Shown piece after piece: positions 1 through 64,000 of a stretch of 64,000 nucleotides of DNA (its first letter is position 1; each line of letters starts with the position of its first letter). Source of the DNA: Tridacna crocea (lineage: Eukaryota; Mollusca; Bivalvia; Cardiida; Cardiidae); the NCBI GenBank assembly GCA_943736015.1, contig OX031065.1, positions 52,554,992 to 52,618,991 of the forward strand, given 5' to 3'. Under the pieces are notes generated by a model. That model saw nothing but the letters and a program-made list of their open reading frames with translations. It made no database searches and was not told the DNA's origin. The position numbers and the translations under genes were made by a program.

Positions 1-61
1 TTAACACCATACAATTTATCATACCTTAATGCAGTGCATTATTATGTAGTTAAGTCATAAG

Positions 62-283
62 TTAACCCTTTACAACACAGTCCAGAGTGTTAACGGCCTT
101 AAGGAAGGAAGCCTTTGAAATCATTGTGGGAAAAGGAGAAAATGCTGGTTTTCAGCATTTTTGCCCTTTCCCACAATGTTTTCTGCTTTTCAAAACAGCT
201 TTTAAGTGGCATTAGATTTGTCATGTGCAATTTCTTTTCAATTTCTGACAAATTACAGATTTTTTTAATAGGTAAATAGTTTA
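62..283 (+). mobile_element. Hairpin MITE type A, diverged
   Basis: Starts TTAACCCTTTACAACAC. A hairpin with arms GTGGGAAAAGGAGAAAATGC and its complement follows the short arm. The right end is worn (GGTAAATAGTTTA), so the right boundary is approximate. No coding capacity. Confidence 0.7.
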
Positions 284-289
284 CTTTTT

Positions 290-315
290 AGCGGATTTGC
301 TATAGCAAATCCGCT
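290..315. repeat. Perfect 26-bp palindrome
   Basis: Arms AGCGGATTTGCTA and TAGCAAATCCGCT meet with no spacer, just right of the first hairpin element. Part of the arm (CAAATCCGCTTTT) recurs at about 5970, next to another copy of the shared string TTAATAGGTAAATAGTTTA, which suggests the end of a dispersed repeat rather than an operator. Confidence 0.6.
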
Positions 316-1510
316 TACTGTGATCGTTTTGACCGGAACCAAATACATCATCCGTAACGACGCATGCGCGCTTACTTTCAGTTTTGCATGGCTGATTTAT
401 AGGCTAATAACGCAGATCTACAAATCAGATCAATTCTGACCCTGAACAAACCATACAAATTAAGGTTGATTTCTTCATCGAAATTTCACCAAAACCAAAT
501 TTAAAAAAATAGTCAATCTAAATTACTTTAAATACTAAAACAAAGTTTGTTCTTGTATTTTTCAAAGTGTAGCGTATGAACATTATTTACACTGCCCTCG
601 TTTTCATTCAAGAACTTTCATTCCCAACTTGTATCGTCCGCTACCAAATAAACAAGGAGATTAAGCAATTTTTCTCGGATAAAATCACATTTTCAACCAT
701 GTCTTATTTAAAAAATTGTTCACTGTTCAAAGAGCCAGCTAGAATTTGGCCATAAATAATTAAAAGCCCTGTCGATAACGAATATACAGTACCCATAAAG
801 TCGACCTAACCTAGTCGCCGCCACTCATATGACGCTCTCGATGAATTTCCGAATTGTTTGAAACATGTTTGCAGAACTTTTGATAGTATGGAGATCGTGC
901 AGTGTATAAAAAAACTGTTTGATTTTTATGCATCCTGTAGCATAAAAGCTTGGAACCAATATTTCTCTCTTGTCAACGACGGTAAGAAATATTTTATTTA
1001 CAAACGGCCCCGATCAAGTACGAACCCTTGACATGAATTTAACTGAAGGTTTTTGATGGAAAATCGTGTCCTTCTCAGTGAACTAGACATCCACTAACGT
1101 GAATCCTAAAGGACTCAGATAGGCTTCCAATTTGTCTTCAAGATGTAAAAATCCATTTTTAGTCCCTCTGATACCTTGAATTTTATTTTGTGACATTTCG
1201 GCAAAAAAGAAAGTGCCGAGTTAGTAGATAATTTATGACAAAGGATGCACAGAAATGCATCTATACGTCTTTCTTTTAAGACATATAGATTTGACCTCTT
1301 TGATATATTTCTGATCCTGCGAATTAGAAGTGCATTTACAGAGCAAGTTATATAACTATTTTTACTTATTTAAATTCTTATTATGAACTGCAGCTCGGCC
1401 CATATTTAAGACAGTGACTGTGTTTTATGTAATTCAAACCTTAGCGTGAAAGTATGCCTTGAAAGTATGCCTATATAGTTTTTAAACTTCTATAGAGTGA
1501 CCCAATGCCA
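316..1510. other. Gene-free stretch, origin unclear
   Basis: No convincing coding frame, SINE or hairpin element seen. The part 320-420 has several CpG and a GCATGCGCGC run unlike its AT-rich surroundings, but no exon can be supported. Confidence 0.4.
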
Positions 1511-1708
1511 TTAACCCTTAGGCTGATAAGTGCTACTCAAGGACCTTTTGCAGACAGTGTTGATTATGATCAGATTGCACAAAAGTGCAGTCTGATCTTT
1601 GATCCATACTGCCTTGTAAGAAAGTATTTTTCCCAAAAGAATTAACTTCAAAACAGCAATAATTGGATTTGTACATTCAACTTGAAAGTTTTAATTTAGT
1701 TATGTTAA
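1511..1708. mobile_element. Palindromic MITE type P
   Basis: Begins TTAACCCTTAGGCTG and ends near a TTAA. The middle is the palindrome GATCAGATTGCAC/GTGCAGTCTGATC with short spacer. The flanks (GACCTT, CAGACAGTGT, AACTTGAAAGTTTT) match the copy at 21727. Confidence 0.65.
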
Positions 1709-1856
1709 AGTCATTTTTTACTCTGCATGGCAATATGTCACACTGAGTGTGATCTTCATCCATTCTGGCTGCAAAGGTACCTTCAGTTGTACCAAGGGCT
1801 TGGATTCACATATTTAAAAAAAGGGACTATTTTCTGCCCGATGATGTGTGATGATT

Positions 1857-2084
1857 TTAACCATTTCCCAAACAAGCCCTGGTTTTTACGTGTCTGCAGT
1901 AAAAGTCTTTTGAAAACACTTTGGGAAAAGGAAAAATTGCTTGTAACGAGCAATTTCTCCTTCTCCCACAGTGTTTTCAACCCTTTTTGAGAACTGTCTG
2001 CCATTTTTTCCAAATCTAATATTGTCGTCTGCAAACTCTTTTGGTTTGGAAGGGTCCAAAATTTGTCGTTTGGGAAAGGGTTAT
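1857..2084 (+). mobile_element. Hairpin MITE type D
   Basis: 228 bp. Left end TTAACCATTTCCCAAAC, right end GTTTGGGAAAGGGTTAT. The hairpin tip is GCTTGTAACGAGC with near-complementary arms through GGGAAAAGGA. The apparent 60-90 aa frames on both strands here are translations of this repeat. Confidence 0.85.
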
Positions 2085-2938
2085 GTCTTTTCTTTAGACC
2101 ATGAAAATGGATTCACTCAAAAATGCATTAAATGTAATAAATAACAGTTATACCAGTGTATAAATATTAATTTCAAGTGCTCATAATGCTACAACAGGTA
2201 TTTTTTGCACATATTTGCAATGATTTAGTGAACATATAGTGTGCAAGGTTGGCAAAGAGCAGGTCAATATGAGTATTGACCAGCCTGACAGCTTTAACCG
2301 GTTATAAACAGTCAATACTGGTCACAGGTGGTCGATTGCTGTGGTTGATTGGGGTGGTTGATTTGGTTGATTAAATCACTGGCTTACATGTATACCTGTC
2401 TGGTTTCTAAATTAATATTAAAAGCTGTCCTCTTATATCCTGTACATGAAGGTTTAATATTATATTATCATCAGTATCATAGTTTTTATTAATAAGGCAC
2501 TTTTTTTATTTGACCATAATTCAAAAAACAATATTGCTGGTCAACTGAAGAGGTTGTCAGAATGACTCTCTTTATTGAACCTGCATAGAGGTAATTTTTT
2601 TAAGCAAACAATTTTTGTCGATTATCATTTCTTACATGTCAGATAATGTTTCTACACACACACACTCTCTCTCTCTCCCTCCCTCCACCTCTCCTGTTAA
2701 ATTGCAGAAAAGCAGTCATTCATAGGCAAACATGTGAAATATGCAGGTTTGTTATTAATATAAATGTATAGGAATTTTGAGGTACACATGAAGAAGGCAT
2801 TAACTGACTAAATAAACAATAGTTTGGGATACATCAATGTCTTTGAAGTACATTCAAGTGTCTTCCTACATCTATGAAGTGCTGTCAAAACAGTTAAAGG
2901 TTTGAAAGTTGGCCCTTTCTACCTCAGTTGGGTGTGGC
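2085..2938. other. Gene-free stretch with a microsatellite
   Basis: AT-rich sequence without a supportable gene. It holds a short TGGTTGATT-like repeat at about 2330-2370 and a (CA)n(CT)n run with C-rich tail at about 2653-2690. Confidence 0.5.
2653..2690. repeat. (CA)n(CT)n compound microsatellite
   Basis: About six CA repeats run into about seven CT repeats and then CCCT repeats. Confidence 0.85.
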
Positions 2939-3158
2939 TTAACTCTTTACCACACAATCCCGACTTTTAATGACCCTGAGTAAGAAGCCTTTTGAAAACA
3001 TTGTGGGAAAAGGAGAAAATGTGTTTTCTGCTTTTCCCACAATGTTTTTTTGTATCCATCCCAAACCGAATTTTAATTTTTCAGTCACGTTTATTCTGTC
3101 GTCTGCAAATGCTTTCAATTTGAACAGCCTGCAATTTTGTCATTTAGTAAAGCGTTAA
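2939..3158 (+). mobile_element. Hairpin MITE type A
   Basis: TTAACTCTTTACCACACAA at the left and TTAGTAAAGCGTTAA at the right. The hairpin is partly collapsed (GGAGAAAATG then GTTTTCTGCTTTTCCCACAATG), having lost its tip. Confidence 0.8.
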
Positions 3159-4788
3159 ATCAAATTACCAAAGGGACAAATTATGTGTCCCTATTTTGGG
3201 GTATTATCCTTGACACCAGGCTTTATTCCTAAAGCATGAAATAATGACTTGTATGTAGTCATGATAATATCTTATCATCAAGCAATTACTTAGGTGTCAA
3301 ACATGAAACTTAAAGACCTTATTAGGAACTACTACACAGTTTGGAAAAGTGGCAAAAGCCAGCTGATGAGTATCCTTAGCAGGGACAAAACAGTTTTTCC
3401 ACCCCTCTCTTTCACATTGATGAAATCAACTTATCTGAGGGAAAAAATCCACACAAATCATCCACAAATTAGCCTAACTGCCATTTTAAAACTCATCTGA
3501 CCATTTAAATTTCTCTACAAGTCGTCCGCTATTGACCAGTTTTGACCACTTATGGATTATCACAGGTTCTATCCTCTTGTAGATGCTAGGATTTTGTAGA
3601 ATGCCCATAGACAAGACACTGCAGAGAACCAGCCTAGCCCTAGTAAAACCCCAAAGGTACAGAAATGGATGAATTGTTGTCACTGTAAGACTGAAACAGT
3701 GTTGACACTAATAGTTACTGATAACCAGAAAATAGTCCCCATCAAATTGTTCTTGAAGGTTTCAAGTTAATATTTTGTGGCACTGCATGAGTTGACCTTA
3801 CTTTCTTTTGTACAATCATTACTGTTCTTGACTTGTTTCTTTATGAAGATACAAGGTAAATTTTCATTTATTTAAATAAGAAAGGTACATTCAATATTCA
3901 TGAATTGCACATGGTCTTAATCTTAGGAATTACTGAACACATCACTTAGTTTTCACCTCTCAGACTATTACAAAACATTTTTGAGTTCAGGAATGAAACA
4001 AAGAACATTCTTATGAAAGAAAAGAAGAAATTATTCCACCTGAACAATCAAATTATTGTTACTAGTTTGATTTTGTATTTCATTTTTAAATTAATAGTTT
4101 GAAGTTGTGTTGTAATTAAGAGGAACCTTGAAAGGATACTATGTGTAAAGAGTTATGGAAAGGACAATGTACTACTGTTTCTTTTACCCAGAGAGGACTC
4201 CTGTATTTTTTTTTTAACTAAACCATACTAGTTTCAAAACAATGCATGCTTTATACCTCAGAATGAAGACAGTCTGTAATAGTTTGTAACAGGTGTACTG
4301 GTAGAGTAAGATCAGACTGCCTAATATAGTAAAATTCCATTCCCATTGGCTCACTATTTTAGATTTGAATTGTGTGCTGTCTTTATGATTATACCAACCA
4401 TATAAAAGTTTAAAAATTGTTGTGCTTAGGCTAGAATTGTAAAACGCTGCTGTAAAAATCAAAACCTTAATGTTTAAGTAGAGAAGTTACAATCTTTTAA
4501 AAGATTCTTGCATAATGCTGAACAATGATGAATTTAGAAATGCTTAAAATGCTATAGAAAATAATGATAGAATCATTATGTCCAGTGTATCTATATAAGG
4601 TCACATGTTTACAAACCCTAGGCTGAGCTCTTAATATTTTCAATCCGATTTAAAGCAGTGTCTCAGACAAAAAACAGCTCTGCCAATTGGATAAGTTGTT
4701 TCAAAAGTTCTTTTTTCTGAACATCCTTCAAAATGGGATAATATTGCCACACTTACCTTGTATCCTTAATGGTGAAAGGGGATGGGGG
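3159..4788. other. Gene-free stretch
   Basis: AT-rich, with scattered short frames but none with a recognisable domain or splice context. No repeat family of this window was identified in it. Confidence 0.4.
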
Positions 4789-4992
4789 ACTCTTTACCGC
4801 ACAATGAAATTTTGGACAAGTCCATACTGAAAGCATTTGCAGACGACAATACTAATGTCGCTCAATAGGGTAGAAAACATTGTGGAAAAAGGAGAAAATG
4901 CTAGTTACCAGCATATTCTCCATTTCCAACACTGTTTTCAATGGGCTTCTTTCACACAGTTGTTAACTCGAGATTGTGTTGTAAAGAGTTAA
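4789..4992 (-). mobile_element. Hairpin MITE type A, inverted, 5' end worn
   Basis: The long arm (TTTGGACAAGTCC, GCATTTGCAGACGACAA) comes first, then the hairpin, then the short arm, ending GTAAAGAGTTAA. The right hairpin arm has mismatches (ATTCTCCATTTCCAACACTG). Confidence 0.7.
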
Positions 4993-5484
4993 GGTAAGAC
5001 TTGTGTAATGCACTTCCAGTGAATACTCTAATTGGATGATAAATAAGGATAAATAAGGATTTATGCAGAAATGGTATTTTGCACATTTCTAACGGATCAG
5101 AAATTCCATTTATGCCTATCTTGAAATTATTTTTTGATACTTTTGTTAGTTTTCTGAAAAGGGAGGTAATTAATATCTCTTTTTGAATTGAGAATGAAGT
5201 GGTTTTAGATTTACAAATGATCATTCAAAGAAGGAAAAATTGAAAAAAATGAATCAGTGAAAGTAGTTCAATAACACTTATTTTTAACTATAGCTAATTT
5301 TGGAGGATGATATTTTAGTGGAAATAGCTGTTTTCCATTACACAGGTCTTACACAAGTAAGAATGAAAACTGAAAATATATTGGTCTACCAATGTTTTCT
5401 AAGACTTAACAGCTACATTTTGTGAGGCTGACAGAAATGTTAGATGAAAGTTAACCTTGCAGGCCAATGTTAGATCCACATTTG

Positions 5485-5725
5485 ATTAATTGAATGATGT
5501 TTACTGTCTTTTTCAACATTATTTCAGTCATATGACTGCTACAGCTAGCTTATTTCTGTATGTCTGGCTTTAAGTAATACATGTACTAGGCTAGGGCACT
5601 GCATTGTCTTGCCGAAGGACACTCTTGCAGAAAAAAAAACATTGTGCATCCAATGAGGCTGGGCCATCAGGTAACAAGTCTTACGCTTTAGTAATGAGCC
5701 ATGCAGGACCCCAGATCCACTATTA
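5485..5725 (-). mobile_element. tRNA-derived SINE, degenerate (SINE-3 group)
   Basis: Shares with 18445-18655 the string TTTCAACA.TATTTCAGTCATA, then the block (CTAGGGCACTGCATTGTCTTGCC, given here in part) ending in GGACAC. In this orientation it is the minus-strand copy. The Pol III boxes are eroded. Confidence 0.5.
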
Positions 5726-6015
5726 GATGGGAGTTAATTTTGTAAGCTTGTTCAGGTTAGTCTACGTCAATCATCTATGCATAAGTTGCGGTACTTCTTG
5801 TTTTTTAATCAAATATGGTAATCAAATTAATGCCAATTCATTGTTCACTAATTTACTGTCGCATATGACAAGTTTTAGGCACTTTAACGCTTTCACTACT
5901 GAACAAATTAATTGCATTGGGTATTTAGATTTTTCACATCACACCAAATAGCTTGAAACTGTTCAACAAATCCGCTTTTCAGGACTTTCAGTCCTTTGAT
6001 TTTAATAGGTAAATA

Positions 6016-6189
6016 GTTTACCTTTTACGTACAACACAATACTGGCTTTTAACAACCCTGAGAAAGAAGCTTTTTGAAACCAGCATTTTCTCCTTTTCCC
6101 ACAATGTTTTCTGCCCTTCCCATGATGTTTTCTACCCATCGCCGAACAAATTTCTGTTTCGAGTCTCAAATTTTGTTTTCTCTAAATGC
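6016..6189 (+). mobile_element. Hairpin MITE, left part, interrupted by a SINE
   Basis: The left arm reads CTGAGAAAGAAGC and TTTTGAAAC, but the first hairpin arm is missing, leaving CCAGCATTTTCTCCTTTTCCC. The long arm stops inside what is normally TCTGCAAATGCTTTC, where a SINE begins. Confidence 0.65.
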
Positions 6190-6435
6190 CTTGGCCTGCC
6201 TGGGTGGCTCAGTTATGAGTGTGTCGGACTCATGACCTGGTTGTTGTGAGTATGATACCAGGTTGAGGCGAACTTTTCTTTCCGGCATATTTTCGCCTCT
6301 CACCATTGCTGAAGCTTGTGAGAAAAGTAGTCGGTGGCTTTGGAAAGAAAGTTGTGTTAGTACTGGTGTGATAAAGCCAGGAAACACAGGTGCGTCACCG
6401 ACCGCCATGATATGACCTTAGCTGTTAAAGTGGTG
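6190..6435 (+). mobile_element. tRNA-derived SINE (SINE-1), body
   Basis: The 5' end is tRNA-like. Box A region TGGCTCAGTTATGAG and an eroded box B (GAGTATGATACC) are visible, followed by a non-tRNA tail (CTTTCCGGCATATTTTCGCC, GACCGCCATGATATGACC). The 3' end continues after the inserted type A element, at 6661 with TTAAACCTCAATACAA. It matches the better copy at 36436-36696 in reverse. Confidence 0.8.
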
Positions 6436-6664
6436 TTAACCCATTACCACACAATCCCTACTTTTGACGCCCCTGAGAAAGAAGCCTTTTGAAAACACTG
6501 TGGGAAAAGGAGAAAATGCTGGTAACCAGCATTTTCTCCTTTTCCCACAGTGTTTTCTACCCTTCCCAGAACAAATTTCAATTTTTCAGTCACCTTTATT
6601 TTGCTGTCTACAAATGCTTTCAATTTGGACCAGTCTAAAATTTTGTCGTGTGGTAAAGAGTTAA
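6436..6664 (+). mobile_element. Hairpin MITE type A, intact 229 bp
   Basis: Ends TTAACCCATTACCACACAA and GTGTGGTAAAGAGTTAA. The palindrome spans 6491-6557: two 33-nt arms without mismatch around a single A. It sits in a TTAA within the SINE tail: the SINE's 3' end resumes immediately right of the element. Confidence 0.92.
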
Positions 6665-7067
6665 ACCTCAATACAACCAATCAATCCAAATGCTTTGAGT
6701 TTTGCAATTCATTTCAATTCAATAAGCTTTATTTTATCCATGTATGTACAACATACAGTATGGAAATGTAATAAATAAATGACATAGAAATAATAATGTG
6801 ATTAGCTCATAATTCTGATGTCTGTTACAGGGTTAGACAAACACTGGCTTTTTTTGCACTTAATGGTAAGGGATTGTCTACAGATTATAAGGTTTTATCC
6901 TAAAGCTGTGCAGGTAGAGCAGTTGGAAGTTGTTTTTCATCAGTTAGAATGATAGCATTATCAAGGTACTGGTTGTATTTACTCACTGACAGTAAAAACT
7001 TCTGACCTTTGTGTAAAAAAAAAATAGTCCTATATACCTCCTTATTCCTATGTTTATGATTTGTCTT

Positions 7068-7199
7068 TGAAAGGTTAGAAAACATTGTGGAAAAAGGAGA
7101 AAATGCTGGTTACCAGCATTTTCTCCTTTTCGCACAATGTTTTCAAAAGCCTTCTTTTTTATGGTTGTTAAAAGGTTGGATTGTGTGGTGAAAGGTTAA
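7068..7199 (-). mobile_element. Hairpin MITE type A, truncated
   Basis: The hairpin (arms GGAGAAAATGCTGG) and the short arm remain, ending GTGTGGTGAAAGGTTAA. The long arm is missing left of GGTTAGAAAACATTG. Its terminal TTAA is also the first TTAA of the next element. Confidence 0.75.
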
Positions 7200-7413
7200 C
7201 CACACAGTCCTGTTAGTGATCCACCTAGGAAAGAAAATCTTTGAAAACATTGTAGGAAAAAGAGAAGATTCCGGAACCCAGCACCTTTCTCTCAATGTTT
7301 TCTATCCTACCAGAGTCAAATTTCAATGTTCGAGTCACTTTTATTTTATCATCTGCAAAATTTATGCTTTTGATTTAGACAAGTCCAAAATTTTGTTGTT
7401 TGGTAAAGGGTAA
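7196..7413 (+). mobile_element. Hairpin MITE, diverged
   Basis: Starts TTAACCACACAGTCC and ends TTGGTAAAGGGTAAA. The hairpin has lost symmetry (GAGAAGATTCCGGAACCCAG). It abuts the previous element, sharing one TTAA. Confidence 0.65.
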
Positions 7414-7567
7414 ATACACCTTTTCATTGGCCTTGATGGAGAGGAATGACTATCAAAACATTGTGGAAGGAGAAACTGCAGGTCACTAAGTAATATTGCT
7501 CTCGTTTCCTGGAGTTATATTTTCTGTCCTTTGACGGATATATTTTGTCATGAAGCCACCATTAATT

Positions 7568-7684
7568 TGTTATCTGCAAAATTTAAAGCTCTAAATTTGG
7601 ATTTGTGCAATAAAATTTTGTGGTTTGGTAAAAATCAAATGGGGAAAAAATCAGATGGAGGCTTTCCTACAAGGGTAGAAAACA
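7568..7684. repeat. Left member of a ~115-bp direct repeat
   Basis: ATCTGCAAAATTTAAAG through TCCTACAAGGGTAGAAAAC recurs at about 7915-8022 with roughly 85-90 percent identity by eye. Both copies contain AATTTGGATTTGTG.AATAAA and AAAATCAAATG.GG. They are pieces of hairpin-element long arm. Confidence 0.65.
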
Positions 7685-7909
7685 TTAACCCATCACCACA
7701 CAATATCTACTTTTGACAGCCCTGAGAAAGAAGTCTTTGGAAAACATTGTGGGAAAAGGAGAAAATGCTGGTAACCAGCATTTTCTCCTTTTCCCACAAT
7801 GTTTTCTACCCTTCACGAAACAAATTTCAAATTTTCACTTTTATGTTGTTGTCTGCAAATGCTTTTGATTTTGACAAACGTAAAATTTTGTCGTTTGGTA
7901 ATGAGATAA
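7685..7909 (+). mobile_element. Hairpin MITE type A
   Basis: TTAACCCATCACCACAC to TTTGGTAATGAGATAA. Near-perfect hairpin with CATTGTGGG/CCCACAATG bases, i.e. the T:A variant of the CACTGTGGG form. Lies between two direct repeats. Confidence 0.88.
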
Positions 7910-8022
7910 TTTGTTATCTGCAAATGCTGTAAATTTGGATTTGTGTAATAAAATTTTATGGATAGATAAAAATCAAATGAGGAAAAATAATATGGAGGAT
8001 TTCCTACAAGGGGTAGAAAACA

Positions 8023-8252
8023 TTAACTCTTCCTAAATGACAAAATTTTGGACAAGATGAAATTTAAAGTATTTGCAGACAACAAAATCACTTGTAATGC
8101 ATGTGGTGTTTTTTCTCTATGAAAGGGTAGAAAACACTGGGAAAAGGGGAAAATGCTGGTTGGTTACCAGCATTTTGTCCTTTTCCCACAGTGTTTTCTA
8201 AAGCCTTTTTTCCAGCATTGTAAAAACGAGGAATTGTTTGGTAAAGGGTTAA
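8023..8252 (-). mobile_element. Hairpin MITE type A/B
   Basis: Starts TTAACTCTTCCTAAATG, ends TTTGGTAAAGGGTTAA. The tip is duplicated (CTGGTTGGTTACCAG). The short arm is on the right. Confidence 0.8.
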
Positions 8253-8353
8253 TGGGGGGAATCTTGCTACCAGCATTTCTTCCTTTCCTTACATTAATAA
8301 TGCCAGAGGGTTATTACAACAATGGTTCATTCTGTAAACATAGTAATACCGGT

Positions 8354-8573
8354 ACTCTTTACTGCACAATCTTGGACTCCAAACCACCTTGTGAAAGAAG
8401 CCTTTTGCAAACATTGTGGGGAAAAGGAGAAAAATGCTCTTTACCACCCTTTTCTCCTTTTCCTACAATGTTTTCTTCCCTTCTTCAAATAAAATTCACT
8501 TTTTCAGTTAAATTTATTTTGTCTTCGGAGGATCGGTTTGGATTAGTCTAGAATTATTGTAGTGTTTGTTTAA
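8354..8573 (+). mobile_element. Hairpin MITE type A, diverged
   Basis: Left end TACTCTTTACTGCACAA, right end TAGTGTTTGTTTAA. The hairpin is broken at its tip (AAATGCTCTTTACCACCC). It shares its last TTAA with the next element. Confidence 0.7.
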
Positions 8574-8798
8574 CCCATTACCACAGGAGAAAAATTTAGA
8601 CTGGTCCAAATTGAAAGCATTTGCAGACGACAAAATAAAGGTGACTGAACAATTGAAATTTGTTCTGGGAAGGGTAGAAAACACTGTGGGAAAAGGAGAA
8701 AATGCTGGTTACCAGCTTTTTCTCCTTTTCCCACTGTGTTTTCAAAAGGCTTCTTTCTCAGGCGCGTCAAAAGTAGGGATTGTGTGGTAATGGGCTAA
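8570..8798 (-). mobile_element. Hairpin MITE type A, 229 bp
   Basis: TTAACCCATTACCACAGG to GTGTGGTAATGGGCTAA. Long arm first (ACTGGTCCAAATTGAAAGC). Hairpin nearly perfect. Confidence 0.88.
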
Positions 8799-8943
8799 AG
8801 ATTTATGTTTTTCCTGTTTCAAGAGTGCATGTTTTTGTGATGGCCCCTCAGTCAGGTACATTTCTTGATAAGACAGGAGGATTAATGAGTTCTGAGGCTT
8901 ATAGTGTATGTCATTATCATGTACATATCAACACAAGGTTTGA

Positions 8944-9172
8944 TTAACCCTTTACTCCACAGATACTCATTTCTACGCATTGATTGTAGGAGCCTTTGGA
9001 AAACATTGTGGCAAAAGGTGAAATTGCTTGTGACGAGCAATTTCACCTTTTGCCACTATGTTTTCTACCCTATCAAAAGGTGTCATATACACATAAGAAA
9101 CAGCTTCATCCTTGCTGTTATTTAGCGTTAATTAGAGATACCATAGAAATTCCTTATGGGTTAAAGGGTTAA
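8944..9172 (+). mobile_element. Hairpin MITE type C, 229 bp
   Basis: TTAACCCTTTACTCCACAG to TTAAAGGGTTAA. The hairpin has arms GTGGCAAAAGGTGAAATTGC and the tip CTTGTGACGAG. The long arm (CAGCTTCATCCTTGCTG, GAGATACCATAGAAAT) is unrelated to type A although the length is identical. Confidence 0.9.
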
Positions 9173-9614
9173 CACTTTTCCATTTAAGCAAACAATAATA
9201 CTGAACAATCAAACAGGTCTGTAAGTTTAGTCTCAAGATTTCTTCTTTTTCAGAAATTTTTCATAGATATCATACAAATCTCATATGTCTGTCGTCAAAA
9301 TCTTTGCTCAAAATAGCTAGACATACATATCTTTCTTTTTATTTCAATCTTGCATGTTCAGTAACTGAAGTGACCTGAAGGAAAAAGTGAGCACACTCCA
9401 CATGGAAAATCCAGACCAAAGCCGACAGCTTTCTTGAAGATATTGCTGATAATGAAAGCCTGTACTAATTAATGGCTATTTCTATGCTGGGTTGTTTACA
9501 AGAGATTTCCATAAACAGGAATGGCTGAACCTTGTTACCCCAGTCTTGCACTATTTTAACTCATCAAAATTCAGTAATTAATTAATGTTGTTTCTTCACT
9601 AAATATGTAATTTT
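9173..9614. other. Gene-free stretch
   Basis: AT-rich, no supportable gene or recognised repeat. Confidence 0.4.
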
Positions 9615-10035
9615 AACTCTTTCTAGTAACTAAACGACAGAAACAATGAGATTTGTCTGTGAAAAGTAGAATAGATTATAGGAAAAAGGAGAAAATGCTG
9701 GCTCCTTTTCCAGCATAAGGATTATAAAGATTTCAGGTTCCTTAGGATGGAAGTGGTTACAGATTACCAGAATCCAAGCAGTAGTCATAGGGGTTTGCCA
9801 ATGACGATGTTTTACAAATATCATAAGGTTGCCCAAACCAAACTCTATACCCCACCACAAAATTCTAGACTGGTCCCAATTAAAAGTACATTTATATGCA
9901 GATGACAATAAATGTGGCACAGATAATCAAATTTCTGGAATTCCAGCATTTTGTTCTTTTTGCCCATTGTTTTCTAAAGCTTTTTTCCCCTCATTGGTAT
10001 TGAAACTTGGAATTGTGTTACATACTGGGTTATGA
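9615..10035. mobile_element. Two decayed hairpin-MITE remnants
   Basis: 9660-9715 retains GGAGAAAATGCTGGCTCC without a proper second arm. 9848-10035 retains the long arm of an inverted copy (CTAGACTGGTCCCAATT, GCAGATGACAATAAA) and the end GTGTTACATACTGGGTTA. Boundaries are approximate. Confidence 0.5.
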
Positions 10036-10603
10036 GAAACTAATACTAGTATTCAGAATGTGCCTTTTCCTAGACAGAAAAACAAGATGTCTGCTAGACT
10101 GGTGTCAGTCTGTTAAATAGAGCCTTTTCATTGAAACAAAATGAGGTATTAAACTGCAAAAGGAAAACTCTGTGTTCTCAATGTTCTGAATGTCTGATTT
10201 AACGCATTTCAGAAGAATGCAAGTAACAACACATATTTCTATGACTTTGCTGTAGTTGTGTACCTTGTTTATTAGAATGACTTAAATGCAGGGACTGAAT
10301 GCCAGGCTAGATGTCTGCTTGAGGTAATGAGTTAAGCCAGCTAGGGATAAATCATGCAATAGCTTGCCATCTCATTAACTGCTAACCTTTCCCAAATAAA
10401 TTGTCAGATTTAATTGGCTCTTGGAATGGTAAGTGACTCATAAATCAAGAATTTATGACACCGTGGATAGGTTTCTGCTAGTTTATGTAACAGTTTGGGC
10501 CAACATAATAGTAACAAGTGATATTCATCTTCAATGTCAATATTTGGCATTCTGCTGTGAGTACTATCTTCCAGTTTACATGATGGTTTGTGTATAACGG
10601 TGT
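10036..10603. other. Gene-free stretch
   Basis: No supportable gene; no repeat family recognised. Confidence 0.4.
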
Positions 10604-11150
10604 AGGACAAATGCCCACATGGACAAAAGCCAACTAGGACAAAAGCCCACTGGACAAAAGCCCACTAGGACAAAAGCCCACTGGGACAAACTTGCCCACT
10701 TGGACATTAAAACCCACTTCTAGTAATTATGATCATATATTTGATTAAAGAAAAATTGTATATAAATTTGATTGTCTTTACAAGAATAGAAAACATTATG
10801 TGAAAAACAGAAAATGCCCGTAAGGAGCATTTTCTCCTTCTCTCACATTGTTTTCAAAAGTTCAGCATTTTCTCCTTTTCTCACAATTTTTTCGAAAGTC
10901 TTCTTTCACATAGTTGTTATAATGTTGCAGGGAATTAAATATTGAGAAGAAAGAAAGGCCATTTGATCATTCTGATCATTAAATTCCTATTTTTTCTTTC
11001 TTACAAAAATGATGAAAGAAAATCAATTTTCTAACACTTTTTTATAAGCAGTTGGCTTTTGTCCTCCCTGTCAAAATGAGCAGTGGGCTTTTGTCCAGTG
11101 GACTTTGGTTCCAGTGGGCTTTTATCCCAGTGGCCCCTTTTGTCTGTTCC
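10604..11150. mobile_element. Foldback-like element with tandem-repeat inverted arms
   Basis: The left arm (10604-10720) is about five tandem copies of GGACAAAAGCCCACT. The right arm (11048-11150) carries the same unit in inverse (AGTGGGCTTTTGTCC) about four to five times. The roughly 330-bp middle holds a worn hairpin-MITE fragment (10790-10935). Long inverted arms made of short tandem units resemble Foldback-type elements; the class assignment is inference. No ORF. Confidence 0.6.
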
Positions 11151-11397
11151 CCGCCAATAGCAGGTTATAAGCGAGGGAAGCTATTTTCATTCAAAAATTA
11201 GTATTTCCATGACTGATAGCCTCATCCAGTGTATTTTAACATGCTTTCGAAAAAACTCATTTGAGAAAAATTCACTTTAATTGGGTTTATTTCCTTTGGT
11301 TTTGCACAAAATACGATACATGGTTTTCAACCGTCAACAAGAATTCATAGTGGTATTGTCTTCAACAAATACCACAAAAACCATAAGGAAATAAAGG

Positions 11398-11500
11398 CAT
11401 TATAAAATTGTGGGAAAAGGAGATAGTGATAGTAACCATCATTATTCTTTTTTTAACCACAATATTTTGAAAACTATCTAAAAGGATGTGTAGTTCCATC
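11398..11500 (+). mobile_element. Decayed hairpin-MITE core
   Basis: ATTGTGGGAAAAGGAGATAG followed by a poor second arm (TTCTTTTTTTAACCACAATA). Ends not recognisable. Confidence 0.45.
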
Positions 11501-11512
11501 AATTGAGTCTCA

Positions 11513-11741
11513 TTAACCCTTTACTCTATAGATACTCCTTTCTACACATTGCTTGTGGGAGCCTTTGGAAAACATTGTGACAAAAGGTGATATTGCTCGT
11601 GACGAGCAATTTCACCTTTTGTCACAATGTTATCTATGCTATCAAGAGGTGTCATTTACACATAAAAAACAGCTTCATCCTTGCTGTTATTTAGGGTCAT
11701 TTAGAGATACCATAGAAATGCCTTACGGGGTAAAGGGTTAA
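11513..11741 (+). mobile_element. Hairpin MITE type C, 229 bp
   Basis: Same length and layout as 8944-9172. Arms here read GTGACAAAAGGTGATATTGC and CACCTTTTGTCAC, so the C:G to A:T change relative to the other copy occurs in both arms. Confidence 0.9.
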
Positions 11742-11799
11742 GCTTTTATTCCTCAAATGCTCTACATTTGGACAACCCAAACCAAAATGGCGAGCTCGT

Positions 11800-12330
11800 T
11801 TGGACTTCGTATGAACTGCGTATGAAGATCGCAGATCAACTTCGCGCGACTTTGCATTTGGAACCGAGGCGAAGTTACAAGTACGCTAATGTATGCTTGA
11901 TGCCAACACTCGCGTGCTTACTTGGTGTAGTTGCGTACTTATAAGCATACCAAGGCGAAGTAACAAGTTCGCAAGCGTTTGCTTGCATGCTTGCACTCGC
12001 GTGCTAAATCGCATATTTGTGTACTTATAAGCTCACCAAGGTGAAGTAACAAGTACGCAAGCGTTTGCTTGCGTGCTTGCACTCGCGTGCTAAATCGCAT
12101 ATTTGCGTACTTATAAGCTCACCGCGAAGATGCAAGCTTGCATTTGGAACCGAGGCGAAGTAACAAGTACGCAAATGTGCGCTTGCGTGCTCGTAATCGT
12201 GTGCTTATTTGGAACAGCGTTTGTAAGGACATGCAAGCTCGCGCGAGCTTGAAGGCATGTTTACGCTAGTGTAGTTGGGCATGATCTCCAGTTGGTGATC
12301 ATGCGCAAGCTCGCACATGCTTACATTTGT
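11800..12330. repeat. GC-rich ~86-bp tandem repeat block
   Basis: A unit containing GGCGAAGTAACAAGTACGCA, GTGCTTGCACTCGCGTGC, AAATCGCATATTTG and GTACTTATAAGC recurs with starts near 11864, 11951, 12037 and 12151. The first steps are about 86 bp, the last is longer by about 28 bp. CpG content is far above the surroundings. Related motifs occur at 21240-21430. Confidence 0.75.
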
Positions 12331-12360
12331 AATGAAACAAAATAAAATCTGGAACTTTTC

Positions 12361-12577
12361 TTAGCCCCTTCCAATACAGCAAAATCTTAAACTTGTCTAA
12401 TTTGAAAGAGGTTGAGACGACAATTTAAATTGAGTGAAATTTGAAAAATTACCATCCTGTAGGGTAGAAAATATTGAGGGAAAAAAAGAAATTGCTTGTT
12501 ACAAGCAATTTCTTCTTTTCCCACGATGTTTTTTTAATCACAGGGACGTAAAAAACAGAGATTGCACAGGAAAGGTT
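12361..12577 (-). mobile_element. Hairpin MITE type D-like, inverted
   Basis: Hairpin tip GCTTGTTACAAGC with arms through AAGAAATT. Left end CCCCTTCCAATAC and right end CACAGGAAAGGTTGA are eroded. Confidence 0.65.
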
Positions 12578-12698
12578 GAATATGCACATGAAAATAACGT
12601 ACAAAAGGCAATCACATAAGGTCATCTGGTATTTTGAACCAGGTGAGCTGAAAAGAACATACAGAATAACCCTCATGGAAATGTTTAAGGTACCTTAT

Positions 12699-12927
12699 TT
12701 AACCCTTTCCCACACGAGAAAATTTTAGACTGGTCCAAATTGATAGCATTTGCAGACGACAAAATAAAAGTGACTGAAAAATTGAAATTTGTTCTGGGAA
12801 GGGTAGAAAACACCGTGGGAAAAGGAGAAAATGCTGGTTACCAGCATTTTCTCCTTTTCCCACAGTGTTTTCAAAAGGCTTCTTTCTCAGGGGCGTCAAA
12901 AGTAGGGATTGAGTGGTAAAGGGTTAA
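12699..12927 (-). mobile_element. Hairpin MITE type A, 229 bp
   Basis: TTAACCCTTTCCCACACG to TGAGTGGTAAAGGGTTAA. Near-perfect hairpin (CACCGTGGG versus CCCACAGTG, one mismatch). Its last TTAA begins a further decayed copy (TTAACCCATTACAATTTAG) running to about 13000. Confidence 0.9.
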
Positions 12928-13557
12928 CCCATTACAATTTAGTCAGACTGCTTTTGGACTGATCCAATTGAACAGGATTTTAAGAAATGATGGAATTTCT
13001 TAATAATTTCTACCTTTCCAACATTTCCTATACAAATGTTATACAGTAAACTCCAGTTCTAGCCATACTCAGGGGACCAAAGAAAATGTATCTTTTTATG
13101 GGAAAATAGTTATAACCAATGTATATTCTTACCAAAACACTTCATCAGGTCTATGAAATGAATTTCGTTAAAAGCGATATATCTTTTTCTGCCATAACAT
13201 TATAAACAAAATTCACTGCACAGGCCTTTCATCAGCAATTTATCCCTTTCCCATATTGTGTACTAAAGATGTTTGCTGCAGACTCATACTTGTTGACTAG
13301 TGAACAGTTAACAAGAGGACCCTGATGGTCCTGAATCATTGATCTGGGGAGCGATTGTAAGAATAAAACTGCATTTGATCAAGGAATGTCAGAGGAATCA
13401 AACATAAATAAAATTTGGACAGACTGACAAACAGATTCTGAATTTACTACTTGACCTCCCTGTTGGGGGCAAAAAATAAAGGTGATAAATTCAGTAACCA
13501 TAAAGGGTGGAATTATGGTAATATGCTCAGGACTTGCAAAGCCAGACTCTTACATCC
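12924..13557. other. Decayed repeat sequence, no gene
   Basis: Starts with a hairpin-MITE remnant (to about 13000), then AT-rich sequence without recognisable features. Confidence 0.4.
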
Positions 13558-13791
13558 TTAACGCTTTCCCAAACAAGCCGTTCTTTTTACCTATCTGCAG
13601 TACAAGTCTTTTGGAAACACTGTGGGAAAAGGAGAAATTGATTGCTCGTAATGAGCAATTTCTCCTTTTTCCCACAGTGTTTTCTACCCATTTGGAGAGC
13701 TTTCTGCCATTTTCATCAAATTTGAAATTCTTGTCTTAAAACTCTTTTGAGTTTGGAAGAGTCTAAAATTTGTCGTTTGGGAAAGGGTTAA
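13558..13791 (+). mobile_element. Hairpin MITE type D
   Basis: TTAACGCTTTCCCAAACAAG to TTTGGGAAAGGGTTAA. Hairpin tip GCTCGTAATGAGC with arms GTGGGAAAAGGAGAAATTG. 234 bp. Shares its last TTAA with the next element. Confidence 0.88.
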
Positions 13792-14010
13792 ACCCTTTCC
13801 ACTCAATCCATTGCATTAACAATCACGAGATGGAAAACTTATGAAAACATTGTAGGAATTGGAGAAATTACTCATAATGAGTAATTTCTCAATTTTCTAC
13901 AATATTTTTTACATTATCAGAAGTACAGTAAGGATACAAATTTTAAGATTCTCATCCGTAGATGCTTTCAATTTGTAGACAGTCCAGATGTTTTGAGTGG
14001 GAATGATTGA
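13788..14010 (+). mobile_element. Hairpin MITE type E
   Basis: TTAAACCCTTTCCACTCAA to TTGAGTGGGAATGATTGA. Hairpin arms GTAGGAATTGGAGAAATTAC around CATAATG, with matching changes on the other arm (GTAATTTCTCAATTTTCTAC). Confidence 0.8.
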
Positions 14011-14548
14011 ACAGTAATCTGAACATGTTTTCTTAGGATACAAGATTTACATAACTCTGTACTGTAATCTATTACATTTAATGATTGTATTGTTCGGCAT
14101 TAAAGTGGCTATGTAACAGATTATGGATGATTTTTTTTTTTGTTCTCAATTTCCAACTTTCTAACTTAACTTTATCAAATATCTGAAATCAGGGGATTAA
14201 CCTGGTTTTGAAATGAAAATGACTGTTCATACACTGAAAAACCATTAGAAAAATAGCAAAAAATTAGGCATTCATAAAGCCAAATTCATATTTTTACAGT
14301 CAACGAGGTACAATCAGAATGGAAGAGGAATTCATCCCGTGAAGTCATTACCTTTTGATTTCACTGAACATTGCCTTTTTTGTTGTTTCCATGACGTATT
14401 TATTATGTCATTGGCTTCCGCTAGCATTTCAATCAGTAACAACATTATCCGATGAATTACGACTTTGTGCGATGAATTTAAATGATTAAAAATAGCACAT
14501 TAGGAGGATACCAAGTTAAATTACATTTTAACAATGATTATAGTTCAT
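14011..14548. other. Gene-free stretch
   Basis: AT-rich; contains a short T-run at about 14132. No supportable gene. Confidence 0.4.
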
Positions 14549-14779
14549 TTAACTCATTACCAAACAACAAAATTTTAGGTTTGTCCAAATCGAAAGCATT
14601 TGCAGACGACAAAATACAAGTGACCAAAAAAATTTGAAATTTGTTTTGTGAAGGGTAGAAAACATTGTGGGAAAAGGAGAAAATGCTGGTTACCAGCATT
14701 TTCTCCTTTTCCCATATTGTTTTCTAAAGGCTTCTCTCTCAGGGGCGTCAAAAGTAGGGATTGTGTGGTAATGGGTTAA
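14549..14779 (-). mobile_element. Hairpin MITE type A
   Basis: TTAACTCATTACCAAACAA to GTGTGGTAATGGGTTAA, 231 bp. The right hairpin arm has CCCATATTG in place of CCCACAATG. Confidence 0.88.
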
Positions 14780-14913
14780 GACAAAGAAAAGAACAATAGT
14801 CATGAAAATGACATCAAAAACTATTCAAAAAGCAGAATGTTTTTGCTATATGATATTTTCACGCAAATCTGTTAAATAGCCGCTTTAAACACATGACCAG
14901 TCAGACTGTTTTA

Positions 14914-15135
14914 TTAACCCTCTTCATGCTGATCCCCGAATATTCCTATTTTGTATAGAGCTTTGGCAGTCAATATATACTAAGATCAGCCTGCACAGAT
15001 GTGCAGTCTGATCTTAGTCTATATTACCTGCTTTTGAAATTCGTTATCCTGGCTAAAAATTGGTATAAATGTGGCAAACAGGTCTTTTAATCTGAATCTT
15101 ATTGAGAATTTTTTTTTTTAATTCATTCAGGTTAA
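14914..15135. mobile_element. Palindromic MITE type P
   Basis: TTAACCCTCTTCATGCTG at the left. Palindrome AAGATCAGCCTGCACA/TGTGCAGTCTGATCTT in the middle; outer halves pair again (TATATACTAAG and CTTAGTCTATA). The right end is TTAAGAC with loss of the GGG. Confidence 0.7.
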
Positions 15136-15386
15136 GACTTGTAAGAAAAATGGCATTTTTTGGAAGGATAATCTAATAATAGATTCGTGAAAACTCCGTG
15201 GGAAAAGAAGAAATTGCTCATAACGAACAACTCTTCTGACACCAAGGCTACGACAAAACATCAGGTTTTCTACGAAAACAGCTGAGCTTACTGATCACTT
15301 CTTCAATACTCGGCGTGCTGTGCCACTCTTTGCATTAATAATTTCCGTAAATGCTTTTTATGTCAGGCAGGCTCACCACTACTGTT

Positions 15387-15650
15387 TTAAAATTTGTTGC
15401 AAACAAATTCTTTTATGGCTGATAGTACAGTTGATGATAGTGCTCTGGATTCTTCTTTGGCGTTGTGAGTCTTTCTTTGTCCTTTTGCTTTACCATGTGC
15501 CAGTTGTTCGGGTGTAAATAACAATGTGGACAAAAGGGCAACTGTCAACTTTCTTGGGTTGTCCCCCATGATCATTGCTGCTGATAACTTTCCTGGTGCG
15601 ATGTACACTTCAAAACCAGGACTCAACAAGGTTTTTCTCTGTCCGTTGGC
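15387..15650 (-). CDS. BEN-domain gene 1, terminal exon (BEN domain)
   Basis: An 88-codon open stretch on the minus strand, from a 3' splice site (TTTATGTTACTTTCTGCAG, cut before 15650) to TAA at 15387-15389. The residues follow the BEN-domain pattern: GFEVYIAPGKL, then LTVALLSTLLFTPEQLAHG, a basic linker with KGQRK, then ALSSTVLSAIKEFVCNKF at the very end. BEN domains (Pfam PF10523) bind DNA or mediate protein contacts in chromatin and transcription factors. The exon starts in phase 0. The upstream exons 19360-19539 and 17821-17901 lie on the same strand; the phases require at least one further exon that was not found. No stops or frame breaks, so this copy looks functional. No clear AATAAA just downstream. 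Confidence 0.75.
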   Translation of the reverse strand, partial: ANGQRKTLLSPGFEVYIAPGKLSAAMIMGDNPRKLTVALLSTLLFTPEQLAHGKAKGQRKTHNAKEESRALSSTVLSAIKEFVCNKF

Positions 15651-15656
15651 CTGCAG
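15387..15656 (-). other. 3' splice site and exon boundary of BEN gene 1
   Basis: CTGCAG at 15651-15656 preceded (minus strand) by a pyrimidine-rich tract marks the acceptor that sets the start of the BEN exon. Confidence 0.6.
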
Positions 15657-15761
15657 AAAGTAACATAAAATTATGATGTTATTTCAACTAAGTTTATGTT
15701 TCAACAGTATTTCATCAAACCATCCCAAGAGCTCAATTATTCATGTTCCCTTGTTTCTTTA

Positions 15762-15870
15762 TCCCTTTACCAGTCTGTGATAGATAACTTTAGAAAACAT
15801 TGGGGGACAGGAGAAATTGCTCATGACTGATAACCGTCATTTTCTAAATAACCAACATTTCGTAATGTAT
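15762..15870. mobile_element. Decayed hairpin-MITE remnant
   Basis: TCCCTTTACCAGTCTGTG then GAAAACATTGGGGGACAGG and GAGAAATTGCTCATGA; second arm largely lost. Confidence 0.45.
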
Positions 15871-15927
15871 GTACATGTTGAGTACCCTGATCACACCTAA
15901 AATAATGTAAAATAGTAACATGATTTT

Positions 15928-16125
15928 CTACTTTTTACATGAAAGTCTTTAGAAAACAATGTGGGTAAAGGAGAAAATGCTGGTAACCAGCATTTTCTCC
16001 TTTTCCCACAATGTTTTCTACCCTTCACAATACAAAATTTAAATTTTCAGTCACTTTTATTTTGTTATCTGCAAATGGTTCCAATTTGGACAAAGTTAAA
16101 ATATTTTCTTTTGGTAATGAGTTAA
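15928..16125 (+). mobile_element. Hairpin MITE type A, 5' truncated
   Basis: Perfect or near-perfect hairpin (arms GGAGAAAATGCTGGT) and a full long arm ending TTTTGGTAATGAGTTAA. The left TIR is missing. Lies in the intron between the BEN exon and the internal exon of gene 1. Confidence 0.8.
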
Positions 16126-16222
16126 CTGGTCCACATCAAAAGTTGCCAAATACAGATTAGACTCTAAATCAATCTTACATCAACACAAACAAATAATCCT
16201 CTACGTAATACACAAGAGCTCC

Positions 16223-16465
16223 TTAACCCATTCCCATACAATCTTGCTATTTTACATCCCTCAAGAAAAAAGCTTTGGAAAGCATTGTGGAAAATGAAGA
16301 AATTGCTTGTAACAAGCAATTTCTTCATTATGATTTATCCACAATGTTTTCTACCCCAAATGACAAAGATTTTTGAAATTTCATGAACTATAAACGTCGT
16401 CTGCAACTTATTGATTTTGGACCAGTCTAGAATTTTTTTGTCTGGTTTCTCTGGTAATAGTTTAA
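16223..16465 (+). mobile_element. Hairpin MITE type B/D
   Basis: TTAACCCATTCCCATACAA to CTGGTAATAGTTTAA. Hairpin arms GAAGAAATTGCTTGT/ACAAGCAATTTCTTC, with an extra ATGATTTAT in the right arm. About 243 bp. Confidence 0.8.
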
Positions 16466-16778
16466 AGCAGGGCATCCCATCGCAATGAAAGCAATGAGCT
16501 ATGCATTGAAAGATAGACAAACTTAAATCAACATTTTTACCTGGTGTTCTTAAACTGATGACATTAAAATCAGAAGCATTTGTCCTACCAAGGGCTACCT
16601 ACATGCAAAATTAGAACAAGATTGGCTGAAAAATGTGTCCTGTATAGAGACCACAAGTAAAGAGTGACAAATGGAGCTACCCATGTAAACACGGTCGGAC
16701 ACATGAACTACCCCGATACTGTAACTCCCCTCAACAGGGTGGCAAAGGGATAGTAAAATAAACTTCCGAAGTTTTTAA
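16466..16778. other. Intronic stretch, no feature seen
   Basis: Within the presumed intron of BEN gene 1. Possible splice-like motifs exist on the minus strand near 16540 and 16600, but no exon in a consistent phase can be supported. Confidence 0.35.
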
Positions 16779-17406
16779 CAAGAGATGTTTGTAAAACATG
16801 TATGTCCCCCAATGGCATCCAATTCTAAATATAACATGTGATTATAAACTGTTAAGTTCAAAGTGTAAAAATGAACAATGGGTAATTACTCAAAAATTAT
16901 TAATGATAAATTAACAATTCTTGGGCACTGCACTTCCCATTTATGTGAACTATCAACTTTTAAAGTTTCATATTTTACCTCACATACTTTTTGAGTTATG
17001 CTCCGGAAAAAAATTAAGTACGAAAATCAACAAAGGGCAATAACTGCAAAAATATAATGGGCAGAGTTATGGTTCTTGTGCAGTGCACTTTTCCTGAATA
17101 AGATCTATCCACATATAAAGTTTCACGATGATACCTGAAAAGCCTTTTGAGTTATGCTCTGGACAAAAATTAAGCATGAAAATCAACAAAGGGCAAAATC
17201 TCCAAAAATATGATGGGCAGAGTTATGGTACTTGTGCACTGCACTTCTCCTTAATGAGATCTATCCACCTATGACGTTTCAAGATGATACCTGAAATACT
17301 TGTAGAGTTATGCTCCGGACAAAAATTAAGTATGAAAATCAAGAAAGGGCAATAACTCTATAAATATGATGGGTAGAGTTATGATTCTTGTGCACTGCAC
17401 TTCTCC

Positions 17407-17630
17407 TTAACCATTCCCAAACGGCAAATTTTGGACCAGACCAAATTGAAAGCATTTTGCAGATGACAAACAGTTGCTAAAAATATGATTTTTCTATATG
17501 ATAGGGTAGAAAACATTGTGGGAAAAGGAGAAAATGCTGATTACCAGCATTTTCTCCTTTTCCCACAATGTTTTCAAAAGGTTTCTATTCCTGACCTGTA
17601 AAAACCAGGGATTGTTTGGGAAAGGGTTAA
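17407..17630 (-). mobile_element. Hairpin MITE type B inserted in the 156-bp array
   Basis: TTAACCATTCCCAAACGG to GTTTGGGAAAGGGTTAA. The uninterrupted neighbouring unit reads CTTCTCC-TTAA-TGAGATCTATCC at 17251, exactly 156 bp upstream. Here the same target is split with TTAA on both sides. This shows directly that the family duplicates TTAA on insertion. Confidence 0.95.
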
Positions 17631-17707
17631 TGAGACCTATCCATCTATGTAGTTTCAAGATGATACCTGAAGTACTTTTTGAATTATGCTCCGGACAAAA
17701 ATGTGGT

Positions 17708-17742
17708 CTACGGACTGACCGACGGACAGACTGACTGACCGA
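17708..17742. repeat. ACTG/ACGG-type microsatellite
   Basis: Imperfect tetranucleotide run of CGGACTGACCGACGGACAG type at the 3' side of the pearl-like element. Confidence 0.75.
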
Positions 17743-17820
17743 CAAGTGCAAAGCAATATACCCCCGCTTCTTCGAAGGGGGCCATAATAAGATTTGGGAC
17801 ACCTAAAATAAATTACTAAC

Positions 17821-17901
17821 CTTTTTCTTTTTGACTTTTCACTGATCCAAAGGTGTATTTCGGTGGCAGCTTTGATTGTGTCATAAGGTAGTTCTTATCA
17901 G
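17821..17901 (-). CDS. BEN-domain gene 1, internal exon
   Basis: 81 nt on the minus strand between an acceptor (CACTTTCAG before 17901) and a donor (AAAAAG then GTTAGT from 17820). Read in phase 1-1 it encodes DKNYLMTQSKLPPKYTFGSV and KSQKEK. The identification rests on its match with 43027-43110 on the other strand: same splice phases and the aligned pattern K..L....(K).LP.K(Y/F), with near-equal length (81 versus 84 nt). Function of this linker is unknown; it is basic at its end. Exon 1 ends in phase 0, so another exon should lie between. Confidence 0.55.
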
Positions 17902-17975
17902 CTGAAAGTGAAAATTTTAATACGAGTGAGAATTTTACTATCTTAGACGTCAAAAATTTTTCCAAAAAAAAAAAC

Positions 17976-18178
17976 CAACAAATTTTAGACAGTCCCAAAT
18001 TGAAAGCATCTGCAGACGACACCTTTGCATTAAAAAGATGAGCTGTCAAGTACTCTGAAAAGGTAGAAAACATTGTAGTAAAAGGAAAAAATACTCATAA
18101 TGAGTAATTTCTACTTATCCACAATGTTTTCATGCTACCTTGCAAAGTCATAGAAACACAGGACTGTGACTGAGGGTT
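17976..18178 (-). mobile_element. Hairpin MITE type E, inverted
   Basis: Long arm first (TTTTAGACAGTCCCAAATTG, GCAGACGACACC), then the hairpin with AATACTCATAATGAGTAATT at its tip, then the short arm ending GACTGTGACTGAGGGTTTA. Confidence 0.7.
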
Positions 18179-18444
18179 TACATGATGCCTGCATTTGGCT
18201 AATGTCACTTGAGCCACAAAACAAAAGGGTAATAAAATATCAACTGTGCCTGAATTTAGGATATCCCAAGAAGTACACAGAATCAAACTGGTCTAAAATT
18301 CATTCCAACATGTCACAAAGGTCTTCTGTAAAAGCCACTTGCTTTGAAAGTACAGATAGTAGAAAGCAAGGAAGCACATATTATACAGTGTTGCATCTAG
18401 GCTGTGGCATTATGCGAATATGACAACAAATTGGTTTTGATTGT

Positions 18445-18655
18445 TTGTTTGTATGGGGTTAAATGCCGCTTTTAACAGTATTTCAGTCATATTATGGCAA
18501 GGTTCACTTATTCATGTACTTTCTGGGTGTCACCAGTACAAGGCTGGGGCTCATGACTTGCCCAAGGACACACTCAAGTGGTAAGTGGTGCGAGCGGTAT
18601 TTGAACCCACGCAGACGACACCTCGACCATCATGGGTCGAACGCTCTAAACCCCC
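18445..18655 (-). mobile_element. tRNA-derived SINE (SINE-3)
   Basis: On the minus strand the right end reads as a tRNA-like head (TTTAGAGCGTTCGACCC) with box B GGGTTCAAATACC, followed by GTGTCCTTGGGCAAGTCATG and a tail ending in GGCATTTAACCCC. A C/T-rich run (18649-18672) flanks the head. A worn copy is at 5485-5725. Confidence 0.7.
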
Positions 18656-18722
18656 ACCCCCCCCCTCCCCCCAATAAATTGGTATTTGTCCTTCACAATA
18701 AAAATCTTTGCACCAGAATGGT

Positions 18723-18929
18723 TTAACTCTTTACCACACGAGAAAATTTTAACTGGTCCAAATTGAAAGCATTTGCAGAGAATAGAAATTTTGTTCTGGG
18801 AAGGGTAGAAAACACTGTAGGAAAAGGAGAAAATGCTGGTTACCAGCATTTTCTCCTTTTCTCATAGTGTTTTCAAAATGCTTCTTTCTCAGGGACGTCA
18901 AAAGTAGGGATTGTGTGGTAATGGGTTAA
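18723..18929 (-). mobile_element. Hairpin MITE type A with a ~22-bp internal deletion
   Basis: TTAACTCTTTACCACACG to GTGTGGTAATGGGTTAA, 207 bp. The long arm lacks the stretch usually following GCATTTGCAGA. Confidence 0.88.
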
Positions 18930-19359
18930 TGAAAATCCAGAGCATTTATTTTTTTTAAAATAATCCTTCATTTGTAACATCAGTTCTATAGACAAATATC
19001 AAATTATCATCAGTGGGCGACCAAACCAATATTTTTGTTCAAAAATTGTTTTTGAAAATATTGAAAACTCTTTCTTATATTTTAAAATTAATTTATGTGC
19101 AAACCATAAAGAACGATAGCTGGCGAGGATTGGTACTTGGCGAGAATTGTTTGCCAGCCAGTAACGGCATTCATTTGAAGTGGGTGGGGTACAGTACACA
19201 TTTGCACATAAAACTATTTTTAGAAACATTGTTTTGTAAAGTATTTCAGAGAAGATTAACAAGTCCTTACGAATATGCATACTTTACTTACAAGGCCATA
19301 TCAGTGTGTGAGTGTGTATTTTTTTTTTATTATTTATTTTTGGAAATCGCTAAACTTAC

Positions 19360-19539
19360 ACTGTTACAGTGGATTTCGCTGATGACTGCTTCGTATTTTC
19401 TTTTGTCAAATATTGCCTCGATTAAATCTCCTTCTCTGTATTCTGTAACTGGCAGCTTCGGTGAAACGACATCGCTTGGATTTATAATGCTCAGATACCT
19501 ATCCTCCCACAGTACGAGAAAATGCGTCGAATCTTCCAT
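19360..19539 (-). CDS. BEN-domain gene 1, first coding exon
   Basis: Starts at ATG 19537-19539 (MEDSTHFLVLWEDRYLSIIN) and runs exactly 60 codons to a strong donor (AACAGT then GTAAGT, cut after 19360), phase 0. Key pattern: FLVLWEDRYLS, then REGDLIEAIFDKRKYEAVI. This resembles the small beta-rich (Tudor/SH3-like) N-terminal modules seen in many invertebrate BEN-domain proteins; that assignment is inference. An upstream in-frame TTG exists but the ATG is preferred. Homologous to 39343-39570 (FLVQWKDRFMSV ... FSKRKF), with the donor at the same aligned place. The product is probably a nuclear DNA- or chromatin-binding protein. Confidence 0.7.
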
Positions 19540-19593
19540 CCTCTGAAATTTCAAATCCGCGCCGCTTCGCCAACGATTACATGTGGTCGCTGA

Positions 19594-19603
19594 TCTCGCG
19601 AGA
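19594..19603. promoter_or_regulatory. TCTCGCGAGA core-promoter motif
   Basis: A perfect palindrome 55 bp upstream of the ATG of BEN gene 1, in a CpG-containing stretch (19555-19620). In vertebrates TCTCGCGAGA occurs in TATA-less CpG-island promoters and is bound by BANP, itself a BEN-domain protein. Its role here is inferred. Confidence 0.55.
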
Positions 19604-20280
19604 ACTTAGGAAATCCGGGCATTTTATTGACTGGTACCATGTCCGATTGTACCAGTCAAAACGGCAAATATAGTAGTACGGGAACAGTCGGCAGGTAAAT
19701 CAGTCTCCGGGAAGTGAAAGTAAATGAAAGTGAAAGTAAATAAGTTCCCTGTTAACAATAAAACAATATCTGACGAGTGAATATTATTTCGGATTTTCTG
19801 TCCCGTGGCATTAGAACTTTTTAGTAACACTTTATTTTTTAAAAGAATGCCAGCGAACTAATATCACGGCTTTATGTCGCTTTTTAGTCAACTCGTACCC
19901 AAGTAAACTCGTATCTTAGTCAACTCATAATAATTTTGGTTAACTCGTACCCAAGTTAATTCGGACACAAGTCATTTCGTATCAAATTATCAATGGTTAT
20001 TATTTATCAGTGTATAATATGACAGGACAGGAAGGGTTAAATTAATGTTTCTTTGGTGTCACAATTGATATTGTTTTTTTTAAACATTTTTGAGCTATAA
20101 AAACAAGGCATTGACTGGTAATGGGAGAAGATAGACTTTGTTCTGATCCATAGACTCTTATAAGTACAGTAGATCTATGTCAAATCATTGTTGCTCAAAC
20201 CATCATAGCTTGGGACACAAACCATCTTCATGAGCGCTTTTCAGAGAGAAAAATTAGATACTATTAAGTTTGAAATTTTA
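19604..20280. other. Upstream stretch with degenerate AACTCGTACCCAAGT repeats
   Basis: From about 19885 to 19985 the strings AACTCGTACCCAAGT, AACTCGTATCTTAGT, AACTCATAATAATTT and AACTCGTACCCAAGTTAA form an imperfect short tandem array. The rest shows no gene. A run GAAAGTGAAAGTAAATAAG lies at about 19727. Confidence 0.5.
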
Positions 20281-20369
20281 GGTGAAAGTCAAACTTTAGC
20301 TCACCTGAGCATGAAGTATTTGTAGCAATATGACATCGCTTTGTCTATGTATCTATCAGTCTGCAATAT

Positions 20370-21050
20370 CAATTTCATTAGCTCCACTGGCTGAAAGACA
20401 ACAGGCCATTGTCATGATGTTGTGTCTGTCTTTCATCTGTCTGTCTGTGTGCCTGCCTGTTTCCTTAAAAATCTTCTCGGAAACTATTGGCTGAATTTCA
20501 ACGAAATTTCAAAGGAATGATCCTTGGATGACCCTTATCAGATTCCTTCAAAGAATTTTGATACAATGAAAAACATGGCTTTTATGAGTGGAGCTTGTTT
20601 CCATATATATTGTATAAACTTTTAAAACCTTCTTCTCTGAAACTGCTTGATGCGTTTTAACCACATTTCACATTGATGAACCTTTTATCAGATTCCTTCA
20701 AAGAATTTCGATAGGATGAAAAATATTGCCTTTAATGGGGGGAACTAATTTCCTTAGAAACTGCATAATGGATTTCAACTGAATTTCAATAGAATAATCC
20801 TTGGATGAACTTTTATCAGATTCTTTCAAGAAATTTTGATCGGATGAAAACATTGCTTTTATGGACAGAGCTTATTTCCACATATGGCAAAAAACTTTGA
20901 AATTCTTCTACTCAGGAACAGCTAAATGGATTTTCACCACATTTCACAAGATTGATTCTTGGTTGATCATTTATAAATTTCCTTCAAAGAGTTTTGATCA
21001 GATGACAAGCATGGCTTTTATAAATGGGTTCATATTATGGTATTAAGTGA
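20370..21050. repeat. Degenerate ~150-bp tandem array of the 'GCTCCACTGG' bivalve repeat
   Basis: Starts near TAGCTCCACTGGCTGAAAG. The marker TTATCAGATTCCTTCAAAG recurs near 20535, 20685, 20813 and (as TTATAAATTTCC) 20970, so the units are about 130-157 bp. No coding capacity. Confidence 0.6.
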
Positions 21051-21131
21051 AAACTTTAGTAATGAGTAATCTTTATTGAATTCCTTATAATTATTAAAGA
21101 CCGTGATCTATTTAATTTGATTTGATTGATT

Positions 21132-21312
21132 TAATTTAAGCACACATGCTAAAGGCCAATAAGAGTGTGTGCATGTGCTTGAAAAAACTAAAGTGAGCCA
21201 AATGAATTAAGTGCACAGTTACTTGCCTTTAAGATCACTGCTGCGTGCTTGTTTCTAACAATCAAGTGCGCACACGCGCTCTTATTGGCCTTTAGCGTGT
21301 GTGCTTAAATTA
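21132..21312. mobile_element. 181-bp inverted-repeat element
   Basis: Arms of 49 nt at 21132-21180 and 21264-21312, about 90 percent complementary. Both contain GCTAAAGGCCAATAAGAG. The GCG/CGC-rich sequence continues to about 21430 (AAGCTCGTGGCGAGCTCGTG) and resembles the block at 11800-12330. Confidence 0.7.
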
Positions 21313-21726
21313 GATGTGTGCTCGCGCGAAGTAACATTAACAGTATTGCGAAGTAAATAAGATCGCTTTGGCTATTGCGTGCTTATCGCAAGCTCGTGGC
21401 GAGCTCGTGGCGAAGTTGCATTTTGGTTTGGGAAGTCTAAAATGTTGTTGTGTGGTATAGGGTTAAGAAATATTTTTCCCCCAATGTATTTTGATTGTTT
21501 GTAAAATTTAACTGGTAACTTCCATGTTTTTGACAAGGTGGGTTTTTCTCTTGAATGTATCATCTTTGTAACATTTGGTTCCCCTCACATTGAGTTAATT
21601 ATCCTGTTATTTAGATAATTCTACATGGATAAACAGCAGGCCAATTAGAACTGACAAAGTATGTTTGAAGATCCAACAGAGGGATTTGTTAACATGAAAC
21701 AAATGGTGAACTAAATTCCACAAGTT

Positions 21727-21935
21727 TTAACGCTTCGACTCCTGAGGACCTTGAACGGACAGTGTAGGTCAAGATCAGACTGCACAAAATGTGCAGTCTG
21801 ATCTTGGGTCTACGCTATCCAAGAAAGAGATATCTTTCTTTAATAAATATACCTTTGATCAGCAACTAGTTTGAGTTTTTACTATTGGCTTGAAAGTTTC
21901 TTAAAATTAGTTCTTAAATGGCAGGATAAGGGTAA
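21727..21935. mobile_element. Palindromic MITE type P
   Basis: TTAACGCTTCGACTCCTG at the left and GGATAAGGGTAAA at the right. Palindrome AAGATCAGACTGCACA/TGTGCAGTCTGATCTT is perfect; outside it GTAGGTC and GGTCTAC pair less exactly. Confidence 0.75.
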
Positions 21936-21965
21936 ACTCTGGGTCATGAATGAAATACCGATATA

Positions 21966-23465
21966 TATACTCTTCAAAAAAAGAAACGCATAATATTTCT
22001 TTCCGTTCTTTTGTATAATAGAAGTTAATTTTTTGTTTGATTTATATGTGCTTTAAATTGAACAGTATCGAGCTCTTTTTAAACCCCAGTTGATTAAATT
22101 GAAAGGTCAACTAATGGGACGTGTCACCGATTTCACTCAATATTGAACTTGCTTCATTTCCATCATTAACACGAAAAAATCGACATTGCATGTTTTTCAC
22201 CCGAAACTTTGTTTAATGGTCTTTAAAAGGCAGGGGTTCTCGGTTTCGAAATCATTCACATCTCTAAATAGTGAACGGTCAAGTTATGCCTCGTCTGAAC
22301 GAAGCTCAACGTAACAACGCTATCGGTAGATTAGAAGCAGGTGAATCCCAGGCGGCTGTGGCGGGGATCTTCAATGTGGCCCAGAGCACCATATCTAGAC
22401 TTTGGGCCAGGTACCAGCAGCATCAATCAACCCGTGACCTCCCAAGGTCAAGCCGACCAAGAGTGATAACTCCTGCCCAGGACCGCTATATCCGGTAACG
22501 GCACTTACGTGAACGATTCACAACAGCCACATCTACTGCTTCCACGATACCAGGAATGCGCAGAATCTCGGACCAGACAGAAACCGCCTACGACATGCTG
22601 GGATCAGGGCACGACGTCCAGTAAGAGCTATCGTGTTGAACCAGCAACACCGTCAAAACAGACTACAATGGGCTCGGACGCATAGAGTATGGCCTCAGCA
22701 GCGGTGGAGAACAGTTTGGTTCAGTGATGAATCAAGGTTCCTGTTACAGCGAGCAGATGGTAGAGCAAGGGGGTACAGGAGGCGAAATGAACGTTTTGCT
22801 ACTAACTGTATCCAAGAGGTTGACAGATTTGGTGGTGGCAGTGTGATGATGTGGGCAGCAATATCTCACACCGGAAGAACCGATTTGGTACACGTAAACG
22901 GTACACTGACGGCTCAGCGATACTGTGACGAGATCCTGCAACCACACGTCGTTCCCATTATGCAGAATAATGGCAGGATATTCCAGCAGGACAACGCTAG
23001 GTCGCATACAGCAAGGATAACAACTGCCTATCTACAGAACAACAACATTCCGGTACTTCCTTGGCCATCCAAATCGCCAGATTTGAACCCCATAGAGCAC
23101 CTATGGGACGAATTGGATAGACGCGTCCGAGAACGACAACCAGCACCGCAATCGTTACAACAGCTTGTGGTTGCATTACAGGCCGAATGGACAAACATTC
23201 CTCAGCAAGTGATTCGCAATCTGACGTCATCAATGGGGAGACGTTGTCAAGCAGTTATTGACGCTCGTGGTGGACATATGAGATATTGACGATTGGTGAC
23301 CTTGACATGTGAATGTCCAATGAATTGTGATGGAAAATGAAAATGTACACTTTGAAGTGACTTTCAATGAAATTATTTGTATGTAATATATAATTATCTA
23401 TCACAAGTACTTGTTTTATTTTATGCCCAAAATTTCAATATGCGTTTCTTTTTTTGAAGAGTATA
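21966..23465 (+). mobile_element. Tc1-like DNA transposon
   Basis: About 1.5 kb between TA target sites. Terminal inverted repeats start TACTCTTCAAAAAAAGAAAC and run on with GCATA at both ends. It carries a DD34E transposase gene (22286-23289) that is no longer intact, so it is a dead but fairly young copy. Confidence 0.93.
22286..23289 (+). pseudogene. Tc1-family transposase, inactivated
   Basis: Start at ATG 22286 (MPRLNEAQRNNAIGRL). An N-terminal helix-turn-helix (GESQAAVAGIFNVAQSTISR) and a second basic segment (RSSRPRVITPAQDRYIR) precede the catalytic part. The frame stops at TAA 22496-22498, where related proteins have a leucine-like position, continues open, and then shifts near 22577-22581 to the frame that runs to 23289. 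The catalytic part has WFSDESRF, FQQDNARSHTAR and SPDLNPIEHLWDELD, with 34 residues between the second D and the E, the DD34E of Tc1. One nonsense codon plus one frameshift inactivate it. Confidence 0.92.
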
Positions 23466-23479
23466 TTTTAGGTTAGCTG

Positions 23480-23701
23480 TTAACTGCACAATCCCGACTT
23501 TTAACGACCCTGAGAAGCAAGCCTTTTGAAAACAGTGTAGGAAAAGGAGAAAATGCTGTTAACCAGCATTTTCTCCTATACTCACAATGTTTTCTGACCT
23601 GATGGAAACAAATTTCAATTTTTGAGTTGCGTTTATTTTGTTGTCTGCAAGTTCTTTCGATTTCGACCAATCTAAAATTTTATTGTTTGGTAAAGAGTTA
23701 A
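23480..23701 (+). mobile_element. Hairpin MITE type A/B
   Basis: TTAACTGCACAATCCCG to TTTGGTAAAGAGTTAA. Hairpin slightly worn (CTGTTAACCAGC). Shares its last TTAA with the next. Confidence 0.85.
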
Positions 23702-23908
23702 CTCTTTACCAAAGAATGCCTGGTTTTTACGGCCCTGAGAGAGAAGTCTTTTGAAAACATTGTGGGAAAAGGAGAAAATGCTGGTAACCAGCAATTTCTT
23801 CTTCCCTGCTGAAAACAAATTTTGTTTTGAGTCACATTTACTAGAAGTTGTCTGCAAGTGCTTTTGATTTCGACCAATCTAAAATTCTATCATTGGGTAA
23901 AGAGTTAA
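23698..23908 (+). mobile_element. Hairpin MITE type B with damaged right hairpin arm
   Basis: TTAACTCTTTACCAAAGAA to TTGGGTAAAGAGTTAA. The right arm (CAGCAATTTCTTCTTCCCTG) lost the CCCACAATG part. Confidence 0.8.
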
Positions 23909-23951
23909 ACTATAAATGTTTTGTAAAAGGTGAGCCTGTCACTCACAGTCG

Positions 23952-24185
23952 TTAACTCTTTCACAAAGGACAACATTTTGAACTAGTCCAAATTCAAAGC
24001 ATTTGCAGACGACAAAATAAATGTGAATCAAAAATTGAAATTTGATTTGGAAAGGGTAGAAAACATTGTGGGAACAGGAGAAAATGCCGGTTACCAGCAT
24101 TTTCTCCTTTTCCCACAATGTTTTCAAAGGCTTTCTCTTTAAGGGTCGTTAAAAGTTGGGGGGACCGTGTGGTAAAGTCAGTTAA
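23952..24185 (-). mobile_element. Hairpin MITE type A
   Basis: TTAACTCTTTCACAAAGG to GTGTGGTAAAGTCAGTTAA. Hairpin with one mismatch at the tip (GCCGGTTACCAGC). Confidence 0.85.
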
Positions 24186-24482
24186 CATTTGCTATATGAA
24201 GTGTTTACAAAAAAAAGCTAGTGAAGGGTTAGATAATATAGTTAAGCCTGTATGATGCATTTTCAAATTTTAACAATCTTGGATGTCCACTGAGGCTTGA
24301 AATTGAAAGCATTGTAATAAAAACAGAAAATAGTATCACAAGCATATTCTAGCAGTGTCTTCAACTCTTTGCTTGACAAAATTAATTGTATAATGCAAGT
24401 AACATTTGATAAAATGTTAAAGTTGGCAAATGCTTACAAGTTGGACAAGTTTGTAATGTTGTCAGTATGGTAAAGACTTACG

Positions 24483-24704
24483 TTAACCAATTACCACACA
24501 ACCCCTACTTTTGAGAAATAAGCCTTTTGAAAACACTGTAGGAAAAGGAGAAAATGCTGGTAACCAGCATTTTCTCCTTTTCCCCCAGTGTTTTCTACCC
24601 TTCCCAGAACAAATTTCAATTTTTCAGTCACCTTTGTTTTGTCGTCTGCAAATGTTTTCAATTTGAACCAGTCTAAAATTTTGTTGTGTGGTATTATGAG
24701 TTAA
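24483..24704 (+). mobile_element. Hairpin MITE type A
   Basis: TTAACCAATTACCACACAA to GTGTGGTATTATGAGTTAA. Short deletion in the short arm (no CGCCCCTG). Shares its last TTAA with the next fragment. Confidence 0.87.
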
Positions 24705-24852
24705 CCATTACCAAGAAATCCAGACATTGAATGACCTTTGGAAAAAGACCTTTTGAAAACATTATCTCAGAGGGAAAAAATGCTGATTACTAGCTCTGTT
24801 ACAATGTTTTCTTCCCTGCCACAGATAAATATCATTATTATAGCAACATTTA
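24701..24852 (+). mobile_element. Hairpin MITE fragment
   Basis: TTAACCATTACCAAGAAATC, short arm and a broken hairpin (AAATGCTGATTACTAGC); the long arm is cut where the next element begins. Confidence 0.6.
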
Positions 24853-25047
24853 CCCCTTACCAAACGACAAAATGTCAGACTTGTCATAATCGAGAGCTAA
24901 TGCAGACGACACAATAAATATGACTAGAAGATTGAAATTTATTTTTTGGAAGGTAGAAAATATTGTGGGAAAAGGAGAAAGTGCTGGTAACCATCATTTT
25001 CTCCTTTTCCTAGAATGTGTTTTTAAAAGGCTTCTTTCTTAGGTTCG
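24849..25047 (-). mobile_element. Hairpin MITE type A, left part of a split copy
   Basis: Long arm and hairpin are present; the short arm stops at TTAGGTTCG, just before its internal TTAA, where a type C element is inserted. The missing end (AAGTAAAACGTGTGGTACAG, then GGCTAA) is found at 27549-27576. Confidence 0.75.
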
Positions 25048-25194
25048 TTAACCCTTTACTCCATAGATACTACACATTGCTTGTACGAGCCTTTGGAAAA
25101 CACTGTGGCAAAAGGTGAAATTGCTCGTGACGAGCAATTTCACCTTTTGTCACAATGTTTTCTATGCTATCAAAAGGTGTCCTATACACATAAA
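25048..25194 (+). mobile_element. Hairpin MITE type C, left part of a split copy
   Basis: TTAACCCTTTACTCCATAG, hairpin with tip GCTCGTGACGAGC, then the long arm up to ATACACATAAAA. The rest (CTTCATCCTTGCTGTTATTT...) resumes at about 27480. Confidence 0.85.
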
Positions 25195-25704
25195 ATCAAA
25201 GTACTGATAGTACTGAAGGCCAGGAAATTGAGGATACAAAACAACACAAGAGGTCAATTTTAATTAATACAAACAGGTAGACGGACAGGGATACAAGCGG
25301 ATTCCACTAAGCCCCTGGAATTCTTGGTTTTAACAGGAAATTTTGAACTGATACTAGAAAGCACCAGTCAGAAACTAATTAAGCCAGAGCTAGGCATGTG
25401 CTCACAGTTATGGGGTACTTGATAATGGCTTAGAATACTTAGTAATTTGTCGTGCTTGTAAACAATCCCAAGTCAAAATTGAACCGCATTCAATCGGTGC
25501 AATACCAACTTTTGTTATCTAAATTTTTTGAGACATGTGATGTCTTGTAGTCCTGAATGACGTTATTTTTTACATTTATGACGCAAGAACATTTTTATTT
25601 TTATTGATTTCAATGAAAATACATGTACATGTAAGATAGATATCAATGTAAAATGTGATTAATAATAAAGAATGGCGTGATACGGCAGTTGGTCATGTTG
25701 TCTC

Positions 25705-25914
25705 TACCTTCCACAAGTCGACGAAATTTCGAACTGGTCATATTTGAAGGAAGTTGTAGATGAAAATCCAAAGTAGTTCTTCGTGTATATTGAAAAGTAA
25801 GATTTTGGGGAAATTGGGAGGAATTGCTTGTTACAAGCAAATTCTCTTTTAGCCAAAATATTTTCTCAATAAAATACTGTGAAAAGGTTGGATTGTTTTG
25901 GGAAAACGATTAGG
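25705..25914 (-). mobile_element. Hairpin MITE type D-like, degenerate
   Basis: GAACTGGTCATATTTGAAGG (long-arm remnant), hairpin GAATTGCTTGTTACAAGCAA, then TTGTTTTGGGAAAACGATTA as the worn right end. Confidence 0.55.
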
Positions 25915-26600
25915 CTCGGTTTACCTATTTTACTTGCCTATTTTACGGACAAGTCACAGTGACTTGAGCTTCGATACTTATATCTACATAATATAATAAA
26001 GACGTTAATCCTAATTCATAATCGTTGTCCAAAGACAACTTCTGTCAAGCCCGCGAACGCTTGACTCTCAAGCTTGACCTAGACCCTGGACCTGAATAAA
26101 TGTTTCAAAGGGAACTTCTGCTCATGATGGAGAACAATGCATTATGCTAATTTATAATGGAATCTATCAAAAAATCTAGGAGTTATGGTTCGGACGAAAA
26201 ATTGGCCTTCCATGTGGCCTTGATTTTCAACCTACTTTAACAGATAGTTCAAATTGCACATTTATTCGTGATGGAGGTCAATTGTGCCAAATTATTTTGA
26301 AATCCATCCACAATTGTAGAAGTTATGGATCGGAAATATTCGGATGCACACAAGCCCTAGTGAACACTAGAAATATGTGTGTCAGAGACACTGATGCCCC
26401 TGCTAAATGGTATTGGTCACAGGTATTTCATATGATACTTGTAGAGAGAGAGATAAAAAAAAATACATTAAATGACAAGCGAACGACTACAGAAAAAAAT
26501 CATAAGCATTTATTTGGTTTCAAATCAAAGTCAATCAAAGACATTTTTAAGAATCGCACAGGTGTAATCTATTTGTGACTGGTGTAAAAGGTGTGAAATA
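25915..26600. repeat. Bivalve tandem-core repeat, HINE/pearl-like fragment
   Basis: GGAGTTATGGTTCGGA (about 26179) and GAAGTTATGGATCGGA (about 26319) mark two core units about 140 bp apart, followed by ACTAGAAATATGTGTGTCAG, a string like the 5' ends of pearl-type elements. Shorter units and divergence from the 16779 element suggest another family. Confidence 0.45.
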
Positions 26601-26810
26601 TATCCTATCAATTTGAAATAGGCAGTATAAACAATGACAAAACTACCAAATAACTCTTGGATAAAGGTAACTAATACACATAATGTACATACTAAAGACA
26701 ACGAACTTTCAAAAATATTTTTTTAGACAACTTGATTAACGATATGGATGAAATTTGATTTGGGGACGATTTCACCAAAGAAATCATCTCCAGGGGATGA
26801 TTTATCCGGA

Positions 26811-26941
26811 GTGATAAACATAACACGGGCCAAGCAGTTTGGGAACGATTTCTCCGGGGCCGATTTCTCCAGCATTCCGCTGAAGTACCCTAGATTTAGT
26901 CGATATACATAAGAAAAAGTGATAAACATAACACGGGCCAA
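26811..26941. repeat. Pair of 23-bp perfect direct repeats
   Basis: GTGATAAACATAACACGGGC plus CAA occurs at 26811-26833 and again at 26919-26941. Between them CGATTTCTCCGG-like motifs also recur. Confidence 0.8.
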
Positions 26942-27475
26942 TATTCTATATGTAGTTTGCTTTATTTACAATCGCATTTTAGCGGAGGCGCGTTTTGTGA
27001 CACATATGTTCAAATGTCAACACAAAGTTATAGACAAATTCCGAGCAGAGTTGTCCTTCGTTGGTCTCACCATACATGAATGTGAATGATCCGGAGTGCA
27101 AGAGAGAGCGTTATAGATATTAATCGTATATGACGCATAGGAATACACAACTCTCGGATAAAGCTAAGTTTATTAGGTTACGCCTTTATTAGGTCAGTGT
27201 TAATGACAAAAACGGGATAAAAAACACATACTCATCAGTTATTAAAGGGTCGTAATACCCTTGCAATTCCTTGGCATTTTGCAGATGAAAGCTTTGAGGA
27301 TCGGAAAGCATTTACACGGTGTGATAAGCAATCTCTGTATATACTTGGGAAACTAGTTGTTTTGGCGGACTCAGCGATATAGAGTGGACACACCGTCCAA
27401 CATTTTTGTCTGAATAGGCAGCTTACGATCCCTATAGGCAAGGGAATCCCTTGAGAGGGATACCCTGGCCTAAAA

Positions 27476-27548
27476 ATGGCTTCATCCTTGCTGTTATTTA
27501 GGGTCAATTAGAGATACCATAGAAATGCCTTATGGGGTAAAGCGTTAT
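27476..27548 (+). mobile_element. Hairpin MITE type C, right part of the split copy
   Basis: CTTCATCCTTGCTGTTATTT through TTATGGGGTAAAGCGTTAT, the 3' portion matching 11660-11741. Directly followed by the end of the outer type A copy (27549-27576). Confidence 0.85.
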
Positions 27549-28654
27549 AAGTAAAACGTGTGGTACAGGGCTAATTTGTCATCTGGGAATTCTTTCAATT
27601 TGAGTGAGTCTTGAAGTTGTCCTGAGTTAATTCATGTACATACGGGTAAGACACAATATAGGGAACAGTAGTGTTGCACTTGGGGGTGAAAATTGAAGGT
27701 CCCTAAATTGACAAAAGAAGTAGTTTTTCATTTAGTACTATGCTTTAAGTTCAAGAAACCAAAATATCTTGTAGATTGCTGCACACAAAATACATTTTTT
27801 GTTAGCAGACAAATTGACCTTCTAGAGCTTGTTACGGACACTACACAGGGATATAACATCAATAAAATACTTGAAATTATGTTTTCCTTTCTGTTTTATG
27901 TCATACAGTTCAAATTTCCTCATATTTTTAACTGGTATAAAACAAAAAATACAACCCAAAATGATAAATACATCTCATAATCCTTACAAGAAATCTTGCA
28001 AAAAATATTGCTGAAAAATTGCCATATTTCAACTCTGCTCAAAAATAAAGTTCTCATCTTTAGACACTATAATTACACAAAACTTGAAGTTTAACTTATA
28101 ATCAACATACAGAAATAAAAAAAGTTTTATCAGACTCTGTCTATATCAATTCAAATTTTGAAAACGAAAAAGCTGTAAATTTGGTTACGGACTCTACATG
28201 AATATGACAAATGCAAATCTGTCTATTATCTTGAAATTTGTATTGAACTGTGCTTATTTCAATACTTTATTATGTAATTTATGATCTAATTAAAAAAAAA
28301 TCCCTGTATATCAGTAATTTTTGCGAATACAAATATGAACAATGCAGAAAAAAGAAATGAACTCTTTGACAACTGTTTTCGTATGAATGATATCATATTA
28401 TGTTCTCACATACCTATTTCTGTAGGAATAAACATGAAAACTATTAGCAAAGGTTCTTTTTTTGGGCACATAATATAGATATAAATCTGTTCATGGTCTA
28501 GTTATGGACACTACGCTTTTTCCTATAATGGAAATAAACATATTTATAGTCTTTCATCAACTTTTTGGAAATGTCTGTTATTTCTTTGGGCTCAAAAACG
28601 AAGTGTAAAATGTTCAATTTCACCTCCCGCCTCTGTATCAAATGGGAAAGTTGT

Positions 28655-28765
28655 CAGCAAATGGAAAGAAGGTTGTGTAAGTACTGGTGTGAGTAAGCCA
28701 GGAAAACATGGGATGCACTGACTGCCGTGATATAACATAGATGTTGAAAGGGGCATTAAACTCCA
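28655..28765 (+). mobile_element. SINE-1, 3' fragment
   Basis: Contains AGTACTGGTGTGAGTAAGCC, GACTGCCGTGATAT and GGCATTAAACTCC, matching the tail of the SINEs at 6190 and 36436. The tRNA-like head is absent. Confidence 0.7.
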
Positions 28766-28816
28766 ATCAACCAGCAAATGAACACCAGACAAAGTAAGTA
28801 AAATAGAACATTTCGA

Positions 28817-29042
28817 GTGCAAAACTGTTCTAACTCAAAACCAATCTAAAACCCCAAGTTTAGGGGCACAACTGACTCCTTTATAGGGGTTATAAGATGT
28901 TTTCTTCAGTAAACAATGTAAATTTAGGTGCCATTGCTCATCATGAGCAATGGCACCTAAATTTACATTGTTTACTAAGGAGTGAAATTTGCCTCTAAAC
29001 TTGGGTGTTTAAGATGGGTTTTTAGTTACAATAGTTTTGCAC
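28817..29042. mobile_element. 226-bp inverted-repeat MITE with perfect 69-nt palindrome
   Basis: Outer arms begin GTGCAAAACTGTTCTAACT and end with its near-complement (AGTTACAATAGTTTTGCAC). The centre, 28908-28976, is two identical complementary 34-nt arms around a single C. Unrelated in sequence to the TTAA families. Confidence 0.85.
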
Positions 29043-29110
29043 TTAGCCCTCAGCTTGTAGGCGTCTAAATTATGTTTATGTTAAACAGTATATTGTAATT
29101 GATTTTGGCC

Positions 29111-29340
29111 TTAACTCATTACCACACAAGAAAATTTTAGACTGGTCCAAATTGAAAGCATTTGCAGACGAAAAAATACAGGTGACTGAAAAATAGAAAT
29201 TTGTTCTGAAAAGGGTAGAAAACACTGTGGGAAAAGGAGAAAATGCTCGTTACCGGCATTTTCTCTTTTTCCCACAGTGTTTTCAAAAGGCTTCTTTCTC
29301 AGGGGCGTCAAAATCAGGGATTGAGTGGTAATGGGTTTAA
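29111..29340 (-). mobile_element. Hairpin MITE type A, 230 bp
   Basis: TTAACTCATTACCACAC to TGAGTGGTAATGGGTTTAA. Hairpin nearly perfect (GCTCGTTACCGGC at the tip). Younger than the surrounding 3.9-kb element. Confidence 0.9.
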
Positions 29341-30091
29341 GTAAGTTTCAACGTCTGGCTTGTAAGTGTTATCAAAATCAATTAAAGAGGCAATAATACT
29401 CATTTTAAGCCAGTTTTAACTCATTTTGTTTTTATTGTATCAAAATATAGTCATTCTTATATATCAATGCCATATATTGTGCCTGACGGCTGCAAGGTTG
29501 CTTAGATTACGCCTGATAGAAAATGCATTTCGCGGACTTGTGGCCTTCAATGTAAACAGACTGGTCGTTTCCGGATTTTGAATTGAAGATTTTCGATATC
29601 CGTTATACACTCGGGTAGATTGGTATGATGGTCATGCATTCTGTAACGTGACTACATGTATATTTGACCTTGGCCTTGATGCGGTAAATAGAGGAAAATG
29701 GATGTTTCTCTGTTGCTGCCTCTATTTTTAGACGGAGATCGAGGCCTATATGTAAGTTACACCGTATCCGACTCTGGGCGGAAACCAACGATAAATTTCC
29801 CTGAGCCACCGCAATTGTTTACAGCTTCGATCGTCAGCCAGTTTTCTTCTGGCCAATTTTCAGTTTTTCACACAAACCCCCGTGTTTCTTTTTTCATTTA
29901 CACGATATGTGTCAGTAATTTATCCTTGTGTACACAAAGGACAGATTTCTGTACCATTCTATTTTTCTTTTTGAAATTAAGAGCGTTTCTGCTCACCAGC
30001 TGTAGATAGGCATCTTTAACAAAAGCTATGTTATTATTATTACTGTGTAACTTAATGTCAAAATATTTGATATATACTATGTATTAAATCA
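29341..30091. other. Interior of the 3.9-kb element, no gene supported
   Basis: 29490-29830 has more G+C and CpG than its surroundings and a 103-codon open frame starting at 29698 (MDVSLLLPLFLDGD), but no domain or splice context can be recognised. Confidence 0.35.
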
Positions 30092-31756
30092 TGTAGTGTC
30101 CGTAACTTTCACACTATTCTTTATTATCATCTGTGTAAAGAACATGTTCTGGTATTTTATTTGGAATTGTATCCTGTCTGAATAATGGATATTTAAGCTT
30201 TGGAAATATGTCTGCCTTTAAGTTACTGACGCTTATAAAATACTGCAATTATATCTCAATGAATGATATTAAGGGAGAAAACTACCATTTCAACAAAATG
30301 TATCTTGAAAATATAAATTGTGCCAATAAAGCTTTTTCAATTAGTAATGTTACCTACAGAATGTAAAAGACAGTTAAATTTTGTTTTTTTGTGCAGCAAA
30401 AGTATAATTTTAGTTTTATAATAATTTGGTTACGGACACTACACAATTATTGGTAAAGAAAGATGAGAAATAAACTTAACCTTTATTAACTTATTAGCTG
30501 GAAAACTTTGGTGTTTTCTAATGTTGGAACCATATTAAGCTGATAATACAAACTGATTTATAATGAATCATTTGAATAGATTTTCTATGACTAAACTATT
30601 TACAGTGATGCCACAGTGGAAAAAATGGTGTTTATAGATATGATGCAATCAAGGAGATTTACTGTATTACATCACCAATCATGATCCTCAAAATAAACAA
30701 GGGATGCTATATTTGATGAAAATAATACATTAGAACATAATTTGTGATTTTAAGTGGGGCAAAAAAATTGAGGAAAACTGGGGTTTTTTTTAAGGTTACG
30801 GACACTACACATTTTTTGTAGAGTCCGTAACCATTAAAGTTGGTTAACCACTTTGTCTTAGGGGAAAGATGTTGTCGAATGTATTTTCTGAAATCTGTGT
30901 AGGTCATGAGTGAATAATGAATTGCTGTGAAGTAACTTTAGAGACTTATATCCACTGAATTTTACATGGTTACGGACTCTACTATTTTTCTGAAAAGGCA
31001 TTTTGTACATTTGAAAAAATCATGAAATTTTTTTTTTGTTAATAACACTTCCAAATGCTTTTCCATGTTGATCAACCGTATCATAGTTGTAATTCTATAA
31101 CAAAAAGTACTGAAAAAAGTTGTATAAAGATGGTTTTTTCATCCTATAACAAACAAGAGATATTCAAGATTAAAATTGCATAACATGCTACTACATTTAC
31201 AGTTTTCGTCATATTTTTCATGTTCTTTAACCAATTTTAACAAATCAAACATCAAATTAATCCTTGATAATTTTACTAACAGTTGAATATACCTAATGAG
31301 CACTTACCAGAATATTTAACAAGTAGTACAAATTGAAAAAAGAGTGAAATTCTAAGTGCAACAACATAACGCAAAAAAAGCACCATTTCAGGGGTATGTT
31401 TTATATTATATCTCGGAGGCCTTTTGATCTTAGGTGCTCAAATTTTGGCTGAGACTTGAACATACACTAACAAATGATTACACATAGGTTTCACTGATGT
31501 AGGACTGGTGTAAATATAAAATAACTTGACATAACAACCAATTTTTTCAAATGATCCCTATATTGTGTCTTACCCGATAGCTAATGAGATTGTTGGAGCT
31601 TATCTGTATATCATTGACTTATTTGAAAAAATAGATGGACATATAAAAGACTATATAAAAGAAAGGAGACCCCTTTGTAAATGAAGTAATGCCATAATTT
31701 GTATAAATATTGCCATATTTACATGTACATAATACTTGCTCAAGATTAAACAATGT

Positions 31757-31983
31757 AGTTCTTTTCCCCACACTCCAGAGTTTCAACAACCCTCAAAGAA
31801 AGCCTTTTGAAAACACTGAAGGAAAGGGAGAAAATGCTGATAACCAGCATTTTCTCCATTTTCCACACTGTTTTCAACCCTTCCGAAAACAAATTTCAAT
31901 TTTTGACATTTTCTTCTTGTTGTTGTCTGTTGAATGCAGTGAATTTGGACTGGCCCGAAATTTTATTATTTAGTAAAGAGTTC
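31757..31983 (+). mobile_element. Hairpin MITE type A
   Basis: Left end CCCCACACTCCAGAG, right end ATTTAGTAAAGAGTTCAC. Hairpin GGAGAAAATGCTGATAACCAG with mismatched outer part. Confidence 0.75.
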
Positions 31984-32057
31984 ACAGTTTTGTTATTGCA
32001 GAATAAACCAGTATGTTTTGATAAATGATAAAAGTGCAAAATTTGACCGTTTAGCAC

Positions 32058-32266
32058 TGCTTTACCAGACAACAAAATTTTAGCCTTGTCCAAATTGAAA
32101 ACTTTTGCAGACGACAATTTTATTAGGACAAAAATGGTGCAATTTCTCTTAGATAGGGTAGAAAACATGGAAAAAAGCTAAAATGTATTTTCTCCATTTT
32201 CCACCATGTTTCCAAAAGGCTCCTTTCCCAGGACTGTCAAAAGTCGTCATTGTCCAGTAAATGGTT
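32058..32266 (-). mobile_element. Hairpin MITE type A, worn
   Basis: Long arm TTTTAGCCTTGTCCAAATTG and GCAGACGACAA, a shortened hairpin, and the end TTGTCCAGTAAATGGTTAC. Confidence 0.65.
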
Positions 32267-32332
32267 ACTGGTAATTTATAAGTATTTCTGCAAGGTGTAC
32301 AGAAATTTCTAGACAATCATTAATAGTTTACA

Positions 32333-32607
32333 AGCTGGTTACCAGCATTTCATCCCTTTCCCACAATGTTTTATACCTTTTCACAGACAAATCATCATTT
32401 AACCCTTGACCACACAATGACGACTTTTGACAATCGGTGGAAACAAGCCTTTTGAAAAAATTGTGGGAAAAGGAGAAAATGCTGATTACCAGCATTTTCT
32501 CCTTTTCCCACAATGTTTTCAAAAGGTTTCTATCTCAGGGTTGAAAAAACCAGGGATTTGTTTGGGAAAGGGTTAAGCAAAATATGATTTGTCATCTGTA
32601 AATGCTT
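32333..32607 (+). mobile_element. Split hairpin MITE hosting another MITE
   Basis: Right hairpin arm and start of the long arm at 32333-32398 (ACAATGTTTTATACC, AGACAAATCATCA) continue after the inner element at 32577-32607 (TATGATTTGTCATCTGTAAA). The inner element is 32399-32576. Confidence 0.6.
32399..32576. mobile_element. Symmetric chimeric MITE made of two short arms
   Basis: 178 bp, TTAACCCTTGACCACACAA to TTTGGGAAAGGGTTAA. Both ends are short arms: the left is type A (AATGACGACTTTTGAC, AAGCCTTTTG), the right is the complement of a type B short arm (ATCCCTGGTTTTTTCAACCC). No long arm is present; the normal hairpin joins them. Confidence 0.8.
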
Positions 32608-32955
32608 TTAACTCATTACCAAATGACAATATCTTAGAATGGTCCAAATTGAAAGCATTTGCAGACGACAAAATAAAAGTGACTGAAAATTTGAAATTTG
32701 TTTTGTGAAGGGTAGGAAACAAAACTTTAGGCTAATCCATATCGAAAGCAACTACAGATGACAAATATGGCTCAGACGATGACAATTCGAAAGGATCGAA
32801 AACATAGAGCATGGAACCCAGCATTTTCTCCTTTTTCCACAATGTTTTCTTCCCTTCCTGAAACAAATTTCAATTTTGAGTTACATATATTTTGTCATCT
32901 GCAAATGCTCTCAGTTTGGACCAGTCTAAGATTTTGATGTTTGGTTAAGAGTTAA
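32608..32955. mobile_element. Composite of hairpin-MITE long arms
   Basis: 348 bp between TTAA at 32608 and TTAA at 32952. It runs long arm (inverted), a second inverted long-arm piece (ATGACAAATATGGCTCAGAC), then a right hairpin arm and forward long arm ending TTTGGTTAAGAGTTAA. Confidence 0.65.
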
Positions 32956-33135
32956 AGAGGTGAAATCTAGATAACTGATTTGATACCCCAGGATTCCTTG
33001 GGCGATAAAATAAACTTCAAAGGCTTTTGAAGGGACTTAATTTGGGCTTATTACCATTGTGTTAGATAATGGAAGGCTATGGTAGATTTTGTCATAATTG
33101 ATTGAGCTCCGTCAAGTCCATTGACAGTTGAATAG

Positions 33136-33308
33136 TTAACCCTTTACCACACAATGACGACTTTTAACTCCCCTGAGGAAGAAGCCTTTTGAAAACATTG
33201 TGGAAAAAGGAGAAAATGCTGCACCATTTGAGCCATTTTAAAAATTGTCACTTGCAAATGCTTTCAATTTGGGTACGCCTAAAATTTTACTGTGTGGAAA
33301 TGGGTTAA
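33136..33308 (+). mobile_element. Hairpin MITE type A, internal deletion
   Basis: 173 bp, TTAACCCTTTACCACACAA to GTGTGGAAATGGGTTAA. The right hairpin arm is deleted (GGAGAAAATGCTGCACCATTTGAGCC junction). A further left-end fragment (TTAACCTTTTACTAAACAG) follows to about 33365. Confidence 0.82.
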
Positions 33309-33404
33309 CCTTTTACTAAACAGTCCAGGTTTTTAACTCTTTACCAAACTGCATTTACAGTTTTCTACTCTTTCTACTCTTTCCTATTATTCAAATTTTA
33401 ATAT

Positions 33405-33740
33405 TTTGGCTGTATGTACCCCGCCACAAAAGAAGCAGAGACTTCAGATAAGCCCTCTGCTTCATATGTACCTCAAATGTACATATAACATACTTCAAGT
33501 CATGTAGGTCTGCTTCATATGAAGTCCCACAGACTTCATTAAGGCTTCCGATTATACTTCAGTTAAAGCTCGTGGGCTTCAGATGCGCTCCTCTTTAGCA
33601 CTGGGGACTTCTGAAGAAGTACCAAGGACTTTAGATGTACTTCAGAATCTTTACTAATTTTAAGTGGGACTTCCATAATACTTTAATAACTTTACAAATA
33701 CTTGTGCACAAGCTATGGAACTTTATGTATACTTCTATGA
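33405..33740. repeat. Repeat built of degenerate GTACTTCAAATGTACTTC units
   Basis: Starts TGTACCCCGCCACAAA and contains TATGTACCTCAAATGTACAT, ATATGAAGTCCC, TTAGATGTACTTCAG and similar. The end motif is inverted at the far edge of a longer relative at 46740-47225. Confidence 0.6.
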
Positions 33741-33759
33741 CTTGTTGTTTTCTGGGTGT

Positions 33760-34670
33760 CTTGAAGCAAAGTTTTTAATAGTTATGTGAATTAATTTGTA
33801 TTGCCAGTCGCCATTAAATGTTGGTATATTTATTGATAGGGTTTTTTCTGCTTTTTCCACATTCTATGCAAGTGAGAGAGTTTTACCAAATAACTGTTTT
33901 CCAATTTTTTTCCTTTATGTACTCTTCCAAATTAAAAAAACATCTGTGCTGAAGCTATGAAAATAAGGTTACATCTATGAAAAATTAATACTATTGTCAC
34001 AAGCACTTCCTTTTTGTTGTGATTATGACAAAACTGTCAAAAGTTGTTTTCTGCAAATTTAATATGGAAGGATAATGCTTAGATTACCTCACTGAACAGT
34101 TAGTCATAGGTCATGATACTAAAACCATACGTAACAGCAAATATCTTTAAAAAGATTATAAACATGTTTAAGTTAAATATTGCCAATGGGCTCCTAAAAC
34201 ATTGTAGCTCAAGCAGTAGTTATGATGTTTTAGGAGCTGACCGATGATATATATAATAGTTTTGTTTAAATATCAGCACGAAATTGACAAATGCACCAGC
34301 AAAGGGTAAATTTTACCCGACTGACCAAATGTTTTACATCACAGCAGTGAATATGAAATCAGTTTCACTGACCATCAAAATTTTGGATATTATTTGTGTA
34401 CTTTCTAGCATATTTTCTCTCTGGAAAACTGAATTTAACAATTCTTTTTCAACAATATACACATTTTTTAACCAATCAAAGAATTTCTGTCGAGCATCTG
34501 ATTCTATTAGACACAAAAGTTGGGCAAAAGCATTCTTAAATGCTAACGTGAAAAATATGTAAAATATCTTGAGCTGTCATTGGTATTTCAATGTATACTT
34601 CACTTTTCCATAGATAGGACGAAAATAACACATTTTCATTCATTCTTTTCCATTTCTCATTGTGTTAGAT
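33760..34670. other. Gene-free stretch
   Basis: AT-rich. A 92-codon open frame at 34284-34562 and its antisense have no recognisable domain; judged not to be genes. Confidence 0.4.
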
Positions 34671-34675
34671 ATACA

Positions 34676-34832
34676 ACTTATAATAATCTTTCTCAATTCT
34701 GCTTCCTGGGAACTACACCAGTATGTGTGGGCCAATGAAAAATCCCTAAGGTGACAGCCGCTCCGGATATCGAACTCAGGATCTTACGGTTACCAGGCTG
34801 ACATTCTACCTCACAGCCATGGACGCCACATA
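34676..34832 (-). mobile_element. tRNA-derived SINE (SINE-2)
   Basis: On the minus strand it reads from a tRNA-like head (CATGGCTGTGAGGTAGAATG) through box B GAGTTCGATATCC to TAGGGATTTTTCATTGGCCC. Matches 55436-55612. Confidence 0.7.
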
Positions 34833-35141
34833 AAATGTTGAATTCTAATAAAACATAACCAAAAAGTCACAAAGCTGCTTGCAACAGAACCAAGTTAAAA
34901 ACTAAAGCTATCACTGATTATACCCCCACCCTCTCCTAATATCATAAAACAGGTCTTTGTCACAGAATGCATAAGGGTTTAAAACAAAAGTAAGAGTTGA
35001 AAAAATTCAAGGGGAGATAATTCCACAACAAATTGCAGCAGGGTCATGAAAATTGCACAAGCACAACTTCATATATCTAGGAACCCTGTGTGTAAATATT
35101 TGAGATCAATATGAGAAACATTAGGTGTATAGATTTCCAGT

Positions 35142-35371
35142 TTAACCCTTTACCAAACAATCTCGCCTTTAAACAACCTTAAGAAAGAAGACTTTTAAAA
35201 ACATTGTGGGAAAAGGAAAACATGCTGGTAACCAGCATTTTCTCCTTTTCCCACAATTTTTTTTCTCCCTTTTTAAAGTCAGAATTCAATTTTGATTCAC
35301 ATTTATATTGTCATCCGCAAATGCTTTCAATTTAGACAGGTCCAAAATTTTGTTGTTTGGTAAAGAGTTAA
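35142..35371 (+). mobile_element. Hairpin MITE type B, 230 bp
   Basis: TTAACCCTTTACCAAACAA to TTTGGTAAAGAGTTAA. Hairpin GGAAAACATGCTGGTAACCAG with one arm mismatch. Confidence 0.88.
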
Positions 35372-35469
35372 TAATGAAAAACTTGCCCAAGTTTGAATTA
35401 AGTATCATCAGTAATAACAGCTACTACATTACATCCATTATATTTCAAAAACCTCCAATCTAGCATTGC

Positions 35470-35681
35470 TTAACCTCTAATGCCCTAGAACTAACTTTAA
35501 TTGCTTTAGATGAAAGTGTAAACAAAGATCAGACTGCAAAAAACATGCAGTATGATCTTAGATCTACAGTTTCCCCTATTCAGTCCATATTCTTGCCAAA
35601 ACAACCCTGAAATTGCAATAATTTACATGTTTGGCCTGACTAAAAGTATGCCTTTCAAAATTTATGTGCTTTAAGGGTTAA
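35470..35681. mobile_element. Palindromic MITE type P
   Basis: TTAACCTCTAATGCCC to GCTTTAAGGGTTAA, the best-preserved ends of this family. Palindrome AGATCAGACTGCA...TGCAGTATGATCT. Confidence 0.82.
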
Positions 35682-35686
35682 CACAC

Positions 35687-35914
35687 TTAACCCTTTCCCA
35701 AACGGCAAATTTTGGAATCCTCCAAACTGAAAGAGTTTGCAGACGACAATTTTAGATTTTGAGAAAAAGGCAGAAAGTTCTCAAAAAGGGTAGAAAACAC
35801 TGGGGGAAAAAGAGAGATTGCTCGTTTTGAGCAATTTCTCCTTTTCCCCCAGTATTTTCAAAAGACTTTTACTGCAGACACGTAAAAACCAGGGCTTGTT
35901 TGGGAAAGGGTTAA
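35687..35914 (-). mobile_element. Hairpin MITE type D
   Basis: 228 bp, TTAACCCTTTCCCAAACGG to TTTGGGAAAGGGTTAA. Hairpin tip GCTCGTTTTGAGC; CACTGGGGGAAAAAG pairs imperfectly with CTTTTCCCCCAGT. Confidence 0.88.
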
Positions 35915-36237
35915 AACATGTCTAGCTAACCCTCTCTTTCATAAACAATTAACTAACAACAAAACACTATTCTTAGCCTCTTCACTTTTATTTTACAATT
36001 CTCTTCTTTATAATCTCAGAAATTACACTGAATGAGTCTGGGGATGAAATGCCATGATCATCACTGCTTACAGATGAGTGCGTTTCTAATCCTGATAGTT
36101 TGTTTTCTTTGTCAGTTGTGTTGTTAAAATCACCATCACTGCTGTATGTCGCATTGTTTGATGAAAACCATGCAATCTGAAAGAAATACAGCTAAATAAG
36201 TGTCAACCCATTGAAATCTCAATCTGATTGAAAAGTT

Positions 36238-36714
36238 TTTGATCCTTCACCAGACAGCCAAATCATAGATTGGTTCCAATTGAAGGCATTTGCAGAAGAC
36301 AATTGTGGCTCAAATGATAAATGATAGAAAATATAGAGGGAAAGCAAAAAAATATGCTGATTACAAGCATATTCTCCTTTCCCCACTATGTCTTTTAACA
36401 GACTTTTTCCTTTGGGTCGTTTTTGTTTGGTAAAGTTGCTTGTAATGGGGTTTAACGCCACATTAACAGCTAAGGTCATATCATGGCGGTCGGTGACGCA
36501 CATTTGTTTCCTGGCTTTCTCACACTGGTACTTACACTACTTTCTTTCCAAAGCCACCAACTACTTTTCTCACATGCTTCAGCAGAGGTGAGAGGCGAAA
36601 ATATGCCGGAAAGAAAGTTTGCCTCAACCAGGTATCGAACTCACAACCACCAGGTCATGAGTCCAACACGCTTACCACTGAGCCACTCGGGCGGGCTGTT
36701 TGGTAAAGGGTTAA
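36238..36714 (-). mobile_element. Hairpin MITE interrupted by a SINE
   Basis: Long arm, hairpin (ATGCTGATTACAAGCAT) and short arm up to TGTTTGGTAAAG at 36424-36435; the last GGTTAA follows the SINE at 36709-36714. Confidence 0.75.
36436..36696 (-). mobile_element. tRNA-derived SINE (SINE-1) with 12-bp target duplication
   Basis: 261 bp flanked by TGTTTGGTAAAG on both sides (36424-36435 and 36697-36708). On the minus strand the head reads GCCCGCCCGAGTGGCTCAGT with box A TGGCTCAGTGG and box B GAGTTCGATACC, a good Pol III promoter. The tail matches 6190-6435. The head folds as a tRNA-like sequence with CTCATGA in the anticodon-loop position. Confidence 0.9.
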
Positions 36715-37797
36715 TGGTGCTTTTTACATTGTTTCAAGTTATATCACGGCACCAGCTTTATTACTCATGCATATCCTGGGCTTCATCAGTATTATTGCAT
36801 AGAACGTGCGTTTACCCTCAACCCAGGCCAAAAGTTGTGAGAAGGCTAATTTTTGGAAAGAATCAACACTTCCCTAATATAGCACAATTGGAATTTCAAA
36901 TGGAAAGGATGTTGTAGAAAAAGATATTTAATTATATCAAATGACTGAAAATATTTTCTGAGAGTGTAGAAAACATTTTTGGGATAGGAGAAATCATGTG
37001 TTATTTATTATCCTTTTACCTGTTTATGGTCATTTAACTTGCAATGTGCTTGCCTAACTGTAAGTGACTCTCAGGATCTGAAGTTGATTCCTGAAGATTG
37101 GGTATTGTACATGCCTGCTTGTAAAAGGATTTCTCCTTTTCTGTACAATATTCCTTCCTGATCAGAATACTTAACCTTCTTTGAGGACTTTTTTTGAGGT
37201 TTTCAGTTGGGATTAGTGCCAAATTTTACTACATGAAAATAGATAACTGGATAAAGAATGTTCATTTATTTAGTGTAGTCAATGTGAGTTGTACTTACAA
37301 AATCCATGTAAATTGAACAAACGGTTCAAGATGGAACGTTTGGAATTCACTGTGCAATTGCAAAGCTGACAATTTTCTTTACTGCTTGAGGCATCATATA
37401 TCATAAATATCTGAAATAAGAAAACAAGGCAAATGTCAAAGAGAAAAATTGAAAATTGAACAGCATGTGTAAAATATATAAATAAATTCTAAAATAACGG
37501 AACTATACCTGCAAACACCCCATCCATGAAGCGAAAACCATGAAGTTTTGAAATTATGTAGTTTTTTACAGATGCATTACGTACACATTATTTACAACAT
37601 TGGTCAACTCATGAAGCTAAAAATTTCCATTTATCTTTTCACACATAAAACAATAACCATGTAAATGCATAAATCTAAATAGTGGCGGTGGTTTGCAGGA
37701 ATTATGCCAAAATATTAATATTGAAATATCCAATGCATTTGCCAATTTACCAAACTTGTCAGTTACCAATATTACAGTATCAAATGAACTAGTGGGC
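36715..37797. other. Gene-free stretch with repeat fragments
   Basis: 36715-36800 resembles the SINE-3 tail (ATTGTTTCAAGTTATATCAC). 36960-37020 is a decayed hairpin core. The rest is AT-rich without a supportable gene. Confidence 0.4.
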
Positions 37798-38900
37798 CAT
37801 CGCTCAACTGGCTAATAAGTACAAACCATATGTACCACAATTTATAATTCTGGGCCAAATGGTATCAAATAAGAAGACTTCAAAACTGTTTCTCTTCAAA
37901 AGCCCCAGTGAAAATTGTGACCACAAGGCAAAGTCATGCGACCAAAGGCCTATAATTAAACGTACTTGAATCCCTGTAGAGGAATGACAGGATAAAGCCA
38001 CATGCCAAATAATACAGGTTGAGACCCTAAGATTAATCCTGGGGCTCACTTTAAGAGAATTTTATAGAGCCCCGATAGACTTAGATGAAGCTACATGCTG
38101 ATCTTGGTTGCTATAGTATGTGATTTCGGAGATCATTTTTTTAAACGTTTTCAGTACAGGCGCCAATTTAAAACTTGTGCTGTCCCCCCCCCCCTTTTGG
38201 GCCAGGGCAAAAATTTTTATCCACAGCTACATGCCAAATTTGATAACCCAAGGCTTTACAGTTTATGGATAAGATTTTTTTAAGTTTTCACTGTAGAAGC
38301 TCATTTGAAATGTGTTACCCTCAGGATGTGCCCAATCATGACCCCAGGGCTATAATGTGTTACAACCAGGTGGAGCTCCATTTGTTAAGACTTATGCCAA
38401 ATTTGGTACCTCTAGGCCTTATTGTTTAGGAGAAGAAAATTTTCAAAGATTTATAATATTTTCTTTAAGTTTCGTGGCCATGGTAACCAGTATTTTAACC
38501 CATTACCACACAATCCCTACTTTTGACAGCCCTGAGAAAGAAGCCTTTTGAAAACACTATGGGATAAGGAGAAAATGCTGGTAACCATAATTTTCTCCTT
38601 TTCCCACAGTGTTTTCTACCCTTCCCAGCACAAATTTCTATTTTTAGTCACCTTTATTTTGTCGTCTGCAAATGCTTTCAATTTGGACCAGTCTAAAATT
38701 TTCTCGTGTGGTAAAGAGTTAAAGGAATCAAATTCCTTGAAAGAATTCTGAAGAGGGCTATGGCAGGAACATTTCTGTGAAGTTTCTTCAAAATCGAGAA
38801 GTAGTTTCAGAGATGATGTTTGAAATAAAAGTTAACACACTCACGACGGAAACCGGCCATGGCATAAGCCTGCTGGCCTTTGGCCGGCGGAGCTAATAAT
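37798..38900 (-). repeat. 'GCTCCACTGGCCAAAGGCC' bivalve repeat, interrupted by a MITE
   Basis: 38850-38900 reads (minus strand) AGCTCCGCCGGCCAAAGGCC then CAGGCTTATGCCATGGCC. Downstream on that strand follow worn units with ACTGCCAAATTTG-like motifs and a 13-bp C run at about 38184. A type A MITE at 38495-38722 splits it. 37798-38050 is a related piece. Confidence 0.55.
38495..38722 (+). mobile_element. Hairpin MITE type A, 228 bp
   Basis: TTAACCCATTACCACACAA to GTGTGGTAAAGAGTTAA. Hairpin with a few mismatches (CACTATGGGATAAGG). Confidence 0.9.
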
Positions 38901-38929
38901 AATCTTCTTGGTGCGAAACTGTGGTCCCC

Positions 38930-39342
38930 GAAACTGTTATGGTGCGAAAGTGCCGAGTGTTTTTGTAGACATGTGAGAAATTTCCACTCGGTAACACGGG
39001 AAAAGAGGTTGTTTAAGTGAAAAAAAAATAGTTAGTAACTTCAGTGAATATACATACCAGGTTGATGCAAAAATACGAAAAAATCATCTGTCAACAAGCT
39101 GAGGAGAGCTTTTTTGTCTGCGATCCGGCCAGGGGTAAACATCTGCTGCTTACGTCATTGTTGTATACTAAAAGTTCTATTGGGGCCGGTTTGTTTCGAT
39201 AAAATTTTATGATCTGATAACTATATCGTTATACATAAAAACGATGCATTAGTCCTATATAGAAATAAAAGAATAGGGAAGAAATTCGTATTTATCAAAT
39301 ATCCGTATGGTGCTTAAGCGGCCCGAATTTTTACCGCGATAG
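38930..39342. other. Upstream region of BEN gene 2
   Basis: Contains two copies of GGTGCGAAA(C/G)TG (about 38930 and 38941-38960 area) and TTACGTCATTG at about 39151. No TCTCGCGAGA was seen here, in contrast with gene 1. Confidence 0.35.
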
Positions 39343-39570
39343 GTGGCGCGTTTTCGGCGGGAAGGTCTGCATCGGAAGTGGAAACCCCGCACAGTAGACC
39401 GCTTGAAACTTGAAATCAGGGCGGAGGAAAACTTTCTCGTTCAATGGAAAGATCGCTTTATGTCTGTTAAACAGGTAGTCATTCCAGCGAAAGATGGTAA
39501 CAGGGAAGGAATCTTAACAGAGCTGTTTTCGAAAAGAAAGTTTGTGGAGCAGTTATGTGTGAAATGCATC
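39343..39570 (+). pseudogene. BEN-domain gene 2 (pseudogene), first exon
   Basis: 76 codons open between a stop (39340-39342) and a donor (TGCATC then GTAAGT at 39571), phase 0. Contains EENFLVQWKDRFMSVKQVV and FSKRKFVEQL, homologous to FLVLWEDRYLS ... FDKRKYEAVI in gene 1. No ATG precedes the homologous part: the position of the gene-1 ATG is an ATC (isoleucine) here, and the first in-frame ATG lies inside the domain. With the stops in later exons this suggests loss of function. An additional upstream exon cannot be excluded. Confidence 0.65.
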
Positions 39571-39917
39571 GTAAGTAAATTTCTCAACATCCATGACTTC
39601 TAGAAAAACACAGATATCGTCGATTTTTATTACCTCGTGAATTCTAATGTCTTCGTGAACCTATGCTTGTTGTATGCCAATATTCTTACTAAAGGTAGAT
39701 TTTACAGTACTTTTGCATTGCAAAGTAAGCTTATCAGGGATTATTACACAGATTTATAGCTGCTAGATACTTGTATGGCCCACTTTTTCTAGTCATTCCA
39801 ATTGATCATGACCGGAAAACTGGTCTAAGGTTTCGGACGAAGGAGCTTATTTTGCATACGATACGGACTAGCATTGTAAAACATTGTACACCAACTGTTA
39901 TATGTTCCAAAATATTA

Positions 39918-41676
39918 TAGAGTAAATTCACCTAACACCGACACCCCCCATATATCGACACCGCCAATGTTTTAGCCTAATGCATACTTGCTGTAGCCCT
40001 AACATATGAAAATATCTTTGTCTGTTATGAAATTAATATGTTTTTTAACTTTTTTTGCCAAACTGAGCACCCATTTTAAAATTTGACTGAATTGATGTTT
40101 ATGGGGCTATGTATAAACCTTTGAGTTAAGGATGGTGGAATATATACATGACGATCAAATTTATTTTTCTTACTCACAGTAGGAATATTTGTTAAAATCA
40201 TGCATTTTCAAGGTTAACTTTAAGTGAAAATAATGTTTTAACAAAAGACTTTGATCTATGTAAGCATAGAAATGCAGTCTCAAAAATGCGCATGGGTGAA
40301 TGATAGGTTCCCTATTACCGACACGTCCCTTTTGCTGAAAATTTTCTAACATTCACAAGGGGGAATGCATGTTCATATATACGGTTCTCTCAGGCATTTT
40401 TATTGCACTAAAGATATTAAGGCATAACAAACACCATCTCAAGTAAAATGAGGAGAATTTTTCGAAAGAAAAATATCAGTGTAAAATTTCGGGTTGGGTA
40501 TCATCAAAGAAAAGTGAAATATGCAGTGGAGCAAATAACACACTAAAATTCTGCTGTAATATAGGGGTAATTTAGTAAGAAGGCATCTGCAATGGCTCTA
40601 GGTGTTTCACACACTGGTAGCAGGTAGCTAGAGTGCTTGAACTTAGCTCCACCTGGCTCTTACCTGCACTGAGCAGACTACTTCGTTGTGCAGAGCAAAC
40701 TTGGTGTATACTTATCTATTGGCTATTCTTTGTTTTTAAAAACATAAAATTATGACTTATTTAAAACAAATCATCCTCATCCATGTTAGGAAAACCTCCC
40801 TATAGAACGATCCACCCGTTCATTGTTGATTTGATGACCATGCACACTCATACAAGAGTTAGTCCTGAGAGAGCCAGAATAAATGATTTACGTGACTTCT
40901 GTTTTGTTTACTGGAGTTATGAAGTATTTTGTATAAGATGATCCAGATTTTGATTGTCTGCTAAAGAAATCTCGGCGGTGTCAACACTGTTCAGTCTGAT
41001 TTTCTGCTGCCTGAAAAAGTCAGTACTGTTTATGTCAAAAAAAAAAGTTCACATAACGTCACATGTATACAATGCGGTAACAAACATGTACAGCTAACAA
41101 TGAATGGTGCCGCTCAATGCATCTGGCAATTATTTGCCCCTTTTTCCAAGGTAAACAGTTAGAGATGTTACTTAGTTGGTTTCAAAGAGGCAAGGTATAT
41201 TATATACATGTATATTACAAAATCTGATTGAAGAGATGGATTTAGAATCATTTTTTCCCTAGAAATATTTACTTTAAATATCAAATGCCAGAAAATCAAC
41301 TGTCATTCTTCGCCAGTGTGTTCATTTTAAACAATTAATATATGATTAACGATATATCTGATAGTAGAAATAGATCTATACAGGTTATTCAATAATAGTT
41401 TTTGTAGGTTTTTTCCGTAAAACCAATAGAGGTGTCGATAAATGGGAATGGGGTGTCGGTAATAGGGCCATTGTAGTAAAAACGCCGACTTTGCCTACTT
41501 CTGTAAAAGGCCTAGTGATTGGTTTAAATGTGCATCTATAACAGTCTTGTATTGAAAATTAAGCCAATGAAAAGTCGTGTTTCAAAGTGACAAGAGGTAG
41601 GGCTAAAATACATTCCTCAGTAACCTTACAATAGAGGTACATGCTTAAGGTGTCGATATACGGTGAATTTACTCTA
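39918..41676. mobile_element. 1.76-kb TIR element with dispersed GACACC motifs
   Basis: TAGAGTAAATTCACC at 39918 and its exact complement at 41662-41676; TA at each edge could be the target site. Near the ends ACACCGACACCCCCC, ATCGACACCGCC, CCCTATTACCGACAC and, inverted, GGTGTCGGTAATAGGG and GGTGTCGATATACGG are repeated. No coding region recognised. It sits in the first intron of BEN gene 2. Confidence 0.7.
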
Positions 41677-41887
41677 GATCTAGATTGAATTTTATAATTA
41701 GATCCATAAAAAGAAAATAATGAAATAGAATTGATATAACCCAACACAAATGTATCTAAAGGGGATGGGGGGAGGGAAGGGTTGTAAAAATTTGGTTAAA
41801 TTTAAAATGGTTTTGCAGAAATGAGACTGGGGTAAACAACTTCAAGCTCAAGAGATCTACATGTATGTATCTTGATCCATGTATCTA

Positions 41888-41965
41888 GAAAATGCAACTC
41901 TATAATACACCAGAAAAAAGATAAAATTGCTCGCAATGAGAAATTTCTCTCGATTTTACAATGTT
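41888..41965. mobile_element. Decayed hairpin-MITE core
   Basis: AAAATTGCTCGCAATGAGAA with partial arms (ATTTCTCTCGATTTTAC). Confidence 0.45.
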
Positions 41966-41995
41966 GCATATTGATACAAAGAATTACTTAGGAAA

Positions 41996-42030
41996 GTGTG
42001 TGTGTGTGTGTGTGTGGGGGGGGGGGGGGG
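41996..42030. repeat. (TG)n followed by poly-G
   Basis: About ten TG units then 15 G residues. Confidence 0.9.
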
Positions 42031-42171
42031 AAGGAGAATTCTGTGTATTCTGGTGTAGAATAGTTTCCCCATTTAGTGGTTTCACAATGTCCAGTGTTGT
42101 ATCTTTTGAACTTGCCAAAGCCAGAAATTATTGCAACAAATATATGGTAAAATTGAAGAATAAATGACATC

Positions 42172-42300
42172 CTAACCCTTTAACATGTAATCCCACATTT
42201 GAAGACCCTGAAGACAATGCTTCAGAAAACAATGTAAGAAAAGGAGAAAATGCTGGTATATTGTCCTTTTCCTTTAATGTAACCCTTTTCAATTTCAAAG
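42172..42300 (+). mobile_element. Hairpin MITE fragment
   Basis: CCTTTAACATGTAATCCC, AAGACCCTGAAGACAATGC and a truncated hairpin (GGAGAAAATGCTGGTATATTG). Long arm missing. Confidence 0.6.
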
Positions 42301-42305
42301 CAATT

Positions 42306-42534
42306 TTAACCCATTACCACACAATCCCTACTTTTGACGCCCCTGAGAAAGAAGCCTTTAGAAAACATTGTGGGAAAAGGAGAAAATGCTGGTAACCAGC
42401 ATTTTCTCCTTTTCCCACAATGTTTTCTACCCTTCACAAAACAAATTTCAAATTTTCAGTCACTTTTATTTTGTTGTCTGCAAATGCTTTCAATTTGGAC
42501 CAGTCTAAAATATTGTTGTTTGGTAATGGGTTAA
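42306..42534 (+). mobile_element. Hairpin MITE type A, intact 229 bp
   Basis: TTAACCCATTACCACACAA to TTGGTAATGGGTTAA. Hairpin of the CATTGTGGG/CCCACAATG form, perfect in the arms. Confidence 0.92.
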
Positions 42535-42786
42535 AATCCAAGTCTCATTTATCTTGTCTAGAAATGCTTTCAAACCTAAAATGTGGTCATGCACCAGTAG
42601 TTATCCTTTGGTTAATTGAATATCAGTGGAATATATTGTGTCATGAGGTGAAATTTTTTGAGCGACAGCACCCTGGGCAGTGGACACAACAGGTTTTCTG
42701 TATTTTTTCTTGGAATTTGAAGTTCTGGCAGACAGTACTTGCACACTTGGATCTAATATTTTCAAAGTTATGATAGTGTCACAGCA

Positions 42787-43000
42787 GCCCCTCACCACAC
42801 AACAAAATCTGAACCTTGTCATAAGTGTATCTACATAGAAAATTCCAATGTGGATCAAATGATGCAATTTTCAAGGATAGAAAACATTGGGAGAAAAAGA
42901 AAGGACATACTAGCTACAAGCATTTCTTTTTCTGACAATATTTTATCAAGGACTTCTTTCCATGGTCATAGAACATTAACACTGTGTGGAAAAGGATTAA
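42787..43000 (-). mobile_element. Hairpin MITE, degenerate
   Basis: CTCACCACACAACAAAATC long arm, hairpin CTAGCTACAAGC, end TGTGTGGAAAAGGATTAA. Confidence 0.6.
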
Positions 43001-43026
43001 ATTGTATTCTCATGACCCTTTTTCAG

Positions 43027-43110
43027 CAAGCAAGAGACGTTTGCTTCAAGAAGCATAACTTCCATCAAAGTTTGAATATGTCATGGCAAAGAAACAGCAG
43101 TCTTCTACTG
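43027..43110 (+). pseudogene. BEN-domain gene 2 (pseudogene), internal exon
   Basis: 84 nt between CCCTTTTTCAG and the donor CTACTG then GTAAGC at 43111. Phases 1-1, as in the gene 1 internal exon. Aligned residues: SKRRLLQEA, stop, LPSKFEYVMAKKQQSST against DKNYLMTQSKLPPKYTF.... The TAA at 43056-43058 falls where gene 1 has lysine. Confidence 0.55.
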
Positions 43111-43389
43111 GTAAGCAAATAAATCTTTCTACATGCATAGATGTCCTTCGAAACTTATTTGTCTTTAGAAGGCCCACTGAAAAAGAGGAGGAACACCCCA
43201 CACCACTAATTTTCACAGACATGAAGAGGATCATTTTAAATTTATCAGGTCTAATTTCAAATGCTGATGTTAGTCTCATTTAAAGCCAATACTTTTTCAT
43301 TTTCAAGCATAGGTAAAAAAGTACATGGAACATAAATAATGGAAATAGTCTTCCAAAGGGAGGAAAACATTTTTAAAGTGGAGCCAGCA

Positions 43390-43550
43390 CTGGCCAGAAC
43401 ATGCAGTCTGATCTTGGATCTACACTGCCCTAGAATGGGAAATCCCCCCTCTCCCCCTAAAAATACCTATCTTGGATTTTACTTTCTATTCAAAATATTA
43501 TTTCAGTTATTAATATGTATAGGGTTAATATTGTTTCAAAATTCCATGTT
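43390..43550. mobile_element. Palindromic MITE type P, half only
   Basis: ACATGCAGTCTGATCTTGG followed by ATCTACACTGCCCT; the left palindrome arm is missing. Ends near ATAGGGTTAA (about 43500-43509). Confidence 0.55.
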
Positions 43551-43764
43551 TCTCAAGGTCATAAAAAGTCAGGATTATCAAGGGTCAAAAATCTTATTGC
43601 ACCAAAGTTTTATCATTCTTTTAGCCTGGATCTTTTGCTTTTAGTATTTGTACTTGATATCTACCAAGATTGAATTAGTTAAAATTCAGTGGTAGACAAT
43701 TGCAAACAGACAACTGGAAGCATCGAATCAAAAGCAGAACATGCACTATTGGTACTTTCTGGGG

Positions 43765-43900
43765 TTTTTTAGCTCTACTGGCCAAAGGCCAGCAGAGTTA
43801 TTGTCATGGCCAGTTTTGGGGTGCGTCTGTCCCTTGGTCTTTTCTTGTATACAGTGCAGGAAAGTCCACATTTTTTGTCCAATTTTAGTGAAACTTGCAG
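43765..43900 (+). repeat. 'GCTCCACTGGCCAAAGGCC' repeat, 5' end
   Basis: TTAGCTCTACTGGCCAAAGG then CCAGCAGAGTTATTGTCATG and GTGCGTCTGTCCC. Two diverged internal units follow to about 44280 (AGTGAAACTTGCA and GTGAAACTTGCTAAG). Confidence 0.65.
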
Positions 43901-44299
43901 TTTGTTCATATGTTGAACCCATTGATTTTGAAGAAGTTCTGACATTAGTATGGGAAAAAGTAGCCACTCAAAGTTTGTAATGCATATTTCTTGTTCATGG
44001 GATAAATTTCACATTTATTATTATATTTTTCTGAAACTTGCACAGTTTTTTTTGTATCATAATAGCTTGAACTCTATATGGTTTCAAGAAATTCTGACAA
44101 TTAGTGTTTGAAAAGTAGCAACTTGAAGTTTGAAATGTGCATTTCTTGTTTATGTGATAGAGTCCACATTTTTCATCTAATTTTCGTGAAACTTGCTAAG
44201 ATCTTTTATATTATCAATAGCTTGAACCAAATTGATTTTGGAAAAATGCTGATAATTAGTAAGGAAAAATTGCCATTCAACAATAAGATGTAACTAGGT

Positions 44300-44405
44300 A
44301 GAAAAAGAGTAGATGAAAGTTCAGACTGCACATTCTATGCAGTCTTATCTAAATCTACACTGTCCATAGAAGCAAGTTTCCTCTCTCAGCACTGTAAGTG
44401 TTAAA
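44300..44405. mobile_element. Palindromic MITE type P, degenerate
   Basis: GTTCAGACTGCACATTCTAT then GCAGTCTTATCTAAATC and TACACTGTCC. Confidence 0.6.
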
Positions 44406-44464
44406 ACAGTGTTAAAATTTATCGTAATGGAAATAGTTATGAATTATAGGTGTTCTTATTTCAG

Positions 44465-44808
44465 GTGAGAGGAGGAAGGTAGCATCCTCAGAAAGAAAGT
44501 TAACAGATTTGACAGTAAAATCGCAGTATTGGAGGCTGTATTGAAAAAATGGAAACCCTAAGTCAGAGGACGAATTTGCACTGGATTAAGTCAAACATTT
44601 AGATAACAAGCAAGGCGTTGTTTCTTCGTTGGGTAAACATATTTTCACTGAAGACAAACTTATTAATTGTTCCAGAACAGGAAAGAAGTCTTTTAAGAGT
44701 AGCGCATCTCCAAAGCCACCGTTGGACCCGCATCTACAGAGGCTTGCATTACAGAAAACTGGAATGAAGAAGCTGCGAGAAAAAATGTCAGAGGCTGGAA
44801 ATTCTTAG
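44465..44808 (+). pseudogene. BEN-domain gene 2 (pseudogene), terminal exon
   Basis: Acceptor GTTCTTATTTCAG before 44465; phase 1, so it joins the internal exon (43027-43110) in frame. One frame runs the whole 344 nt to TAG 44806-44808, broken by TGA 44542-44544 and TAA 44587-44589. The residues ERRKVASSERKLTDLTV come first, then SSLGKHIFTEDKLINCSRTG, KKSF, and PPLDPHLQRLALQKTG. (I/L)FT.(D/E).L..(C/A)S.TG followed by a basic linker and LDP..L is the BEN-domain C-terminal half. No net frameshift, introns kept: a duplicated, unprocessed pseudogene, assuming no error in the assembly. Confidence 0.65.
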
Positions 44809-44919
44809 ATTTAAACTGTTCTTAGATCAGAGCATCTGAAAATAACAAAGAGCTCCAGATAAAGAGGGAGTTATGTCATCTTGAATTCATTTAATCTCTT
44901 CCAAACCCCTTTTTTGTGG

Positions 44920-44959
44920 GTATTCATTTGAACTGTCTCAAGACAATTCAAATGAATAC
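44920..44959. repeat. Short inverted repeat downstream of BEN gene 2
   Basis: GTATTCATTTGAA and TTCAAATGAATAC with a 14-nt interior whose edges (TGTC...GACA) pair as well. About 110 bp past the stop; no histone-type or terminator role can be assigned. Confidence 0.6.
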
Positions 44960-45233
44960 TCGGAGCCTACTCATATAATGGGATGATTATCACAGTTTTT
45001 GATATTCTGCATTTGAAATTATGTTGCTCCCTCTTATCTGATACCATTTTTTCTTTTTCCAAAAGAGTTTTTGTTATTATGAAATTGGTAAATTTTAAAG
45101 CACTGAGACATTTGAAGCTTGAGCATTTCTAGTTACTGTGCACTAGTGAATTAATGGGACATCTTAAATACTATTACAAACTGCAGATTTAAATCAGATG
45201 CTACTAAATGTGTAATACAGTGTTTTCTATTGA

Positions 45234-45468
45234 TCAACCCTTTACCAAGCAATCATAACTTTTAACGACCCTGAGAAAGAAGCCTTTTGAAAACATTGCG
45301 GGAAAAGGAGAAAATACTGGTAACCAGCATTTTCTCCTTTTCCCACAAAGTTTTCTACCCTGCTGGAAACAAATTTCATTTTTTGTTGTTGAGTTATATT
45401 TATTATGCCGTGTGCAAGTGCTTTCAATTTGGACAGGTCTAAAATTTTGTTATCAGCGAAAGAGTTAA
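45234..45468 (+). mobile_element. Hairpin MITE type B
   Basis: Left TCAACCCTTTACCAAGCAA (target eroded), right CAGCGAAAGAGTTAA. Shares TTAA with the next element. Confidence 0.82.
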
Positions 45469-45693
45469 CCCATTACCACACAATCCCTACTTTTGACGCC
45501 CCTGAGGAAGAAGCCTTTTGAAAACACTGTGGGTAAAGGAGAAAATGCTGGTAACCAGCATTTTCCCCTTTTCCCACAGTGTTTTCTACCCTTCCCAGAT
45601 CAAATTTCAGCTTTTGAGTCGAGTTAATTTTGTCGTCTGCAAATGCTTTCAATTTGGACCAGCCTAAAATTTTCTAGTGTGGTAAAGAGCTAA
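45465..45693 (+). mobile_element. Hairpin MITE type A, 229 bp
   Basis: TTAACCCATTACCACACAA to GTGTGGTAAAGAGCTAA. Hairpin with two mismatches. Confidence 0.9.
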
Positions 45694-45863
45694 ATAACTG
45701 GCTTCACTACTTTGTAGGTCAGCTTATAACATCTTTCCATAATCATCAATTGCTGGTTGCATTTCTGTATTTTAGTGCTGTTACTTGCATTTGTAATTGA
45801 TAGTACCATTAACAAACATTGATTACAATCAGTAGTTGGCATTATAATTTTAATACTGAATTT

Positions 45864-46057
45864 CAGAATCTCGACTTGACAACCCTAGGAAAGAAGGCAG
45901 TTTTAAAGCATTGAGGGAAAATAAGAAAATGCTGGTAACCATTTTCTCCTTTTTCCAATGATGTTTTATTCACTACCTAAAATTTCATCATTCAGTGTTG
46001 GCAGCAAATGCTTTCAAAATGGAGAAATCCAGAATTTATAATCTAGTAAAGGGTGAA
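45864..46057 (+). mobile_element. Hairpin MITE, degenerate
   Basis: ATCTCGACTTGACAACCC, hairpin missing the CAGC of the second arm, long arm with GCAAATGCTTTC, end CTAGTAAAGGGTGAA. Confidence 0.65.
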
Positions 46058-46242
46058 TAAAGGATGTCTGGTGCAAAAGCTCATGGTCAGCTCAAGGTCA
46101 CAATTTAGTTCTTCATCTGTTCATAAAATTATGGCCATGAAATACTCTTGATGACTTACTTCTTCATTTTTTCATGAATTTATGACCATGAAATACTCTT
46201 AAAAGTCCCTGAAATGCATACGAGACCTTGAAATTCTGATTT

Positions 46243-46259
46243 GGGGGGGGGGGGGGGGG
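46243..46259. repeat. Poly-G tract
   Basis: About 16-17 consecutive G residues. Confidence 0.9.
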
Positions 46260-46504
46260 TTCATGAACAGCTCATGAATATCTAAACCATCATCTCTTCA
46301 TGAACTGGCAGTGTACATATATCAGGAACTGTACAAGAACTAAAACCCTTAAGAACTTGAATGACCCAGTAATGATCTACTCAAGAACATTTCAATGTTT
46401 TTACTGTCCATAATAAGTTCTTGAATGATTCATGGACACCTGTCCTTGAAAGGTTTTTTAAAAACCTTTAGGTAATTTTAAAGATTGTTCATGAACTTTG
46501 TTTT

Positions 46505-46735
46505 AGCTCCACTGGCCAAAGGCCATTGGGCTTATGTCATGGCACGTTGTCCGTCATCCGTCCGTGCATTAACTTTTTTTTTCAAACATCTCTGAAACTA
46601 CGAGTATTACCAAGCCAATTTTGATGAAACTTCACAGAAACCATCCTGCCATGGTCCTCTTCAGAATTTTTTGAAAGAATTTAATTCCTTCAAAAACGGG
46701 AAAAGGAGGCATAGTGACAATTTCCTACCAGCAAA
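46505..46735 (+). repeat. 'GCTCCACTGGCCAAAGGCC' repeat
   Basis: TAGCTCCACTGGCCAAAGGC then CATTGGGCTTATGTCATGGC, CCGTCCGTGCATTAAC, ATCTCTGAAACTACGAGTAT and TCCTCTTCAGAATTTTTTG. A family common in bivalve DNA. Confidence 0.75.
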
Positions 46736-46739
46736 AGAA

Positions 46740-47225
46740 TAAAAAAAGGGGAGACTTCATCAGCGCTTCAGGTGAAGCTTCAAAGATACTTTGCAACATG
46801 AAGTACACATTAAGTACATGGACTTGTTTTCACAGGGATAAGTACTTCAAATGTACTTCCAGTTAAAATGAGAAGTACTTTAGATGTGCTTCGTATTGTA
46901 AAGCATCACATGAAGAAATGTACTTTAAATGTACTTCAACATGTACTTTAAATATACCTCAAGGTGTAGATAGCATGAGGCTTCAGTGGTACTTCATGGG
47001 AAGCTTCAATGATGCTGCCCTGAATGAAGTACATTTGAGGCCTAATTTACATATTTTAGACGCGCTTTAAAAGTACTTATGCTGCATATTTCTAATGTAC
47101 GTTTCTGATAAAAATTTTAAGTACAGTAGAAGCATATGCTTTAATAGCACTTCACTGATACTTTTAAGAGGGGCTTCATTTGTACTTTAAATATACTTTA
47201 AAGGTACTGAATTTGTGGCTGGGTA
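46740..47225. repeat. Repeat built of GTACTTCAAATGTACTTC units
   Basis: Many forms of AAGTACTTCAAATGTACTTC, ACTTTAAATGTACTTCAAC and TTAAATATACTTTAAAG. The right edge TTTGTGGCTGGGTATA is the complement of the edge at 33405. Confidence 0.65.
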
Positions 47226-47277
47226 TAAGGTATCTACAATTGCTTGTTTTAAGCTCTGATGGTGAATTTTTGGCAAG

Positions 47278-47700
47278 TTAGCTTAGGACCCAGGGTCCAT
47301 CATGCATCCCTGCATGGGTGTGTAACTTACATTTTCTTTCAAATATCTTGTCTGAAACTATCCATCCAAATTGACCCAACTTCTGAGAAATGATCTTGCC
47401 AAGGTGCTGTTTGAAATTTTTTAAATAGTTTGATTTGACAAATACTGTTGCCATGGCAACAGAACTGAAAATATTGAAAATCTTTGAGGAAATAAATATC
47501 TTATTGTCCAAAATCATAAGGCCAATAGCAACCAAATTGAGCATTTCGCTTTATCTATGGACCTCTTCCAAGTTTGTTCCAACTACAGCCCTGGGGTCAA
47601 AATTGGCCCTGCCTAGGGGTTACATTAAGTTATATAGAGGCTTGTAATTATAATCAACTAGAGGGCTTTGATGGACCTGTATTGCTCCACTGGCTATTAA
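47278..47700 (+). repeat. Bivalve 'GCTCCACTGG' repeat, internal part
   Basis: Shares GTTGCCATGGCAACA, GGTCAAAATTGGCCCTG and the closing TTGCTCCACTGGCTATTAAG with 58146 and 61350. Confidence 0.65.
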
Positions 47701-47749
47701 GTAAAAACTCTACATACCAGGCAAATAGGTTTCCAACAGGAGATCCCTA

Positions 47750-48815
47750 ACCCTTTGACGTTGCGTCAAAAGGTCGTGTCCCCTGTTTAAATTTGGTAAT
47801 GTGAGCATTCATTTAGTGTACGATATAAAACACAAAGTTTTGCTATGCTACTATTACATATCAAAATAAAGGTAAAGGGTTGCAGATTTCACTGGTGTTG
47901 TAACTGATTGAATATACCTGCATGTCTGCGTAAAATTGTCAGTGCATATCCCAATGGTTGGTAAAAATTCATATGTCCCATGTTACATTTCCGTCAGGAC
48001 CTCATCAAAACTTTCTTCGTGCAGACGATTAAGGCGGGGAAACTCATTATTGTTGTTTGCAACATTAATGTCAAGTCATTTTCGGATGTTGTACTGGAAT
48101 TTGTTTTGTTGTATGGCACTACCTGAGAACGCTTTAGCGAGTTTTATTATTGAGGAGAAAGTGTCCCACGTGCTACTAAATTTGCCAGTCAAGCTTTTTA
48201 TAACATATTTAACATTGAAAGAATCATCACCAAACATTTTTACATTTGCACGAAAATACGTTTTTTGTGTAGTTTTGAAATAATGTGCTGTTTTAAGAAA
48301 TACTATTTACATATTTATGTAATTTGAAAAATAGTTTGTTCCCTCAAATGTCCCTTATCAAGAAAATGACATCACTTTTTTTCACTTAACACATTTGTAA
48401 GCTTTTAATTTAACTAGTAATTCTTTGTAATAATAAAATGTTTTCTGTAGAAAAATACGATTTTTCTTGCGATTGTAATGATATACAAATTAAGATAATT
48501 TTTTATTTACTAATGTTTTTGGCAGTAAATGAAGTTGTTCCCATGAAATTTCCCCTGACGTTGTTTTTCCAAGATGTCCGTAAGGAAATGCTCTTTTTAA
48601 ATATAAATAGTCATTGTAAATCTATAAGAAATTATGAAAATTGAAAAGAAAATATTCATGCACTGCTAAGCTTTAATAAATGCATTGATAGGTCCACAAC
48701 AAAATATCCTGATTGCTGTTATTTTTATTTCACACAGACGCTTAAAACATCAACATTGAAAAACGTAAACGTCAATTTATTGTAACTTTGGAGGTCACCA
48801 GTATTTGACGCGACG
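47750..48815. mobile_element. Possible TIR element with piggyBac-like left end
   Basis: Left CTAACCCTTTGACGTTGCGTC, right TTTGACGCGACGTC at about 48806: GACGT(T/C)GCGTCAAA is shared in inverse over 14 bases. On the minus strand 48246-48085 holds an open stretch (FGDDSFNVKYVIKSLTGKFS) of unknown kinship. The left motif is itself palindromic, so the match is weaker than it looks. Confidence 0.35.
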
Positions 48816-48817
48816 TC

Positions 48818-49039
48818 TTTACTCCATAGATACCCATTTCTATGCATTGCTTGTAGGAGCCTTTGGAAAACATTGTGGCAAAAGGTGAAATTGCTCATGA
48901 CGAGCAATTTCACCATTTGTCACAATGTTTTCTATGCTATGAAAAGGTGCCATATACACATAAGAAATGACTTCATCCTTGGTGTTATTTAGGGTCAATC
49001 AGAGATACCATAGAAATGCCTTATGGGGTAAAGGGCTAA
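48818..49039 (+). mobile_element. Hairpin MITE type C lacking its first bases
   Basis: TTTACTCCATAGATACCC, hairpin tip GCTCATGACGAGC, end GGGGTAAAGGGCTAA. The TTAACC of the left end is replaced by the end of the preceding candidate element. Confidence 0.85.
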
Positions 49040-49138
49040 GACAGGGCTAAAATAAGTAGTCCTATGCCTTATGGTTAGTAACAGAAAGATTGCTGGAATC
49101 TTCATGAAGTAAGGCTTCAGGATAGCTCTTAACCCTTT

Positions 49139-49360
49139 CCCAAATGACAAATATTTGACTCTTCCAAACTCTCAGAGTTTGCAGACGACAATTTCAAATT
49201 TGATAAAAATGGCAGAAAGTTCTCGAAACGGGTAAAAACACTGTGGGAAAAGGAGAAATTGCTCTTTATGAGCAATTTCTCCTTTTCCCACAGTGTTTTC
49301 GAAAGACTTGTATCGCACACACGTAAAAACAAGGGCTTAATTTGTTAGGGAAAGGATTAA
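49139..49360 (-). mobile_element. Hairpin MITE type D
   Basis: TTAACCCTTTCCCAAATG to GTTAGGGAAAGGATTAA. Hairpin tip GCTCTTTATGAGC, arms GTGGGAAAAGGAGAAATTG perfect. Shares TTAA with the next. Confidence 0.88.
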
Positions 49361-49586
49361 CTCTTTACCAAATGACAAATTTTAGCCTAGTCCTAATTGG
49401 AAGCATTTGCAGACAACAAAATAAAAGGGACAGAAAATTTGAAATTTGTTTTGTAAAGGGTTAAGATAACATTGTGGGAAAAGTAGAAAATGCTGGTCAG
49501 CAGCATTTTCTACTTTTCCTACCATGTTTTGAAAAAGCTTCTTCCTCAGGGTCATCAAAAGTCGGGATTGTGTGGTAAAAGGTTAA
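49357..49586 (-). mobile_element. Hairpin MITE type A, 230 bp
   Basis: TTAACTCTTTACCAAATG to GTGTGGTAAAAGGTTAA. Hairpin variant GTAGAAAATGCTGGTCAGC, with the T:A change in both arms (CTACTTTTCC). Shares TTAA with a decayed copy reaching about 49773. Confidence 0.87.
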
Positions 49587-50262
49587 CCAAATTGGTTATC
49601 ATAGGATAGAGTAGTCCGAATTTGATGTATTCGCTGACAACAAATTAACCATGGTTCAAATAATTGGCTTTGTTTCTGAAAGATTAGAAAGGATATTTGG
49701 AAATGGAGAAAATCCTGGGTACCAGCTTTACATGTATCTGCTTCCAAAAACTCTGGCCTGTGAGGTAATGGGATTCTAAGGGCATTCTAGGATTCTGGGC
49801 TCTTCTCTTGGGTAATAGATAGTCTCAGAGTGGATAACTGTAACATAATTATCTAAGATCAGAATCTGTGTAGGGAAAGGTAGCATGCCATTGGGAGGAA
49901 AGGTGTATATCAGATTTGATAGAAAGATCAAAGTGAGCTATAAAGTATCTCTCAAAAGATTTACCAGGCCAATACTTCCAATACTTTGCTCCATTCTGAA
50001 CACCTTCGTTATGAATTCTTTATGGGGTGGCTGAATTGTGAAAGCATTTGCAGACCACAAATTTAATGGGGCCATGTGGTATATTTCTGTGTAATGTATA
50101 AAACATTGTGGCCAAAGGAGCAATATGCTGGTAAACCAGCATTGCTTGACCTTGACCCTCAACTCCTCACCAAACAACATAATTTTAGTGGAGTCCAGAG
50201 ATGACAAACATAGCTTAAAAGATGGAATTTAATTTTTGTGTGGTAAATAGTTTAATGCTTTA
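49583..50262. mobile_element. Decayed hairpin-MITE remnants
   Basis: 49583-49773 keeps an inverted order with GGAGAAAATCCTGGGTACCAG. 50030-50262 keeps GAAAGCATTTGCAGACCACA, GGTAAACCAGC and TGTGTGGTAAATAGTTTAA. The rest has no recognisable content. Confidence 0.5.
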
Positions 50263-50480
50263 CCAAACAATCCAGAGTTTTAACGAACAGGAACAGGAAG
50301 CTTGGTGAAAACATTTTTGGAAAAAGAGAAAATGTTGGTAACCAGTACTTTCTCCATTTCTGACGATGTTTTCTACTTAATATTTAAGACTTGAGTGTCA
50401 ACAATTAACTCTGGATTTGTTGTCTGCAGATGCTTTCATTTTGGAATATTCAACATTTTTGTCATCTGATTAAGGGTTAA
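50252..50480 (+). mobile_element. Hairpin MITE type B, 229 bp but diverged
   Basis: TTAATGCTTTACCAAACAA to TCTGATTAAGGGTTAA. Hairpin worn (AAATGTTGGTAACCAGTAC). A type P fragment follows (AAGATCAGACTTTACAG at about 50509). Confidence 0.8.
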
Positions 50481-50685
50481 ATGTTGACCCAAGATCATAC
50501 TGTGTAAGTCAAGATCAGACTTTACAGATTCTGAAGTCTTATCTTCCATCTTATCTAGCTTGTTCACCTTTTGCCAGACCCTCTGACATACATGGTGTTG
50601 AATGAAAATGCAGCATGTTTATTATACGGAGGGGGAGGATCCATTTTGTTTACCTGGTATTCCAGTTAACTAGCACTACAAGCTT

Positions 50686-50914
50686 TTAACCCATTACCAC
50701 ACGACAAAATTCTAGACTGGTTCAAATTGAAAGCATTTGCAGACGACAAAATAAAGATGACTGAAAAATTGAAATTTGTTCTGGGAAGGGTAGAAAACAC
50801 TGTGGGAAAAGGAGAAAATGCTGGTTACCAGCATTTTCTCCTTTTCCTACAGTGTTTTCTAAAGGCTTCTTCCTCAGGGGTGTCAAGAGTAGGTATTGTG
50901 TGGTAATGGGTTAA
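50686..50914 (-). mobile_element. Hairpin MITE type A, 229 bp
   Basis: TTAACCCATTACCACACG to GTGTGGTAATGGGTTAA. Hairpin almost perfect. Confidence 0.92.
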
Positions 50915-50924
50915 GGACCTTTGA

Positions 50925-51119
50925 CTCTTTACCTGACACAGTCCCAACCCTGAGAAAGAAGCCTATTGAAAACATTTTGGGAAATGGTGAAAATGCTGGT
51001 AACAAGCATTTTCTCATTTTCCCACCATATTTTCTACACCATGAAAGTCAGAAATCATCAAAATTAACAAGAATTAATTTGTTGTATGTGCAAATATTTG
51101 TCATTAGGTAAAAAGTTAA
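50925..51119 (+). mobile_element. Hairpin MITE, shortened
   Basis: CTCTTTACCTGACACAG, short arm reduced, hairpin GGTAACAAGCATTTTC, end TTAGGTAAAAAGTTAA. Confidence 0.75.
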
Positions 51120-51166
51120 TCCTCTGCCACACTACCCTGAGTTTTTAAGGATTGAAAGTATGGTGT

Positions 51167-51395
51167 TTAACCCTTTACCACACAATAACGACTTTTAACG
51201 ACCCAGAGGAAGAAGCCTTTAGAAAATGTTGTGGGAAAAGGAGAAAATGCTGGTAACCAGCATTTTCTCCTTTTCCCACAACATTTTGTACTCTATCAAA
51301 AAATAACTGCATCATTTGAGCCACTATGAAATTATCATCTGCAAATTCTTTCAATTTGAATAGGTTGAAAATTCTAACATGTGGTAAAGGGTTAA
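51167..51395 (+). mobile_element. Hairpin MITE type A, 229 bp
   Basis: TTAACCCTTTACCACACAA to ATGTGGTAAAGGGTTAA. Here the outer arms read AATGTTGTGGG and CCCACAACATT: the paired change relative to CATTGTGGG is present in both arms. Confidence 0.92.
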
Positions 51396-51674
51396 TTAAC
51401 ATGGTTTTCAACAATATGTTGGATATATCATGGTGGACAGTGCACCTATCCATGCTTTCCTGAGGTTTCTTTTACCAGTGCTCTCACAATACTCGTTCCA
51501 AGCCACTGGCTGCTGTCCCACACAACCATCATTGAAACAATGATCAGGGTTGAGAGATGAATGAATAAAGAACCTGAAGATGATAGCATATAAATCTATA
51601 ATGGAACCTAATTTATTTGCGCACAAGCTTATGATTGTACAAACAATAAATACAGAAGAGTATGCATTCATGCC

Positions 51675-51839
51675 TGTTTGAAAACATGGTGGGAAAAAGA
51701 GAAAATACTGGAAACTAGCATTTTCTTCTTTTGCCACTTTAATGACAGTGTTCTATGATTTAAAAGACAAATTACACCATCGGAGTCACTTATGGATTAT
51801 CGTCTGCTAAAGGTTCAAAACAGTCCTGTAAAAAGTTAA
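51675..51839 (+). mobile_element. Hairpin MITE, truncated left
   Basis: GAAAACATGGTGGGAAAAAG, tip CTGGAAACTAG, long arm, end TAAAAAGTTAA shared with the next. Confidence 0.65.
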
Positions 51840-52064
51840 CTCTTTATCAAAGAACAAAGTTTTAGACTAAGGTCCAAACTGAAAGCACTTGAATGAGGAC
51901 AAAATAAATGCAGCTCAAAAATTAAAATTTATTTCAGCAGGATAGAAAACTTTGTGGGAAAAAGAGAAAATGCTGGTTACCAGCATTTTCTCCTTTTCCC
52001 ACAATGTTTTCAAAAGGCTGCTTTCTCAGGGTCGTGAAAACCAGGGACTGTTTGGTAAAGTTTA
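51836..52064 (-). mobile_element. Hairpin MITE type B
   Basis: TTAACTCTTTATCAAAGAA to TGTTTGGTAAAGTTTAG. Hairpin near perfect. Confidence 0.82.
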
Positions 52065-52507
52065 GAGTCAAATTATCTGAGACCTGCAAATGCAAGTCAT
52101 TTGGGCAAGTCTGCAGTTTTGTCCTGTTATCAAGAGGAAAAATACTCTTAGATAATGGTGCTTGAATTCGCAAACCCTACAGTTATGAAGTAAAATCATT
52201 GTCAAAAGAATGTAAGAAAAGCTTCTTTAGGACTTTCTATTCATTACTGCTTCTTTGATGTTTGAATCAATACATATTTTAGGCATATTTTAGTATAATG
52301 CACATGATTTTTTTGCCAAAAAGAAATACTGTTTATGCTTTTCTCTCTTTGAGTTGTCTGAATTAGAGAGTCAAATGAAAGGAAAACATGAAAAGAGATT
52401 TAAGTGATTGTTTTTTCAACCTGGATGCACATAATATCACAGAAATACTCTTTACTACTGTAAACGTTTTAGACATGTGCAGTCGTCTCATTATGAAAGT
52501 ATGTTGC

Positions 52508-52735
52508 TTAACCCTTTCCCAAACAATCCCTGGTTTTCATGACCCAGAGATAGAAGCCTTTTGAAAACTTTGTGGGAAAAGGAGAAAATACTGGTAACCA
52601 GCATTTTCTCCTTTTCCCACAATATTTTATGCCCTGCTGGAAAAAAATGTCAATTTTAGAATTATGATTTATTTGTCATCTGCACGTGCTTTTAATTTGG
52701 ACCAGTCTAAAATTTTGTCATTGAGTAAAGTGTTA
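52508..52735 (+). mobile_element. Hairpin MITE type B, 228 bp
   Basis: TTAACCCTTTCCCAAACAA to TTGAGTAAAGTGTTAG. Hairpin with minor mismatch. Confidence 0.87.
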
Positions 52736-52759
52736 GCTGATGTCATTTCCCTTGGAAAA

Positions 52760-53060
52760 AGAGGTTAACATATTGTTTGGGAAAAAAGAAAAACACTGCT
52801 GACTAGTGTTGTCTCCTTTTCCTACAATGTTTTTGAAAGTTTTTTATCCTCTGCTAAAAAACAATATTTTTTGGTTAACCTTTTTGCAAACAATCTCTTT
52901 TTTTTTAAACCCTTATGATGTAGCTGAGTTTGAAAATGTGGAATAAGGAGCAAATGGTGGTTAAAACAGCATTTTCTCCATCTCCCACAATGTTTTTCAA
53001 AAGTTTCTTTCTTTTAGGAGACATTGTTTCATTAACAAAGGTTTACCCTTTTAAACACAC
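52760..53060. mobile_element. Decayed hairpin-MITE remnants
   Basis: 52770-52850 (CACTGCTGACTAGTGTTGTC) and 52873-53015 (TTAACCTTTTTGCAAACAA, GGAGCAAATGGTGG, CTCCCACAATG). Confidence 0.5.
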
Positions 53061-53196
53061 AAATATTATGAGTTTTAATCCTTCACCGCACAATCCCACA
53101 CACAATCTTTTTGAAACATTGTGGAAAGGAAATGATATAGCATTTTCTTCTTTACCTATAGTGGTCTTTGTTATTTCAAATATAGAAATTTATTAT

Positions 53197-53422
53197 TTAA
53201 CCCATTACCACACAATCCCTACTTTTGACGCCCCTGAGAAAGAGGAATTTTGAAAACACTGTGGGAAAAGGAGAAAATGCTGGTAACCAGCATTTTCTCC
53301 TTTTCCCACAGTGTTTTCTACCCTTCCAAGAACAAATATCAATTTTTCAGTCACCTTTATTTTGTCGTCTGCAAATGCTTTCAATTTGGACCAGTCTAAA
53401 ATATCGTGTGGTAATGAGTTAA
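53197..53422 (+). mobile_element. Hairpin MITE type A, 226 bp
   Basis: TTAACCCATTACCACACAA to CGTGTGGTAATGAGTTAA. Hairpin perfect; three-base deletion near the right end. Confidence 0.92.
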
Positions 53423-53517
53423 GACAGAATTTGCTTAGCTAGCTGCAAATGCTTGAATTCAGTAGATTACAAAATTTTGTTGTTTTGTAAAGAGTCAATG
53501 ACTGTGATTAACTCTTT

Positions 53518-53740
53518 ATCATACAACCAAGACTTTTAATGACCTTGAGAAAAAGGTCTACAGAAATCATTGTGGGAAAAGGAGAAAATGCTGGTAACCA
53601 GCATTTTCTCCTTTTCCCACAATCTTTTTTACCCTATCAAAGTCAGATATCATCATAATCATATCCAAGATTTAATATGTTGTCTGCAAATGCTTTGAAT
53701 TTGGCCCAGTCCAAAAATTTATCGTTTTCTAAAGAATTAA
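53518..53740 (+). mobile_element. Hairpin MITE type A/B
   Basis: TTAACTCTTTATCATACAA to GTTTTCTAAAGAATTAA. Hairpin perfect in its core. Confidence 0.85.
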
Positions 53741-53947
53741 AATAGAAGAAAATTATATGTTGTTAACTTGCATTTTATCCTTTTCTGTTATATTTTCTAC
53801 CGTTTCAATGACATGTTTACACATAATTATACTGAGACACATTTTGATTTGTTTTGGTGGCCAAGGCTTTCCTCTTGAACAAGCCCAGAATGGTGTTGAC
53901 TGGTCGCAGACTTTAAACCGTAGGCTGTTAAGCGTGACTTACTTTTT

Positions 53948-54066
53948 GCGAAAAAAAAAAAAAAAGATCAAGAACAGACTGTACAGAATGTGCAGCCAGA
54001 TCTTTGATCTACATTGTCCAATACACAGATATTTCCCTCCCCAAAAGATTAATTTGAAGTAATATT
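53948..54066. mobile_element. Poly-A tract and type P remnant
   Basis: A 17-A run (with one G) precedes AGATCAAGAACAGACTG, TGTGCAGCCAGATCTTTG and ATCTACATTGTCC. Confidence 0.55.
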
Positions 54067-54124
54067 GTTTGGGTTTTCAGTATATCAGTGTAAAAGTCTC
54101 ATTTTATTCATCTCAGGATAAGCG

Positions 54125-54360
54125 TTAAACCTTTACCAAACAATGCTGACTTTTGATGCTCTTAGAAAAGAAGCCTTTTGAAAACATTGTGGGAAAAGAA
54201 GAAAATGCTGGTAACCAGCATTTTCTCCTTTTCCCACAATGTTTTCTGTTCTGTCAAAGAAAAATCACACCATTAAAATTTTGAGCTACACTGAAATTGT
54301 CATCTGCAAATGCTTTCAATTTGGACAAGGCTAAAATTTTGGTGTCTGGTAAAGGGTTAA
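54125..54360 (+). mobile_element. Hairpin MITE type A/B, 236 bp
   Basis: TTAAACCTTTACCAAACAA to GTCTGGTAAAGGGTTAA. Shares its TTAA with the next, inverted copy. Confidence 0.88.
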
Positions 54361-54585
54361 CCCTTTCCCAAATGGCAAATTTTGGATCAGACCAAATTGA
54401 AAGCATTTTGAAGATGACAAATTAACAGTTGCTAACAAGATGATTTTTCAATATGATATGGTAGAAAACATTGTGGGAAAAGGAGAAAATGCTGGTTACC
54501 AGCATTTTCTCCTTATCCCACACTGTTTTCAAAAGGCTTCTATTGCTGACCCGTAAAAAACAGGGGTTGTTTGGTAAAGGGTTAA
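54357..54585 (-). mobile_element. Hairpin MITE type B, 229 bp
   Basis: TTAACCCTTTCCCAAATG to TGTTTGGTAAAGGGTTAA. Closest relative of the copy at 17407-17630 (shared AGACCAAATTGAAAGCATTT). Confidence 0.9.
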
Positions 54586-54699
54586 GGGAAAAGATGAGAT
54601 GGGTTGTACAAAACAGAAACTTCTTTGATAGGTATATTATCAAAAGATGTATCTGTTGTGAAGGCAACATCAGACAGTAAATAAATAGATCTGGTGGGA

Positions 54700-54985
54700 T
54701 AGATTAATGTAACCAGCATTACTTCATACCTATAAAGATTACCTCATACTTATGTTTTCATGTTGTTATGTTTTTGCATGGCGGTTTTTCAAAGAAAATG
54801 TCTGGGTACTGCCCTGTCATAGTATTGTGTTGTTGTCTTGTGTCTGAATAGATTGATTCTATGATAGTTTTTAAAGCTTTCAACAATATTTCAGTATCAT
54901 ATTGTAGCAATGGCATACTTGTTGGTGTATGTCCTTGGCTCCACAAGCACTAGTACCATTTTTGGAAAAGTTATGTCTTCATATA
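54700..54985. other. Possible worn SINE-3 tail, otherwise no feature
   Basis: TTTCAACAATATTTCAGTAT at about 54877 recalls the SINE-3 tail. No gene supported. Confidence 0.35.
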
Positions 54986-54991
54986 TTTACT

Positions 54992-55220
54992 TTAACCCAT
55001 TACCACACAATCCCTACTTTTGACGCCCCTGAGAAAGAAGCCTTTAGAAAACATTGTGGAAAAAGGAGAAAATGCTGGTAACCAGCATTTTCTCCTTTTC
55101 CCACAATGTTTTCTTCCCTTCACAAAACAAATGTCAAATTTTCAGTCACTTTTATATTGTCGTCTGCAAATGCTTTCGATACGGACAAGTAAAAAATATT
55201 GTCGTTCGGTAATGGGTTAA
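54992..55220 (+). mobile_element. Hairpin MITE type A, 229 bp
   Basis: TTAACCCATTACCACACAA to TTCGGTAATGGGTTAA. Nearly identical in layout to 42306-42534. Confidence 0.92.
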
Positions 55221-55356
55221 ACCGGGGCTTAAGAAAAGCAGGTAACCATCAAAATGTATTTGACAGTTACGCTTCTTCATAAACAGTCAACTGCTGGCAA
55301 GCTCGATTACACATCCAACTTGCTTTTGGTGATTTTGATCAGATACACATATTTTC

Positions 55357-55401
55357 TTTCTTGGGGGCATCAAAAGTAGGGATTGTGTGGTAATGGGTTA
55401 A
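55357..55401 (-). mobile_element. Solo right end of a type A MITE
   Basis: TTTCTTTCTTGGGGGCATC, AAAAGTAGGGATTGTGTGGT, AATGGGTTAA; the hairpin and long arm are absent. Confidence 0.75.
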
Positions 55402-55435
55402 ACATATTTATTTTACATTGATTGAGAAAGAAGTT

Positions 55436-55612
55436 CTTACAACTTATACTAATCTCTCTCGATTCTGCTTCCTGGGAACTATACACCAGTACTCGCGCCG
55501 AATGCGTGGGCCAGTGAAAAATCCCGAAGTTGACACCCGCTTCCGGGTATCGAACTCAGGACCTTTAGATTATGAGGCAGACGCTCTACCTCACGACCAC
55601 GGACACTTGCAC
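55436..55612 (-). mobile_element. tRNA-derived SINE (SINE-2)
   Basis: On the minus strand: head CGTGGTCGTGAGGTAGAGCG, box B GAGTTCGATACCCGG, then GGGATTTTTCACTGGCCC and a tail containing CCAGGAAGCAGAATCG. Better kept than the copy at 34676. Confidence 0.8.
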
Positions 55613-55878
55613 AGGGTACACGTAGGGTCCAGCAGTGGCTCGGCTAAGTTAAGATGTAGAATTAGTGGAGTTAGGTTCTGGCCACATTCTAAATCCTAGG
55701 CAGTGAGATTTTTATGAGAGTGTCCTCTGGCAAGGTACTTCAGAGTCCAGCCCTGATGAAATCCAGGAAAGGGTCAAATAAGAGTGAGTACAAGTATTGT
55801 AAAACATCATTGAATTAATTAGTCATTAATGATTCATTGCGTAACAGCTAATTAGATCCACAAAAAATTATTGTAAAT

Positions 55879-56055
55879 TTAATGACAGATGAAAGTAGCT
55901 TTCGTGCCTGAGATTTGTCTTTTATAAAGAAGATAGCATTGTAGGAAAAGGAAAAAAAATACTTGCTTCTAGCATTTTGTGCTTTTTCCTGCAACGTTTT
56001 TGAAACCCCCATCTAGCAAGGCCATAAAAACATGACTGGTACAGGGGAGAATTAA
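55879..56055 (-). mobile_element. Hairpin MITE, degenerate
   Basis: AGCATTGTAGGAAAAGGAA, tip TACTTGCTTCTAGC, then TGACTGGTACAGGGGAGAAT. Confidence 0.5.
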
Positions 56056-56493
56056 CCCTTACTTTGCAAAATAACTTTTACAATGATAGCAAAAGTCCAG
56101 ATGTTGGTATAGTTTTCTTAGAATGTTTTTTTTTTTGAAAATAGACATCTTGTAATAGTGTAGATCAATGATCAGACTGCATGCAAAAGGTCCTTGACTG
56201 TTGCCTAGGGGCCATAGATTTAAGATGGATGAAAATTTGTCTTTTTTTTCCTCTGAGAGAAAATTGCTTTGATTTATAATACAAAAGTAAAAAGAAGACT
56301 TCCCCCAAATCGGTTTGAATGGAAACACCTGTTGGTTCTCTTTGAAAAGATTCCACTGATATCATTTTTGTCTGGAAAATAATGGCTCTTGGGATTGATA
56401 TGGGAGGATTTTTTCTGAAGGGTTTTTGGATGCTTTTCATACAGAGTTTGATGAAAACAGTTTTATGATTTCTTTATCTCTGGAATTGAATTC

Positions 56494-56640
56494 TTTAACC
56501 CTTTACCATAATATAAACCTGTGTTTAAACAGCTGTTAGAAAAATAGCCTCTTGAAAACATTGTTGGAGTAGGAAAAATGTTGTTAACCGGCTTTTGCCC
56601 TTTATCACAGTGTTTTGTATCCTTTCACAAACAAAATTAA
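56494..56640 (+). mobile_element. Hairpin MITE, left part
   Basis: TTAACCCTTTACCATAATA, hairpin GTTGTTAACCGGC, early end. A type P half (GTGCAGAATATGCAGTCAG) follows at about 56700. Confidence 0.6.
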
Positions 56641-56788
56641 TGCTTACATTTGGTCTGAAATTTTTCTGCCTGTCTCTTTGCACCGTTAGGCACTTCATGC
56701 GTGCAGAATATGCAGTCAGATCTATCGTCTATATTGTCTCATCATATGGAGATTTTTTTTTGTACCAAAATGTTGTTGAAATTATCTT

Positions 56789-56796
56789 CTAAATTG
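56789..56796. repeat. 8-bp target-site duplication, left
   Basis: CTAAATTG, repeated exactly at 57973-57980 on the other side of the hAT-type element. Confidence 0.9.
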
Positions 56797-57972
56797 TAGG
56801 GCTCCGTACCGGTACTCGATATATATTGAAAACCGGTATTTTACGTTCGATAGATATATCGGATCGAACGTTTCTGTATCGAACAAAATATCGATCATCA
56901 AAAGAAAATAAAAGTAAAGCATATAAATACCCAATTTAGTTGTTTTTAACGGCGAAATTCATTACGAGTTTACTATAGGTAATCTCTAAAGTCGAGTAGT
57001 CGTAGAGGTAGGTGTGGCTACCTGGGAAACTTACAACCAATCGAAATGCGTCATTCTTTATTACTCGCCCTGTACCCGTTACACAATGGATGACAATTAG
57101 CTAATACCCCTATTCTCGTTCTACCGTCATGTTGTTTGAAATCTGCAAATTATGCATCAATCAACAGATTGCAGACAAATTTACGCTGATAATTGGTCAA
57201 TATAGTTGATTAAAGAAATGTAATGAACATCTCGTGATGTGATCGAGAGGTAGCGATGGAAATAATTGAAGCCGTGACCTTTCAACCTTCCAAAGATTTT
57301 ATTTGGTCGATCTTTTAATATTGCCGAAAAATGTGGCTCGAAAATCAAATCTCTTTTTCCATTAGATTATCTGAAATCAGTGTTCCGACTAGCGTAAATT
57401 ATTGTGTAAATCATTTTATAGACTTGAAATTTGCATAACAAATGTTAATCACACGCGAGACCTCGCGTAAGAAAAAAACATTGACAAAAAAGGCCATTAT
57501 CTGTTTATCGTGAGTAAAATAACAGGTTTGGATGCTACATGTAGTTCCAATCCTTATTGAGAAATCTATGTCGAATCATGCGAACATACCTATCCAGAAA
57601 TTAACACACATGAAAAATTGTTTCGGTGAAAAAAAACACGGAAACCCATGACACAACAAAATGTCTCTTTGACATTGTCCGATCAGAGTCCTCTTAGACT
57701 GTCTTTTCAGCTTTTTAATGAGTAGTAAATGTAGATCTAGTTAGAATTCATATTGATTTAGGCCTACATAATTATAAAATTTCAATACAATCTAGAAGTG
57801 TTAAATTTGCGGTATTTTGTTTTTCAAGTATGCTGAAAAAAGAACAAACACAATTTTCGCATTTTTTTCTTTCTTTTATTGAAAATTGAAATATCATATG
57901 ATATATCGAATATCGATCATTTTGTATCGATACAAATATCGTATCGATCAAACTGACCGATACGGAGCCCTA
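56797..57972. mobile_element. hAT-type non-autonomous transposon, 1176 bp
   Basis: Ends TAGGGCTCCGTAC and GATACGGAGCCCTA are inverted repeats. The start TAGGG suits hAT termini and the 8-bp target duplication is diagnostic for that superfamily. Subterminal parts hold many TATCGAT/ATCGATA motifs (56850-56900 and 57890-57955). No transposase ORF; composition differs from the surrounding MITE-rich sequence. Confidence 0.9.
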
Positions 57973-57980
57973 CTAAATTG
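57973..57980. repeat. 8-bp target-site duplication, right
   Basis: CTAAATTG, identical to 56789-56796. Confidence 0.9.
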
Positions 57981-58042
57981 CCATTATAAGTAGTAAAAGA
58001 AAAGATTTAGTGTATGTAGCAGTCGTCCGCTTATAGTTTAGC

Positions 58043-58145
58043 CTTAAATGCCAGACATTCTGACTTTAGCGAACCTTAGATAAAAAAACTTTAAAAATAT
58101 TGTGAGAAAAGGAGACAGTGCCAGTAGCCAGCATTTTCTCTTTCT
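58043..58145 (+). mobile_element. Hairpin MITE, left part, split
   Basis: AAATGCCAGACATTCTGAC, ATATTGTGAGAAAAGGAG and TAGCCAGCATTTTCTCTTTC; continues at 58692-58804 (AAAATGTTTTGCACCCTGTC ... CCAAAATGGACTAGTCTG). Confidence 0.65.
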
Positions 58146-58691
58146 AGCTCCAATGGCCAAACTCCAAGTCTGAGCCTCAGGTGTCATTTGTGCAACTATG
58201 CATCCATGCATGTGTCTGTCCGTGTGTTCATGAACTAATTTATTTCAGACATCTCCGAAACATGCCTTTTAATTTTGATGAAACTTCAGAAATGATCCTG
58301 CCACAGTCCTCTTCAGATTTTTTCAAATGTGATTTTTTCAAAAACTGTAGTTGCCATGGCAACAAAGCTTAGAATATTGGAAACATTTGAAAAATTTTCT
58401 TGTCTGAAACCAGAAGGCCAAGGGCTACCAAATTTTGCATGTACCATTATCTAGTATACCTCTATCAATTTTCTTCAAACTGTAGCCATGGGGTCAAATT
58501 TGGCCCTGTCCCTGAGGATCACAAGTTTATCATAGGCTTGGCCCTGGAGTTATACCTTTCTCATGGGGTTCTGTTGAGAAAATTTTGTCTCAACCAGTTA
58601 GAAACCAGTTTGGTCAACTGTAATGGTTAGTATACAGGGTTTTTAGTTGTTAGCCAGTGGAGCGAAACTGAGCCATCATGGCCCTCTTATT
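58146..58691 (+). repeat. 'GCTCCACTGG' bivalve repeat inserted in a MITE
   Basis: Starts AGCTCCAATGGCCAAAC, includes TGTCTGTCCGTGTG, GTTGCCATGGCAACA, GTCAAATTTGGCCCTG, and ends TTAGCCAGTGGAGCGAAAC, an inverted form of the start. The host MITE resumes right after. Confidence 0.75.
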
Positions 58692-58936
58692 TTAAAATGT
58701 TTTGCACCCTGTCAAAGATGAATCTTACAAGTGAAGGCAAGTGTAATTTTATGCATGCACATGCTTCCAAAATGGACTAGTCTGACCTGTTATCAAAATA
58801 GTTAACCATTTGCATGCAAGTCTTCTATCCTCTTTGACTTGGATCGGTCTTTTGTTGCAACATATTGTATAGTAATCTCACTTTTAAATACAATACATAC
58901 TTTACATATATAAAAGAGTTTTTGCGTCACTTACCT

Positions 58937-59164
58937 TTAACTCATTACCAAACGACAATATTTTAGGCTTGTCCAAATCGAAAGCATTTTCAGACGACAA
59001 AATGAAAATGACTGAAAATTTGAAATTTGTTTGTGAAGGGTAGAAAACATTGTGGGAAAAGGAGAAAATGCTGGTTACCAGCATTTTCTCCTTTTCCCAC
59101 AATGTTTTCAACAGGCCTGTCTCCCAGGGTCGTTAAAAGTAGGGATTATGTGGTAAAGAGTGAA
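58937..59164 (-). mobile_element. Hairpin MITE type A, 228 bp
   Basis: TTAACTCATTACCAAACG to TATGTGGTAAAGAGTGAA. Hairpin perfect in its core. Confidence 0.9.
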
Positions 59165-59867
59165 AGGAAAGCCAAATAGCTAGATTATGCCACAATGAAT
59201 AAGTGACAGATTGTTCAGGATGAGCAATCAGTGACATGGAATTTAGAGAGGTTGGTTCGTGCTTTTTACAATGTGACGAGCAAAAATACAGACAGTTGCT
59301 CCTGCATCCTATTGCTGTAGAGCTACCGAATAATGTCTTTGATCACAGTCTTGTATTGAACAAAAGTATCAAGTTGTAAGGAAGGTATCAGGTTTGCAAC
59401 AGTATGGTTAGCAATGGTTCGTCAATTGCTTGGTACAGGAATCTTGCTCTTATTGTAGTAATGCTTTTAAAGCTATCAACTGGACAGACTGTGACAGCCT
59501 GTAAAAAGGTTCTTCCCACTAGGAATGGCCTGTGGATATAATGTTCAAGCTGGTGTTAAATTCCAGAGGAAAAAAAGACTACCAGTAAGAAAAAGTGTCA
59601 ATGGTATTGGCTGATTGATCCCATTAGGCTTGTTAATGCCCTTGGCATTCACAATTAGCTGTCATTTGTAGCAGCTGCTATTAGAAAACATTGATTGCCC
59701 ATTAATTTGGTATGCATTAAGTGTCGTTAATTGCTATGGTTTTTTGCCAGACATTGTTTCGGAAGTCTGGGCATTCATGTTTTACTGACTGTTATACAAG
59801 TCAAGTACTACTTGTAAACCAATAATGCTAACCTCATAGGAGATCTTTTTATTATTTTCTAATGAGT
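59165..59867. other. Gene-free stretch
   Basis: No supportable gene; no repeat family of this window recognised. Confidence 0.4.
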
Positions 59868-60097
59868 GTATCTCTTTACCGAACAACATAATTTTAGACA
59901 AGTCCATATTGGAGGAATTTGAAGAGGATAAACTTAATGTGACTCCAAAATTTAAATTTGTTTTGGGAAGGGAAGAAAATATTGTGGGAAATGGAGAAAA
60001 TGCTGGTAACCAGCATTTTCTCCGGTTCCCAAATGTTTCCAGAATATTTCTTTCTCGGGATCTTGAAAACCAGGGATGGTTCAGGAAAGGGCTATAT
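59868..60097 (-). mobile_element. Hairpin MITE type B, worn
   Basis: CTCTTTACCGAACAACA long arm, hairpin GGAGAAAATGCTGGTAACCAG, end TTCAGGAAAGGGCTATA. Confidence 0.75.
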
Positions 60098-61340
60098 AAG
60101 AAAATGACTATTAATTAAAAAAGAAAAAAAAAACACACAGAATTTTTTTCCTTTAACCCTGTATCTAGTGAGAACTTGGTTTGCATTGGAGAGAAAAGCA
60201 CCACATTTTACCAGTTGCTTCTAAAGAGTATTCTCCCTTCAAGCACCAGGGTCCATATTCACCAACCGTTTTTGTGGTATTTGTGGAAGACAGTACCACT
60301 ATGAGTTCAATAATGAATTTTGAACACCATGCATCATAATTTGTGTTAAGCCAAAGGAAGTAAACCCAATTGAACTTAATTTTCTCAGACAAATGAGCTT
60401 AAGGTATCACTTCGATATGTAATTGGAAATGGTATGTTGAAATACACTGGGTGAGGCCATCTATTGTGAAAATACTAATTATTTATAAAAAACATCTTCA
60501 CCCCCCTCACAGCCTTCTATTGGCACAATGATAAATACAAAATTTTTCTACTGATTGCTTGGTTCTCTGCTTTTTTGTTCCAGAAGCCTTTCGTACCTTG
60601 GCTTATTTGTCCCATTATTTTGTGCTACTCCATTTTTACTATGCGTAGGGATATAAGATTCCTGCTCTGTGTTAATATTTATAGATCAAAATCATTTAGT
60701 ATAATGTTGGGAATTAAATCTGTACGGTTTAAGTTATCTTGTTATCATAGTTTTCAGGATCAAAACTATTCTATTCAATATATTTCCAATTAGTCCCTCT
60801 ATCTATTCATTGTGAATTCTACTGTTAAGGGACATTACTCCTGTCTCTTCCTGTACTGATCAGTGAGGGACAAGCAGTACACAAATAATCCTAACTTCGT
60901 CATGAGTACTCTGCCTTCAACCAAAAAAGAATTCATTTACTTCGTAGGTTGATTTTCGAGCAAACATTTCAATAATATTTCTCCTTTTCTTTCAAATGAT
61001 TATTCCTTAGAATGTCTTCCATGACAAATACCACTTCAGCATTTTCAATGCTTTGATTATGAAAATTGTTGGGTTTTTTTTTCTCAAAGATTATCTAACC
61101 TTTAGAGTAACAAAACTTATGATTTGTTAAACCATATGGTTCAGCCATATTAGAAGTTCAGTGCAACTTTCAAATCAGAAGATTTTAGAAAATGAGACCA
61201 GGAATGTTCTTAAGAATGGTTGGTGCATAATTGGCACTTGATCAAATTGGACTGAACTCAGTAAATTGTCAGTCGGTGTACAGGAAACAAAAGCTGTTTA
61301 AATTGCATTCCTATTTACAGGGATTTTTTTAAATTCTAAT
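60098..61340. other. Gene-free stretch
   Basis: AT-rich; short frames only, no domain, no recognised repeat. Confidence 0.4.
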
Positions 61341-61349
61341 TTGATTTTT

Positions 61350-61745
61350 AGTTTCACAAGACCAGCAGGCTTATGCCATGGCATGATGTGCATTGTGTGT
61401 TTGTCTGTCTGTGTATCCGTCCATCTGTGGTTGTGTTCACTATTATTTCAAACATCTTCCTCTTGGAAAGTACCCATCCAATGTTGATACTTCACTGAAA
61501 TGATCCTTCATAATTTTTTAAAGAATTTGATTCCTTCAAAAACTCAGGTTGCCATGGCAACAAAACTGAAAAAATATCAAAATTCTTTTCAAAATTTTCT
61601 TGTCTGAAACCATAGGGCCTATATAGGGCTACCAAACTTGGCATGTAGCGATATCTAGTGATTCTACTAAGTTCCTTCGAATAGTGGTCCTGGGGTTATG
61701 AATGCCCCATTCGGGGGTCACAGGTTTTATATAAACTTATATTGG
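61350..61745 (+). repeat. 'GCTCCACTGG' bivalve repeat
   Basis: CAGCAGGCTTATGCCATGGC, GTCTGTCTGTGTATCCGTCC, GGTTGCCATGGCAACAAAAC, GTCCTGGGGTTATGAATG. Same order as 58146-58691. A hairpin-MITE right arm follows (CTCTCCTTTTCCCATAGTG at about 61778). Confidence 0.7.
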
Positions 61746-62209
61746 TTATATGTATTTATATCGGTTACCAGCAAACTCTCCTTTTCCCATAGTGTTTTCA
61801 GTAGCCCTTTTGGGAGGGGATAGTATTTCTCAAATTTGAGAAACTGTATGGTTATAGGATCAGAGTGGCTGAATTTGTTTATGGCATCCTAAAGGTGAAA
61901 TTAAAAGGAATACATAACTCTGTCTGTTTAGACTGAACCAACTGTCTGGCTTCATATGTTCGTTTCATTCTGGCATATATTCTGTGGTAGGGCATTTGGG
62001 AGGCCAGAAAGAAGTGTGATATAAACAACTTGCACAATAAACATCTACAGCAGGGGAATAAATTTGTTTCAGCATCATTAACAATCAGACACAGAGTTCT
62101 AAAAGTACATAACAATTTCCACCTGCCAGTCAAATGCCAATTCAAAGGAGGTCTCTGCATATTTGCTACACCTCGTTCTGAATTATTTGCATTTCTTTGT
62201 GCATTTTTC

Positions 62210-62385
62210 TAAATCTCTCCTCTCATTTCTCCTTCCTTCATTTCCTGCCTTCACTCTTCTCCCTCCTTCCATCGATCCTCTCCTACTTCATTCCCCATTT
62301 CTCTTCATCATCCTTCTCCTTCCTTCTCATTCCTCCTTCATATTCTCATTTTTTCCCATCTTCCATTTTCAGCCCTTTTCTGCAT
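62210..62385. repeat. Polypyrimidine tract
   Basis: About 170 bp of almost only C and T (CTTCC, CTCCTT and CATTTC mixtures) on the plus strand. The two long open frames here are low-complexity artefacts. Confidence 0.85.
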
Positions 62386-62399
62386 TAAGACTTTTTTAA

Positions 62400-62669
62400 T
62401 GTGTCTGACAGGTTTGAAAACATTGAAAGAAAAGGAGAAAATGCTGGTTATCAAATGAGCAAATCTTTGGACAAAAAAAGCAGTTACAAAATTAATAACA
62501 TACAAAAAGTAGCTCAGATAAAGAAATTTATGTCTGATATGGGTAGAAAACATCAAGGGAAAAGGAGAAAATGCTGGTTTTCAGCATTTTCTCCTTTGCT
62601 GACAATGTCTTTAAAAGAACTCTCCGGCAGGGCTGTTAAGACGTCCGGGTTTGTAGAGCAAAGGGTTAC
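62400..62669. mobile_element. Composite hairpin-MITE remnants
   Basis: A left piece (GGAGAAAATGCTGGTTATC) runs into an inverted copy (GGGTAGAAAACATC, hairpin GGTTTTCAGC, end GAGCAAAGGGTTAC). Confidence 0.6.
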
Positions 62670-62879
62670 TAAGAGAATTATTATTATTTTTTGTCCCTAG
62701 AAGTCTTGAGATCTGAAAGACAGAAAAACAATTATGAAAATGGTAAAATACAACTGAATTTATGAATGGTTATAAGGTGGTATTTTAGTTTGTAAAATGG
62801 TGGCCTGTAAAGAAAATGATCCTGGTGTTTCTATGAGTCTGCAGAAGAATTTTAATTTTTGAGAACACACAAGGGGCTG

Positions 62880-63046
62880 GGGGGGGGAAGAGAGGGAGAG
62901 GAAGAAAAAATAATTGTCAGTAACAATTTTCACTATATCCACAATGTTCTCAAATATTCCATAGGCAAATCAAATCATTTTAGCCTGCCATCTGCAAATA
63001 CTTTGAATTTGGAGGAGTCTAAAATTTTTCCTTCAGAAAAGAGTTA
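62880..63046 (+). mobile_element. Hairpin MITE, degenerate
   Basis: AATTGTCAGTAACAATT tip, long arm TGCCATCTGCAAATAC, end CAGAAAAGAGTTAG. Confidence 0.55.
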
Positions 63047-63171
63047 GAGTGGCCTTTGAAATCGTATCCGCTAACTGATTCAAGTAGTATATCAAAGGGA
63101 AATAATCTTTTATTTCATGCCAGGCTGAAATACTTTAGCCAAAAAACCACTCCCAACTGTCTAGCTAAGAT

Positions 63172-63400
63172 ATAACCCTTTGCCAAACAATCCCTGGTTT
63201 TTACGACCCCGAGATAGAGACCTTTTGAAAACATTGTGGGAAAAGGAGAAAATGCTGGTAACCAGCATTTTCTCCTTTTCCTACAATGTTTTCTACCCTT
63301 CTCAAAGCAAATTTCAAATTTTCAGTCACATTTATTTTGTCGTCTGCAAATGCTTTCAATTTGGACCAGTTTGAAATTTTGTCGTTTGAGAAAGAGTTAA
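63172..63400 (+). mobile_element. Hairpin MITE type B, 229 bp
   Basis: ATAACCCTTTGCCAAACAA to GTTTGAGAAAGAGTTAA. Hairpin near perfect. First of four abutting elements at the window end. Confidence 0.9.
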
Positions 63401-63597
63401 CTCTTTACCATAGGAGAAAATTTTAGACTGGTCCAAATTGAAAGCATTTGCAGACGACAAAATAAATGTGTCTGAAAGACTAAGATTTGATTTGGGAACA
63501 TAAGGAGAACATGCTTGTTTCCTCTTTTCCTACAATGTTTTCATAAGCTATCTTTCTCAGGGTTGTCAATAGTCCGGGTTGTGTGGTAAAGGGTTTA
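63397..63597 (-). mobile_element. Hairpin MITE type A, hairpin deleted
   Basis: TTAACTCTTTACCATAGG to GTGTGGTAAAGGGTTTA. The hairpin is reduced to AACATGCTTGTTTCC. Confidence 0.82.
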
Positions 63598-63822
63598 CTT
63601 TTCACCAAACAATCGCAGGTTTCCAAGACCCTGAGACAGAAGCCTTCTGCAAACATTGTGGGAAAAGGAGAAATTGCTGGCAACCAGCATTTTCTCCTTT
63701 TCCCACAATGTTTTCTATTCTATCACAGGCAAATTTTACAATCTGATCAGCATTAAATTTGTCGTCTGCAAATGCTTTCAATTTGAACCAGGCGAAAATT
63801 ATGTTGTTTGTTAAAAAGTTAA
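63594..63822 (+). mobile_element. Hairpin MITE type B, 229 bp
   Basis: TTTACTTTTCACCAAACAA to GTTTGTTAAAAAGTTAA. Hairpin GGAGAAATTGCTGGCAACCAG with one arm mismatch. Confidence 0.87.
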
Positions 63823-64000
63823 CTCTTCACCAATAGCAAAATAATCTGACAAGTTCAAATTGAAGGCAGTTGCAGATGACTATTAAATGTGGCTTTAATT
63901 ATTGAATTTATGCTTGATGCAAGTGTAGGGAAAAGGAGAAAATGCTGGTTACCAGCAATATTTTCCTTTTCTCACTTTGTTCTCATGCGCCTGTCTTATT
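63819..64000 (-). mobile_element. Hairpin MITE, cut by the window end
   Basis: TTAACTCTTCACCAATAG, long arm, hairpin GGAGAAAATGCTGGTTACCAG, then the start of the short arm. Confidence 0.8.

Follow-up and report, generated by a model that had tools for sequence, protein, structure and literature searches.

Paired changes between the arms of a conserved palindrome in an abundant, putative piggyBac-type MITE of Tridacna crocea

When a palindrome recurs along a genome in several versions that differ by matching changes in both arms, the question arises of what keeps the arms complementary. Covariation of this kind is usually taken as evidence of a functional RNA stem. The case studied here comes from a stretch of 64,000 bp of the Tridacna crocea genome, 52554992–52618991 of contig OX031065.1 (G000:C10), here called the window; all positions below refer to its forward strand unless another locus is named. 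The original prediction described an off-centre palindrome of about 65 nt, shared by element types A to E and altered in both arms at once, and offered two explanations, selection on an RNA hairpin or a replication process in which one arm is copied from the other. The shared palindrome was found where expected (6491–6557) and measures 67 nt, G6491 to C6557, i.e., columns 54–120 of our HMM profile of the element. It consists of a 5′ arm of 33 nt (6491–6523), a one-base centre (A6524) and a 3′ arm of 33 nt (6525–6557), with Watson-Crick pairing at all 33 arm pairs. The matching two-arm variants were recovered as well: CACTG/CAGTG and CATTG/CAATG, GGCAAAAGGTG (type C) and AAATTGCTCG, AATGTTG/CAACATT in the type-E copy at 51168–51396 (+ strand, AATGTTGTGGG...CCCACAACATT) and the AAATTACTCA tip in the copy at 13791–14011 (+ strand). 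A scan for palindromes with 24-nt arms and at least 20 matched pairs returned 193 in the DNA scanned, 154 of them being this core, and none in single-base shuffles of eight records.

The element that carries the core, hereafter P1, is represented by a complete type-A copy at 6436–6664 (+ strand) with TTAA at both ends (6436–6439 and 6661–6664), so that the element proper covers 221 bp (6440–6660). Its terminal inverted repeats are imperfect: CCCATTACCACAC at 6440–6452 matches the reverse complement of the 3′ end, GTGTGGTAAAGAG at 6648–6660, in 11 of 13 positions. Among 112 near-full-length copies TTAA was present near the left end in 99, near the right end in 87 and near both in 81; measured from TTAA to TTAA, 30 of these 81 were 229 bp long, more than had any other length. 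From the TTAA at both ends, the imperfect terminal inverted repeats and the length of 229 bp, P1 can be classed as a non-autonomous, TTAA-inserting (piggyBac-type) MITE. The terminal motif CC[C/T]T given for piggyBac-type MITEs (PMC2872659) fits in part. At the 5′ end the consensuses of types B, C and D conform (CCCTTT) and type A has CCCATT, while at the 3′ end C and D conform and A and B read CTCTTT.

P1 is both short and extremely abundant. Using an iterated profile we resolved 94 copies in the window, covering 17,936 bp. A sample of 20 stretches of 10 kb each, spaced on a fixed grid along contigs 1–4, contained 177 copies (94 near full length) that occupied 33,846 of 200,000 bp (16.9%), i.e., about 0.9 copies per kb, with two of the 20 stretches free of P1. 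Extrapolated from these four contigs to the whole genome (1.05 Gb in 31 contigs), there would be roughly 930,000 (about 9x10^5) copies, and the core is thus an unexplained conserved module of a MITE filling about a sixth of the sampled DNA. One locus of the grid sample (L011) is a satellite with a period of about 1.67 kb, and another fetched separately (L031) is a satellite with a 1.6-kb period; both carry P1 copies at the corresponding spacing. A haplotype group (“AA...AT”) proved to consist of copies of the single L011 satellite. We also considered whether the hairpin could be mobile on its own. This is not indicated, since most cores sit within element matches: 183 of 229 full cores lay well inside them and 27 in truncated ones, the remaining 19 being in loci (L007, L030–L032) outside the element match list used.

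The window illustrates the variety of the family. Besides the copies already mentioned, it contains a truncated type-B-like copy with single-arm changes at 7058–7198 (− strand, CATTGTGG...CACAATG), a type-C copy at 8945–9173 (+ strand, GGCAAAAGGTG...CACCTTTTGCC) and a type-D copy at 13559–13793 (+ strand; CACTG, AAATTG...GCTCG) with an insertion in one arm. Two copies lie head to head with a common junction at 63173–63595, forming a 200-nt near-palindrome whose arms (63299–63398 and 63399–63498) are 85% matched, and several others overlap by a few bases (for example 45236–45470 and 45466–45694). These shared junctions and overlaps are consistent with insertion of P1 copies into each other's terminal TTAA.

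A property absent from the original prediction is that, between distant copies, the core is about twice as conserved as the flanks. The ratio of core to flank divergence falls from 0.65–0.76 in the closest pairs to about 0.43 in distant ones, and this decrease with distance indicates that the source lineages conserve the core. The consensuses have practically the same length (229 bp for A, B and C, 228 bp for D) and in all four the core lies 54 bp from the left end. In the comparison of B with C, 57 of 67 core positions agree, and the right flanks (33 of 87 ungapped positions) score no higher in alignment than the top-scoring of 200 shuffles; those of A and C align slightly better than the best shuffle (score 8 vs. 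4; 200 shuffles). The spacing and the palindrome thus appear to outlast the flank sequence, and the divergence at under half the flank rate, together with the kept spacing, suggests that the core may contribute to mobilisation or amplification. Such constraint between lineages, and the position of the core held in spite of diverged right flanks, are what would be expected if selection acted at the DNA level in the source elements, a symmetric palindrome being needed for efficient transposition (as a cruciform or hairpin, or as a pair of half-sites bound by a dimeric protein, either a transposase or a host factor) and a change in one arm being compensated in the other. We regard this as a possible explanation of the paired changes, with perhaps one chance in three of being the right one, and evidence that goes against it is given below.

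For the analysis of the arms we collected 342 copies and dropped 14 as near-identical. The same rule also removed the window copy at 6437–6666, of which a near-identical relative was kept instead. Of the remaining 328, 232 had at least 28 of the 33 pairs (167 of type B, 28 A, 16 A/B intermediates, 12 C and nine D). The coupling between arms that had been proposed held up well above chance. Two-sided Watson-Crick cells numbered 134 in a set of 162 distinct gapless cores; shuffling the letters of the 3′ arm gave 30.8 on average (sd 5.2, at most 52 in any of 300 shuffles), and sliding the partners by 1–3 columns gave 49–74. Most double changes fall at five pairs, and single-arm changes dominate at most of the others. 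The pair 61/113 (6498 with 6550; TA<->CG) separates types A and B; 67/107 (6504 with 6544) changes from GC to CG in type C, and 74/100 (6511 with 6537; AT to TA) is listed with it; 79/95 (6516 with 6532) changes from AT to TA in types C and D, and 84/90 (6521 with 6527; GC to CG) is listed with that one. The coupling comes mostly from about five pairs that separate the source lineages A to D. The majority consensus of type C has one unpaired change, a G.T at 66/108.

Since a few lineages and five pairs carry most of the covariation, it might be argued that a few source sequences simply happen to differ in both arms, the arms being unlinked. This we consider very improbable. The 11 source-level arm changes are made up of five complementary pairs and one single change; were changes placed at random, such an outcome would have a probability of about 5e-8. 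In addition, the excess of complementary doubles persists within type B and at one pair counted genome-wide, and a second, unrelated palindrome family has two-sided changes at more pairs than its shuffles (see below). Core variants linked to the flanks were also predominantly double at the strictest cut-off: at p<=0.002, five of 16 doubles and two of 125 singles tested were linked, with five doubles and five singles at p<=0.01 and seven and 16 at p<=0.05. A flank-linked variant, being common to copies with similar flanks, is one inherited from source elements. On a tree built from the flanks only, which has few supported branches, the double state changed once at 67/107 and at 74/100, three times at 79/95, six times at 84/90 and seven times at 61/113; among the results listed, tests of independent pairs on this tree had too few supported pairs for significance.

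Within the main lineage the picture is different, as the arms mutate largely one at a time after insertion. In the whole of type B there were 797 single changes. Nevertheless, in 161 of its 167 copies (six too diverged were left out) we found 64 complementary doubles against 37.3 expected (sd 5.0), a figure reached in none of 300 age-stratified shuffles, and no excess of non-complementary doubles (39 vs. 43.4 expected). By plain shuffles there was also an excess in types A (4 vs. 0.8) and D (10 vs. 3.9), and none in type C (0 vs. 0.3) or in the A/B intermediates (3 vs. 4.0). Although genuine, the excess in type B is modest, and some of it may stem from minor lineages not recognised as such. 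The original prediction would have been undermined if the arms mutated independently within each subfamily and a few founders explained the covariation. That description is correct for individual copies, among which singles dominate, and few lineages do carry most of the covariation; yet it fails for the source lineages, and complementary doubles are in excess even inside type B.

Single pairs were also followed genome-wide by counting exact 77-nt patterns, that is, in otherwise identical context. The reference type B pattern occurs 6117 times, with GC at the pair 65/109. At that pair we counted 452 A.C, 166 G.T and 43 A-T copies, the last against 12.3 expected under independence. At 81/93, close to the centre, there were 63 and 37 single changes and no doubles (0.4 expected by chance), while a conversion rate of 5%, as at 65/109, would have given about five. 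The first pair is thus strongly coupled and the second not at all. Since A.C at 65/109 reaches 452 copies, far more than the single changes at site 81 (63) or site 93 (37), a mismatched lineage has probably multiplied. Perfect pairing is neither required nor quickly restored, and mismatched lineages amplify. Given the uncoupled 81/93 and these amplifying lineages, neither perfect pairing nor a uniform rate of copying holds. For selection on DNA symmetry this is a difficulty, because the A.C copies, all in one exact context, and the G.T majority in type C show that a mismatch does not stop amplification.

To see on what backgrounds the 65/109 variants lie, we sampled the flanks of 20 of the 43 A-T copies, 20 of the 452 A.C copies and 20 of the 166 G.T copies, plus one more G.T copy. 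Distances within and between the three groups were alike (0.27–0.31), and the 60 nearest flank neighbours of the A-T copies were 27 A-T, 24 A.C, eight G.T and one GC. The A-T double is therefore found with many different flanks, which resemble those of the A.C copies most closely, and since the flank groups overlap the 43 A-T copies may not be independent events. In these loci (L038–L097) the 77-nt core stretch is identical apart from 65/109 over flanks about 30% apart, from which it follows that many source lineages share one core. Near-identical cores on flanks about 0.3 apart are also what exchange of cores between copies, by gene conversion or recombination, would produce by spreading symmetric cores onto different flanks. 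In a Mantel test with 159 copies core and flank distances were correlated at r 0.11–0.17, against 0.29–0.42 between left and right flanks. However, a low core-flank correlation is expected from noise, as the core has few shared variants, and exchange alone leaves the origin of the double changes unexplained; we believe that it has very little chance of being the main cause.

If template switching occasionally recopies one arm from the other, the centre or spacer should sometimes be inverted as well. Inverting a perfect palindrome alters only its centre, here from A to T. In the type B context, T was found at the centre in 418 copies genome-wide and G in 150, against the 6117 of reference. The same A>T change at one arm control site was found 51 times, so that it is eight times commoner at the centre. 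In the type B sample the centre was T in 22 of 164 copies (13.4%), and complement changes at 40 A/T sites of the arms averaged 2.8% with a maximum of 9.7%. The number of A>G changes is raised as well, which suggests that a general hotspot may account for some of the excess at the centre. Copies with a T centre were not clustered by flank (6 of 60 neighbours vs. 8.1 expected, p 0.72), and none of the 28 type A copies had it. The T centre could also be an old source polymorphism.

A further line of evidence comes from a different family detected by the palindrome scan. P2 consists of hairpins of about 66 nt, in classes GATCAGCCTGCGC and GATCAGACTGCAC, with arms that contain GATCAGCCTGCGC and relatives and are unrelated in sequence to P1. 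Five lie in the window (1550–1611, 14967–15025, 21756–21820, 35512–35574 and 44304–44365) and others at L017, L020–L022, L024, L027 and elsewhere. A 13-nt word related to P2 was also found in a Dreissena primer (PMC5155230) and in two unrelated papers, as far as the matched excerpts go. In 66 near-full cores out of 86 found, 23 of 30 pairs had two-sided change (17.5 in shuffles) and the covariation score was 0.348, compared with 0.171 when shuffled and at most 0.072 when slid; P2 thus covaries more strongly than the P1 core. Taking the orientation from the flanks, which was feasible in 54 of the 86 copies, 31 belonged to the GC-class, and after subtracting two gapped copies and one tie, 28 were informative. 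In six of these the 5-nt spacer AGTCC was nearer its own reverse complement, three being clear inversions (GGACT, GGATT, AGACT) and the other three weak. None of the 21 informative copies of the P2b class had an inverted spacer. An apparently frequent spacer inversion, obtained when the strand was chosen from the core only, turned out to be mostly an artefact once copies were oriented by flank. Selection on DNA symmetry predicts neither the inversion of a spacer or centre nor that an unrelated family of other sequence should behave likewise.

Turning to the RNA hairpin of the original prediction, we found little in its favour beyond the predicted stability of the fold, since the element taken as RNA is modelled at −80.2 kcal/mol (z −8.7). 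Precedent does exist. Made1 is a mariner-type MITE. Human miRNA genes (hsa-mir-548) derive from it (PMC1784062) and, like P1, it is short and its sequence can give an RNA hairpin; at P1 nothing points to selection on RNA. If an RNA stem were under selection on one strand, G.U should be tolerated more readily than A.C. In type B the two mismatches were nevertheless equally common (216 G.T vs. 199 A.C cells in 167 copies, p 0.43), as they were in P2 (102 vs. 91, p 0.47). Small groups deviate in both directions (at GC pairs, 4 G.T vs. 19 A.C in type A and 10 vs. 3 in type D), which we read as shared ancestry. Moreover, complementary transversions make up four of the five main doubles in P1, and these are not transitions of the kind that pass through a wobble pair, and an Rfam scan of the window gave no match at the gathering threshold. 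Host selection, besides, would hardly be able to act on about a million copies. Selection on a transcribed hairpin (a pre-miRNA or siRNA precursor) therefore went unsupported and seems to us most unlikely.

The explanation that we favour, albeit with as much reserve as confidence, is arm-to-arm copying in the source lineages, combined with constraint that acts on the core. It is also the better supported of the two options first proposed. Pairing has been kept across source lineages, the excess of doubles in type B is of complementary ones only, P2 covaries too, and there are inversion-like changes of centre and spacer. What counts most against it is the uncoupled pair 81/93, together with the successful mismatched lineages and the number of changes of the double state on the weakly supported flank tree. 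During germline replication the palindrome would occasionally make the polymerase switch template, so that one arm is recopied from the other and a mismatch is turned either into a reversion or into a double change. Such a switch would sometimes invert the centre or spacer. Long-lived source lineages accumulating events of this type would end up with perfect palindromes of co-varied arms, while the core would also play some part in mobilisation or amplification. In yeast, template switching between the arms of inverted repeats homogenises the arms and inverts spacers (PMC8604942); template switching has also been put forward as a process that maintains RNA hairpins (PMC8794818). Signs of both footprints, homogenisation of arms and inversion, are present in the two families studied here, the homogenisation being apparent statistically and not event by event. 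Template switching is in our judgement the likeliest source of the paired changes, a claim that we would put at about an even chance; DNA-level selection for symmetry comes next, at around a third, and the two may act together.

The resemblance to the yeast coding repeats and RNA stems in which template switching has been described lies in arms made identical in one event, with several bases changing at once and spacers inverting (PMC8604942, PMC8794818). Those cases were inferred in genes from reconstructed histories of strains or species, whereas ours is a multi-copy transposon without resolved histories. Perfect inverted repeats with identical arms are also known from nematomorph mitochondria, for which repeat conversion, possibly by template switching, was suggested; they differ in being located in mitochondrial coding genes and not in a transposon, and in reaching 284 bp (PMC6649704). 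Among MITEs the closest likeness that we found is to CMITE, the piggyBac-type elements of the coral genus Acropora, which also have TTAA target sites and CCCTTT-type ends, are better conserved internally than at their ends, and occur in many copies and in tandem arrays (PMC2872659). CMITE differs in its length (about 100 bp), in its estimated 1600 or so copies in A. millepora and in its internal sequence, and the available text of that paper describes no palindrome or arm covariation (PMC2872659). Its 60-nt internal consensus had a best blastn E of 1.9 against the window and the other sampled DNA, and nhmmer gave no match there at E<=10. Among the matches listed from the open-licence literature, the excerpts mentioned neither covarying arms nor template switching in the palindromes of MITEs.

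Strong stem covariation is thus found in two families that show no trace of selection on RNA, so that mutation by itself could produce it. This is a caution for covariation tests, in which a stem signal may arise from mutation. We would go further only tentatively, and propose that the palindromes of at least two unrelated abundant families perpetuate themselves by arm-to-arm copying in the germline, template switching holding them symmetric while their sequence drifts in paired steps; with the same reserve, this drift would mimic the compensatory evolution of an RNA in the absence of any RNA. If that were true, the rates of template switching in the germline would be recorded naturally in hundreds of thousands of copies. 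With about a million copies available, it should also be feasible to measure directly how often arms are copied and spacers inverted in the germline.

A search for the autonomous partner of P1 gave 118 matches to the DDE_Tnp_1_7 transposase in the genome. Five transposase loci were read, and of the two with recognisable ends both differed from CCCTTTACCACAC, so that no partner with such ends was found among them; strong core matches overlapped the transposase match in none of the five. The locus L033 (G000:C10:28375200-28378500) has an open piggyBac transposase frame of 624 aa and ends CCCTTTATATAC, and was rejected as the partner because these differ from the ends of the MITE. Three places with a 624-aa piggyBac frame scored nearly equally in the transposase search. 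In L034 and L035 cores adjoin the transposase match. Outside the P1 core set, the window contains a perfect palindrome with 24-bp arms at 28918–28966 (GTAAATTTAGGTGCCATTGCTCATC...GAGCAATGGCACCTAAATTTAC), and further palindrome families, TCGGTAATATTTTCACTCGTG and TGGGTACTCATTAGAATCGTCTC, were seen in other loci (L008 1119–1167, L013 4725–4772; L023, L026).
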